42,346 nt of DNA. It comes from Candidatus Pacearchaeota archaeon (GTDB taxonomy: Archaea; Nanobdellota; Nanobdellia; Pacearchaeales; GW2011-AR1). The DNA is taken from positions 1 through 42,346 of the forward strand of contig JAFCDA010000003.1 of NCBI GenBank assembly GCA_017609915.1, given 5' to 3'. Positions 1 to 42,346 of the stretch are shown here, one piece after another. Below the pieces are notes generated by a model. The model was not told where the DNA came from. It did no database searches and saw only the letters and a program-made list of their open reading frames with translations. How positions within the stretch are numbered: position 1 is the stretch's first letter; each line of letters opens with the position of its first letter. Made by a program: the position numbers and the translations under genes.

Positions 1-369
1 TATGAAAAAGAAAAATGTTTTGTTACTAGAGTTATTGATGGAGATACTTTAGTTTGTAATAATGATACTATACGGCTTTTGGGTATTGATACTCCTGAAA
101 AAGGAGAAGAATATTATCAAGAAGCAAAAGATTTTCTAAAACAAGTTGAAAATAAGGAGGTTGAAGTTTTAAGAGATTGGGAAGATTTGGGGAAATATAA
201 AAGAAAGTTAAGATATGTTTTTTATGATAATAGATTGATTAATATTGAACTTTTAGAACAAGGATTAGCTAAGGCATTTATTATTGAAGATTTGAAATAT
301 AAAGATAAAATACTCAAAGCTGAAAAGTTTGCAAAAGATAATTGTTTGGTGTTGTGGGAAGATTATTGA
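1..369 (+). CDS. Staphylococcal nuclease-like (SNase/thermonuclease) domain protein, 5' truncated by window edge
   Basis: Frame is open from base 1: YEKEKCFVTRVIDGDTLVCNNDTIRLLGIDTPEKGEEYYQEAKDFL...; VIDGDT and RLLGIDTPE are SNase signatures. Confidence 0.8.
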   Translation, partial: YEKEKCFVTRVIDGDTLVCNNDTIRLLGIDTPEKGEEYYQEAKDFLKQVENKEVEVLRDWEDLGKYKRKLRYVFYDNRLINIELLEQGLAKAFIIEDLKYKDKILKAEKFAKDNCLVLWEDY

Positions 370-1049
370 TTACTACATTTTCTATACTCTGGAGACCTGA
401 CATATTCTTTAGTAGGAATTGTTCCTTCATATTTTTCTACTATCACATAAGTTAGTTCTAGTTCTGCTCTTGAATCTAAAGAACAATGAGTAAAAGTTGC
501 TAACAAGGAATCATCATTAGAAAAAATACTTGTTTTTTGTTTTCTTGCATTAAGAAGGGCATGAGATATAATTTTGCAATCCGTATTTTCTTCATTAGTC
601 TTTCCTTTTTTCTTTTTAAAAATTTTATTAACATATGGAAGGAGTTTATGTTCTATTGTCTTCTTTTCTTTTTCATTAAAGCTATTTATTATATTTCTGT
701 CTGGCTCCTTTAATAGTTCAAGGATTTCCTCTTCTCTGCCTATTAAATTTGCTAATGCACTAACTTGATTAGCTCTTTTAGTTGTTCTTATATGATTTAA
801 TAATTTATCCTGATTATTTATCATAGAAATATATTCTTGAATAACTTCTGGGATTGTTTTCCAATTTTGAGTGTTTGAAAGTTTGTTTATAAGGAAATCT
901 AGTCTTTTAGAACGCAAAGCTAAATTTTTTATATTTAGATCCTCTATTTTATAGCCTCTTTTGTTTCGTGAATAAGGATCTAAACTTAAGGCACAAGTAT
1001 CAATAAGGAATAATCCTTGTTTTGGAAAGAAATAAAAAAGATCATCCAT
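363..1049 (-). CDS. PIN-domain-like protein (putative RNase)
   Basis: N-terminal LIDTCAL and C-terminal NTDCKIISHALLNARKQKTSIFSNDDSLL acidic pattern typical of PIN folds. Confidence 0.6.
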   Translation of the reverse strand: MDDLFYFFPKQGLFLIDTCALSLDPYSRNKRGYKIEDLNIKNLALRSKRLDFLINKLSNTQNWKTIPEVIQEYISMINNQDKLLNHIRTTKRANQVSALANLIGREEEILELLKEPDRNIINSFNEKEKKTIEHKLLPYVNKIFKKKKGKTNEENTDCKIISHALLNARKQKTSIFSNDDSLLATFTHCSLDSRAELELTYVIVEKYEGTIPTKEYVRSPEYRKCSNQ

Positions 1050-1064
1050 GTTTTTTAAATATTT

Positions 1065-1517
1065 TTAATACTCCCTATAACTTTTTTCTAAATAATATTT
1101 TATTGGTAATAACATACCAATAATAAAAATAAGCCAGCCAATAAAACTTAAAGCCATTAGTAAAGGATTTTTAAAGAGAACTGAAATAATTAATAATCCC
1201 CCCCAACTGATAATTCCTGATGAAAATAAAATCGCCCAAGTCATTTTCTCTTTTCTTTTAAGAATAAAGTCTGAAAGATAAATAGTAGTGACTCCGCTAG
1301 ATATTAAAAAAAGTCCAATAATAACATTAAATAAATAAAATAAGTATGAAATTGCTGGGTTAAATTTTGCAAAAAATCCCCAAAGCTCTGAAATAGCATT
1401 AAAATTATACTCCATGTTAAATTTTATAAAAACTATATAAAAAATCCCAAATAAGATCATATAAATCCCATTGTAAAGAGTTATTCGTGCACCTTGTTTC
1501 ACTCTTTTTATATTCAT
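1065..1517 (-). CDS. Small multi-pass membrane protein, unknown function
   Basis: 150-aa ORF with about four hydrophobic segments. Confidence 0.6.
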   Translation of the reverse strand: MNIKRVKQGARITLYNGIYMILFGIFYIVFIKFNMEYNFNAISELWGFFAKFNPAISYLFYLFNVIIGLFLISSGVTTIYLSDFILKRKEKMTWAILFSSGIISWGGLLIISVLFKNPLLMALSFIGWLIFIIGMLLPIKYYLEKSYREY

Positions 1518-1570
1518 TTTTTTTATTGTTTTTATTTTTTAACTGGAATCTGATAGATACTGATTTTTTA

Positions 1571-1650
1571 TTTATATCTTTATGAATCTTTAAGCTGAGT
1601 TGATGAGTAGCCTAATGTTTATTATTTTTATAAGATATTAGTATTTATTA
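1571..1650 (-). repeat. Dispersed intergenic element A (start-associated type)
   Basis: TATATCTTTATGAATCTTTAAGCTGAGTTGATGAGTAGCCTAATG...TTATAAGATATTAGTATT. Confidence 0.7.
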
Positions 1651-1746
1651 ATTATTTGAAGAATAATAGATTTAAAAGAATTTGTGGTTTTTGATATATT
1701 TTTTGAATATAGAAATCTTTAAAAATGGACTTAGATAAGGAGGAGT

Positions 1747-1989
1747 ATGGCCAAAAAATCTAAATATCATCCTGGAGAGATATATGTTCCTGAGGCAGGG
1801 GTTATGGGGAGTTGTGTTCTTATCGCAGATAAAAAAGGAGTGCTTAAAGATATGGAGGGGAATCTAGCTCCTACTAATGAAAACTATCGTAGATTGCCTA
1901 AAGTAGAAAAGATAGCCTTAGCCAATATGTCAAGGAAAGAGGGTAAAAGGCAAATTGATTTAGCAGATTTTTTAGAAGAGCATACTTAA
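1747..1989 (+). CDS. Hypothetical protein (80 aa)
   Basis: Intact ORF with AAGGAGGAG Shine-Dalgarno-like sequence just upstream of ATG. Confidence 0.6.
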   Translation: MAKKSKYHPGEIYVPEAGVMGSCVLIADKKGVLKDMEGNLAPTNENYRRLPKVEKIALANMSRKEGKRQIDLADFLEEHT

Positions 1990-2057
1990 TCACTTCTTAA
2001 CAATCTTATTTATTAAATCATATAAATATTTAAAAACATAATTAACTATGTGAAAAT

Positions 2058-2336
2058 ATGTCAACTGGAGGAACAAAACCTGAAGGATCTGTAAGATTTG
2101 AGGGACTTAAACAAGGAAAATTATATGTTCGTGCTGATGCTCATGAGGGGCATAGTGCTTATGTTGTAAATGGTTCTATGGTTTTGAACCAAGAAGGCAA
2201 AGAAGTGAGTTCTGATAATTCTTGGTATATGGAATTAAACAAAATTGAAGCTGAAAAATTAGCTGAAAGGTTGCAAACATCAGCTGAACATAAATCGACA
2301 CTTGCAAACTTTTTAAGAACTAACCTGCCAGAATAA
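2058..2336 (+). CDS. Hypothetical protein (92 aa)
   Basis: Intact ORF, plausible composition, short overlap with convergent neighbour. Confidence 0.55.
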   Translation: MSTGGTKPEGSVRFEGLKQGKLYVRADAHEGHSAYVVNGSMVLNQEGKEVSSDNSWYMELNKIEAEKLAERLQTSAEHKSTLANFLRTNLPE

Positions 2337-3534
2337 ATTTAGAATTAATTTTCTTTTTTATTATTTTATAAACATCATCATTTTTTCTGCATAAAGGGAG
2401 TTTGATTGCAACATCTTGGGCTTTTTTTACTTGTTTAACTTGTTTGTTTTTGATTTCCATGCTTTTTATTTTATGTTTTAATAATCCTGTTGTTTTTCCA
2501 ATAATAAGAATTTCATCACCTAATTTTAATGTTCCAGTGTTTAATTTAAGTAAGCCTACTTTTAATTTAGGATAATAATAAGTAATTTTTCCAATAAATC
2601 TTTTTGATTGAGTTGCTGAGCTATGTTCTGTTTTTGAAAAATCATCTGAGGTTGGAGTTTTAAAAAGAAATCCAGATGAAAATCCTTTGTTGTAAACTTT
2701 TTTTAATTGTTCTATTCCTGCTTTTATTTCTTGTTTTGTTAATTTTTTATCAATAGCTTTTCTATAAACTCTTGTTACTGTACTAACATACTCTGGTTCT
2801 TTATTTCTACCTTCGATTTTAAATGCAGAAATATTTGCTTTTTTTAATTTGTTTATAAATGGGAGTGCACACAAATCTTTTGCAGAAAGAACATGTTTGT
2901 TTTGGATTTTTAATTCTTGTTCTTGATTATCTTTTATATGATATATTTTGTAAGGTCTTCTGCAAGGTTGAATACATGCTCCTCTATTTGCAGATTGATT
3001 AAATAAAAATTGAGAAGTAAAACATCTGCCTGAAACTGAAACACACATTGCACCATGAATAAAAATCTCAACAGGAATTATTTTTGATATTTTCTTAATT
3101 TGTTTTAGATTTAATTCTCTTGCAAGAACTATTCTTTTTGCTCCTAATTTTTTATAAAATTCAGCTGTTTTGGAGTTTGAAACAGAACATTGAGTAGATA
3201 TATGAAAATCAATATTATGTTTTTTACATAACATCATGACAGAAATGTCAGAACAGATTATTGCATTAATATAGGGTTTTGCTTTTTTGATTATTTTTTC
3301 AATTGTTTTTAATTCTTTATCGTAGATGATTGTGTTAAGTGTTAGGTATTTTTTGATTCTTCTTTTTCTACAGATTTTTTGTATTTTTGGCAAATCTTTA
3401 ATTGTGAAGTTTTTAGCTCTTGCGCGCATATTAAACTCCTGAAGGCCGAAATAAACAGCATCTGCCCCTGCATTTATAGCTGCTACTAAGCATTGAAAAT
3501 CTCCTGCAGGTGATAATAGTTCTGGTTTTCTCAT
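2320..3534 (-). CDS. Peptidase U32 family protein
   Basis: MRKPELLSPAGDFQCLVAAINAGADAVYFGLQEFNMRARAKNF and RELNLKQIK..VEIFIHGAMCVSVSGRCFTS..NRGACIQPCRRPY are U32 signatures. Confidence 0.9.
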   Translation of the reverse strand: MRKPELLSPAGDFQCLVAAINAGADAVYFGLQEFNMRARAKNFTIKDLPKIQKICRKRRIKKYLTLNTIIYDKELKTIEKIIKKAKPYINAIICSDISVMMLCKKHNIDFHISTQCSVSNSKTAEFYKKLGAKRIVLARELNLKQIKKISKIIPVEIFIHGAMCVSVSGRCFTSQFLFNQSANRGACIQPCRRPYKIYHIKDNQEQELKIQNKHVLSAKDLCALPFINKLKKANISAFKIEGRNKEPEYVSTVTRVYRKAIDKKLTKQEIKAGIEQLKKVYNKGFSSGFLFKTPTSDDFSKTEHSSATQSKRFIGKITYYYPKLKVGLLKLNTGTLKLGDEILIIGKTTGLLKHKIKSMEIKNKQVKQVKKAQDVAIKLPLCRKNDDVYKIIKKKINSKFILAG

Positions 3535-3548
3535 TCTTAGTTTTTATC

Positions 3549-3635
3549 TGGAATCTTTATAAACCTTGAGTTTTGTAGATGAATAGCTTAATCTTTTGAT
3601 TGATTAGCTGTATTCTTATAAAGATATTTATAGGT
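3549..3635 (-). repeat. Dispersed intergenic element B
   Basis: CTGGAATCTTTATAAACCTTGAGTTTTGTAGATGAATAGCTTAATCTTTTGATTGATTAGC..TTCTTATAAAGATATTTA. Confidence 0.65.
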
Positions 3636-3648
3636 TTATTATGGTAAG

Positions 3649-3658
3649 TTTTAAAAAC
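3649..3658 (+). promoter_or_regulatory. Putative TATA box of tRNA-Asp
   Basis: TTTTAAAAAC 31-40 nt upstream of tRNA; similar TTTAAAAA upstream of tRNA-Tyr and tRNA-Val. Confidence 0.45.
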
Positions 3659-3688
3659 ACAAGAAAATTCCAATAATTAATACATTAT

Positions 3689-3759
3689 GCCCGCATAGTG
3701 TAGTGGCAACATAGGGCCCTGTCGCGGCCCAGCCCCGGGTTCGATTCCCGGTGCGGGCG
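3689..3759 (+). tRNA. tRNA-Asp (GTC)
   Basis: GCCCGCA/TGCGGGC acceptor, GGGCC-CTGTCGC-GGCCC anticodon arm, CCGGG-TTCGATT-CCCGG T arm. Confidence 0.95.
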
Positions 3760-3819
3760 TTTTTATCTTTTAATTAACTTTATATAATTATATTTCTTTA
3801 AGAGCTAAAAGAGGTTAAG

Positions 3820-4815
3820 ATGAAAGATAAAATTGTTAAAGGTAAAATTAAAGAATCTGGAAAATCTTGGTTAAATAAGATTTTAGAATCAATTTTAACT
3901 TTTCTTATTTTAATTATCTTGTCAGTAATGATCTATTTTATTTATTTAAATTTCCCTTTTGGCATGCAAGGTCTTGATTTAGATATTAAAAACTTACCAG
4001 AGCTAGAAGGGCTTGGGGAAGCTGAGCAATTTTATCCAAATATGAAGTTTAACCATAAGCATATTTCTTATAAAATAGATCCTTTTTGTGATGAAAGTAA
4101 AAAAGATCGGGCTGTTTCTGCATTTAATGAGCTTTCTACTAAGGTTGGTTTGATTGAATTTTATGAAGTTTATGCTTCTCCAGATATTGATGTTCTTTGT
4201 TCTGAATATACAAAACAAACTCCTGGTGATTATTTTGTAGCAGGAGAAGGTGGAGCAAGAGAAATTATCCAAACTGGAAGATATAATGTAATCACAGATG
4301 GAGTAATTCTTTTACATAAAAATCCTCATGATTTTTATAAGTGTGATTGGCCAAATATTGAATTACATGAATTAACACATGTTTTTGGTTTTGATCATTC
4401 TGCAGATGAAAAAAGTTTAATGTACCCTTATCTAAATTCTTGCGACCAAAAATTAGATGAATCTATAATTGATACTTTAAAGGAGTTATATTCAGAAGAA
4501 AATTTGCCTGATTTATATTTTAAAAATCTTAGTGTAACTAAAAAAGGAAGATATTTAGATTTTAATTTAACTGTTAAGAACTCTGGGTCAAGTAGTGCAA
4601 GAGATGCTAGTTTTGATGTTTTAGATGATGGAAAATTAGTAAAAACATTTGATTTAGATGATTTATCTTTTGGTGCAGGAATGAAAGTAGAAATTCAAAA
4701 CCTTAAATTAATTCATAAAAATCCTGATGAAATTAGATTTGTAATAGATGGGAAGAATTTAATAAAAGAAATTGATGAAAAAAATAATATTGCTAAAACT
4801 AATTTTAATTCTTAA
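3820..4815 (+). CDS. Membrane-anchored matrixin-like zinc metalloprotease with C-terminal CARDB-like domain
   Basis: N-terminal TM segment, HELTHVFGFDHS (HExxHxxGxxH-type), SLMYP Met-turn; C-terminal LYFKNLSVTKKGRYLDFNLTVKNSGSSSARDASFDVLDDG resembles CARDB. Confidence 0.75.
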   Translation: MKDKIVKGKIKESGKSWLNKILESILTFLILIILSVMIYFIYLNFPFGMQGLDLDIKNLPELEGLGEAEQFYPNMKFNHKHISYKIDPFCDESKKDRAVSAFNELSTKVGLIEFYEVYASPDIDVLCSEYTKQTPGDYFVAGEGGAREIIQTGRYNVITDGVILLHKNPHDFYKCDWPNIELHELTHVFGFDHSADEKSLMYPYLNSCDQKLDESIIDTLKELYSEENLPDLYFKNLSVTKKGRYLDFNLTVKNSGSSSARDASFDVLDDGKLVKTFDLDDLSFGAGMKVEIQNLKLIHKNPDEIRFVIDGKNLIKEIDEKNNIAKTNFNS

Positions 4816-4817
4816 AC

Positions 4818-4980
4818 TAATATCTTAAGAAACTTTTAAGTTATGTTGTGAATAGCTTAATCAAGGTAGCCAACTCTTAAAGATGTAATAGAATATTGAG
4901 GAATTTATATCTATAAATCTTTGAGTTATGTAGATGAGTTTTTTTAATTCTGATTGTATGGCATTATGATAAGAGATATT
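4818..4980. repeat. Dispersed intergenic element C (two adjacent degenerate copies)
   Basis: ATATCTTAAGAAACTTTTAAGTTATGTTGTGAATAGCTTAATC and TATATCTATAAATCTTTGAGTTATGTAGATGAG...GATAAGAGATATT. Confidence 0.5.
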
Positions 4981-5071
4981 GGTTAACCTAATATAATACT
5001 AAATTCTAAAGGTTATAGTTTTAACAAAATAAATAAAAAAGAAAAAGTATAAAATAAATAAAAAATAAAAA

Positions 5072-5212
5072 TTATTCAGAACTTTCTTCTGAAGATTCTG
5101 CTTCTTCTGCAGGTTTTTCTTCTTCTGAAGATTCTGCTTCTTCTGCAGGTTTTTCTTCTTCTGAAGATTCTGCTTCACTAGTTTCTTCTTGTGTTTGTGT
5201 TTCTTCTTCCAT
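5072..5212 (-). CDS. Small acidic repeat protein (46 aa), not in supplied track
   Basis: ATG..TAA ORF: MEEETQTQEETSEAESSEEEKPAEEAESSEEEKPAEEAESSEESSE, 12-aa repeat unit. Confidence 0.4.
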   Translation of the reverse strand: MEEETQTQEETSEAESSEEEKPAEEAESSEEEKPAEEAESSEESSE

Positions 5213-5343
5213 TTTTTTAAACAAATTTATATTTAATTATAAAGGCATAATTCTCTTAGTTTTTAAAGGTTTGTATTATGTTTTTTTATGCTCAAAATAT
5301 CTTTTTTCAATAAATTTAAATACTTGTTTTTTCATAAATATAT

Positions 5344-6351
5344 ATGGAAAAAAGAAAGGTCGTGGTTTATTTAGTTTTTTTAGTTGCAATAATAGTTGTT
5401 ATTAGTGTAAGTTTTGGGTTTTTTGATAAAATTACTGGAAATGTTATTTCTGAAAAAGGATTGCTTGCTCATTATAGTTTTGAAAATAATGTTGAAGATA
5501 TAACTGGTAATGGGTATGATGCAGTAGATTTTCCTTATATGATAAAATATGATTATGGAAGAGAAGGACAAGCTTTAGATTTTAATAAAGGAGGAGAGTA
5601 TATATTGATTGGAAATAAAGAAGGTTTAGATTTACAAGAGTTTACCCTTTCATTTTGGGCAAAACTTAATGATCCTTCTGCGATTTATCAAGGAGGGATT
5701 GGAAAGGGAATATTGTTTAGTCCTCCTGAAGAGTTTTCTTATGTAATGGAGTTTAGTGCAGGAAAACTTAAAGCAGCAATAACTACTCCTGTAAATCAGG
5801 AGTTTGCAGTAAAATCGTCTGTTACAGATAATTCTTGGCATTTTTGGTTAATGAGTGTAGGAAAGGGAAGACTTGAGTTATATAAGGATGGAGTCACTCA
5901 AGGGATTAAAGATTATGAAGGAAAAATAGATTATGTAAAAAGAAAAAATGATCTAGTAATTGGTACAAGCAGAGAGATACAATATCTTTTTGATGGAAAA
6001 ATTGATGAATTTAAAATTTGGAATTATGCATTAACTGCAGAAGATGTTTTAGAAGAATATAATTCTTATAGCGCTGAGAATTATTGTGGTAATACTGTTT
6101 GTGATATTGTTAATGAAAATAAAGAAAATTGTGCAGAAGATTGTTCATGCACAGATTCTGATAAGGGTATTAATTACTATGAAAAAGGAATGTGTGATGA
6201 TAAAAGCAAAACAATAGTAGATAATTGTGGTGGAGGAGATTGGTTAAATGAAGCTTATTGTGATGACTCTGGATCAGAAGTTATTTGTAAATTTTCGTCT
6301 CAGGGCTGTCCTTATGGCTGTTCTGAAGGTGCTTGTTTAGGTTCAGCTTAG
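5344..6351 (+). CDS. Secreted/surface LamG (ConA-like) domain protein with Cys-rich C-terminus
   Basis: N-terminal signal/TM; LLAHYSFENNVEDITGNGYDAV, IDEFKIWNYALTAEDVLEEY LamG motifs; CGNTVCDIVNENKENCAEDCSC. Confidence 0.8.
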   Translation: MEKRKVVVYLVFLVAIIVVISVSFGFFDKITGNVISEKGLLAHYSFENNVEDITGNGYDAVDFPYMIKYDYGREGQALDFNKGGEYILIGNKEGLDLQEFTLSFWAKLNDPSAIYQGGIGKGILFSPPEEFSYVMEFSAGKLKAAITTPVNQEFAVKSSVTDNSWHFWLMSVGKGRLELYKDGVTQGIKDYEGKIDYVKRKNDLVIGTSREIQYLFDGKIDEFKIWNYALTAEDVLEEYNSYSAENYCGNTVCDIVNENKENCAEDCSCTDSDKGINYYEKGMCDDKSKTIVDNCGGGDWLNEAYCDDSGSEVICKFSSQGCPYGCSEGACLGSA

Positions 6352-6441
6352 AAATTAATTCTATATTTTAATTTATAAAGATTGATAAGAGGTCATTCAT
6401 ATAATAATTTAATTTATAAACTAAGTATATTCTATATTAAA

Positions 6442-6591
6442 ATGGAAGAAATAGAAAAAGAAGATAAAGCATGTATTTTTCCAAGATGTCCAAAATGTAA
6501 ACAAGGTTATTTATTGCCTTTTTCATATCAAGAAGATGTTTTTGAGAAATGGAAATGTTCTGAATGTGGTTTTACTGTAGAAAAAAGATAA
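6442..6591 (+). CDS. Small zinc-ribbon protein
   Basis: CPKCKQGYLLPF...WKCSECGF paired CxxC; internal ATG 6442 preferred over track start 6382. Confidence 0.65.
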   Translation: MEEIEKEDKACIFPRCPKCKQGYLLPFSYQEDVFEKWKCSECGFTVEKR

Positions 6592-6599
6592 AATATTAA

Positions 6600-6682
6600 T
6601 ATTTTTATAATCTTAAAGCTTTGAAGAAGAGAAGTGCATATCTTTAATGTAAGAAGAGATACTAAGGAAATACTTTCTAATA
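6600..6682. repeat. Dispersed intergenic element D (end-associated type)
   Basis: TATTTTTATAATCTTAAAGCTTTGAAGAAGAGAAGTGCATATCTTTAATG..AGAGATACTAAGGAAATAC. Confidence 0.6.
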
Positions 6683-6716
6683 AACTTTAAAAACACTTAA
6701 TTCTCTATTCAATTAA

Positions 6717-6788
6717 CCCTCAGTCGTATAACGGTTATTACCTTCGGCTGTAGACCGAATGACGTAGGTTCGACTCCTGCCTGAGGGA
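6717..6788 (+). tRNA. tRNA-Tyr (GTA)
   Basis: CCCTCAG/CTGAGGG acceptor (C1-G72), TTCGG-CTGTAGA-CCGAA anticodon arm, GTAGG-TTCGACT-CCTGC T arm. Confidence 0.95.
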
Positions 6789-6790
6789 TT

Positions 6791-8158
6791 TCACTTCTTA
6801 GGCTCATTTATGAAAAAACTTCTGTTAGAAGTTGTTTCTTTGATTTTTCCTTGTTTTTCATAAACTGCTTTTGCAGAAGGAAGCTCAAACTTACCAATAA
6901 TCCCTATTTTTGAATAAATAATATAGGTAAATAATCTTTCTTCATCTTTATTTAATGATGGAACATTCCATTCCATTCTTCTATTTTTTAAATCAATTTT
7001 ATCAGGCCCTATTAAACCATATCTTTCATATAAATGAACTAAGGGAGGTAGTTTATCTATGACATTAATTCTTTCAATGAATTTTTTAGATTTTATTCTT
7101 AAACTTACTTTTAATGCAAATTGTCCTCCTCTTGTTTTAATAAAAGAAACTCTTTTTCTTAACATTAAATCTGTTTCTACAGATTTTTTAATTAACACAA
7201 ACAAACCAATTATTAAGATTATTATAATTAATGGGAAAAACCAATTAGTTTTTATAATTATTTTAAACTCTTCATTTGGAATAAGTTCTTTATCCCAATA
7301 ATAATTCATTGTAAAACCTTTTATTTTTGTTTTTGTTGGGGGTATATTTAATGTTGTGAATAAGTAAGAGACTATGTTTTTTTCAGAACTTATAGTTATA
7401 GTTTTACGAACATTGCCAAGATTTTTTTTAACAATTTCTTGTCTTTTTATAATTACTCCTTCAGCTGTTTCTGTTGTTTCAATATCTTCTTGCTCTAAAA
7501 ATTTAATTATAGATTCAACTTCTCCTGTTTTTCCTTGTGTTTTTATTCGAGTATTAAGTAAGTATGTTCCAGCATCTAACCTTTTTAGTTTTTCTTTATC
7601 AAGAGGTATTGCAATTTCTTTTGTTTCTTTTGGGTTTAAGAATAAGCTTGTTTCAAAATCAAAAAATGCAGAATTCATAATTAGTTCAAGATTAAAATTT
7701 ATGTTTGCTTTGTTTTGAATTAAAATTTTTGTTTGCTCTGCTTTTGGATTTATATTTTCAGAAGTGATAGAAAAAGCCCCTCCTAAATCAACAATATTTA
7801 TAGTTAAACTCTCTTTTTGGATTTCATTTAAAGAGTTTTTGATTCTGTATTCAAAGGTGGAAAAGCCTTTTGGTTTTGAATCTTGAGGCATTGCCATAAT
7901 TTGAATTTTTTTAGTTTCTCCAGAAAATATAGTAAATTTTTCTTCTGGAGAAATATCTACTCCAACTAGTGAATAAATCTCAAAACTTTCTGTTTCTCCT
8001 AAATTTCTTATTGTTAGTTCAAAGATGGCTGGTTCATCTAAATCTAAGATTGCTATATTTGAAATAGGCTTTGAACTAATATCTAAATCTATTGCTGAAA
8101 CTAATGTCAGTAAAAGAGAAAATACTATAATTACAATTAAAAGAGGTTTTTTTCTCAT
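6791..8158 (-). CDS. Secreted/membrane protein with Ig-like repeats and one C-proximal TM helix (COG1470-like)
   Basis: N-terminal signal; beta-rich repeats (EPAIFELTIRNLGETESFEIYS); TM WFFPLIIIILIIGLFVLI. Confidence 0.6.
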   Translation of the reverse strand: MRKKPLLIVIIVFSLLLTLVSAIDLDISSKPISNIAILDLDEPAIFELTIRNLGETESFEIYSLVGVDISPEEKFTIFSGETKKIQIMAMPQDSKPKGFSTFEYRIKNSLNEIQKESLTINIVDLGGAFSITSENINPKAEQTKILIQNKANINFNLELIMNSAFFDFETSLFLNPKETKEIAIPLDKEKLKRLDAGTYLLNTRIKTQGKTGEVESIIKFLEQEDIETTETAEGVIIKRQEIVKKNLGNVRKTITISSEKNIVSYLFTTLNIPPTKTKIKGFTMNYYWDKELIPNEEFKIIIKTNWFFPLIIIILIIGLFVLIKKSVETDLMLRKRVSFIKTRGGQFALKVSLRIKSKKFIERINVIDKLPPLVHLYERYGLIGPDKIDLKNRRMEWNVPSLNKDEERLFTYIIYSKIGIIGKFELPSAKAVYEKQGKIKETTSNRSFFINEPKK

Positions 8159-8265
8159 TTTTTATAAGGATTTAATAAAAGAATTGTATATAAAGATTTA
8201 TTTAGACTAAAATATATTATTGGTTTTTGATTGATATTATAGTAATTATGGTGTTTCATAAACTA

Positions 8266-8345
8266 GAATCTTATTACTTCTTTAAGTTTTATTATGAGTA
8301 ATCTAAGTCAATCATCTACATAGCCTTAAATTTTTAAGATAAAAA
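8266..8345. repeat. Degenerate dispersed intergenic element E
   Basis: AGAATCTTATTACTTCTTTAAGTTTTATTATGAGTAATCTAAG..ATCATCTACATAG. Confidence 0.4.
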
Positions 8346-8364
8346 GAAAATATCAACAAAAAAA

Positions 8365-8865
8365 TCATCTCTTTCCTTCAACTACTAAAAAAGATTTAGC
8401 TTGAGCAATAAGTTCATCTAATTCATCTCCTAAATCATCTTCATATTGGTTGATTCTGCTTTTAATTATGTATCTATCATAAACTCCTCTTAGAAATTTC
8501 CAAATTGGCTGATCTTCCCATCTGCTTTCATAATCTTTTACTAAAACTGCTTGAAATCTTAGCTCAACTGTTCCTGAGTTCATGTTTATTTCTTTGTTAT
8601 CTCTTTTAACTTTTACTTTTTTCATATTTAATATTAACCAAGTTATATTTATTGTAAACTTGAAATAATCAGAAACCTTCTTTTTAGCTTCCCAAATTAT
8701 TAATAGTTCTTTTGCATCTCCCATTACTTTTTCACCATAAGATTTTTCAACTACTTTATATCCTTCGTCTTTTAACCATTTATAAGCAAAGCTATAAAAA
8801 TCATTGAAATTAAATATTCCTTCTTGTTTAATTTTTCCTTTAAATACTGTGTCTTTTTCTGCCAT
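8365..8865 (-). CDS. Conserved hypothetical protein (166 aa)
   Basis: Intact ORF with balanced composition. Confidence 0.65.
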   Translation of the reverse strand: MAEKDTVFKGKIKQEGIFNFNDFYSFAYKWLKDEGYKVVEKSYGEKVMGDAKELLIIWEAKKKVSDYFKFTINITWLILNMKKVKVKRDNKEINMNSGTVELRFQAVLVKDYESRWEDQPIWKFLRGVYDRYIIKSRINQYEDDLGDELDELIAQAKSFLVVEGKR

Positions 8866-8888
8866 GTTTTTTATTCTGGAATTTTTAT

Positions 8889-8995
8889 TAATATCTCTAT
8901 AAATCTTTAAGTTCTGTTATGAGTGGCAAAGGCACATCCCTTCCGTAACCCTCTCTTCTCATCTGCATCCCTATGCTTATAAGATACTGATATTT
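8889..8995 (-). repeat. Dispersed intergenic element F (GGCACAT subtype)
   Basis: AATATCTCTATAAATCTTTAAGTTCTGTTATGAGTGGCAAAGGCACATCCCTTCCGTAACCCTCTCTTCTCATCTGCATCCCTATGCTTATAAGATACTGATATT. Confidence 0.8.
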
Positions 8996-9039
8996 ATATA
9001 ATATTAAGAAAACTCTTATTTAAAAATTGTTTGGTTTCT

Positions 9040-9597
9040 TTACATTGCTTCTCTACAAGTAATGCAAATTAGTTTTCCATCTTGATTATAAATTATGTCA
9101 AAATTACCACATTCTTCACAAAGCCCTTCTTTAAATTGCTCTCCTGCTTGTTTTCTTTTTAGTTTTTCTGCTTGTTCTTTTATAGTGTAGCCTTCTTGAG
9201 AAATCTCAAATAATTCTGGCTGTATTCTTAAAAGGTCTTTTAAGGTTAAATAACCTATAACCTTTTTTTTAATAGTTACAGGTAATCTTCTAAATTTCTT
9301 TTTTTTCATTAATCTCATTGCATCATAAATATCTGTAGAAGGCTTTATTGTTATTATTTTTTTAGCACAAATATTATTTGCTTGAATATCTGCTAAATCT
9401 TTTTTAGATTTTTTGCTTAATGCCCACATTACATCTTTTTCTGTAAGAATTCCTTTTAAAACTTCATTTTCAACTAAAAGTAAGCTTCCAACTCTTTTTT
9501 TAACCATTAGTTTGACAGCATTTATCACAGATATATCTGGCTTTGCAGATACAAAGTTTCTTGTCATTATGTCTCCTACTTTTACACCAATTTTCAT
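9040..9597 (-). CDS. CBS-pair protein with C-terminal zinc finger
   Basis: VGDIMTRNFVSAKPDISVINAVKLMVKKRVGSLLLVEN...LRIQPEL; C-terminal CEECGNFDIIYNQDGKLICITC. Confidence 0.85.
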   Translation of the reverse strand: MKIGVKVGDIMTRNFVSAKPDISVINAVKLMVKKRVGSLLLVENEVLKGILTEKDVMWALSKKSKKDLADIQANNICAKKIITIKPSTDIYDAMRLMKKKKFRRLPVTIKKKVIGYLTLKDLLRIQPELFEISQEGYTIKEQAEKLKRKQAGEQFKEGLCEECGNFDIIYNQDGKLICITCREAM

Positions 9598-9623
9598 TTT
9601 TGTTGTTTTGTTTAATTTTAACT

Positions 9624-9712
9624 TAGATCTTTATGGGTTTTTAAGTTGTGTAGATGAGAAGATTAAGCTTTTCATCTTTATATTTTTCTGTGTTTATAAG
9701 ATATTAATTATA
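9624..9712 (-). repeat. Dispersed intergenic element G (flipped inner dyad)
   Basis: GATCTTTATGGGTTTTTAAGTTGTGTAGATGAGAAGATTAAGCTTTTCATC...GTTTATAAGATATTAATTA. Confidence 0.7.
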
Positions 9713-9785
9713 ATGCCCTTTTATTTTTATAATTAACTATTATCTTTTAATATATATCTTAGAGAATATATATCTTTTCTTATTA

Positions 9786-10091
9786 ATGTTTAAAAATGGG
9801 TTGGTTGTTGAATTAAGTATGGTAAGTGGAGTTTATGTATTAGACGAAAAAGATAAATTTTGTTCTGATTTTAGAAGAAAATTTTTGATAGCTTCTGAAA
9901 CAAATAAGAATTATGAATTTGTTGACCAAATGGAGGCATTAATAGATGTTTATTATAATAGGGGGACTATGATTATAGTTAGTAATCGCGGGTTTTGCAT
10001 GGTTGGAAATGACAAAAAACGATTTGGTGTTATTCGTAATTATATAAAAAGAAAAACAAACGCTAATTTTACTATAATGAATTCAAAATGA
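9786..10091 (+). CDS. Hypothetical protein (101 aa), overlaps the thermosome start codon (ATGA)
   Basis: Intact ORF; stop overlaps downstream ATG, indicating translational coupling. Confidence 0.6.
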   Translation: MFKNGLVVELSMVSGVYVLDEKDKFCSDFRRKFLIASETNKNYEFVDQMEALIDVYYNRGTMIIVSNRGFCMVGNDKKRFGVIRNYIKRKTNANFTIMNSK

Positions 10092-11695
10092 CAGAAAAAC
10101 AACCAATTTTTATATTGCCTGAAAATACTGAAAGAACAATGGGCAAAGATGCTCAGAGAAATAATATTTTAGCTGCTAAGCTTGTTGCTGATGCTGTTAA
10201 AACTACCTTAGGGCCTAAAGGTATGGATAAGATGTTAGTTGATGCTATTGGAGATATTACTGTTACTAATGATGGAGTTACTATTTTAGATGAAATGCAA
10301 ATTGAGCATCCTGCTGCTAAAATGATGGTTGAGATTGCTAAAACTCAAGAAAGTGAGGTAGGAGATGGAACAACAACTGCTGTAATGCTTGCTGGAAAAT
10401 TGCTTGAAAATGCTGAGAAATTGTTGGATATGAAAATACATCCAACAGTTATAACAAAAGGTTATAATTTAGCTTCTGAAAAAGCAAAACAATTTTTAAA
10501 AGAATTAAGTGTTGAAACAACTCCTGATAAAGAAGATGTTTTAAAATATATTGCTATGACTGCTATGACTGGGAAAGGAGCAGAAAGTGTAAAAGAAAAA
10601 TTTTCAGAAATAATTGTTGAATCAATTAAGCAAGTACAGGAAAATGGAAATGTTAGTTTAGATAATATTAAGATTATAAAAAACAAGAGTAATGGTGTTG
10701 AAAATACAGAATTGATTAAAGGTATTGTTATTGATAAAGAAAGAGTTTCAATTGACATGCCTCAAAAAGTTCAAAGTGCAAAGATTGCTTTAATATCAGA
10801 TGCTTTAGAATTAAAAAATCCTGAAGCAGAAGCTAAAATTTCAGTCACTAATCCAGAACAACTTCAAGATTTTATTAATAGGGAAGAAGACACTTTGAAA
10901 AAGATTGTGGAAAAAGTTAAATCTTCTGGAGCAAATGTTATTTTTTGTCAAAAAGGGATTGATGATGTTGTTCAATATTATTTAGCTAAAGAAAATATTT
11001 ATGCTTGTAGAAGAGTTGCTAAATCAGATATAGAAAGTTTAGCTCGTGCTACTAGTGGTAAAATAATAAGTAATTTAAATGAATTAAATGAAAGAGAGCT
11101 AGGAAGGGCTCAAATAGTTGAGGAAATAAAACAAGGGGAAGAATCAATGACTTATGTTAGTGGTTGTGAAAATCCTAAGGCTTTAACTATTTTAATCCAT
11201 GGAGGAAGTGAACATATTATAGATGAAATGGAAAGAGCTTTAAAAGATGGTTTAGGAGATGTAGCTTCTGTTATTAAAAATAAAAGAATTGTTGCAGGTG
11301 CTGGAGCTATTGAAATCGAGCTTTCTAAAATGTTGAGGCAGTTTGCAAATACTCTTTCTGGAAGAGAGCAATTAGCTGTTCAAGAATTTGCAAGTGCTCT
11401 TGAATTTGTTCCATCAACATTAGCTGAAAATGCAGGTTTAGATCCTATTGATGTTTTAACTGGATTAAAATCAAGGCATGATAATGGGGAAAAATATGCA
11501 GGAATTAATATTTTGAAAAATAAGATTGAAAATTCTTTAGAAGAAGGCATTATTGAACCTATGAAAATTAAGATGCAGGCAATATCTTCTGCAACAGAAG
11601 TTGCTGTAATGATTCTTAGAATTGATGATGTTTTAGCTTCTAAAAGTGGTGGTTCACCTACAGGAACTGGAATGGGTTATCCAGGGATGGATTAA
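10088..11695 (+). CDS. thsA: Thermosome subunit (group II chaperonin)
   Basis: [54 protein letters not shown]-terminal [15 protein letters not shown]. Confidence 0.97.
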
Positions 11696-11696
11696 G

Positions 11697-13247
11697 ATGC
11701 CAAAGAAAAAAAATTTAAATAAAATAATCACTTCCCCCCCTTTTATAAGTAATAAAATTATTCATCGTGGGGATTATCATGGGCTTAGAAAATCCTCTTG
11801 GGAATTTTTGAAAAAAGGTGATGAAAAAGATTTTGCTAGATTTGAAAAAAAATATTTTGAAAGTTTAAGTAATAGGGCTGTTCCTCAAAGAACAAGGTAT
11901 GCTATTAATTTTCTTGAAGCTCATGGGTTTCAATCTCTTGGAGAATTAACATGCGGTAGTGATATAGGAGAAATGTTAGATAGGGGTTCTGATTTAGATT
12001 GGGTTGCAGGAGATAAATTTTATCTAACTTTTCAAGAAGATTGTGTTATTGCTTGTCAATTAGGAAAAAAGAAATTTAAAGAAGGGGTTAATTTTATTTT
12101 TGCACATACAGATTCACCATATGTTAAAGGAAAAGGATCTTTTAAGCAAGAAAACGGAATTGCATATATGTTAGCAGAGCCTTATGGGGATTTTGTTTCT
12201 TCAAATTGGTTTAGTGTTCCTTTAGCTATGCATTTTAAAGGATATGCAAGTAAAAATGGATGTAAACCTATAGAATTTGTAATAGGAGATAGGGATGGTG
12301 AACCACGATTTAGTATTCCTAATGAAAGTAAACACTTAGATGACAAGGAAGATTTAACAAGAAAACAACTTAAAGTTATTATTGGATCTAAACCTTATTC
12401 AAAAAAGGCTTATCCTTGTAAGACTGCTCTTTGGGGAGCACTTGAAATGTTTTATAAGGGATTTGGAGTAACTGAAAGTGATTTTAAGAAAGGGCAAACG
12501 ACTTTTTTTCATTCAAAAAAACCAGAAAGGACTGGGGTAAATTCTTCTAATATTTGTTCATTTGGGCAAGATGATTTGGCTTGTGCATTTCCTTCTTTGT
12601 ATGCTTTTTCTAAACTTGAAAATCCCACCTATACTTGTTTTTTACAATTACATCCAGGAGAAGAAATAGGTGATGAGGGAAGGGCTGCAGTAACTGGAAA
12701 TTTTATATCAGAAGTTGTTGTACCTGCTGTTGCTGAAATGAGGGGAGATAGTCTTGGAGCTCATTATCGTGGCCTTTTAACTAATAGTATTAGTATTTGG
12801 GGAGATGTTTCTGAAGCAACTCATGCTTGTAATCCTGAACTTCATGACCCTTATGATTCTTTTTATTTAAATTCAGGAATTGGTATTACTAGACAATCAG
12901 GAGATGAAGATCGTTGGAAAAGTTATACTCCCTCTCCGAGGGCCCTTCAAGGGTTTAGTAATTTATTTGATGAAAAAGGAATCCCTTATCTAATTGGAAC
13001 CATGGGACATTCAGAAGAAAGAATTCCAGGATGCAATGCAATTCATGGCCCTTTATTTGCTGCAGAAGGCATTGATTGGATTGTGCCTTTATTAGGTATG
13101 CATAGGGGTCAAGGAGAAACTACTTCCCCAATTGATATTTTCTTTTTTTATAAAGGACTTAAGGAATTTTTTAATCTGCCAAATCGCAGTATTTTCCCTA
13201 AAAAACATGATTTGAAAGCAGAACCTCAAAGATTAAAGCCAAGATAA
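11697..13247 (+). CDS. M18-like metallo-aminopeptidase
   Basis: FAHTDSPYVKGKG, GDFVSSNWFSVPL, QDDLACAFPSLYAF, LHPGEEIGDEG, GDVSEATHACNPE, LLGMHRGQGETTSPID; ATG 11697 preferred over track start 11646. Confidence 0.7.
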   Translation: MPKKKNLNKIITSPPFISNKIIHRGDYHGLRKSSWEFLKKGDEKDFARFEKKYFESLSNRAVPQRTRYAINFLEAHGFQSLGELTCGSDIGEMLDRGSDLDWVAGDKFYLTFQEDCVIACQLGKKKFKEGVNFIFAHTDSPYVKGKGSFKQENGIAYMLAEPYGDFVSSNWFSVPLAMHFKGYASKNGCKPIEFVIGDRDGEPRFSIPNESKHLDDKEDLTRKQLKVIIGSKPYSKKAYPCKTALWGALEMFYKGFGVTESDFKKGQTTFFHSKKPERTGVNSSNICSFGQDDLACAFPSLYAFSKLENPTYTCFLQLHPGEEIGDEGRAAVTGNFISEVVVPAVAEMRGDSLGAHYRGLLTNSISIWGDVSEATHACNPELHDPYDSFYLNSGIGITRQSGDEDRWKSYTPSPRALQGFSNLFDEKGIPYLIGTMGHSEERIPGCNAIHGPLFAAEGIDWIVPLLGMHRGQGETTSPIDIFFFYKGLKEFFNLPNRSIFPKKHDLKAEPQRLKPR

Positions 13248-13262
13248 TTTCTAAAAATAAAA

Positions 13263-14393
13263 ATGGTTGAAGAAAAAGATGTATTAAATGAGTTAGAGCA
13301 AAACCAAATAAAAGAAAATACAGCCAAAATTCTTGGAAATATTAGATATGAGCCTGCGGTTCCAATTCAATTAACAATAACTGGGGAAGGAGATAAAGGA
13401 ATGCAAGAGATAGAATTGTTTCTTAGTACTTTAAATAAGTTAAGAGAAATTAGAGAATTAGGGGAAGTTAATAAAGTATTAAATCACAAAAACCCAGTTG
13501 TAGAAGTAGAAATTCTAAGAAAAACAGGATATTATAATCCTAAGACTCTGAAACCAGATACTCAAAAATATGAAGTTCCTAAAGGTATGATATTAAAAAT
13601 ACTAAATAAGGGAGAAGGAGGGGTTGAAATGAGATTAAGTGAGGATTTATCTGGTGGTAAAACTAGTGTTATAAGAGAATTAATAAATGTTTTAGGGATT
13701 TGGACTGATTTTAGAGAGTTAAGTGATGATTATCTTAGGGATTGTAATGGTGGAATAGGGTCTAAAAAAGTTTTAAGAATTAATAAAATAAAACCAGTAA
13801 CTGATTTAGAAGAAAAATTATTAGCAGAAATAAAACTTTACCAAAACATGCAAAAATCACTTTTTAAGACAATGAAGAAAGTTGAGAGAAAAATAAAATT
13901 AAACCCTAAAGAATTATTAGATGATATACAATTTTATACTAACTTATGGGATGTTGATATAGAAAAACTAGAAAAAAGAACAAAATTAGCATATTTTTTA
14001 AGAGAAATTCATGGGATAATGAAAGCAGAAAATAATGTTACAATAGAGATTGTAAAATCTAATTTAAAATCAATGGAAATTGCAGCAAATAGGCGTGCTT
14101 TAATGTTTTTATGTCGTAATAAGTTTCCTTGGTTGAGCTCTTCAAATATAGCAAGAGTTTTTTCAAAATATGGTGAACCCCCAAAAAATCATGTAACTGT
14201 TCTTGTGGCTTGTAAGAAGTTTAATACAGAAGTTAGTGGCATTGAAATAGAGAATTATCCAAATGAAAAATATAGTGCTAAGGATTTGCTTTATGATGCT
14301 GAAAATAGGCATTTAGCTTATTTAAAAAAAACTAATAGGGAAAAGTATAGAAACAGCACTATAGAAGATATTTTTGTGCTTAAACTTAAATAA
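13263..14393 (+). CDS. Hypothetical protein (376 aa) with C-terminal DnaA-domain-IV-like HTH motif
   Basis: RRALMFLCRNKFPWLSSSNIARVFSKYGEPPKNHVTVLVACKKF resembles the DnaA C-terminal signature (..SLPEIGR.FGGRDHTTVLHACRKI). Confidence 0.55.
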   Translation: MVEEKDVLNELEQNQIKENTAKILGNIRYEPAVPIQLTITGEGDKGMQEIELFLSTLNKLREIRELGEVNKVLNHKNPVVEVEILRKTGYYNPKTLKPDTQKYEVPKGMILKILNKGEGGVEMRLSEDLSGGKTSVIRELINVLGIWTDFRELSDDYLRDCNGGIGSKKVLRINKIKPVTDLEEKLLAEIKLYQNMQKSLFKTMKKVERKIKLNPKELLDDIQFYTNLWDVDIEKLEKRTKLAYFLREIHGIMKAENNVTIEIVKSNLKSMEIAANRRALMFLCRNKFPWLSSSNIARVFSKYGEPPKNHVTVLVACKKFNTEVSGIEIENYPNEKYSAKDLLYDAENRHLAYLKKTNREKYRNSTIEDIFVLKLK

Positions 14394-14406
14394 TCATTTC
14401 TTTAAT

Positions 14407-14482
14407 CAATATTTCTATAAAACTTAGAGTTTTGAAGATGAGAAGTGTATAGCTTTAAGATGAAATAAGATACTAAGGAAAT
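14407..14482. repeat. Dispersed intergenic element H (end-associated type)
   Basis: AATATTTCTATAAAACTTAGAGTTTTGAAGATGAGAAGTGTATAGCTTTAAGATGAAATAAGATACTAAGGAAATCA. Confidence 0.7.
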
Positions 14483-14628
14483 CACTTTTTTTTATCTAAA
14501 GCTGCTTTGCAAATAGCCCAAGCATTTGTTTTTTTCCTTTTTCCGCCTTCTTTATAGGTTTTAGGAATTTCTCCTTTTTTTATCTTTTTTTCAACAGCTT
14601 TCACGCATCTATCTAATTTTGCAGGCAT
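14482..14628 (-). CDS. Small basic protein (48 aa), not in supplied track
   Basis: MPAKLDRCVKAVEKKIKKGEIPKTYKEGGKRKKTNAWAICKAALDKKK; resembles widespread short 'C..V....k.aWAICkaa' proteins. Confidence 0.65.
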   Translation of the reverse strand: MPAKLDRCVKAVEKKIKKGEIPKTYKEGGKRKKTNAWAICKAALDKKK

Positions 14629-14732
14629 TTTTAAAATATCCTTAATATTTTGGAAATCCTAAAATTTGTGTTTAACAAATTTTTTGATTGTATTATGGAA
14701 AGGGCTTCTGAGTTTATATATTTTATGATTTA

Positions 14733-14828
14733 ACTTATATCTCTATAAAACTTAGAGTTTTGAAGAAGATTTGTTAAGCTTAATCTTGTCATCTGCATAT
14801 CTTTATTTTTAATAAGATATTGAGAATT
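14733..14828. repeat. Dispersed intergenic element I (end-associated type)
   Basis: TATATCTCTATAAAACTTAGAGTTTTGAAGAAGATTTGTTAAGCTTAATCTTGTCATCTGCATATCTTTATTTTTAATAAGATATTGAGAATT. Confidence 0.7.
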
Positions 14829-14849
14829 ATTTTTATGAGATTAGTTTTC

Positions 14850-15815
14850 TTACTCAAACAACTCACTTACAGAAATTCCATGACTTATTCTAAAAATTGT
14901 TTCTGCAAATAAATTTGTTAAACTTATGATTTCTATTTTTCCTTGAGTTTTCTGGGGGATTGAATCTGTTATAAAAACCTTATCTAATGATGAAGCTTGT
15001 ATTTTTTCTTTAGCATCTTTACTAAAAATTCCATGAGTTGCACAAGCAAAAATTTTCTTAGCTCCTTTTTGTTTTAAAACTCCTGCAGCTTTACATAATG
15101 TCCCTGCAGTATCAATCATATCATCAACTAAAATAATATTTTTTCCTTCAACCTCTCCAATAATATTCATGTCTCCTATAACTCCTGCCTCTTTTCTTGT
15201 TTTATGTGCTATTGCTACATTTAAATTTAATCTTTTTGCATAACTTTTTACTCTTTCTGCACTTCCTACATCTGGAGCAACAATTACTGCATTTTCTAAA
15301 AACTCAGAATGTTTTTCTTTTAAATAAAAAATAATAACAGGATAGGCTTTTAGATTATCAAAAGGAATTTTATAAGAACTTGTTGTTGCAGGATTATGTA
15401 AATCTGTTGTTATTATCCTATATGCTGATAAATTAATTAAATTAGCTACAACACTTGCACTTATTGGGGTTCTTGGCTCTGTCATTCTATCTTGTCTACT
15501 GTACTTCATATAAGGTAAGACATTACATATTTTTCCAGCAGAACTTCTCATTAGTGCATCGTTTATCTGAGCTAATGAAACTAGCCAATCTTGTGGTGGC
15601 ATTGAAGAATCATGGATAAAATAACATGTTTTTTTCCTTGTATTTGCATTAATTTTTACAAAAATTTCTCCATCATTAAATTTTTTTATTTCAACTTCTC
15701 CTAAACTATATTTTCTTTCTCTTTTTGAATTAGAGTTTAATTTTTGGTAGACTCTATGTGCAAAAGCCCATGCATTTCCCTTAGGGTCTGCAAGAATTAA
15801 GATTTCGTTGTCCAT
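14850..15815 (-). CDS. prs: Ribose-phosphate pyrophosphokinase (PRPP synthetase)
   Basis: MKYSRQDRMTEPRTPISASVVANLI, VIVAPDVGSAERVKSYAKRL, GKNIILVDDMIDTAGTLCKA. Confidence 0.93.
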   Translation of the reverse strand: MDNEILILADPKGNAWAFAHRVYQKLNSNSKRERKYSLGEVEIKKFNDGEIFVKINANTRKKTCYFIHDSSMPPQDWLVSLAQINDALMRSSAGKICNVLPYMKYSRQDRMTEPRTPISASVVANLINLSAYRIITTDLHNPATTSSYKIPFDNLKAYPVIIFYLKEKHSEFLENAVIVAPDVGSAERVKSYAKRLNLNVAIAHKTRKEAGVIGDMNIIGEVEGKNIILVDDMIDTAGTLCKAAGVLKQKGAKKIFACATHGIFSKDAKEKIQASSLDKVFITDSIPQKTQGKIEIISLTNLFAETIFRISHGISVSELFE

Positions 15816-15855
15816 TTTATAAGACTAGGGGGGCTTGTTGATTTATAAGAATTAT

Positions 15856-15940
15856 TAATATATAAGATATAGATAAATACGCAGTAGGTGGTTCTTATAA
15901 TATATAAGATATAGATAAATACGCAGTAGGTGGTTCTTAT
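15856..15940. repeat. Perfect tandem duplication, 42-bp unit x2
   Basis: TAATATATAAGATATAGATAAATACGCAGTAGGTGGTTCTTA at 15856 and 15898. Confidence 0.95.
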
Positions 15941-15942
15941 TA

Positions 15943-15996
15943 TGAATATTTATTCAAAACGAAACATTTAAATAGTATTATGCATATATATTCATA
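15943..15996 (+). promoter_or_regulatory. Putative operator dyads upstream of DUF5320/DUF134 genes
   Basis: TGAATATTTATTCA (15943-15956, perfect dyad) and TATGCATATATATTCATA (15979-15996, imperfect dyad). Confidence 0.4.
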
Positions 15997-16030
15997 ACTA
16001 AATAATGCCTAAAAAGGCAAGGAGTTAAAA

Positions 16031-16195
16031 ATGCCAAATAGAGACGGAACAGGACCTGAAGGAAAAGGATCTAGAACTGGAAGACAAATGGGAAAATGCA
16101 AAGATGCCGAACCTAATGAAGATAGGCCTAGAAAGGGCCTAGGAATTAGAGCTGGAAGAAGGCCTAGAGGTTTTGGAAGAAGGCAAAATGCCTAG
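16031..16195 (+). CDS. DUF5320-like Gly/Arg-rich small protein (54 aa), not in supplied track
   Basis: MPNRDGTGPEGKGSRTGRQMGKCKDAEPNEDRPRKGLGIRAGRRPRGFGRRQNA*; AAGGAG SD upstream; DUF5320 'MPxxDGTGPxGxGxxTGRxxGxC' pattern. Confidence 0.8.
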   Translation: MPNRDGTGPEGKGSRTGRQMGKCKDAEPNEDRPRKGLGIRAGRRPRGFGRRQNA

Positions 16196-16469
16196 ACCAC
16201 GCATAAGAAGGAGAATTAGAGGTCGACCTAATTCTTCTTACTTTAAACCAGCAGGAATAAGAATGATTGAATTAGAAGAATCTATATTAACTATGCCGGA
16301 ATTTGAAGCAGTTCGTTTAGTTGATTTAAATGAAGTTGAGCAAGAAAAAGCAGGAAAACAAATGCAAATTTCACAATCTACATTATCAAGAATTTTAAAG
16401 ACGGGAAGAAAAAAAATAGCAGACGCTATTGTTAATGGAAAAGCTATAAGGATTGAAAAAGGTGATTAA
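16188..16469 (+). CDS. DUF134-family DNA-binding (HTH) protein
   Basis: MPRPRIRRRIRGRP..YFKPAGIRMIELEESILTMPEFEAVRLVDLNEVEQEKAGKQMQISQSTLSRIL; ATG 16188 overlaps the upstream stop. Confidence 0.85.
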   Translation: MPRPRIRRRIRGRPNSSYFKPAGIRMIELEESILTMPEFEAVRLVDLNEVEQEKAGKQMQISQSTLSRILKTGRKKIADAIVNGKAIRIEKGD

Positions 16470-16485
16470 ATGTTCGGTAAGAGAA

Positions 16486-17454
16486 TCAAAGATATTCTTC
16501 TTGGAACATTCTAAGAGTTAATAAGAAATAAGAAAGTAATAAAGGTCCTGCAACTATACCAAGAATTCCAAATATTGGGATTCCAATAAATATTCCTACT
16601 AAACTTATTATTGGGTGTATTTTTCCAATCTTTTTTTGTAAAAGTGGTTTGATAAGATTATCTATATTACTTAAGAATAATCCCCAAATTAAGAAACCAA
16701 TTCCAAGAGTATAGTTTCCTTGCACAATACTAAAAAGAGATATTGGAAGCCAAATTATTGCAGTTCCGATTATAGGTAAAAATGAAACTATTGCTCCAAT
16801 AAATCCCCATAATATTGCCCCTTTAAGTCCAAAAAATATAAATCCCAACCAAATTAAAAATCCTTGAATAATTGCTATGATTCCTGTGCTTATGACTCCT
16901 GAATTAATAATGTTTTTGAATTCATCTAAAAGTTTAATGGAGTTTCTTTTTCCAAAAGGAATAAACTCTATTATTTTATCATCTATAATATCTGAATTAA
17001 TTAAAAGATAAAATAAAATAAAATACATGATAGTTAAACTAATCATAATATGAGGGATGTTTTGTACTGTTCCTAAAAGCAGTTTTTCTATAAAATTACC
17101 TAATTCTGAAACATAAACTTGAAGATTGTATTTACTTATAAAAGTTTGAAGTCCTTCTGAAATAACTGCCCCACTTTTAAATAAATCTTGAGTTTGTCCA
17201 ATTGAAAAATTAATTAAAAGGATTAATGGAATCAGGAGTATTAATATTGAAATAAGGATTGTTAATATTGCTGATAAAGATTTATTCCATTTTAGCTTTT
17301 TAACAAAAATATTGTGCAAAGGTCTTAAAATAAAAAATATAATTAATGAACCAATAAACGCATTTACATAAGGCCATAATAGGTAGGCAAGAATTAGGGC
17401 TATTATTGTAATAAATCCAATTGCAAGTATTTTCTTTATTTTTCGTTCTTCCAT
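16486..17454 (-). CDS. AI-2E / PerM-family (DUF20) transporter-like membrane protein
   Basis: Multi-TM; GAILWGFIGAIVSFLPIIGTAIIWLPISL and KIGKIHPIISLVGIFIGIPIFGILGIVAGPLLLS. Confidence 0.85.
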   Translation of the reverse strand: MEERKIKKILAIGFITIIALILAYLLWPYVNAFIGSLIIFFILRPLHNIFVKKLKWNKSLSAILTILISILILLIPLILLINFSIGQTQDLFKSGAVISEGLQTFISKYNLQVYVSELGNFIEKLLLGTVQNIPHIMISLTIMYFILFYLLINSDIIDDKIIEFIPFGKRNSIKLLDEFKNIINSGVISTGIIAIIQGFLIWLGFIFFGLKGAILWGFIGAIVSFLPIIGTAIIWLPISLFSIVQGNYTLGIGFLIWGLFLSNIDNLIKPLLQKKIGKIHPIISLVGIFIGIPIFGILGIVAGPLLLSYFLLTLRMFQEEYL

Positions 17455-17507
17455 GTTTTAATATAATGAGGAAGGTTATATAAATTATTTGATTATAAAT
17501 GCTTAAA

Positions 17508-17578
17508 TGCGCGGTACGAGAATCGAACTCGTGTCCTATCGTTGGCAACGATATATTCTACCACTAAACTAACCACGC
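17508..17578 (-). tRNA. tRNA-Gly (GCC)
   Basis: Reverse strand GCGTGGT/ACCGCGC acceptor, TATCG-TTGCCAA-CGATA anticodon arm, CGAG-TTCGATT-CTCG T arm. Confidence 0.95.
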
Positions 17579-17603
17579 ATGGTTAGTTTTAGGGTGTAAT
17601 TAG

Positions 17604-17616
17604 AAATTTATAAAGT
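17604..17616 (-). promoter_or_regulatory. Putative TATA box of tRNA-Gly
   Basis: ACTTTATAAATTT on minus strand 26-38 nt upstream of the tRNA 5' end. Confidence 0.5.
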
Positions 17617-17639
17617 TAATTAATCTGTATATCAATTCT

Positions 17640-17695
17640 AATATCTTTATAATATTAGAGCTTTGAAGATGAGTAATGTGTTTCTATTTGTTAAG
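17640..17695. repeat. Partial dispersed intergenic element J (end-associated type)
   Basis: AATATCTTTATAATATTAGAGCTTTGAAGATGAGTAATGTG. Confidence 0.55.
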
Positions 17696-17702
17696 TGCAG
17701 AA

Positions 17703-18383
17703 TTACACTCTTCTTAAAATCTTTCTAAAACCTCTGCCAAAAATAGACTTGTTTTCTATGATTAATTTTTTTATAAGAGTGTTAAAGATAAGGGTTTTTC
17801 TTGTTTTAAGATAAATATATCCTATTCCTGTAGCTAAAATAGCACCTAAGGCATCGACTATTAAATCCCACATTGTGTCTATTAATCCTGATTTTTGCAT
17901 ATTATATCCTAAAAGTTGGTCTACTGAAAATTCAAAAATCTCCCAAATTGCTCCAATAGCTATTGCAAATGTAAAAGAAAATATTGCAATTGCCCAGGGT
18001 CTTGCTTTAATATTATTTCTAGAATACATAAAATATAAAATAGTAAATCCTAAAAATCCAAATATAATTGCAGAGCCAGCATGTAAAAAAATATCCCACC
18101 ACCAAAATTTAATATAATAACTCTGAATTTCCCCTAAATAAAGAGAGGAATAAATAAACAAAACTATAATCATTTGGATTTCAGTAGGGATTCTAAGATT
18201 AAATTTCCAATTAAATATAAGTGGAAAAAAAGTTATAGCAAGAACAATTATAGAAAAAAACAAGGTAAGATAGTTAATGTTTTTAATAGATTGATAAATT
18301 GCTATTAAAAGAGTTATTCTAATAACCCAGTTTATTAAAAAATAAACTTTTCTAACTAACTTTAATTTCCCCTTTTTTTGCAT
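17703..18383 (-). CDS. Multi-pass membrane protein (DUF2238/YjdF-like)
   Basis: WWWDIFLHAGSAIIFGFLGF, AIGAIWEIFEFSVDQLLGYNMQ..GLIDTMWDLIVDALGAILA. Confidence 0.7.
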   Translation of the reverse strand: MQKKGKLKLVRKVYFLINWVIRITLLIAIYQSIKNINYLTLFFSIIVLAITFFPLIFNWKFNLRIPTEIQMIIVLFIYSSLYLGEIQSYYIKFWWWDIFLHAGSAIIFGFLGFTILYFMYSRNNIKARPWAIAIFSFTFAIAIGAIWEIFEFSVDQLLGYNMQKSGLIDTMWDLIVDALGAILATGIGYIYLKTRKTLIFNTLIKKLIIENKSIFGRGFRKILRRV

Positions 18384-18460
18384 GTTTAATTAAGAGATTA
18401 AGGGTATAAAAGTTTTGTTGATTTCGATAGGTTTTTAAGTGGTGTTGTTGGCTGGTTTTT

Positions 18461-18673
18461 ATGGGAAATAAAGATAAACCAATAGAAGTTAGAACTAAAA
18501 GGCTAACTACACGGCCTGAAATAAATTTTATTATTGAAGACCTGGACACTATAATTTATAAAAGGCCTAAATTCCAATTTAAAGCACCCATATCTGTTAA
18601 AACTTTTTTTTATTTGATTAGTGCTCCCCCTCATTTTAATTCTGGAGATTTAGGATTAGATTATATGGCTTAA
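18461..18673 (+). CDS. Hypothetical protein (70 aa)
   Basis: Intact short ORF divergent from 18383. Confidence 0.45.
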   Translation: MGNKDKPIEVRTKRLTTRPEINFIIEDLDTIIYKRPKFQFKAPISVKTFFYLISAPPHFNSGDLGLDYMA

Positions 18674-18694
18674 TTTTATATTTTTCTGGAATTT

Positions 18695-18785
18695 AATAAG
18701 CATAGGGAGAGATATTATCTGATTGGTTTAAAATATTGCACTCATCTTCAAAGCTCTAAAATTTATAGAAATATTGATATTTGTT
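18695..18785. repeat. Dispersed intergenic element K (end-associated type, opposite orientation)
   Basis: TAAGCATAGGGAGAGATATTATC...ACTCATCTTCAAAGCTCTAAAATTTATAGAAATATTGATATT. Confidence 0.65.
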
Positions 18786-18793
18786 TTTAATAT

Positions 18794-19228
18794 TTATCTC
18801 CCAGTAGAAGAATTCCAAGCCTCGCCTCTTTTTGAATCTGCTAATTCTTCAACTTCTTCAAATTCTGGTGTATAATAATCTTGAATAACTCCTTGAGCTA
18901 TTCTATCTCCTTTTTTTATTTGATAAGGTTCTTTTTTGTGATTACATAGGATTAGTTTAAATTCTCCCCTATAATCTGAATCAATAAGTCCTGCAAATTT
19001 GTGAATTCCTTTAAATCCCATTCCACTCCTATCCCATATAAAGGTGGCTTTTCCTTCTGGAACTTCTATTGTTATTCCAGTGCAGATTGCCTTTGTTTCT
19101 CCTGGCTGTAATTCATAATCTTCAACAGAATAAATATCAAATCCTGCAGCATTAGAGGTTGAAATTGTTGGGATTTTTGCATCTGGATGAATTCTCTTTA
19201 CTTTAATTTTTATTGGTTGGAGTGGCAT
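18794..19228 (-). CDS. dut: dUTP diphosphatase (dUTPase family)
   Basis: NAAGFDIYS, RSGMGFKGIHKFAGLIDSDYRGEFKLILCN, KKGDRIAQGVI; atypical motif V RGEAWNSSTGR. Confidence 0.85.
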   Translation of the reverse strand: MPLQPIKIKVKRIHPDAKIPTISTSNAAGFDIYSVEDYELQPGETKAICTGITIEVPEGKATFIWDRSGMGFKGIHKFAGLIDSDYRGEFKLILCNHKKEPYQIKKGDRIAQGVIQDYYTPEFEEVEELADSKRGEAWNSSTGR

Positions 19229-19244
19229 TTTATTATTGTTTTAA

Positions 19245-19412
19245 TTTATATCTTTATAATAATTTAAGTTTGGTTGATGAAAAACTTAGGTTTTGTTATG
19301 GGTAGCTTAATCTTCTCATCTGTATATCGACCTATTTTATAACTTATAAGTTAGATTATTTGAGTAGCTTAGTCTTTTGATTATCTCTCTTTGTTCTGAT
19401 AAGAGATTAATT
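19245..19412 (-). repeat. Dispersed intergenic element L (two overlapping cores)
   Basis: TATATCTTTATAATAATTTAAGTTTGGTTGATG..GTTATGGGTAGCTTAATCTTCTCATCTGTATATC and TGAGTAGCTTAGTCTTTTGATTATCTCTCTTTGTTCTGATAAGAGATTAATT. Confidence 0.7.
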
Positions 19413-19483
19413 ATTTTCATTTAAAAAGATAATTATACAAACAAATAACTTTAAAAATCTCAATTTTCTTAAGTTTTTATAAC

Positions 19484-19554
19484 GGACGTATAAGCTAGTG
19501 GCAAACTTTCTCGCTTACATCGAGAGCTCCCCAGTTCGATTCTGGGTACGTCCA
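19484..19554 (+). tRNA. tRNA-Val (TAC)
   Basis: GGACGTA/TACGTCC acceptor, TCTCG-CTTACAT-CGAGA anticodon arm, CCAG-TTCGATT-CTGG T arm. Confidence 0.95.
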
Positions 19555-19608
19555 TATCCTTTTCTTTTACCACCACAATCTTAATAATATGTAATTCTAT
19601 GAAAAATC

Positions 19609-20856
19609 ATGGGAATTTTTGATTTTGTCAAAAACCAAGAACCCTCTAAAGGGTTTTTGAGCACTTCTAGAATTTTATTAAAGAAATTCTGGAGTTTAAA
19701 AAGAAAGAAAATAGAACAAGAAATTACAGAAACAATTGGTTTTACAGAAATTAATACATGGGTTGAGGATAAAAAACAATTAATAATAGAGGGCCATAAA
19801 CAACCAAAACAAGAAATAAATGAGACTCTTTCAAATACTGTGCAAGAATTTGAAAATAGTGTTGAAGTTCTTAGAAACTTAGATTTAACAAATAAAAAAG
19901 CACCAGAAAGGGCAAAACTAATTGTAGAAGAAAATCTTTCTAATTTTACTTATTATTTAGAAAAATTAATCTCAAACCTAAAAGAAATAAATCAGACTTT
20001 TGATTCTACATCTTTTGAAAAATTAATAAACAAGCTTAATTCAGTTTTTTCTAATTTTGAAAAAAAATCTATTATGAGTTTTCAAAAATCAACATTTTTA
20101 ATAGGTGAAGAATTAGGTAAAGTCAGAGATATTATTTCAAGTTTTTTTAAGTCATTTAATAAGATAATTAATGAGAATAAGCCTTCAATAGAAAAAATAA
20201 AAACTATTTCAATAATTAAAGAAAAACTAAAACAAATCAATGATTTAGAAAAAATAAACTCTGAAAATGAAGATAATATTTTAGGACTTCAAGAAAAAAT
20301 AAAATTTTTTGAACAAGATATACAAGAACTAGAAGATAAAATTAATCAAATAAAAGATACGCAAGAATATGCTGAGCAAGTAAACAATAAAAACGAACTT
20401 GAAAAACTAAAAACAACTTTAATAATTGAATTCCAAGCTCTAAAGGATTTAATTGATTTTAAAGCTCTTAGTAAGATATATCATTCTATTGAAAATAAAA
20501 TGAATCTTATCAAAGATTATAAAGAAAACTTTAAAGGAACTTTTGAAAAACATGAGCAAGAAAAATTTCTTGATTTAATAGATATAAAACAAATAAATAA
20601 AGAACCAATAAAAAAAAGAATTGACTCTATTAATAATCTTAAACAAAACATTAATGACATTAGTCTTAGTATTGAAAAAGATTTAACAAAAGACTTAGAA
20701 AAAGAAATCCAAGAGATTAATAGGAAAATAACAGAATTACATTTAGAAATATCAAAAAAACAAAGATTAAATAATAAATTCAAAGAAAATCAAGAGCAAA
20801 TAAAACAAGAAGTAATTAAACAAGCTGAAAGTTTGAATTTGATTGTGGAAGGGTAG
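19609..20856 (+). CDS. Long coiled-coil protein (415 aa)
   Basis: K/E/N-rich heptad-like sequence; unknown function. Confidence 0.65.
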   Translation: MGIFDFVKNQEPSKGFLSTSRILLKKFWSLKRKKIEQEITETIGFTEINTWVEDKKQLIIEGHKQPKQEINETLSNTVQEFENSVEVLRNLDLTNKKAPERAKLIVEENLSNFTYYLEKLISNLKEINQTFDSTSFEKLINKLNSVFSNFEKKSIMSFQKSTFLIGEELGKVRDIISSFFKSFNKIINENKPSIEKIKTISIIKEKLKQINDLEKINSENEDNILGLQEKIKFFEQDIQELEDKINQIKDTQEYAEQVNNKNELEKLKTTLIIEFQALKDLIDFKALSKIYHSIENKMNLIKDYKENFKGTFEKHEQEKFLDLIDIKQINKEPIKKRIDSINNLKQNINDISLSIEKDLTKDLEKEIQEINRKITELHLEISKKQRLNNKFKENQEQIKQEVIKQAESLNLIVEG

Positions 20857-20897
20857 AAGATATAATATTTTATAAATATTTCTTACTTCTTAATTTT

Positions 20898-21155
20898 ATG
20901 GTAAGTAAACCTACAGGATTAATAATTCAAAATAATACTGTTTATGTTAGTACATACCAAGATAATCAATCTAGAATGTGGTGTTTTAAAATTTCATGGT
21001 TTGATAGAGGTAAAATTTGCCCCTTGTTAGACTCTCCTGTAATGTATGCTTCTAAAACAATTGCTAAGGAAAAGGGAGATGGTCTTGTGAATTTAATAAG
21101 AAAAATAGATTTTAATCAAAAAGTAGAAATTAAGATTAAAAAAGGACCTAACTAA
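20898..21155 (+). CDS. Hypothetical protein (85 aa)
   Basis: Intact ORF. Confidence 0.55.
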   Translation: MVSKPTGLIIQNNTVYVSTYQDNQSRMWCFKISWFDRGKICPLLDSPVMYASKTIAKEKGDGLVNLIRKIDFNQKVEIKIKKGPN

Positions 21156-21197
21156 TTTTTATCATTAGCTTTTTAAAGAGACAAATTATCTATTTTT

Positions 21198-21608
21198 ATG
21201 CACATTAGAAATTATAAGAATGAAGATTTTCCAAGTTTGATTGAAATACTCAAAACTACAGGATTATATAAGGAACAGTATGATCTTAGAGAGGATTATC
21301 AGCGACAAATTAATCATGACCCTGAGTCTATCAAAGTAGCTGAATTAGATGAAAGAGTTGTTGGAGGGGTTTTTATATTATATAATCCTTGGGCATCATT
21401 TATATTTCATTTATGTGTGGATCCAGAAAATCAAAGAAAAGGTATTGGAACAAAGTTAATAGATACTGCAGAAAATGTTTTAAAAAGAAGGGGAATCAAA
21501 AATCCAGTAATATATCTAAGCAATAAGGGTCAACAAGCCCTTGGCTTTTATAGGCAAAGAGGATGGGAAGGGGATTCTTTTGTTATTCCTATAACCAAAG
21601 ATATATAA
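21198..21608 (+). CDS. GNAT-family N-acetyltransferase
   Basis: HLCVDPENQRKGIGTKLIDTAENVLKRRGI...ALGFYRQRGWE. Confidence 0.9.
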   Translation: MHIRNYKNEDFPSLIEILKTTGLYKEQYDLREDYQRQINHDPESIKVAELDERVVGGVFILYNPWASFIFHLCVDPENQRKGIGTKLIDTAENVLKRRGIKNPVIYLSNKGQQALGFYRQRGWEGDSFVIPITKDI

Positions 21609-21674
21609 TAGTTTTTTCACCAATTCTCAGTAATAACCCATAAGATTTAAAAAGGGTATGTTTTTAGAATAGAT

Positions 21675-23486
21675 ATGGCTGATGAAAATCAAAAACAAGA
21701 TACTGGAATGAGTTTAGATGCCCAAAAATATCAGACAGAAGATATGACTTCAGGGCAAGTAAAAGTTCCTACTCAGGCTTCTGCAAAAGATGAAAAAGAA
21801 ATGAAGAAGATGAGAGAAAAACTTGAAAATTTGAAAAAATTTATTATAAATAAATATAAATTTACAAAAGCCATTGGAATTATTCCTCCTCAAGCAGCTG
21901 AAATATTTGATGAAGAAAATGAATTAAGTGAAGAGGAAAAAAAGCAAAAACCAATGCATTTGGTTGTTATTCTTCCTGATGATAAAGAAAAACAATTTAA
22001 TGAAATAAAAGGGATTCTTATTAAAAAAATTCAAGATGCAAAACAAAAGATTTGGTTGAATTTATTTTTAGAAAAAGATTTGTGGGAGATGTGCATAGAT
22101 AGTAAGTATAGTATTGTAGAAGCTATTGGAATGAGCTTTCCTTTACATGATAAAGGGCTTTTAGGCTCTTTAAGAGTAGCAGAAATTCACAAGTCATTAG
22201 TTTTAAGAAAATTTGAAAAATATATTTATTCATATGTTATATGGGGGAGTTTAGTAAGAGGAGATGCAGTTAAAACAAGTGATGTTGATGTGGCGATTAT
22301 AATTGATGATACTGATGTTAAAAGAATGCCTCGTATTGAATTAAAAGAAAAATTAAGAAATATTATTTATTCTTATATTATGCAAGCAGGAGAACTTGCT
22401 GGTGTTAAGAACATATTAAATGTTCAAGTATGGTTATTAACAGAGTTTTGGGAAGGAATTAAAGATGCTAATCCTGTATTTTATGGTTCTTTAAGAGATG
22501 GTGTTCCATTATATGATAGGGGAGGATTTTTACCATGGAAATTATTATTAAAAATGGGAAAAATTAAACCATCTCCTGAGGCTATTGATGGTTATATGAG
22601 TGTTGGAGAGAAAACACAAGAAATAGCTAAAAGAAAATTATTAGATATTGTAATGAGTGATATTTTTTATGGAGTTTCTATGCCTACTCAGGGGATTTTA
22701 ATGCTATATGGATTACCTCCTACAAATATTCCAGAAACTGTTAAGGAGTTTAAAAGAATTTTTGTTGACAAAGAAAAATTAGTTGAGAAAAAATATGCAG
22801 ATATTTTAGAAGAAATTATGATTACATATTATAAAGGATATGAACATGAAAAGATCAAAGAAGTTTCTGGGAAAGATATTGATAAATTATTAAAAAATTC
22901 TGAAGCATATTTGAAAAGACTAAAAGAATTAAGAATTGAAATTGAAAAAACAATGGTTAAGAAAACTTTTTCAGAGATTTATACTAATGTGTTTAAGATT
23001 ATGAAAGCTTTGTTTGGAAATAAATCAGAAATCCAATTAATTAAGCAATATGAAAAAGAGATTGTAAATAAAGGGCAAGGAAATCCTAAATTCTTACATA
23101 CCTTAAATGAATTAATTAGTGTGAAAAAGAAATATAAAAGTAAAAAAGCCCCAAGTGCTTATGTTTTTGAAACATTAAGAAAAGAATGTATTTATTTGAT
23201 TGATAGTTTAGTTGAGTATGGGCAAAGAAAAGATTTGGGTTTGATTGAAAGAGCAAAAGTTGTTTTAACATTTAAAGGAAAACATGCTGAATTGTTTTTA
23301 ACAAAACCGGCGTTTTTAATTCAAGAAAATAAAATAAGAAAAATTGAAGGGGAAAAGATTAAAGCTTCTGATATGAATGAGTTTAATCAGATTATAAGTA
23401 AGTTTAAAGGAAAAAGAATTAAGATTGATAATAAAATGTTAGAAGTTTTAGAAAAAGAGTTTGGAGAGTTTGATGTTAATTTGTAA
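21675..23486 (+). CDS. MNT-type nucleotidyltransferase with helical (HEPN-like) module and C-terminal extension (603 aa)
   Basis: YVIWGSLVRGDAVKTSDVDVAIIIDDTDV = GS..RG..x(n)SDVDV; paralogous to 36563-37519. Confidence 0.75.
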   Translation: MADENQKQDTGMSLDAQKYQTEDMTSGQVKVPTQASAKDEKEMKKMREKLENLKKFIINKYKFTKAIGIIPPQAAEIFDEENELSEEEKKQKPMHLVVILPDDKEKQFNEIKGILIKKIQDAKQKIWLNLFLEKDLWEMCIDSKYSIVEAIGMSFPLHDKGLLGSLRVAEIHKSLVLRKFEKYIYSYVIWGSLVRGDAVKTSDVDVAIIIDDTDVKRMPRIELKEKLRNIIYSYIMQAGELAGVKNILNVQVWLLTEFWEGIKDANPVFYGSLRDGVPLYDRGGFLPWKLLLKMGKIKPSPEAIDGYMSVGEKTQEIAKRKLLDIVMSDIFYGVSMPTQGILMLYGLPPTNIPETVKEFKRIFVDKEKLVEKKYADILEEIMITYYKGYEHEKIKEVSGKDIDKLLKNSEAYLKRLKELRIEIEKTMVKKTFSEIYTNVFKIMKALFGNKSEIQLIKQYEKEIVNKGQGNPKFLHTLNELISVKKKYKSKKAPSAYVFETLRKECIYLIDSLVEYGQRKDLGLIERAKVVLTFKGKHAELFLTKPAFLIQENKIRKIEGEKIKASDMNEFNQIISKFKGKRIKIDNKMLEVLEKEFGEFDVNL

Positions 23487-23518
23487 ATCCTTATAAACAA
23501 TAATTATTTCTACATATT

Positions 23519-23968
23519 ATGGATTTAATAAAAGAGTTGTTAAAAAATACTTATTTATTAAGATTAGATAAAATAGAAGAGATAATTGAGAGAATTTGGG
23601 AAGAATATCAGTTAATTCTTGATGATGCTAATGATATAGAAAAGTTATGGGAAGCAAGAGTATATCTTTATTTTGTTGGTTGGTTTTATCCTGAAAAATT
23701 TGGAATAGAAGCTATAGACAGAAGATTAAAACATCTGGAAAACCCTATATCTTTAGTAGAGTTCTTAGATATGATTGATAAAGAAAAAATTGATTTAAAA
23801 CAAAAAGAAGATTTACTTTTTGTTAAATTAGAAAGATTATATAGATTAATAAAAAAATACAAACAATTGATTATAAATAATAGTTATTTAGATGAACAAA
23901 GATTTAATCAAAAGGAAAAAGAGCTTATAGGTGATAAAACTTATAGGGATATATCTTTGGGTTTCTAA
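23519..23968 (+). CDS. Hypothetical protein (149 aa)
   Basis: Intact ORF closely following 23486. Confidence 0.6.
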   Translation: MDLIKELLKNTYLLRLDKIEEIIERIWEEYQLILDDANDIEKLWEARVYLYFVGWFYPEKFGIEAIDRRLKHLENPISLVEFLDMIDKEKIDLKQKEDLLFVKLERLYRLIKKYKQLIINNSYLDEQRFNQKEKELIGDKTYRDISLGF

Positions 23969-24019
23969 CATATTTCTATCACCCAAAGAGTTTTAAATCC
24001 CTTTTTTATTAATTTTTTA

Positions 24020-24663
24020 ATGGTTAGAAAAAGTCAGAAAAGGAAAAAATCATTGGATTCTAGCAAAACTGGTAAAAAGAACTCTGGGGAACAAGGACAA
24101 AATGTGCATGTAAATAAATATGCTTCAGATCAAAAGCTTGATAAAGGAGGTATAAAAAGAACTATTTCAGTTGGAAAAAAACAGCGAAGAAGAGGTCAAA
24201 AGAAAAAAATGTTGTTGTTATTAAAACGTCTGATTCTGAACTTGATCTTGGGACTTATGCTTTTCCTACAGGTTCTAGAAGGAAATATAGAACTTCTGGG
24301 AGGGATAAATATGTAACTATAACTTCTCGGTCTGGAAGAACATTGGAAGATGTAGATTTTAGAGGTTCTCCTGATTATATCTCTCCTTATTCAAGGGAAA
24401 CTACTTCTTTAGAAGGGGATGATGAACCTATGTTTAGTTTTGAAAAAGAGTCTGAAGGTTATATGGTTTCTTCGAATAATGGCAGCAGTATTATAAAATC
24501 TGTTTTTTGTGAAGAAGATTTTAAAGGAATTATGATTTTTACAAGAGATGGAGGTGTTTATAATTCGTTAAACCAAGTTAAAGAGTATTATTTTGATGAG
24601 CCTAGAAAAATAATCGATGAGATTGAAGCTATTAAAGAGGTTATTGCAAGAGGGAAACTTTAA
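24020..24663 (+). pseudogene. Single hypothetical gene interrupted by a frameshift at an A7 run (24203-24209); alternatively recoded
   Basis: Frame 2 protein ...RRGQKKK switches to an open frame 1 continuation NVVVIKTSDSELDLGTYAFPTGSRRKYRTSGRDKYVTITSRSGRTLEDVDFRGSPDYISPYS... to 24663. Confidence 0.65.
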
Positions 24664-24687
24664 AAACCTGATTTTTCTTTGAATTTT

Positions 24688-24890
24688 AATAATCAATATA
24701 GTATCTTTATAAGCATAGAGATTTTGATTATCTGAATAGTTTAAGAGAACAGAAGAGTATAACTTGAAGACACATAAAATATAGATAAAACAAATAAATA
24801 TCTTATAAGCATAGGAAGAGATGCTCTACTGAGATTAAGATGATGAAACTCAGATAATTTCACTCTTATGAGCTTATAGAGATTCCAAAT
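24688..24890 (+). repeat. Dispersed intergenic element M (two adjacent copies)
   Basis: GTATCTTTATAAGCATAGAGATTTTGATTATCTGAATAGTTTAAG and AATATCTTATAAGCATAGGAAGAG...GAGATTAAGATGATGAAACTCAGATAA...GAGCTTATAGAGATTCC. Confidence 0.6.
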
Positions 24891-24906
24891 AAATAATAAA
24901 ACAAAC

Positions 24907-25158
24907 ATGGCAAAAATTGTACAATTTCGTAGAGGATTAAAAAGGATCCATGAAAAACATTATATTATAGATGTAGATGTAAAATCAAGAGAAGAAGCTA
25001 GTAAATTTGTTGGTAAAGAAGTTACTTGGACATCTCCTGCTGGAAAAAAGATTAAAGGTAAAATAAGTTCTGCTCATGGTAATAAAGGAATGGTCAGAGC
25101 AATTTTTGAAAAAGGATTACCAGGACAAGCAAGAAATGATGAGGTTGAAGTAAAATGA
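24907..25158 (+). CDS. rpl35ae: Large ribosomal subunit protein eL33 (L35Ae)
   Basis: MAKIVQFRRGLKRIHEKHYIIDV..KFVGKEVTWTSPAGKKIKGKISSAHGNKGMVRAIFEKGLPGQA. Confidence 0.9.
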   Translation: MAKIVQFRRGLKRIHEKHYIIDVDVKSREEASKFVGKEVTWTSPAGKKIKGKISSAHGNKGMVRAIFEKGLPGQARNDEVEVK

Positions 25159-25373
25159 AGAAAAGGCCGGTAGGGGTTGAGATGAATGGAATAACTGCGC
25201 TTCCTAAGTCATATTACCCTGATAAGAAATTAATAGAACTTATGACTTTTATAGGAAATTCAATAGATTTTGATAAAAAAAAAGGGCAAGGAGTATTTGA
25301 ATCAGATTGTTTTGGAAAAGTTTATTTTATAAATGATAGAAAACAAATGCAAATGGGGTCTGAAATGAATTAA
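25155..25373 (+). CDS. Hypothetical protein (72 aa), ATGA overlap with eL33
   Basis: Start codon overlaps eL33 stop. Confidence 0.55.
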   Translation: MKKRPVGVEMNGITALPKSYYPDKKLIELMTFIGNSIDFDKKKGQGVFESDCFGKVYFINDRKQMQMGSEMN

Positions 25374-25386
25374 AATGGGAAAAAAT

Positions 25387-25495
25387 CAATATCTTATAAG
25401 GCAACCCTTTCAAAAAGGCTTGACCCAAAGGATAGTTATGCTCAACTGAGATTAAGCTATTCATCAACTCAGCTTAAAGATTATAGAAATATTAA
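25387..25495 (+). repeat. Dispersed intergenic element N
   Basis: CAATATCTTATAAGGCAACCCTTTCAAAAAGGC...ACTGAGATTAAGCTATTCATCAACTCAGCTTAAAGATTATAGAAATATT. Confidence 0.75.
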
Positions 25496-25514
25496 ATAAT
25501 ATAAAAACAATAAA

Positions 25515-26057
25515 ATGGCAACTGTAAGAAAAGCATTAGCATATTCAAAAAGAAAACCAATTGTTAATACTCGAAGATCTAAAAGACAGCAATTAAGTTA
25601 TATTAAAACAGTTCCCCCTCAAAAAATTGTGAAATTTAATATGGGAGATTATAAGAAATTTGAAAAAGACCGGTTTAAATTTAAAATTAGTGTTTCAACT
25701 GCTGAGAATATTCAAATTAGAGATTTAGCTTTAGAAGCATCAAGACAGTCTTTAAACAAAGATTTAACTAGGTTATTTCAAAAAAACTTTTTTTTAAGAT
25801 GTAATGTTTATCCTCATAATATATTAAGAAATAATAGGATTTTTTCTGGAGGAAGCAAAGGGGAAAGAATTCAAACAGGTATGACAAAGAGTTTTGGAAG
25901 CCCTGAAGGAAGAGCTGCTACAATAAAAAAAGGAAACCCAATTTTTACTGCTTATTTTTCAACAGAAAGTGCCATTTCTAAAGTGAGGAAGTTTTTTAAA
26001 AAAGTGGCTCCTAAATTACCTTGTAAAACAAAGATAGTTATTGAGAAGGTTAAATAG
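25515..26057 (+). CDS. rpl10e: Large ribosomal subunit protein uL16 (L10e)
   Basis: LEASRQSLNKDLTRLF..FFLRCNVYPHNILRNNR..GERIQTGMTKSFGSPEGRAATIKKGNPIFTAYF. Confidence 0.93.
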   Translation: MATVRKALAYSKRKPIVNTRRSKRQQLSYIKTVPPQKIVKFNMGDYKKFEKDRFKFKISVSTAENIQIRDLALEASRQSLNKDLTRLFQKNFFLRCNVYPHNILRNNRIFSGGSKGERIQTGMTKSFGSPEGRAATIKKGNPIFTAYFSTESAISKVRKFFKKVAPKLPCKTKIVIEKVK

Positions 26058-26117
26058 TGTTATTCTTTAGTAGTTACAGATAGATAGTTTTAAATATGCA
26101 TATCGGTCATTAATTTT

Positions 26118-26822
26118 ATGGAAAATAAATATATTCAAGCTGAAAAAGCCCTTAAAACATGGTTGGAGTCATTTGGAAATATAGCCTGGGCAAAACCGAA
26201 TGATGAGAGTCTTGTTGTTCCTTATAAGAAATTGGTGGATATATTTGGAAATAGGTTAGGAAATAATTTAAGTGATGATGAAAAAAATGATTGGGTAAAA
26301 ACAATGATTAGAAATTCAGGATATTCTGAGGATATTGAATTTAAGAATAGAAATCCTCCTTTTTTAGGTGTCAGCAAACCCCCAATGACTATATCTGATA
26401 GTAAAGGACGAGGAAAAAGTTATCATATAGCTACATCTATTTATCCTTTAAAAAATGGATTTCCAAGTAAGATCCATGAAGGAATACATTTCTTGTCTCT
26501 TTATGGTCTTAAAAGAAAAAGAATTATTAAAAACAATAAAGATGCTCCCTTAGCAAACATAATGGGAAATTTTTTTAGATTTATGAAACACCCGAAATAT
26601 TTAAGGGAAATAGTTGGAATAACTAATGAAAATGAAATTGAATTTTTAGAACAAAATCCTTTTTTGTTTAAATATAATGAACATTCAGATGAAGAGCATT
26701 TTGAGGCAGGAATAACCGCTGCAAATGCTTACTTTATTGCTAAAAAACAAGGAGAACAAGCAGGAATAAATTATATTATTAATTTAATGGAAGAAGCAAT
26801 GTTATGTAAATCTGAAAAATAA
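26118..26822 (+). CDS. Hypothetical protein with HEGIH (HExxH) motif, putative metallopeptidase
   Basis: FPSKIHEGIHFLSLYG ... NEHSDEEHFEAGITAANAYF. Confidence 0.55.
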   Translation: MENKYIQAEKALKTWLESFGNIAWAKPNDESLVVPYKKLVDIFGNRLGNNLSDDEKNDWVKTMIRNSGYSEDIEFKNRNPPFLGVSKPPMTISDSKGRGKSYHIATSIYPLKNGFPSKIHEGIHFLSLYGLKRKRIIKNNKDAPLANIMGNFFRFMKHPKYLREIVGITNENEIEFLEQNPFLFKYNEHSDEEHFEAGITAANAYFIAKKQGEQAGINYIINLMEEAMLCKSEK

Positions 26823-26823
26823 A

Positions 26824-27519
26824 ATGGTAATATTTGAGACAAGAGATGGAATAGAATATGTAATCAAGGAAAAAGGGAGTATAACTGTAGATAATCCTTT
26901 AGGAGCCATATTATATAAAAGAGCGGAAAAACAAAGACATAATCCTTTTCCTTCAAAAATTAATATTAATGGTAGACGTAGAACATATGAGGGATTGATG
27001 GATGATTTTGAATCTGGGCAAATGACTCGAGAAACTTATGAAGCTTTATTAAAAAGAATGACTGTTTTATCTATCACTGATGAAAAAAATATATTAAAAT
27101 CTAGACAAATAATGAAAACAGATTTGATTAAATATCTTTTTGGAGATATAAAGAAATTACCAGAACAACAAAGAGAATTGTTAACAAAATCAGCTGTTTC
27201 TGTTAAATCTTTTAAGAAATTTATACAATCTTATATCATAAGCAGAACAGCAAAGCTTCCTATTGATCTTAAACCTAATAAGATTAGGATACTTGAAAAA
27301 TTTAATTCAAAACCCCTAAAGGATTTAGAAAGGGAATTAGCTACTTTAAAAAATGTTGTTAATTTTAGAACTGATTTTAAATATCTGGGACCTACAGGCA
27401 ATTTAGATGCTCGAGGAGACAAAACCTTAACTGAAAAATTTAGGGAAGCTAATAGAATCGGAAGTGTTTTTGATTTAGGAGATGTTTTAGGAGAATTTCA
27501 ACATAAGTATGGATTATAA
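26824..27519 (+). CDS. Hypothetical protein (231 aa), same operon as 26118
   Basis: Starts 1 nt after the preceding stop codon. Confidence 0.6.
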   Translation: MVIFETRDGIEYVIKEKGSITVDNPLGAILYKRAEKQRHNPFPSKININGRRRTYEGLMDDFESGQMTRETYEALLKRMTVLSITDEKNILKSRQIMKTDLIKYLFGDIKKLPEQQRELLTKSAVSVKSFKKFIQSYIISRTAKLPIDLKPNKIRILEKFNSKPLKDLERELATLKNVVNFRTDFKYLGPTGNLDARGDKTLTEKFREANRIGSVFDLGDVLGEFQHKYGL

Positions 27520-27675
27520 CTAAGGCTTAAGGATTAATTAAATAATCTACTCAAATCCCACAAAGTTTAAATATAAACTGATTTTTCTTACTATAGCTTA
27601 TGAATGCCCCTTCTGCTCTCATTTGCAAAGAGTTAAAAGTTTAGAGATAAATATAAAAATAAATAAGAACTTAAA

Positions 27676-27793
27676 TCAATATCTTATAAGGCCGCCTTTT
27701 TAGAAAAAAGATGGTGACAAAAATTTAAGATAGAAGTAGATGAGTAGCTTAATCTTCTCATCAACTCAGCTTAAAGATTTATAGAGATACTAG
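27676..27793 (+). repeat. Dispersed intergenic element O
   Basis: CAATATCTTATAAGGCCGCCTTTTTAGAAAAAAG...GATGAGTAGCTTAATCTTCTCATCAACTCAGCTTAAAGATTTATAGAGATACTAG. Confidence 0.8.
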
Positions 27794-27819
27794 TTAAAAA
27801 CAATAATATAAAACACAAA

Positions 27820-30800
27820 ATGGTGATGAGAAAAAAAGAGAGGAAAACTGACTTCTCAGAGAAGTATATTCGGTGGTTTTCTCAATTAAATAACAAAGAT
27901 GTTCCACTTGTAGGTGGGAAAGGGGCAAGTTTATCTGAGATGTATAATAACAAATTTCCTGTTCCTCCTGGATATATGGTGACTTCTAAAGCTTTTGACT
28001 TTTTTTTAGAAAAAGAAAAATTAAAACCAGCAATTTCTGAGATTTTAAGTGTTGTTGATTTAGAAGATACAGAAGCATTAGAAAATGCATCTAAGAAAAT
28101 TAGGATGTTGATGGAAAGTAAAGAACTTCCTAAAGAACTTGAAGATGAAATTATTGAGTCATATCACTTCTTAAGTTCAGAAGAACTTAATGAAGAAGAA
28201 ATTTCTAAAGATGCTTTAAATATTTTAAGAAATGCACAAGAACCTATTTTTGTTTCTGTTCGTTCAAGTGCAACAACAGAAGATTTAGCTACTGCAAGTT
28301 TTGCAGGACAACAAGATAGTTTTCTTAATATTAAAGGAAGCGATAATTTAATTGAGCATATTAAAAAATGTTTTTCTTCTCTTTATACTTCAAGAGCAAT
28401 TTATTATAGAAATAAAAAAGGATTTAAAGAAGGAGAATCATTACTTGCAGTAGTTGTTCAAAAAATGGTTGATTCTGAAAAATCAGGGGTTGTGTTTTCT
28501 AGAAATCCTATGGACTTAAGTGAAGATATTATTATTGAAGCTGTTTTTGGATTAGGTGAAGGGATTGTTAGTGGAAGAATTCACCCAGATAATCATGTTG
28601 TTTCAAGAGATTTAAAAATTAAAAAAACTAAAGTTAGTGATAAGAAAATTGCTGTTGTTAGAAAAAGTAGTGGAAAAAATGCAGTTGTTGAATTAAGTCC
28701 TACGAAAAGTAAAGCCCAAGTTTTGACTAATGGGGAGGTTTTAGAGCTTGCTGATTATGCTATAAAACTTGAAAATCATTATAAAAAACCTCAAGATATT
28801 GAGTTTGCAATTGAAGAAAAAAAAGTTTATATTGTTCAGTCAAGGCCAATTACAACCCTTGATATAAAAGAGCAGATTGGAGAGATTACTGGAAAACCAA
28901 TTTTAGAAGGATTAGGTGCAAGTCCTGGAGTAGGAGTAGGGGTTGTAAAAATAATTGAAAATATTTCTGATTTACCTAAGATTAAGAAAGGAGATGTTTT
29001 AGTAACAAAAATGACTAATCCTGATATGGTAGTTAGTATGCAAAAATCAGTTGCAATTGTAACTGATGAAGGAGGAATGACTGCTCATGCGTCTATTGTT
29101 AGCAGAGAAATGGGTATTCCTGCAGTTGTTGGAACAAGACAAGCAACATCTTTATTAAAAGATGGAATGAAGATTACTGTTGATGGTTCAACAGGAAGAG
29201 TATTTGAAGGAGAAGTTGCTAAAACTTCTCAAGTAGAAATCAAACCTGCTGTTAAAACTCATAAAATTAAACTAAAAGTTATTGTTGATTTACCAGAATT
29301 TGCTGAAAGAGCAGCTGAATCTGAAGTTGAGCATATTGGTTTAACTAGGATAGAAGGAATGATTACAGAGTCTGGAAAACATCCTTTGCTTTTTGAAAAA
29401 CAAGATGAATTACATGAATATACAGAAATTTTGAAAAAAGGAATTACAAAACTTGTAGCACCTTTTGAATCTATTTGGATAAGAGCAAGTGATATTAGAA
29501 CAGATGAATTTAGTACATTAAAAGGAGCTCCTGAAAAAGAGATTAATCCAATGTTAGGTTTACATGGGATTAGATTTAGTTTAAAACACCCTAAAATATT
29601 ACAAGCAGAATTATTAGCTATTAAACAAGTTGCTGAGAAAAACACTGATAAAAAGTTTGGGATTATGTTTCCTCAGATTATTTCTATTGAAGAAGTTAAA
29701 AAAGCAAAAGAATATTTTAATGAAATCAAGACACATAATATGGAATTTGGAGTTATGATTGAAACTCCGGCAAGTGTTCAAATTATTGATGATATTTGCC
29801 CTTTGGTTGATTTTATTTCTTTTGGAACAAATGATTTAACTCAATATACTTTAGCTGTTGATAGAGGAGAAGACTTGGTCCAACATTTATATGATGAAAT
29901 ACATCCTGCTATTTTTTCTCAAATTGAAAAAGTTCTTGATTCTTGTAAAAAAAATAAAACAGAATCAAGTATTTGCGGACAAGCAGGAAGTAATAAGGAA
30001 ATGGTTGAATTTTTAATTAAAAAAGGAATTGATTCAATTTCTGTTAATGCAGATGCTGCTTATGAGATTTCTAATTTAATCAATCAAATGGAAGATTCTT
30101 ATAAGGTTTCAGAACCTGGAATAAAACAAGAAGAAGAAAGAATTGAAAAAAAGATAGAAGAAATAGATGAACCAAGAGAGGAGCCGAGAGTAGAACAAAG
30201 AATTGAAGAACCTAGTGTAGAACAAAGAGTAGAGCCAAAGCAGATAATAGAACCACAAGTAAATGATGAGTTTAAGATTCCTGAAGAAGATTGGAAAAGA
30301 TTGACTAGAAAAGAAAAAAGAAGATTTTTAAGAAAATTAAAGAAAAAGAAAAAAAAGCAAGAAAGACAACAAGCTATGGAACAAAAAGAACTAGTAGAAC
30401 CAGAAGAACAAAAATCAACCACAGAAGATCAAAACTTAACTGAGAATAAAGATATTGAGAAAAATAATATAGAAAATAAATCTCAACTCCCTCATCTTCC
30501 TAAACAAGATATTATTGATAGGCAAGATGTTGAAGATATTAAAGAAGATTATGAAGATAAACTTTTAGAAAATGTGCAAATTCCTGCTGAGATTGAAGAA
30601 CCAAAAGAACTTGAAAAAACAGAAGATTTACAAGAAAATATTGGAGCAGTTAAACCTTTTGATAGTCTTGATAGAATTGAAGATAAAGTCGAAGATATTA
30701 AGCAAGATGTTGAAGAAACTAAATTAGAAGAAATGCAAGAAAATAGGGAGATTGAGCAAAATATTGAAGCTGAAAGATTTGACTCTGAATCAAATCTTGA

Positions 30801-31122
30801 TAATATTGAAGAAGGAAGAGATAGGCAAGAACCTCAGGAAACACAAGAAGTACAAAAACCTGAAGAGCAAAACTTAACTGAGAATAAAGATATTGAGGAA
30901 AATATCAATAATATTAAACAAGAAAAAAGTATGGAAGAGAAGAGTGGAGGAATAGGGGATAAAGAGATAGAGGAAAATGATATAGACCAAGGGATAAGTG
31001 GGAAACCTGCAGTCCCAGAATCCATAGGGGTTTATAATCCTAATAATGAAGAAGATAATTCTCCTCAAAAAATGGAATATAGATTTGATGATGATGAGGA
31101 TATTTATAGTGATGTTTTTTAG
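27820..31122 (+). CDS. ppsA: Phosphoenolpyruvate synthase with ~330-aa charged C-terminal extension
   Basis: VPLVGGKGASLSEMYNNKFPVPPGYMVT, GGMTAHASIVSREMGIPAVVG, SFGTNDLTQYTLAVDRG, SSICGQAGSNKEMVEFLIKKGIDSISVN; tail rich in E/K/Q/I. Confidence 0.93.
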   Translation: MVMRKKERKTDFSEKYIRWFSQLNNKDVPLVGGKGASLSEMYNNKFPVPPGYMVTSKAFDFFLEKEKLKPAISEILSVVDLEDTEALENASKKIRMLMESKELPKELEDEIIESYHFLSSEELNEEEISKDALNILRNAQEPIFVSVRSSATTEDLATASFAGQQDSFLNIKGSDNLIEHIKKCFSSLYTSRAIYYRNKKGFKEGESLLAVVVQKMVDSEKSGVVFSRNPMDLSEDIIIEAVFGLGEGIVSGRIHPDNHVVSRDLKIKKTKVSDKKIAVVRKSSGKNAVVELSPTKSKAQVLTNGEVLELADYAIKLENHYKKPQDIEFAIEEKKVYIVQSRPITTLDIKEQIGEITGKPILEGLGASPGVGVGVVKIIENISDLPKIKKGDVLVTKMTNPDMVVSMQKSVAIVTDEGGMTAHASIVSREMGIPAVVGTRQATSLLKDGMKITVDGSTGRVFEGEVAKTSQVEIKPAVKTHKIKLKVIVDLPEFAERAAESEVEHIGLTRIEGMITESGKHPLLFEKQDELHEYTEILKKGITKLVAPFESIWIRASDIRTDEFSTLKGAPEKEINPMLGLHGIRFSLKHPKILQAELLAIKQVAEKNTDKKFGIMFPQIISIEEVKKAKEYFNEIKTHNMEFGVMIETPASVQIIDDICPLVDFISFGTNDLTQYTLAVDRGEDLVQHLYDEIHPAIFSQIEKVLDSCKKNKTESSICGQAGSNKEMVEFLIKKGIDSISVNADAAYEISNLINQMEDSYKVSEPGIKQEEERIEKKIEEIDEPREEPRVEQRIEEPSVEQRVEPKQIIEPQVNDEFKIPEEDWKRLTRKEKRRFLRKLKKKKKKQERQQAMEQKELVEPEEQKSTTEDQNLTENKDIEKNNIENKSQLPHLPKQDIIDRQDVEDIKEDYEDKLLENVQIPAEIEEPKELEKTEDLQENIGAVKPFDSLDRIEDKVEDIKQDVEETKLEEMQENREIEQNIEAERFDSESNLDNIEEGRDRQEPQETQEVQKPEEQNLTENKDIEENINNIKQEKSMEEKSGGIGDKEIEENDIDQGISGKPAVPESIGVYNPNNEEDNSPQKMEYRFDDDEDIYSDVF

Positions 31123-31156
31123 GAATATTTATAAACTATAGTCACCCTATAGTCTT

Positions 31157-31405
31157 ATGGTAACAACAATTCAGCTTAATGAAAATGTAAAAAAAGAGTT
31201 AGATAAATTTAATTCTGGTAAAGAAACTTATGAGCAGATTATTTTAAATCTTATGGATATTGCTGAAGAAAATAAAAGAAAACAAGAAGAATTATTAATT
31301 GAAGGATATAAGGAAATGGCTGAAGAAAGTCTGAAGATAGCTAAAGAATTTGAAGCAATAGAAAATTTAGATGAATGGGAATGGAATGAAAATGGAGATA
31401 AATAA
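31157..31405 (+). CDS. Putative antitoxin of a MazF-type TA pair
   Basis: Small acidic protein MVTTIQLNENVKKELDKFNSGKETYEQIILNLM..., overlapping downstream MazF-like ORF. Confidence 0.65.
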   Translation: MVTTIQLNENVKKELDKFNSGKETYEQIILNLMDIAEENKRKQEELLIEGYKEMAEESLKIAKEFEAIENLDEWEWNENGDK

Positions 31406-31739
31406 AGGAGATATTTTTCTTGCTAATTTAGAGCCAATAAAAGGGCATGAACAAGGGAGGATAAGGCCTGTATTGATTATTCAAAATAATCTTGGAAACA
31501 GAACAAGTCCTGTAACAATTATTACCTCAATAACTTCAAGGAAATATTCTAAGGAATTTGCAACAAATGTTGATATTAAAAAAGAAGATTCTGGTTTAAA
31601 GGTAGATTCAACAGTCTTGTTAAATCAAATCAGAACAATAGACAAAACAAGAATTATTAATAAAATAAGTTCTTTAAATGAATTTGTTATGAGAAAGGTT
31701 GATTTAGCTATTAGGATTAGTTTAGGTTTGGATTTATAG
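31386..31739 (+). CDS. MazF/PemK-family toxin (endoribonuclease)
   Basis: INKGDIFLANLEPIKGHEQGRIRPVLIIQNNLGNRTSPVTIITSIT..; in-frame ATGs at 31371, 31386 and 31392. Confidence 0.82.
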   Translation: MKMEINKGDIFLANLEPIKGHEQGRIRPVLIIQNNLGNRTSPVTIITSITSRKYSKEFATNVDIKKEDSGLKVDSTVLLNQIRTIDKTRIINKISSLNEFVMRKVDLAIRISLGLDL

Positions 31740-31761
31740 TGATGTTTTTTAGAGGATTATT

Positions 31762-32682
31762 TTATATCTTAGTTATTATTTCAACAACATCTTCATCTTT
31801 TAAAACATGTGTTAATCCTACTGTTTGATTTGGAAATTTTGAACTTGGTCCTGTTAATTTAGCTGATTTGAATTCCTTAAGCAAATCTTTATGGATTTTT
31901 TCTACAAAATTTTTTATAGTTGAACCATGTTCTAATATTATTGGCTCTTTATCTTTTTTATCAATAGTAAAAACCTTAATAAGATTACTCATTTTCCATA
32001 ATTCTTCCCCGAACTTGTTTAAACTATCATTATTAACAGAAAGCCCCAACACAGTTTTGTTTGAAAACCTTTTTTTTAGTTTTTTTAGGTTTTCTTTTGC
32101 TCCTTTTAAATCTATTTTATTTCCAATTATTAATTGTATATTTGCTTTTTCAAGTTCTTTTACTATTTTTTCAAATTCTTTTAATGATGTTGATAAATCA
32201 TGCATTAAAATTATTCCATCTGTATTTTTTATAATTCCAATTAATCTTTTACCTCCGCCCACATCTTCTCCTGCGCCTTCAACAATTCCAGGAAGATCAA
32301 CAATTTGGAAATATGCTCCATTAATGTTTACAACTCCTGGAATAGGTTTTAGGGTTGTAAAAGCATATGCTGCGACTTTTGTCTGAAGTCCTGAGAACTT
32401 TTTTATTAAAGAGCTTTTTCCTACACTTGGATATCCAACTAAAACAAACTGTCTAATCCCTTGTCTTTTAACTCCTAACCAATCTTGATGTTTTACATTT
32501 GATTTTGTTTTTGTTTTCTTTATTTCTTCTATTAACCATTGCCTTATTTTTACATAAGGGCCTGCATTAAAGTTAGGAAGTTCATCTTGAATTTTTTTTA
32601 TTTCATTAAGTTTTGGTTTTCCATCTAGATTTATTAATCTTTTCTTGATTTTCTGCATTTGTATTAAGTGTGGTAGTGCCAT
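31762..32682 (-). CDS. DRG/OBG-type GTPase with TGS domain
   Basis: VLVGYPSVGKSSLIKKFSG, TTLKPIPGVVNINGAYFQIVDLPGIVEGA, IIGNKID; C-terminal TGS-like FPNQTVGLTHVLKDEDVVEI. Confidence 0.9.
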   Translation of the reverse strand: MALPHLIQMQKIKKRLINLDGKPKLNEIKKIQDELPNFNAGPYVKIRQWLIEEIKKTKTKSNVKHQDWLGVKRQGIRQFVLVGYPSVGKSSLIKKFSGLQTKVAAYAFTTLKPIPGVVNINGAYFQIVDLPGIVEGAGEDVGGGKRLIGIIKNTDGIILMHDLSTSLKEFEKIVKELEKANIQLIIGNKIDLKGAKENLKKLKKRFSNKTVLGLSVNNDSLNKFGEELWKMSNLIKVFTIDKKDKEPIILEHGSTIKNFVEKIHKDLLKEFKSAKLTGPSSKFPNQTVGLTHVLKDEDVVEIITKI

Positions 32683-32683
32683 T

Positions 32684-33205
32684 TTATTTTAATCTCGCAT
32701 AAATACAATCATCTAAGTACTCACCATCCTTAAATTTATTTTTTCTTAAAACTCCTTCAAGTTTATATCCTGCCTTTTCAAGAGCTTTTCTTGAACCTTT
32801 GTTAAAAGTTCTAGTAAAACACCAAATCCTCTTTAATTTATATTTCCTAAAAGCATAATCAGTAATTAGTTTAATTGCCTTGCTTCCTATTCCTTTCCCC
32901 CTAAAATCTTTATGAATACAATATCCAATTTCAGCTTTATGTTTTGTATATTTTAGATTTAATATTTCTACTAAAATGTGTCCCACACATTTTCCATCCA
33001 CTTCTATAGCAAATTTTTCAACCCCTGATTTCTTTTTCTTTAATTCTAAAATATCTTTTTTAATCCCGTTTCTAACTTCCTTAACAGTTTTTGGTGTACT
33101 CATAAAGTTCCTTCTAGCTTCTTTATCCTGCTCACACTCAAAAAAGACTTTAGCATCGGAAAGTCTGGCATGCCTTAAAATAATTCCTTTTCCTTTTAGT
33201 TTCAT
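32684..33205 (-). CDS. GNAT N-acetyltransferase (RimJ/RimL-like)
   Basis: IGYCIHKDFRGKGIGSKAIKLITDYAFRKYKLKRIWCFTRTFNKGSRKALEKAGYKLEGVLRKNKF; start at 33205 overlaps the ABC gene stop, preferred over 33235. Confidence 0.88.
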   Translation of the reverse strand: MKLKGKGIILRHARLSDAKVFFECEQDKEARRNFMSTPKTVKEVRNGIKKDILELKKKKSGVEKFAIEVDGKCVGHILVEILNLKYTKHKAEIGYCIHKDFRGKGIGSKAIKLITDYAFRKYKLKRIWCFTRTFNKGSRKALEKAGYKLEGVLRKNKFKDGEYLDDCIYARLK

Positions 33206-35007
33206 TTTATATACCCACCTTTCTGTAAATTCCAAAGATGTTTATATTCTCCTTCTTGTCTGATTAAATCTTTATGTTTGCCCATTTGAACTATTTTTCC
33301 TTTTTTCATTACAATTATCTTATCAGCATGCATAATTGTTGATAATCTGTGTGCGATTATGATTGATGTTCTTCCTTGCATAAGCTTTGCTAAATCTGCT
33401 TGAATTTCATGTTCTGTTTGACTATCTAATGAAGATGTTGCTTCATCTAAGACTAAGATTTTCTTATCTGCAAGTATTGCTCTTGCTATACTTACTCTTT
33501 GTTTTTCTCCACCAGATAATTTTACTCCTCTTTCTCCAACAATTGTCTTTTCCTTTTTTGGAAAATCTTTAATCATCTTATCTAGTTGTGCAAACTTCAT
33601 TGCCCTTATAACTTCTTTTTTTGTTGCGTCTGGTTTTGAAAATGCAATATTATTATAAATAGTATCATCAAATAACATACATTCTTGAGGAACAATTGAC
33701 ATCTCTTTTCTTAAAGATTCTTGCTTAACTTCCCTAATATTTTGGAGGTCTATTAAAACTGATCCGGAATCAACATCATATAATCTATAAAGCAAATTTA
33801 CTAGAGTAGATTTACCACATCCAGAATGCCCAACTAAAGCATATTTCTTATTTTTAGGAACTTTTAAATTAAATTTTCTAAACATTTTTCTTTTTCCATA
33901 ATTAAAATCAATATTTTTAAATTCAACTTCTCCTTGTGTTATTTTTAATTTTTTAGCATCTGGATTATCTTTAATTTCCTGCTCTATTTTAGCATATTGA
34001 AATAATGATTCAAAATCAACCATTGCCTTGTAATACTGCCTTGTTCCATGAACAAAACCCCACAATGGTCCTGCAATATTTCCATAAATAGTGTATATAA
34101 AAACAACATCCCCAATACTAAGTGCTCCTTCTAAGAATTCTATCATTGGAAAATAAATTAAAAAGAAAAGTCCAAGACCAAGAATAAGAAGTTGTCCAGC
34201 AGTTAATTGACTAAAAAAGTTTTCATATCTAACAAAGGTTTTTTTAGAATTTTCACTTAATTTTTTAAATTTAGATTGAACCTTTTTTTCTTTACCAAAA
34301 TATCTTATAGAATCTATATTCATTAAAAAATCAGCAATGTTTGATTTTTCTATATCTTCTGTTTTATAATTAATTGCCCCAAGTGGTTTTGATTTATTTT
34401 GAGTATAAATACTATACCCAATAAATAATATGGCTGTTAAAAATATTACAAGTGCAGGAATTAAATTAAAATAAATTAAAGAAGCTGAAACAAGTATTAA
34501 TTGAAAAATTAAAGGGGCTGTATTAAATATTATAACATCATTCATTCTTTCAATCCCGCCTGCTCCCCTAATGATTCTTGAAATTAAACTTCCTGTTTTA
34601 TGTGTTGTATGAAAACTATGTGAGAGGTTTATAATGTGATCAAAAAATTTTCTTTTTAAATCTACAGTCATTTTACCAGAAAGATTAATTGCCATACGGA
34701 TTTGAGTAAAATTAAGAATAATTCTTATAATTAAAGAACTAAAAAAGACCCCAACTACAATCAACAAAATATTAATATATGCCTGGGAAGTCATAATCCC
34801 ATTTGCAAACTCTGTCCCATTGTCAATAACAACTTTAAATAAGAATTTCTCAACAACATAAGTTACAGCTATAATAAAAGTGATAAAAAGAGTGAAAATT
34901 GTTTGAGTTTTGTATTTTTTTAAAAAACTCCAGTATACACTAAGATTATACTTAGTATCAATTTCTTTCTTGTATTTTTTCTTGTTTATTTTTGATTTTT
35001 TTACCAT
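33202..35007 (-). CDS. ABC exporter, fused permease/ATPase
   Basis: Walker A GHSGCGKSTLVNLLYRLYD, LSGGEKQRVSIARAIL signature, Walker B ILVLDEATSSLD; 6 TM N-terminal region. Confidence 0.93.
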   Translation of the reverse strand: MVKKSKINKKKYKKEIDTKYNLSVYWSFLKKYKTQTIFTLFITFIIAVTYVVEKFLFKVVIDNGTEFANGIMTSQAYINILLIVVGVFFSSLIIRIILNFTQIRMAINLSGKMTVDLKRKFFDHIINLSHSFHTTHKTGSLISRIIRGAGGIERMNDVIIFNTAPLIFQLILVSASLIYFNLIPALVIFLTAILFIGYSIYTQNKSKPLGAINYKTEDIEKSNIADFLMNIDSIRYFGKEKKVQSKFKKLSENSKKTFVRYENFFSQLTAGQLLILGLGLFFLIYFPMIEFLEGALSIGDVVFIYTIYGNIAGPLWGFVHGTRQYYKAMVDFESLFQYAKIEQEIKDNPDAKKLKITQGEVEFKNIDFNYGKRKMFRKFNLKVPKNKKYALVGHSGCGKSTLVNLLYRLYDVDSGSVLIDLQNIREVKQESLRKEMSIVPQECMLFDDTIYNNIAFSKPDATKKEVIRAMKFAQLDKMIKDFPKKEKTIVGERGVKLSGGEKQRVSIARAILADKKILVLDEATSSLDSQTEHEIQADLAKLMQGRTSIIIAHRLSTIMHADKIIVMKKGKIVQMGKHKDLIRQEGEYKHLWNLQKGGYIK

Positions 35008-35423
35008 TTTCGTATTTTTACAGTTCTCCCTTAGAGTTTAGATAAATTAGTAAAAAATAGATAAACCTCTAAGAAAGACATTCAAGCTATATGCCCTAAA
35101 AAATAATAGGCTAAGTACTTGAACTTGCAGTATGATGAATAAATATAATACAGGGTATTTAAAATTTTTGGTTTTTTGGGGCATTTTAGGTCATATATTT
35201 GGCATTATATACTTTACAGTACCTTATTTTACGTGTCTTTTGTTTATAAATTTATGTTTGTCGTCGATAAACAGTAGAAAGATTTATATACTTGGCCTTC
35301 TTTTATGATATTAGTTCTAAATACATTTATATATTTGTTTTACATTTGTTTTTTAGCTAATATCAAAAAATTCGCTATGAAAACGAATTTTAGGATTTCC
35401 AAAACATTTGGTATATTTTGAAT

Positions 35424-35537
35424 ATGGAAGATTTTGGCAATATTTTTCAAGCAAATGAAAGAATTCTTAAAGATTATGAAATATCTGATTCTGAAGATGA
35501 AGAAGGCGACTTAGAGGATAGAGAAGAAGATGAATAG
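35424..35537 (+). CDS. Very small acidic protein (37 aa), not in supplied track
   Basis: MEDFGNIFQANERILKDYEISDSEDEEGDLEDREEDE*. Confidence 0.35.
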   Translation: MEDFGNIFQANERILKDYEISDSEDEEGDLEDREEDE

Positions 35538-35632
35538 AGCCTTAATTACTTACTTCTTTATTTGTCGCCACTACACAATAACACCATAATGCAAGGGTTT
35601 ATAAATGGGTTTTATGTTGGAATATTAAGAAA

Positions 35633-36424
35633 ATGGTTACAACATATGAAGAAATAAACGGAAAATTAGATGTTTATCAACCTTACTTTGAAGCTCATGA
35701 AGAAGCTAAAAAGAATCGTGTAAATGATAGAACAAGACAATTAACTGCTTTCTTAACTAATGATAGATATCAACAAGAATTTTTTATGGATTATAATAGA
35801 TCAAAACCTGTTGATTTTAGAGCTCCATTAAAAGAAAAAACAAAGATAGAAAAGGAATCATTAGATGATTATATTTCACATAATCCTGTAAACTTTATTC
35901 TTAGAGAAGCTCCTGAACAAGATTTAATAAGTAATGGCCGTTTTATTCCTGGATTAAATTCACTTATAGAAGTTATCAGACCTATAACTAATTGTACAGG
36001 GGATGATGCAGATATACACAATAGGATAAGTCGTTTAAGACAAACAAAAGATACTATGGCAAAGACTATTAAAAAAAGAGATATTGGGCAAATGAAGGCA
36101 TATACCTCTACATTTTATGAGAATTATTTAAATGAACCTGCAAATAATGTATCAGAAGAAGAAAAAAGAATTACAAAAGCTGTAATAGATGCAAGTCCAA
36201 ATTTTGTTCCTGAATTTTATGGTAAAAGAAGTGAGGAAGTTTCATATGGTCTTGCTGTAGAATTAGAAGGAAAAAAGCCAGATTATTTAACAGCTATGAT
36301 TGCAAATAAATATAGAGATGCAGATGGTAATAACCTACCAATTCAAGATAATTTTACAAAATTTATGGTTAAATATAAAACTAAAGCACAAAAAGAAGCA
36401 GAAAGAGAAGACCCTTATATTTAA
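35633..36424 (+). CDS. Hypothetical protein (263 aa)
   Basis: Intact ORF, no family recognised. Confidence 0.65.
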   Translation: MVTTYEEINGKLDVYQPYFEAHEEAKKNRVNDRTRQLTAFLTNDRYQQEFFMDYNRSKPVDFRAPLKEKTKIEKESLDDYISHNPVNFILREAPEQDLISNGRFIPGLNSLIEVIRPITNCTGDDADIHNRISRLRQTKDTMAKTIKKRDIGQMKAYTSTFYENYLNEPANNVSEEEKRITKAVIDASPNFVPEFYGKRSEEVSYGLAVELEGKKPDYLTAMIANKYRDADGNNLPIQDNFTKFMVKYKTKAQKEAEREDPYI

Positions 36425-36458
36425 TTAGATTTTTAATTTATTTCTTAATTTTATTTTT

Positions 36459-36548
36459 GGTATCTCTATAAATCTTAAGTTTTGAAGAAGAGTGTAACTT
36501 AAACATATCATCTGTATCTCTCTCCATACATATAAAATATTGATATTT
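36459..36548. repeat. Dispersed intergenic element P (end-associated type)
   Basis: GTATCTCTATAAATCTTAAGTTTTGAAGAAGAGTGTAAC...CATCTGTATCTCTCTCCATACATATAAAATATTGATATT. Confidence 0.65.
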
Positions 36549-36562
36549 TTAGTTTTATAGAA

Positions 36563-37519
36563 TTATTGTATAATATTATCAATTAGCTTTAAAACTACTT
36601 TAAAGAAGTTTTCTGCTTTTTGCTGCCAAACATCAATAACATCTCCATCAAGATTCTTTATTTCTCCATGGGTTATGCTTTTGTGTAATTTATGTAACTC
36701 ACTTAAATCTGTAACATATCTCATTTTTAAAAGTCTTTTATCTACAAAATGTTGTTTTAATAAGATAGCTATGTGTTCTGGGCTTGGTGGAAGAACTTTT
36801 ACAGCCATTAATAATGCTTGTGCAGAATCTACCATTGCCCAATAACATCCTTCTATTGCTCCAATTTCTGCTAATCTGCTCCTTATAATATGTCCAGTAA
36901 CTCTGTTTAAACAAGTAAAAGTTGCTTCAGGAGTTGACTTAATTTTTCCTTCTTGTAAAAGTATTTTAAGAGGTTTGAAAAACCCTCCAAAATCTATAAG
37001 TGTTTCTCCATATCTTATTATATTAATTACTGTTGGGTCTCCTCTTGTTAAATCTTGCCACCAAGTTGTTAATTTAACTGTATTAATATGCAAATCTTTT
37101 TTATATGGATTTGATTGTACTAATTTTCCTAATTCTTCCCTATACCACGCAATTAATGTTTCATCAAAATTTACTGTTGCATCATCTACAATTAAAACAA
37201 TATCAATGTCAGAACTAAGTATACTCTGTCCTTTTGTTTGACTTCCAAACAAAACAATAGATTTAATTAATTTATCAAATCTTTGATAAGCCTTTTCTGC
37301 AAAATCCATTGCAATATCTCTTTCTGATTTAAGTTTTAATGAAGGAACATTTTTTGTACTAGTTTTTGGGGTTGTTTTTTTATGAGTTTTAATTTGTTTT
37401 TTTCTTGGTTTTTTATGAGTTTTTGATTTTTCTAAACTCTTTATGATTTTACGCCCTATAGTCTTATGAGCTTTAGATTTCTTACTATGTTCTTCTTTAG
37501 AAGTTTTTTCTTTTTCCAT
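36563..37519 (-). CDS. MNT-type nucleotidyltransferase with Lys-rich N-terminal tail
   Basis: SIVLFGSQTKGQSILSSDIDIVLIVDD; GGFFKPLKILLQEGKIKSTPEA aligns with GGFLPWKLLLKMGKIKPSPEA of 21675-23486. Confidence 0.75.
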   Translation of the reverse strand: MEKEKTSKEEHSKKSKAHKTIGRKIIKSLEKSKTHKKPRKKQIKTHKKTTPKTSTKNVPSLKLKSERDIAMDFAEKAYQRFDKLIKSIVLFGSQTKGQSILSSDIDIVLIVDDATVNFDETLIAWYREELGKLVQSNPYKKDLHINTVKLTTWWQDLTRGDPTVINIIRYGETLIDFGGFFKPLKILLQEGKIKSTPEATFTCLNRVTGHIIRSRLAEIGAIEGCYWAMVDSAQALLMAVKVLPPSPEHIAILLKQHFVDKRLLKMRYVTDLSELHKLHKSITHGEIKNLDGDVIDVWQQKAENFFKVVLKLIDNIIQ

Positions 37520-37544
37520 TTTCCTCTTTTTTGTATTTTATTTA

Positions 37545-37656
37545 TTAATATTTCTATAAATCTTAAGTTTTATTATGGGTGGCAAGGGCACATGGCTTCT
37601 GTAACCCTCTCTTCTCATCTACACATCTTTCTATGCTTATAAGATACCAATATTTT
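37545..37656 (-). repeat. Dispersed intergenic element Q (GGCACAT subtype)
   Basis: AATATTTCTATAAATCTTAAGTTTTATTATGGGTGGCAAGGGCACATGGCTTCTGTAACCCTCTCTTCTCATCTACACATCTTTCTATGCTTATAAGATACCAATATT. Confidence 0.8.
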
Positions 37657-37728
37657 CTTATTTATATTAATAAGTTTTAATTTTTAAATCTACGCTTTTT
37701 GATTAAATCTTTTTCTAAAAGATTTAGA

Positions 37729-39537
37729 TTATTGATTGGGTGTTCCTGAAAATCTGCTTTGGTCTCCTCCTGTTGGGCCACCTAACTCAGCTGGAAGAGT
37801 TGTAAATCCAGCTTGGAAAACTGAATGATGTATTGCAGGATTAACTGTTCCATGTCCTGAATAATATGTTCCAAGTCCAGATGTTGTATTCCAAGAGGGT
37901 CCTGCTTTCATTGCATAAGCTGGAGAATCAAAAGCCTGAATTGTTGGTTTAAATGGATTTCCTCCTCCTTTTTCTGAAAAATGCTGCCACCAATTTCCTG
38001 CTTCAATAATCTTTTTTCCTTCAAATCCTTTTTCACCTAATTTCTCCATCATTTCCTTAATAGGAACATTTCCCATACCCATTGGAAGTTCAGTATGTTC
38101 AAAACCAAAATTATCTGAAAGATGAACATGTTTTACAAAAGGAGCAATTATTTCTGTTTGTTTAATAATATCTTCTTCAGTATATCCACTTTTTCTCAAC
38201 ATATTTATATGTCCAACATCCCAAGTAGCACCAATCATTTGTTCAGAAATTCTTTTTGCTTCTGATTTTCCTATACCTTTATTTTTTCTTAGATTTTCAG
38301 CCAGTTTTTTTCTAGATTCTTCAATAAGATCTTTTAAATCTTCTGCTTTACTTAATCCTCCTCCTGCAGGAGGATTTTCAATATTTAACATTGGAGCTGT
38401 TTTTCCAAATTTATTATAAGCAGTTTCTGCCACATTTGCAAAAGTTTGTGAAGATTTATCTATAATAAAATCATTTAATGGCATAAACATTTTAGGACTT
38501 ATTTCTGTTAATGTTTTAAGCCCTTTTTCAACTATTTCTGCAAATTGACTTATTTTTTCAGGATTGTTCTCCATTCCCTCTTGTATATGAGGACTTACTT
38601 CTTTTGCAAACTTATCTAATTTTTTCCTATCTTCATCAGAAGCATTTTCATAAGCCATATCAAATAAGGTTCTCATATTTCTATAAGAATCTCTGAGATA
38701 TATTTGCCCATGATTTAATACTCTTTGAATTTCTTTAGTATGTTTTTTTACTAAGGGGTCTTCAATTTGTTCAATATTTGCATTTTGAATTTCTTTTAAT
38801 GCTTCATTAAATGCTTGTTTTCCCATCCCATTTTTAGTTTCTACTAATCTACTGACTATATCTTCTCCATAATTTGCTTGCCTATTTACATCAGATAATT
38901 GATTTACCCACATATCTTTGTTGAATTTTTCTAATTCTTTTTCAGGCTCAAAAGGTCTTTCTTTTTCAGGCTCAAATTTGCCTTTTTCTGGGAAATATCT
39001 TTTTTCAGGACGAATTACATTATATTTTCCTGTTCTTGGGTCAACAATCCAAAAAGTTGTTATTTTTTTATCTTTTCCTGTCCCAGTAGTTGGAATCATT
39101 TCAGGAAGTTGTGCTGTAGAATGGGTTGTTACAGAAATATTTCCTTTTGGATCTAATGCATGACTTCTTAATACAGCAGAAGTTAATTGTTTTTCAGCAC
39201 CTACCCTATTTGCTTCATTCCATCCATCTTGCCCAATTCCAGAAGCTTCTACTACAGGTATATGAACAGAAGGACTAACTCCTGTTAATTTTGTTAATCT
39301 TTCCATTTCTTTTAAATGATGCTCTGGGATAGATTCCCATACACTAGGGTCGACCCCTGTAACTTCTGCTACTTTTGTTCCAGGATTTATTTTTGTATTA
39401 AGTTCTCCTAATTGATTTGCAGTTCTAACATCAAGAGTTGTTCCAAAATCTTTTGTTTCTATTTGATATCCAATAGAGGTATAACTAGGTACTAAAAAAT
39501 CATCTGCTCCTGGATAAATTGTTTCATAAGTGGTCAT
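37729..39537 (-). CDS. Xylose isomerase/AP-endonuclease-family-2-like TIM-barrel protein with long N-terminal region (602 aa)
   Basis: IGATWDVGHINMLRKSGYTEEDIIKQTEIIAPFVKHVHLSDNFGFEHTELPMGMGNVPIKEMMEKLGEKGFEGKKIIEAGN. Confidence 0.7.
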   Translation of the reverse strand: MTTYETIYPGADDFLVPSYTSIGYQIETKDFGTTLDVRTANQLGELNTKINPGTKVAEVTGVDPSVWESIPEHHLKEMERLTKLTGVSPSVHIPVVEASGIGQDGWNEANRVGAEKQLTSAVLRSHALDPKGNISVTTHSTAQLPEMIPTTGTGKDKKITTFWIVDPRTGKYNVIRPEKRYFPEKGKFEPEKERPFEPEKELEKFNKDMWVNQLSDVNRQANYGEDIVSRLVETKNGMGKQAFNEALKEIQNANIEQIEDPLVKKHTKEIQRVLNHGQIYLRDSYRNMRTLFDMAYENASDEDRKKLDKFAKEVSPHIQEGMENNPEKISQFAEIVEKGLKTLTEISPKMFMPLNDFIIDKSSQTFANVAETAYNKFGKTAPMLNIENPPAGGGLSKAEDLKDLIEESRKKLAENLRKNKGIGKSEAKRISEQMIGATWDVGHINMLRKSGYTEEDIIKQTEIIAPFVKHVHLSDNFGFEHTELPMGMGNVPIKEMMEKLGEKGFEGKKIIEAGNWWQHFSEKGGGNPFKPTIQAFDSPAYAMKAGPSWNTTSGLGTYYSGHGTVNPAIHHSVFQAGFTTLPAELGGPTGGDQSRFSGTPNQ

Positions 39538-39558
39538 TTTGTTTTAATATTATTTTTT

Positions 39559-39676
39559 ATTAATATCTTATTGCATCTTTAAGTTTGATTATCTAAATAG
39601 CTAGCAAGGGCACATGGCTTCTGTAACCTTATTCCTCATCTGTATGTCTTTCTATGCTTATAAGATACTGATGTTT
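39559..39676 (-). repeat. Dispersed intergenic element R (GGCACAT subtype)
   Basis: TAATATCTTATTGCATCTTTAAGTTTGATTATCTAAATAGCTAGCAAGGGCACATGGCTTCTGTAACCTTATTCCTCATCTGTATGTCTTTCTATGCTTATAAGATACTGATGTT. Confidence 0.75.
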
Positions 39677-39685
39677 TCCTCTTTT

Positions 39686-40219
39686 TTAAAATCTTCTTCT
39701 ATCTTTTTTATTTTGTTCAAAATCTGATTGATATTTTTTTTCTTGTGGTTTAATTTGTTCTAGTTCACCAGATATATCTCTTTGTTGTATTGTTCCTGGA
39801 AGAGTGCTAAATTGAGATTGTAAAAGGTGTTGAGGTAAAGAAGGTGAAAAACTTTGAGAACTTGTATGTATTTGTTCTGGATATCCTGCTTCTGTTTGAC
39901 TTCTTCCTTCTTGTCTTGTTGGTTCTTGATAAGTAATTGAAGAATATTCTGGAGCATTTTCAGCTATTTGTGGTTCTTGAGTTGGTGTTGGAGTTTGTAT
40001 ATCTTGTAATCCTGTTTCTAAGGGTTCTTGAGGTTGTGAGAATTCAGGAGTTATTGAAGGACCAGAACTTGGCCAACGATTAGTTGCTGTTGATCTTGGA
40101 TAACTTGCTGCAGGAGTTTCTTGAATAATTTCTTCTAAAGGTTCAAAATCTTCTTCAGACCCATCTACATCTTCCTCTTCTTCAAGTTCTTCTAAATCTT
40201 CTTCATCCCAATCTTCCAT
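39686..40219 (-). CDS. Intrinsically disordered acidic/Pro-Gln-rich protein (177 aa)
   Basis: MEDWDEEDLEELEEEEDVDGSEEDFEPLEEI then P/Q/S/T-rich body. Confidence 0.6.
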   Translation of the reverse strand: MEDWDEEDLEELEEEEDVDGSEEDFEPLEEIIQETPAASYPRSTATNRWPSSGPSITPEFSQPQEPLETGLQDIQTPTPTQEPQIAENAPEYSSITYQEPTRQEGRSQTEAGYPEQIHTSSQSFSPSLPQHLLQSQFSTLPGTIQQRDISGELEQIKPQEKKYQSDFEQNKKDRRRF

Positions 40220-40231
40220 TTTGTTTTTTCC

Positions 40232-40330
40232 TTATCTAAATCTTATAAGCTCATAAAAGTCTTATAGATGAGATGTATAGCTTAATCTCTTCTTCACATA
40301 CCCTTCTATGCTTACAAGCTATCAATTTCT
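40232..40330 (-). repeat. Dispersed intergenic element S
   Basis: TTATCTAAATCTTATAAGCTC...ATAGATGAGATGTATAGCTTAATCTCTTCTTCACATACCCTTCTATGCTTACAAGCTATCAATTT. Confidence 0.65.
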
Positions 40331-40361
40331 ATTAATTATTCTAAGAAAAAAGATTATTTAA

Positions 40362-41876
40362 TTATTTGGGTTTTCCAAATCCAAATACTTTTTCAGCTTC
40401 TGTTCTTGGAGGTTCTGCTTGAACATCATCAGTATATGGGAATGAAGCCATACCATGTGCTTTTTTATAAACATCAAAAATAAGAAAACAATTATTAATT
40501 GCACTTGCTTCTGCTAGATTCCTAATATAAGATTCTACATATTTATCTGGTTTAGCTCCTTTTTCCTTTAATTTTTTTAATTTTTCTTCGCCCTCTTTTT
40601 TTGATTTTTCTTCAGGAACTAATTTGTTGCCTTTTCTAACAAAAGAAAATAAAGCACCAAAAGGATTGATATCTTCACTTGATTTTTTATCTTCTTCTTT
40701 TTTATCTTCTGTAAATTCTTCTATATCTAATTTTAATTGACCTAAAGAATCATCAGTCATTCCTTGAACTAATTTTAATGAATCTTCTAAGTCAGATTCT
40801 GATAATTTATCTTTTAAAAGAACTAATTCATCTTCATTTAATACATAAGCTTTAAATTCTACATCTACTTTTCCCCCAAAAACATAATGAGATTGTTGTG
40901 CAGCTCTACTAGGTATTCCTCTAAAAGTAAAATCAATAAAAACAATTGAATAATACTTTCTTATTCCTTTTATTTTTTTAAAATCTTTTGGTAAATGGTC
41001 ATCTATAATTTCTTGTTCAACATTAACTGATTTTTTCCCCATTAAGACTAAATTTAATAAAAGAGTATTAAACACATTAACTAATTCTGGTTTTGTTCCT
41101 AGTTCATCTTTCATTGATAATTGTTGGGCTGCTTTAAGATAAGGTTTTGCCCATTTTGCATTTAATTTTAAACCAGCTATTTGGCTTTTAAGATATGTTT
41201 TTTCAATTTCAAATCTTCTTTTTAGTTCTTCTTCACTTCTTTTTCTCCATTCATTAAATTCTTGTATTCTTGGTTTTAAGATTCTTATAACCCGATCATT
41301 TAAATCTAGTTTATCTACTTCTTCTGCATTTTTTACTATCATAAATCCGTCTCTTAATGTTACAAATTGTAAGTTTCCACTAGCCATAGCATTTATACTT
41401 CCTGCTCCTCTTTGTATATCTACTTTATCCATCCAAATTTGCTTTAAAGATAATAATCCTGCTTCTGCTTTATTTTTCTCTTTAGATCTTGTTTGTTCAT
41501 AATGACTTAATCTTATTTTAAATTCTTTTAAATCATAAATCAATTGAATAATTCCTTTTAACATTGTACTAACAGTTCCTAATACTCTTGAAGCTTCTTG
41601 CTGCATTTGACTTGCTTTTCCTTGCAATTCTGAAAAATGCCCTGAACCAGGAGATGATGCAAAATTATCTACAATCTTTTCTATATCTCCACCAAAAATT
41701 CCACCCATAAAATCTAAAATCCAGAAATAAACTGGTTCAAGAGTTTCTGTTGTTGAATTATAAACAAGTTTGTGTTCTGAAGAAGCAATAGTTATATTTA
41801 CTCCTTTTTCTTTTTTCTTTTTTCTTTTTTCATAATAAGAACTTATTTCTGCAATTATATTATCTATTTCTGACAT
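40362..41876 (-). CDS. Hypothetical protein (504 aa), largely helical/coiled
   Basis: Intact ORF; coil-rich middle, charged linker, no family recognised. Confidence 0.65.
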   Translation of the reverse strand: MSEIDNIIAEISSYYEKRKKKKEKGVNITIASSEHKLVYNSTTETLEPVYFWILDFMGGIFGGDIEKIVDNFASSPGSGHFSELQGKASQMQQEASRVLGTVSTMLKGIIQLIYDLKEFKIRLSHYEQTRSKEKNKAEAGLLSLKQIWMDKVDIQRGAGSINAMASGNLQFVTLRDGFMIVKNAEEVDKLDLNDRVIRILKPRIQEFNEWRKRSEEELKRRFEIEKTYLKSQIAGLKLNAKWAKPYLKAAQQLSMKDELGTKPELVNVFNTLLLNLVLMGKKSVNVEQEIIDDHLPKDFKKIKGIRKYYSIVFIDFTFRGIPSRAAQQSHYVFGGKVDVEFKAYVLNEDELVLLKDKLSESDLEDSLKLVQGMTDDSLGQLKLDIEEFTEDKKEEDKKSSEDINPFGALFSFVRKGNKLVPEEKSKKEGEEKLKKLKEKGAKPDKYVESYIRNLAEASAINNCFLIFDVYKKAHGMASFPYTDDVQAEPPRTEAEKVFGFGKPK

Positions 41877-41899
41877 TTTTTACTCCTTTTGTTTTATAT

Positions 41900-41997
41900 T
41901 TTATCTATATTTTTACAAGCTCAATAGATTTTTATTATCTGAGTAGCTTAATCTTCTCATCTTCATCTCTTTATTCTTTATAAGATGCCGATATTAA
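41900..41997 (-). repeat. Dispersed intergenic element T
   Basis: TTATCTATATTTTTACAAGCTC...TTATTATCTGAGTAGCTTAATCTTCTCATCTTCATCTCTTTATTCTTTATAAGATGCCGATATTAA. Confidence 0.7.
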
Positions 41998-42025
41998 TAA
42001 GATTACCCTATTTTTAAAATTGTTG

Positions 42026-42328
42026 TTATGCTTTCTTTATGAAATCCATCATACTTTTTCTGTCAAATTTGATTATGTTCCCTGTATCACAATTTACTAA
42101 AATATTTAGAATAATTAATCCTTCTAACATACAAGTTAGATTCCAAACTTGTTGATTGTCATGTATTTGAAGAACTGCAATTATTTTATGAAATCTTGAT
42201 TTAATATTATTTTCAAGAGCTTGTTTTTCTGCTATTGCTCTTAATTCTTCAACTTCTGTTTTTGTATATGGTTGAATTTTTTGTAGTTCTGGTAGATTTG
42301 GGTCATTAATTAGTTTATCTTGTTTCAT
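42026..42328 (-). CDS. Hypothetical protein (100 aa)
   Basis: Intact ORF near window edge. Confidence 0.55.
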   Translation of the reverse strand: MKQDKLINDPNLPELQKIQPYTKTEVEELRAIAEKQALENNIKSRFHKIIAVLQIHDNQQVWNLTCMLEGLIILNILVNCDTGNIIKFDRKSMMDFIKKA

Positions 42329-42346
42329 TATTACCTCATTATTTTT

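Follow-up and report, generated by a model that had tools for sequence, protein, structure and literature searches.

A run of seven open reading frames at the end of the window, the stretch of 42,346 nucleotides of a Candidatus Pacearchaeota archaeon analysed here, raises the question of whether these genes form a lineage-specific system whose members are co-regulated through upstream repeats, as a first-pass annotation had proposed. The reading frames lie where that annotation had placed them, and its description of them as mostly unassigned holds, the only Pfam matches being those of a minimal nucleotidyltransferase (MNT; NTP_transf_2, 26 bits) and of a TIM-barrel protein (AP_endonuc_2, 39.6 bits). 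Beyond these, NCBIfam, PHROGs and PADLOC gave generic or weak matches only. The core of the cluster is limited to four of the seven, all on the minus strand, which make up a conserved cassette of fixed order and orientation:

40362..41876, minus strand: 504-aa core protein of helical build that includes two long antiparallel strands; no match to a known fold
39686..40219, minus strand: 177-aa acidic, disordered-type protein, read as an adaptor; its slot, composition and short motifs persist, its sequence diverges
37729..39537, minus strand: 602-aa TIM barrel of the AP_endonuc_2/xylose-isomerase-like superfamily, with a helical insertion (about 145-355) and a tail (538-602)
36563..37519, minus strand: 318-aa MNT with a helical, HEPN-like C-terminal half and a Lys-rich N-terminal extension

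The distribution of these families was assessed in 237 genomes from 185 genera, all belonging to Nanobdellota, that is, to the Nanoarchaeota/Pacearchaeota/Woesearchaeota-type archaea; the host is tiny and genome-reduced. The 504-aa family was detected in 224 genomes, the TIM family in 218 and the MNT family in 236, this last count including paralogue hits, and 49 of 55 relatives carry a homologue of the 504-aa protein. Specifically, where both genes lie on one contig, TIM is found downstream of 504 within 6 kb in 72 of 80 genomes and MNT follows TIM in 82 of 86. Cassette synteny held in 60 of the 76 testable named loci; in about one fifth of the loci the cassette is broken. The MNT gene is located away from the rest in several genomes, and in one (G151) it is apparently split into two reading frames. 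The 504 and TIM genes are jointly absent from eight genomes (p=4e-7), a co-absence for which contig gaps may account. The flanking genes vary across families (Glx-tRNA synthetase, ABC transporter, signal peptidase II, secY), and L10e/L35Ae and aminoacyl-tRNA synthetase genes are also among the neighbours, while the cassette remains constant. In two closed genomes from another family the 504-TIM spacing is 22-24 nt, and secY adjoins. The cassette is near-universal in Nanobdellota and hence not lineage-specific, contrary to what had been proposed. The suspicion of a conserved, undescribed unit is instead borne out, as synteny in relatives, which the annotation itself had named as the test, is strongly present, and no account of the cassette turned up in the literature searched.

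The proposed co-regulation rested on repeat copies directly upstream of the four genes. All four (at 37519, 39537, 40219 and 41876) were confirmed, those at 40219 and 41876 being weak; a further strong copy does not fit the start-association claimed for the cluster:

41902..41993, minus strand: repeat copy upstream of the 504 gene, weak (E=3.1e-6)
40254..40322, minus strand: repeat copy upstream of the acidic gene, weak (E=4.6e-4)
39561..39673, minus strand: repeat copy upstream of TIM, long subtype with a GGTTACAGAAG insert (E=1.8e-13)
37546..37653, minus strand: repeat copy upstream of MNT, long subtype (E=1.4e-16)
36458..36546, minus strand: repeat copy between two convergent gene ends (E=7.3e-19), the best-scoring in the genome

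The genome contains 116 copies, so the repeat was rejected as a marker of the cluster. Gene context was assessed on stretches totalling about half of the genome, where 64 non-overlapping copies occur in 268 kb, far above chance and with none centred in a gene. Between same-strand genes, 42 of 43 copies are oriented with the genes (p=1e-11). Of 63 copies, 57 are directed into the next gene, with the 3' end of the repeat at a median of 24 nt and a TATA-like motif at a median of 43 nt before the start codon. In archaeal promoters a TATA-like box precedes the transcript start by about 26 nt. A structured RNA or leader was rejected, as 42 copies revealed neither consensus structure nor covariation, and so was an insertion splitting an operon, the gaps between tandem genes having a median of 60.5 nt versus 61.5 nt in congeners. 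In a genus-level search the repeat was confined to a few close congeners (3 of 17 genomes, this one included); most of the other 14 still carry the cassette families, and relatives devoid of the repeat have the cassette unbroken. Therefore, being genome-wide and dispensable to the integrity of the cassette, the repeats do not mark it as a regulon. They are genome-wide promoter-like elements, unrelated to cassette conservation, which in this species now merely happen to precede each of its genes.

For the 504-aa protein, structure prediction, which the annotation had suggested for this unknown, gave an AlphaFold model (pLDDT 84.5, pTM 0.79) that matched no PDB or BFVD entry at E<=0.001. Family members have no Pfam family in common. 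A viral origin was rejected, no relatives being found in viral contigs or BFVD. A sperm flagellar protein and YJU2, which the profile matched at E 0.01-0.06, look like chance hits through coiled coils. The slot between 504 and TIM is occupied in most loci by a gene of 145-244 aa rich in acidic residues (D+E 15-29%), missing at four loci (L082, L103, L113 and L129; gap 44-163 nt). A C-terminal motif, [LNDIM][PLM][FLW][EQNRT], occurs in 25 of 57 of these acidic proteins versus 2.4 in shuffles.

The TIM protein had been described as epimerase-like with about 300 extra N-terminal residues. In its AlphaFold model (pLDDT 83.1) the (ba)8 barrel is complete, with strands at 31, 56, 88, 135, 383, 435, 468 and 508; strands b1-b4 (31-139) thus lie within the supposedly extra part, and a helical insertion of about 215 residues splits the barrel. 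Residues H92, H139, E387, D440, H443, H472 and E512 are invariant in 61 of 61 members and in 10 of 10 distant ones. Strands b5-b8 carry the ligand set E, D-x-x-H, H, E as in AP_endonuc_2 barrels, and hhalign against E. coli Nfo and canonical relatives equates E387/D440/H443/H472/E512 with E145/D179/H182/H216/E261. The trinuclear site of endonuclease IV further comprises His69/His109 and Asp229-x-His231. H92 and H139 terminate b3 and b4, respectively, and may correspond to the two His, a mapping via MJ1311 by a weak alignment plus strand position; at the Asp-x-His position, some relatives have D-x-H whereas others, the window protein among them, have H-x-E. Judged from these residues, the ligand set appears endonuclease IV-like, placed as in Nfo at the ends of b3-b8 of a TIM barrel; nuclease chemistry is not thereby established. 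The cassette protein differs from Nfo in its insertion and in its conserved disordered tail, where LPxELGG...SGxPME is found; an SGxPME-type C-terminal end is present in 44 of 61 members. The closest relative in both fold and sequence, with the HAP and VVHP motifs in common, is the D-tagatose 3-epimerase-like MJ1311 (PDB 3wqo; TMt 0.76, best PDB match in Foldseek), which is however only 267-293 aa long, has neither insertion nor tail and is itself uncharacterised. Most Foldseek matches are ketose 3-epimerases, which, like the uncharacterised state of MJ1311, counsels against assuming nuclease chemistry. Most relatives also carry a separate AP_endonuc_2 protein of 257-325 aa.

In the MNT protein, GS-x10-DxD is invariant (58/58). 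The Lys-rich stretch reported as a tail does exist, at residues ~35-52 within a variable N-terminal extension and not at the C-terminus. RX5H (R273/H279) is present in 37 of 58 members; its Arg varies within the genus, and the window protein has Ser at 273. A family-wide loss of the HEPN motif was considered and rejected: a column test lacked an RX4-6H ending at H284, but the full scan retrieved R273-x5-H279 in the 37 members, so that only the window protein and some members of its genus seem to lack RX5H. A 603-aa paralogue of this MNT is encoded in the window at 21675.

Near-universal presence and co-location within the phylum point to one core enzyme complex, and we put at roughly one half the probability that the products of the four minus-strand genes form a single cytoplasmic core unit of Nanobdellota working in this way. 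In such a complex, the 504-aa protein would be the scaffold, the TIM barrel would dock on it or on a shared partner through the LPxELGG...SGxPME tail, and the acidic protein would serve as a flexible adaptor. The TIM enzyme, with its endonuclease IV-like metal cluster, would cleave or isomerise a phosphate- or sugar-containing substrate, while the MNT may attach a nucleotide to the TIM product or to a partner protein. As to its use, housekeeping nucleic-acid end-processing or quality control is our tentative first guess, and sugar-phosphate metabolism comes next. A bolder version, speculative and to be held loosely, is a signature machine of Nanobdellota, in which a new-fold scaffold recruits an endonuclease IV-like metalloenzyme and a nucleotidyltransferase via the C-terminal SGxPME peptide and the acidic adaptor to perform an essential task, on nucleic acids or nucleotide sugars, that has no parallel outside the phylum. 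Few families lacking an assigned function are known to be retained by nearly all of a genome-reduced archaeal phylum, and a core cassette that is syntenic, has its catalytic residues intact and occurs in closed genomes renders this "dark matter" question testable. Against a complex stand the broken cassettes, the places where the acidic gene is absent and the genomes with MNT elsewhere; gene order may instead reflect a shared housekeeping context.

Indeed, the genes could be housekeeping neighbours without joint function, kept in order by low rearrangement, as the adjoining secY, L10e/L35Ae or aminoacyl-tRNA synthetase genes and the broken loci would suggest. The three-gene order, however, persists over distant families while the flanks change, which disfavours mere neighbourhood; we consider this explanation unlikely. 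We also consider unlikely a sugar or sugar-nucleotide pathway in which TIM epimerises a ketose, MNT nucleotidylates it and 504 acts as scaffold. MJ1311 and D-tagatose/psicose 3-epimerases are the best structural neighbours of TIM, NCBIfam gives weak matches to 3-epimerases, and sugars are substrates of aminoglycoside-type nucleotidyltransferases. Nevertheless, although the fold resembles that of the D-tagatose 3-epimerase family and four ligands are present, the two further invariant His on b3 and b4 exceed the four-ligand epimerase site and suggest a larger one, and it is hard to explain why organisms with almost no metabolism would retain an acidic adaptor together with a large insertion and a tail for docking.

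The least probable account, to which we give little credit, is a domesticated HEPN-MNT (type VII-like) toxin-antitoxin or defence module, in which the fused MNT-HEPN protein would keep an RNase activity under control, with the other genes as its effectors or targets. The intact MNT motif, the RX5H typical of HEPN RNases in many members and weak nucleotidyltransferase matches in PADLOC are in line with it, as is the opinion of Makarova et al. 2019 (PMC6393860) that a DPANN MNT-HEPN family is most probably a toxin-antitoxin module. The same work, however, remarks on its unusual conservation and describes cls.004259 (NEQ050) as "MNT fused to HEPN, typically in house-keeping context". Unlike type VII systems, the cassette MNT is fused in one protein, near-universal and syntenic among housekeeping genes, where a patchy, mobile distribution would be expected; its motif Arg is lost in this genome, none of 17 members has a HEPN Pfam match, and 504 is without viral relative. 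Compared by description, cls.004259, likewise a conserved DPANN MNT with a HEPN-like helical half, is probably the family of either the cassette MNT or the 603-aa paralogue; PMC6393860 lists single families and describes no cassette of 504, acidic and TIM genes.

Returning to the core unit favoured here, its nearest published counterpart in distribution is Module 98 (Castelle et al. 2021, PMC8204110). As outlined there, it groups 51 families, most of them uncharacterised and widespread among Pacearchaeota and Woesearchaeota, by presence or absence, gene order and mechanism not forming part of the outline. The distribution is the same as that of the cassette families, which may be among them.

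Outside the core lie the remaining frames. Nothing beyond an open frame supports the 37-aa acidic ORF as a gene, and the "100-aa unknown" is what the contig end leaves of a longer gene:

35633..36424, plus strand: 263-aa fast-evolving neighbour, convergent with MNT and outside the core
42026..42346, minus strand: 3' part of a gene that some members of the genus keep upstream of 504; its 5' end lies beyond the contig end

An iterated profile search found homologues of the 263-aa protein in four congeners only, in the same convergent position. The truncated gene at 42026 shows 78% identity to residues 63-168 of a congener's 168-aa homologue.

The ORF coordinates proposed in the first-pass annotation were borne out, and curated-family matches within the cluster were confined to two products, a minimal nucleotidyltransferase (MNT) and an AP_endonuc_2-type TIM-barrel protein (TIM). 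The window is a complete contig (C9) of a 521 kb, 65% complete genome, and the genes concerned are:

40362-41876, minus strand: 504-aa core protein (504)
39686-40219, minus strand: acidic protein, 177 aa
37729-39537, minus strand: TIM, 602 aa
36563-37519, minus strand: MNT, 318 aa
35633-36424, plus strand: 263-aa gene
42026-42346, minus strand: '100-aa' gene

The last two lie outside the core, as does a proposed 37-aa ORF, which found no support. The 263-aa gene has highly diverged homologues in 4 congeners, in the same convergent position; the '100-aa' gene is real, its assigned length being that of the 3' portion of a longer gene truncated at the contig end.

Both 504 and TIM are present in 49 of 55 relatives, those with names belonging to Candidatus Pacearchaeota/Nanoarchaeota. 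Profile searches of a phylum sample of 237 genomes (185 genera, all within one class) recovered the 504 family in 224, the TIM family in 218 and the MNT family in 236, the counted MNT match being, in a few genomes, a 603-aa paralogue. Considering the best places listed, 72 of the 80 genomes carrying both 504 and TIM on one contig have them on one strand, with TIM no more than 6 kb downstream, and MNT lies downstream of TIM in 82/86 with both on the same contig. Among the 80 named loci, excluding cut-off ones, the 504-TIM distance is within 3.3 kb in 60/76; in closed genomes of 605,887 and 668,961 bp the spacing is 24 and 22 nt, respectively, followed by secY. The flanking genes vary by group (Glx-tRNA synthetase, ABC transporter, signal peptidase II, secY); it is the cassette itself that is conserved and not its surroundings. 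At L042/L064, loci on one contig (G006:C4), the cassette is split into divergent halves, 504 plus the next gene and TIM plus MNT, which suggests two sub-units.

The AlphaFold model of TIM (pLDDT 83.1) comprises the following elements:

residues 31-34, 56-60, 88-92, 135-139: strands, first half
after strand 135-139, to about 355: helical insertion
residues 383-387, 435-440, 468-473, 508-511: strands, second half
after the last strand: disordered tail

In this model the N-terminus, previously regarded as extra, is half of the barrel plus the insertion. The PDB neighbours of TIM are MJ1311 (3wqo; TMt 0.76), ketose 3-epimerases (about 0.7) and endonuclease IV (about 0.6). The predicted metal-ligand residues H92, H139, E387, D440, H443, H472 and E512, located at strand ends, are invariant in 61/61 members and in 10/10 distant ones. 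The last five pair with Nfo E145/D179/H182/H216/E261 in an hhalign comparison with E. coli Nfo and canonical Pacearchaeota relatives (E=5.6e-5, probability 66%), while H92 and H139 are aligned by MJ1311 (weak domain). The tail carries LPxELGG in 56/61 and, at the extreme C-terminus of the protein (encoded at window 37732-39537), an SGxPME-type peptide in 44/61; SGVPLE-type C-terminal peptides are frequent in other families, and such ends resemble docking or targeting peptides. Being disordered in the model yet conserved, the tail suggests a docking role.

For 504, the model (pLDDT 84.5, pTM 0.79, from 78 sequences) consists of helices and two long antiparallel strands, and corresponds to no known fold found in PDB (best match E=0.054; top matches TM <0.2) or BFVD (no match at E<=0.001). 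The 504-TIM interval usually holds an acidic, low-hydrophobicity protein of 145-244 aa, with a short C-terminal motif in 25/57 versus 2.4 in shuffles; the gene is absent from 4 loci, where the gap is 44-163 nt.

The MNT motif GSx10DxD is found in 58/58 proteins and RX5H, in the helical half, in 37/58, the window protein having Ser in place of Arg. That the cassette is a toxin-antitoxin system is unlikely because of its universality and this lost Arg. The 603-aa paralogue (window 21675-23486, plus strand), a second MNT-domain protein with 31% identity over 244 aa to the cassette MNT, lies near the L35Ae (24907) and L10e (25515) genes; it has homologues of 578-611 aa in 3 closed genomes, and the true NEQ050 counterpart may be this paralogue. 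In the 605,887-bp genome the cassette-type MNT (locus L181, G151:C1:276943-277675) is apparently two slightly overlapping ORFs, a nucleotidyltransferase of 138 aa and a helical half of 147 aa, and in the 668,961-bp genome the 504-TIM-secY stretch is followed, ~3 kb further downstream, by a free-standing HEPN (121 aa) and MNT (115 aa) pair (L168:14118-14815).

We propose that the four proteins would form a complex, in which 504 would be the scaffold, TIM a metalloenzyme docked through its own tail, MNT a nucleotidyltransferase and the acidic protein an adaptor. As substrate, nucleic-acid ends are a tentative guess, and a sugar or nucleotide-sugar a rather less probable one. One of the priority unknowns listed by Makarova et al. 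2019 (PMC6393860) is an MNT-HEPN family of DPANN archaea with a housekeeping context, and Pacearchaeota and Woesearchaeota have in common a module of 51 families, most of them unknown (Castelle et al. 2021, PMC8204110); the cassette families may be among these. The literature searched gave no description of the cassette, the TIM ligand set and tail or the 504 fold, and the cassette is novel in the limited sense that no characterised system of like composition was found there.

The start-associated repeats had been taken as a sign of cluster co-regulation; the element is dispersed genome-wide (116 copies), and offers no evidence of a co-regulation particular to the cluster. In 268 kb of this genome, a profile built up from a single copy gave 67 matches, of which 64 do not overlap; no match has its centre within a gene. 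In the consensus, TATCTTATAAGCATAG stands at one end and CTTAAAGATTTATAGAGATA at the other, with GATGAnAAGnTTAAG...CTCATC between them. Copies point into the next gene in 57/63 cases, with a median of 24 nt from the 3' end to the start codon, and follow gene direction in 42/43 between same-strand genes; copy 36458-36546 does not precede any gene start. No RNA structure was found in 42 copies. With 32 and 7 copies in two congeners and none in 14 of the 17 genomes searched, the repeat is probably a young, dispersed, promoter-like element. A long subtype has an extra conserved mid-block of type AGGGTTACGGAAGCCATGTGCCCTTGCCAC, which could form a small hairpin, and occurs at:

window 8890-8991, 37546-37653 and 39561-39673
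other loci, L009:7153, L010:19168, L011:16292 and L023:785
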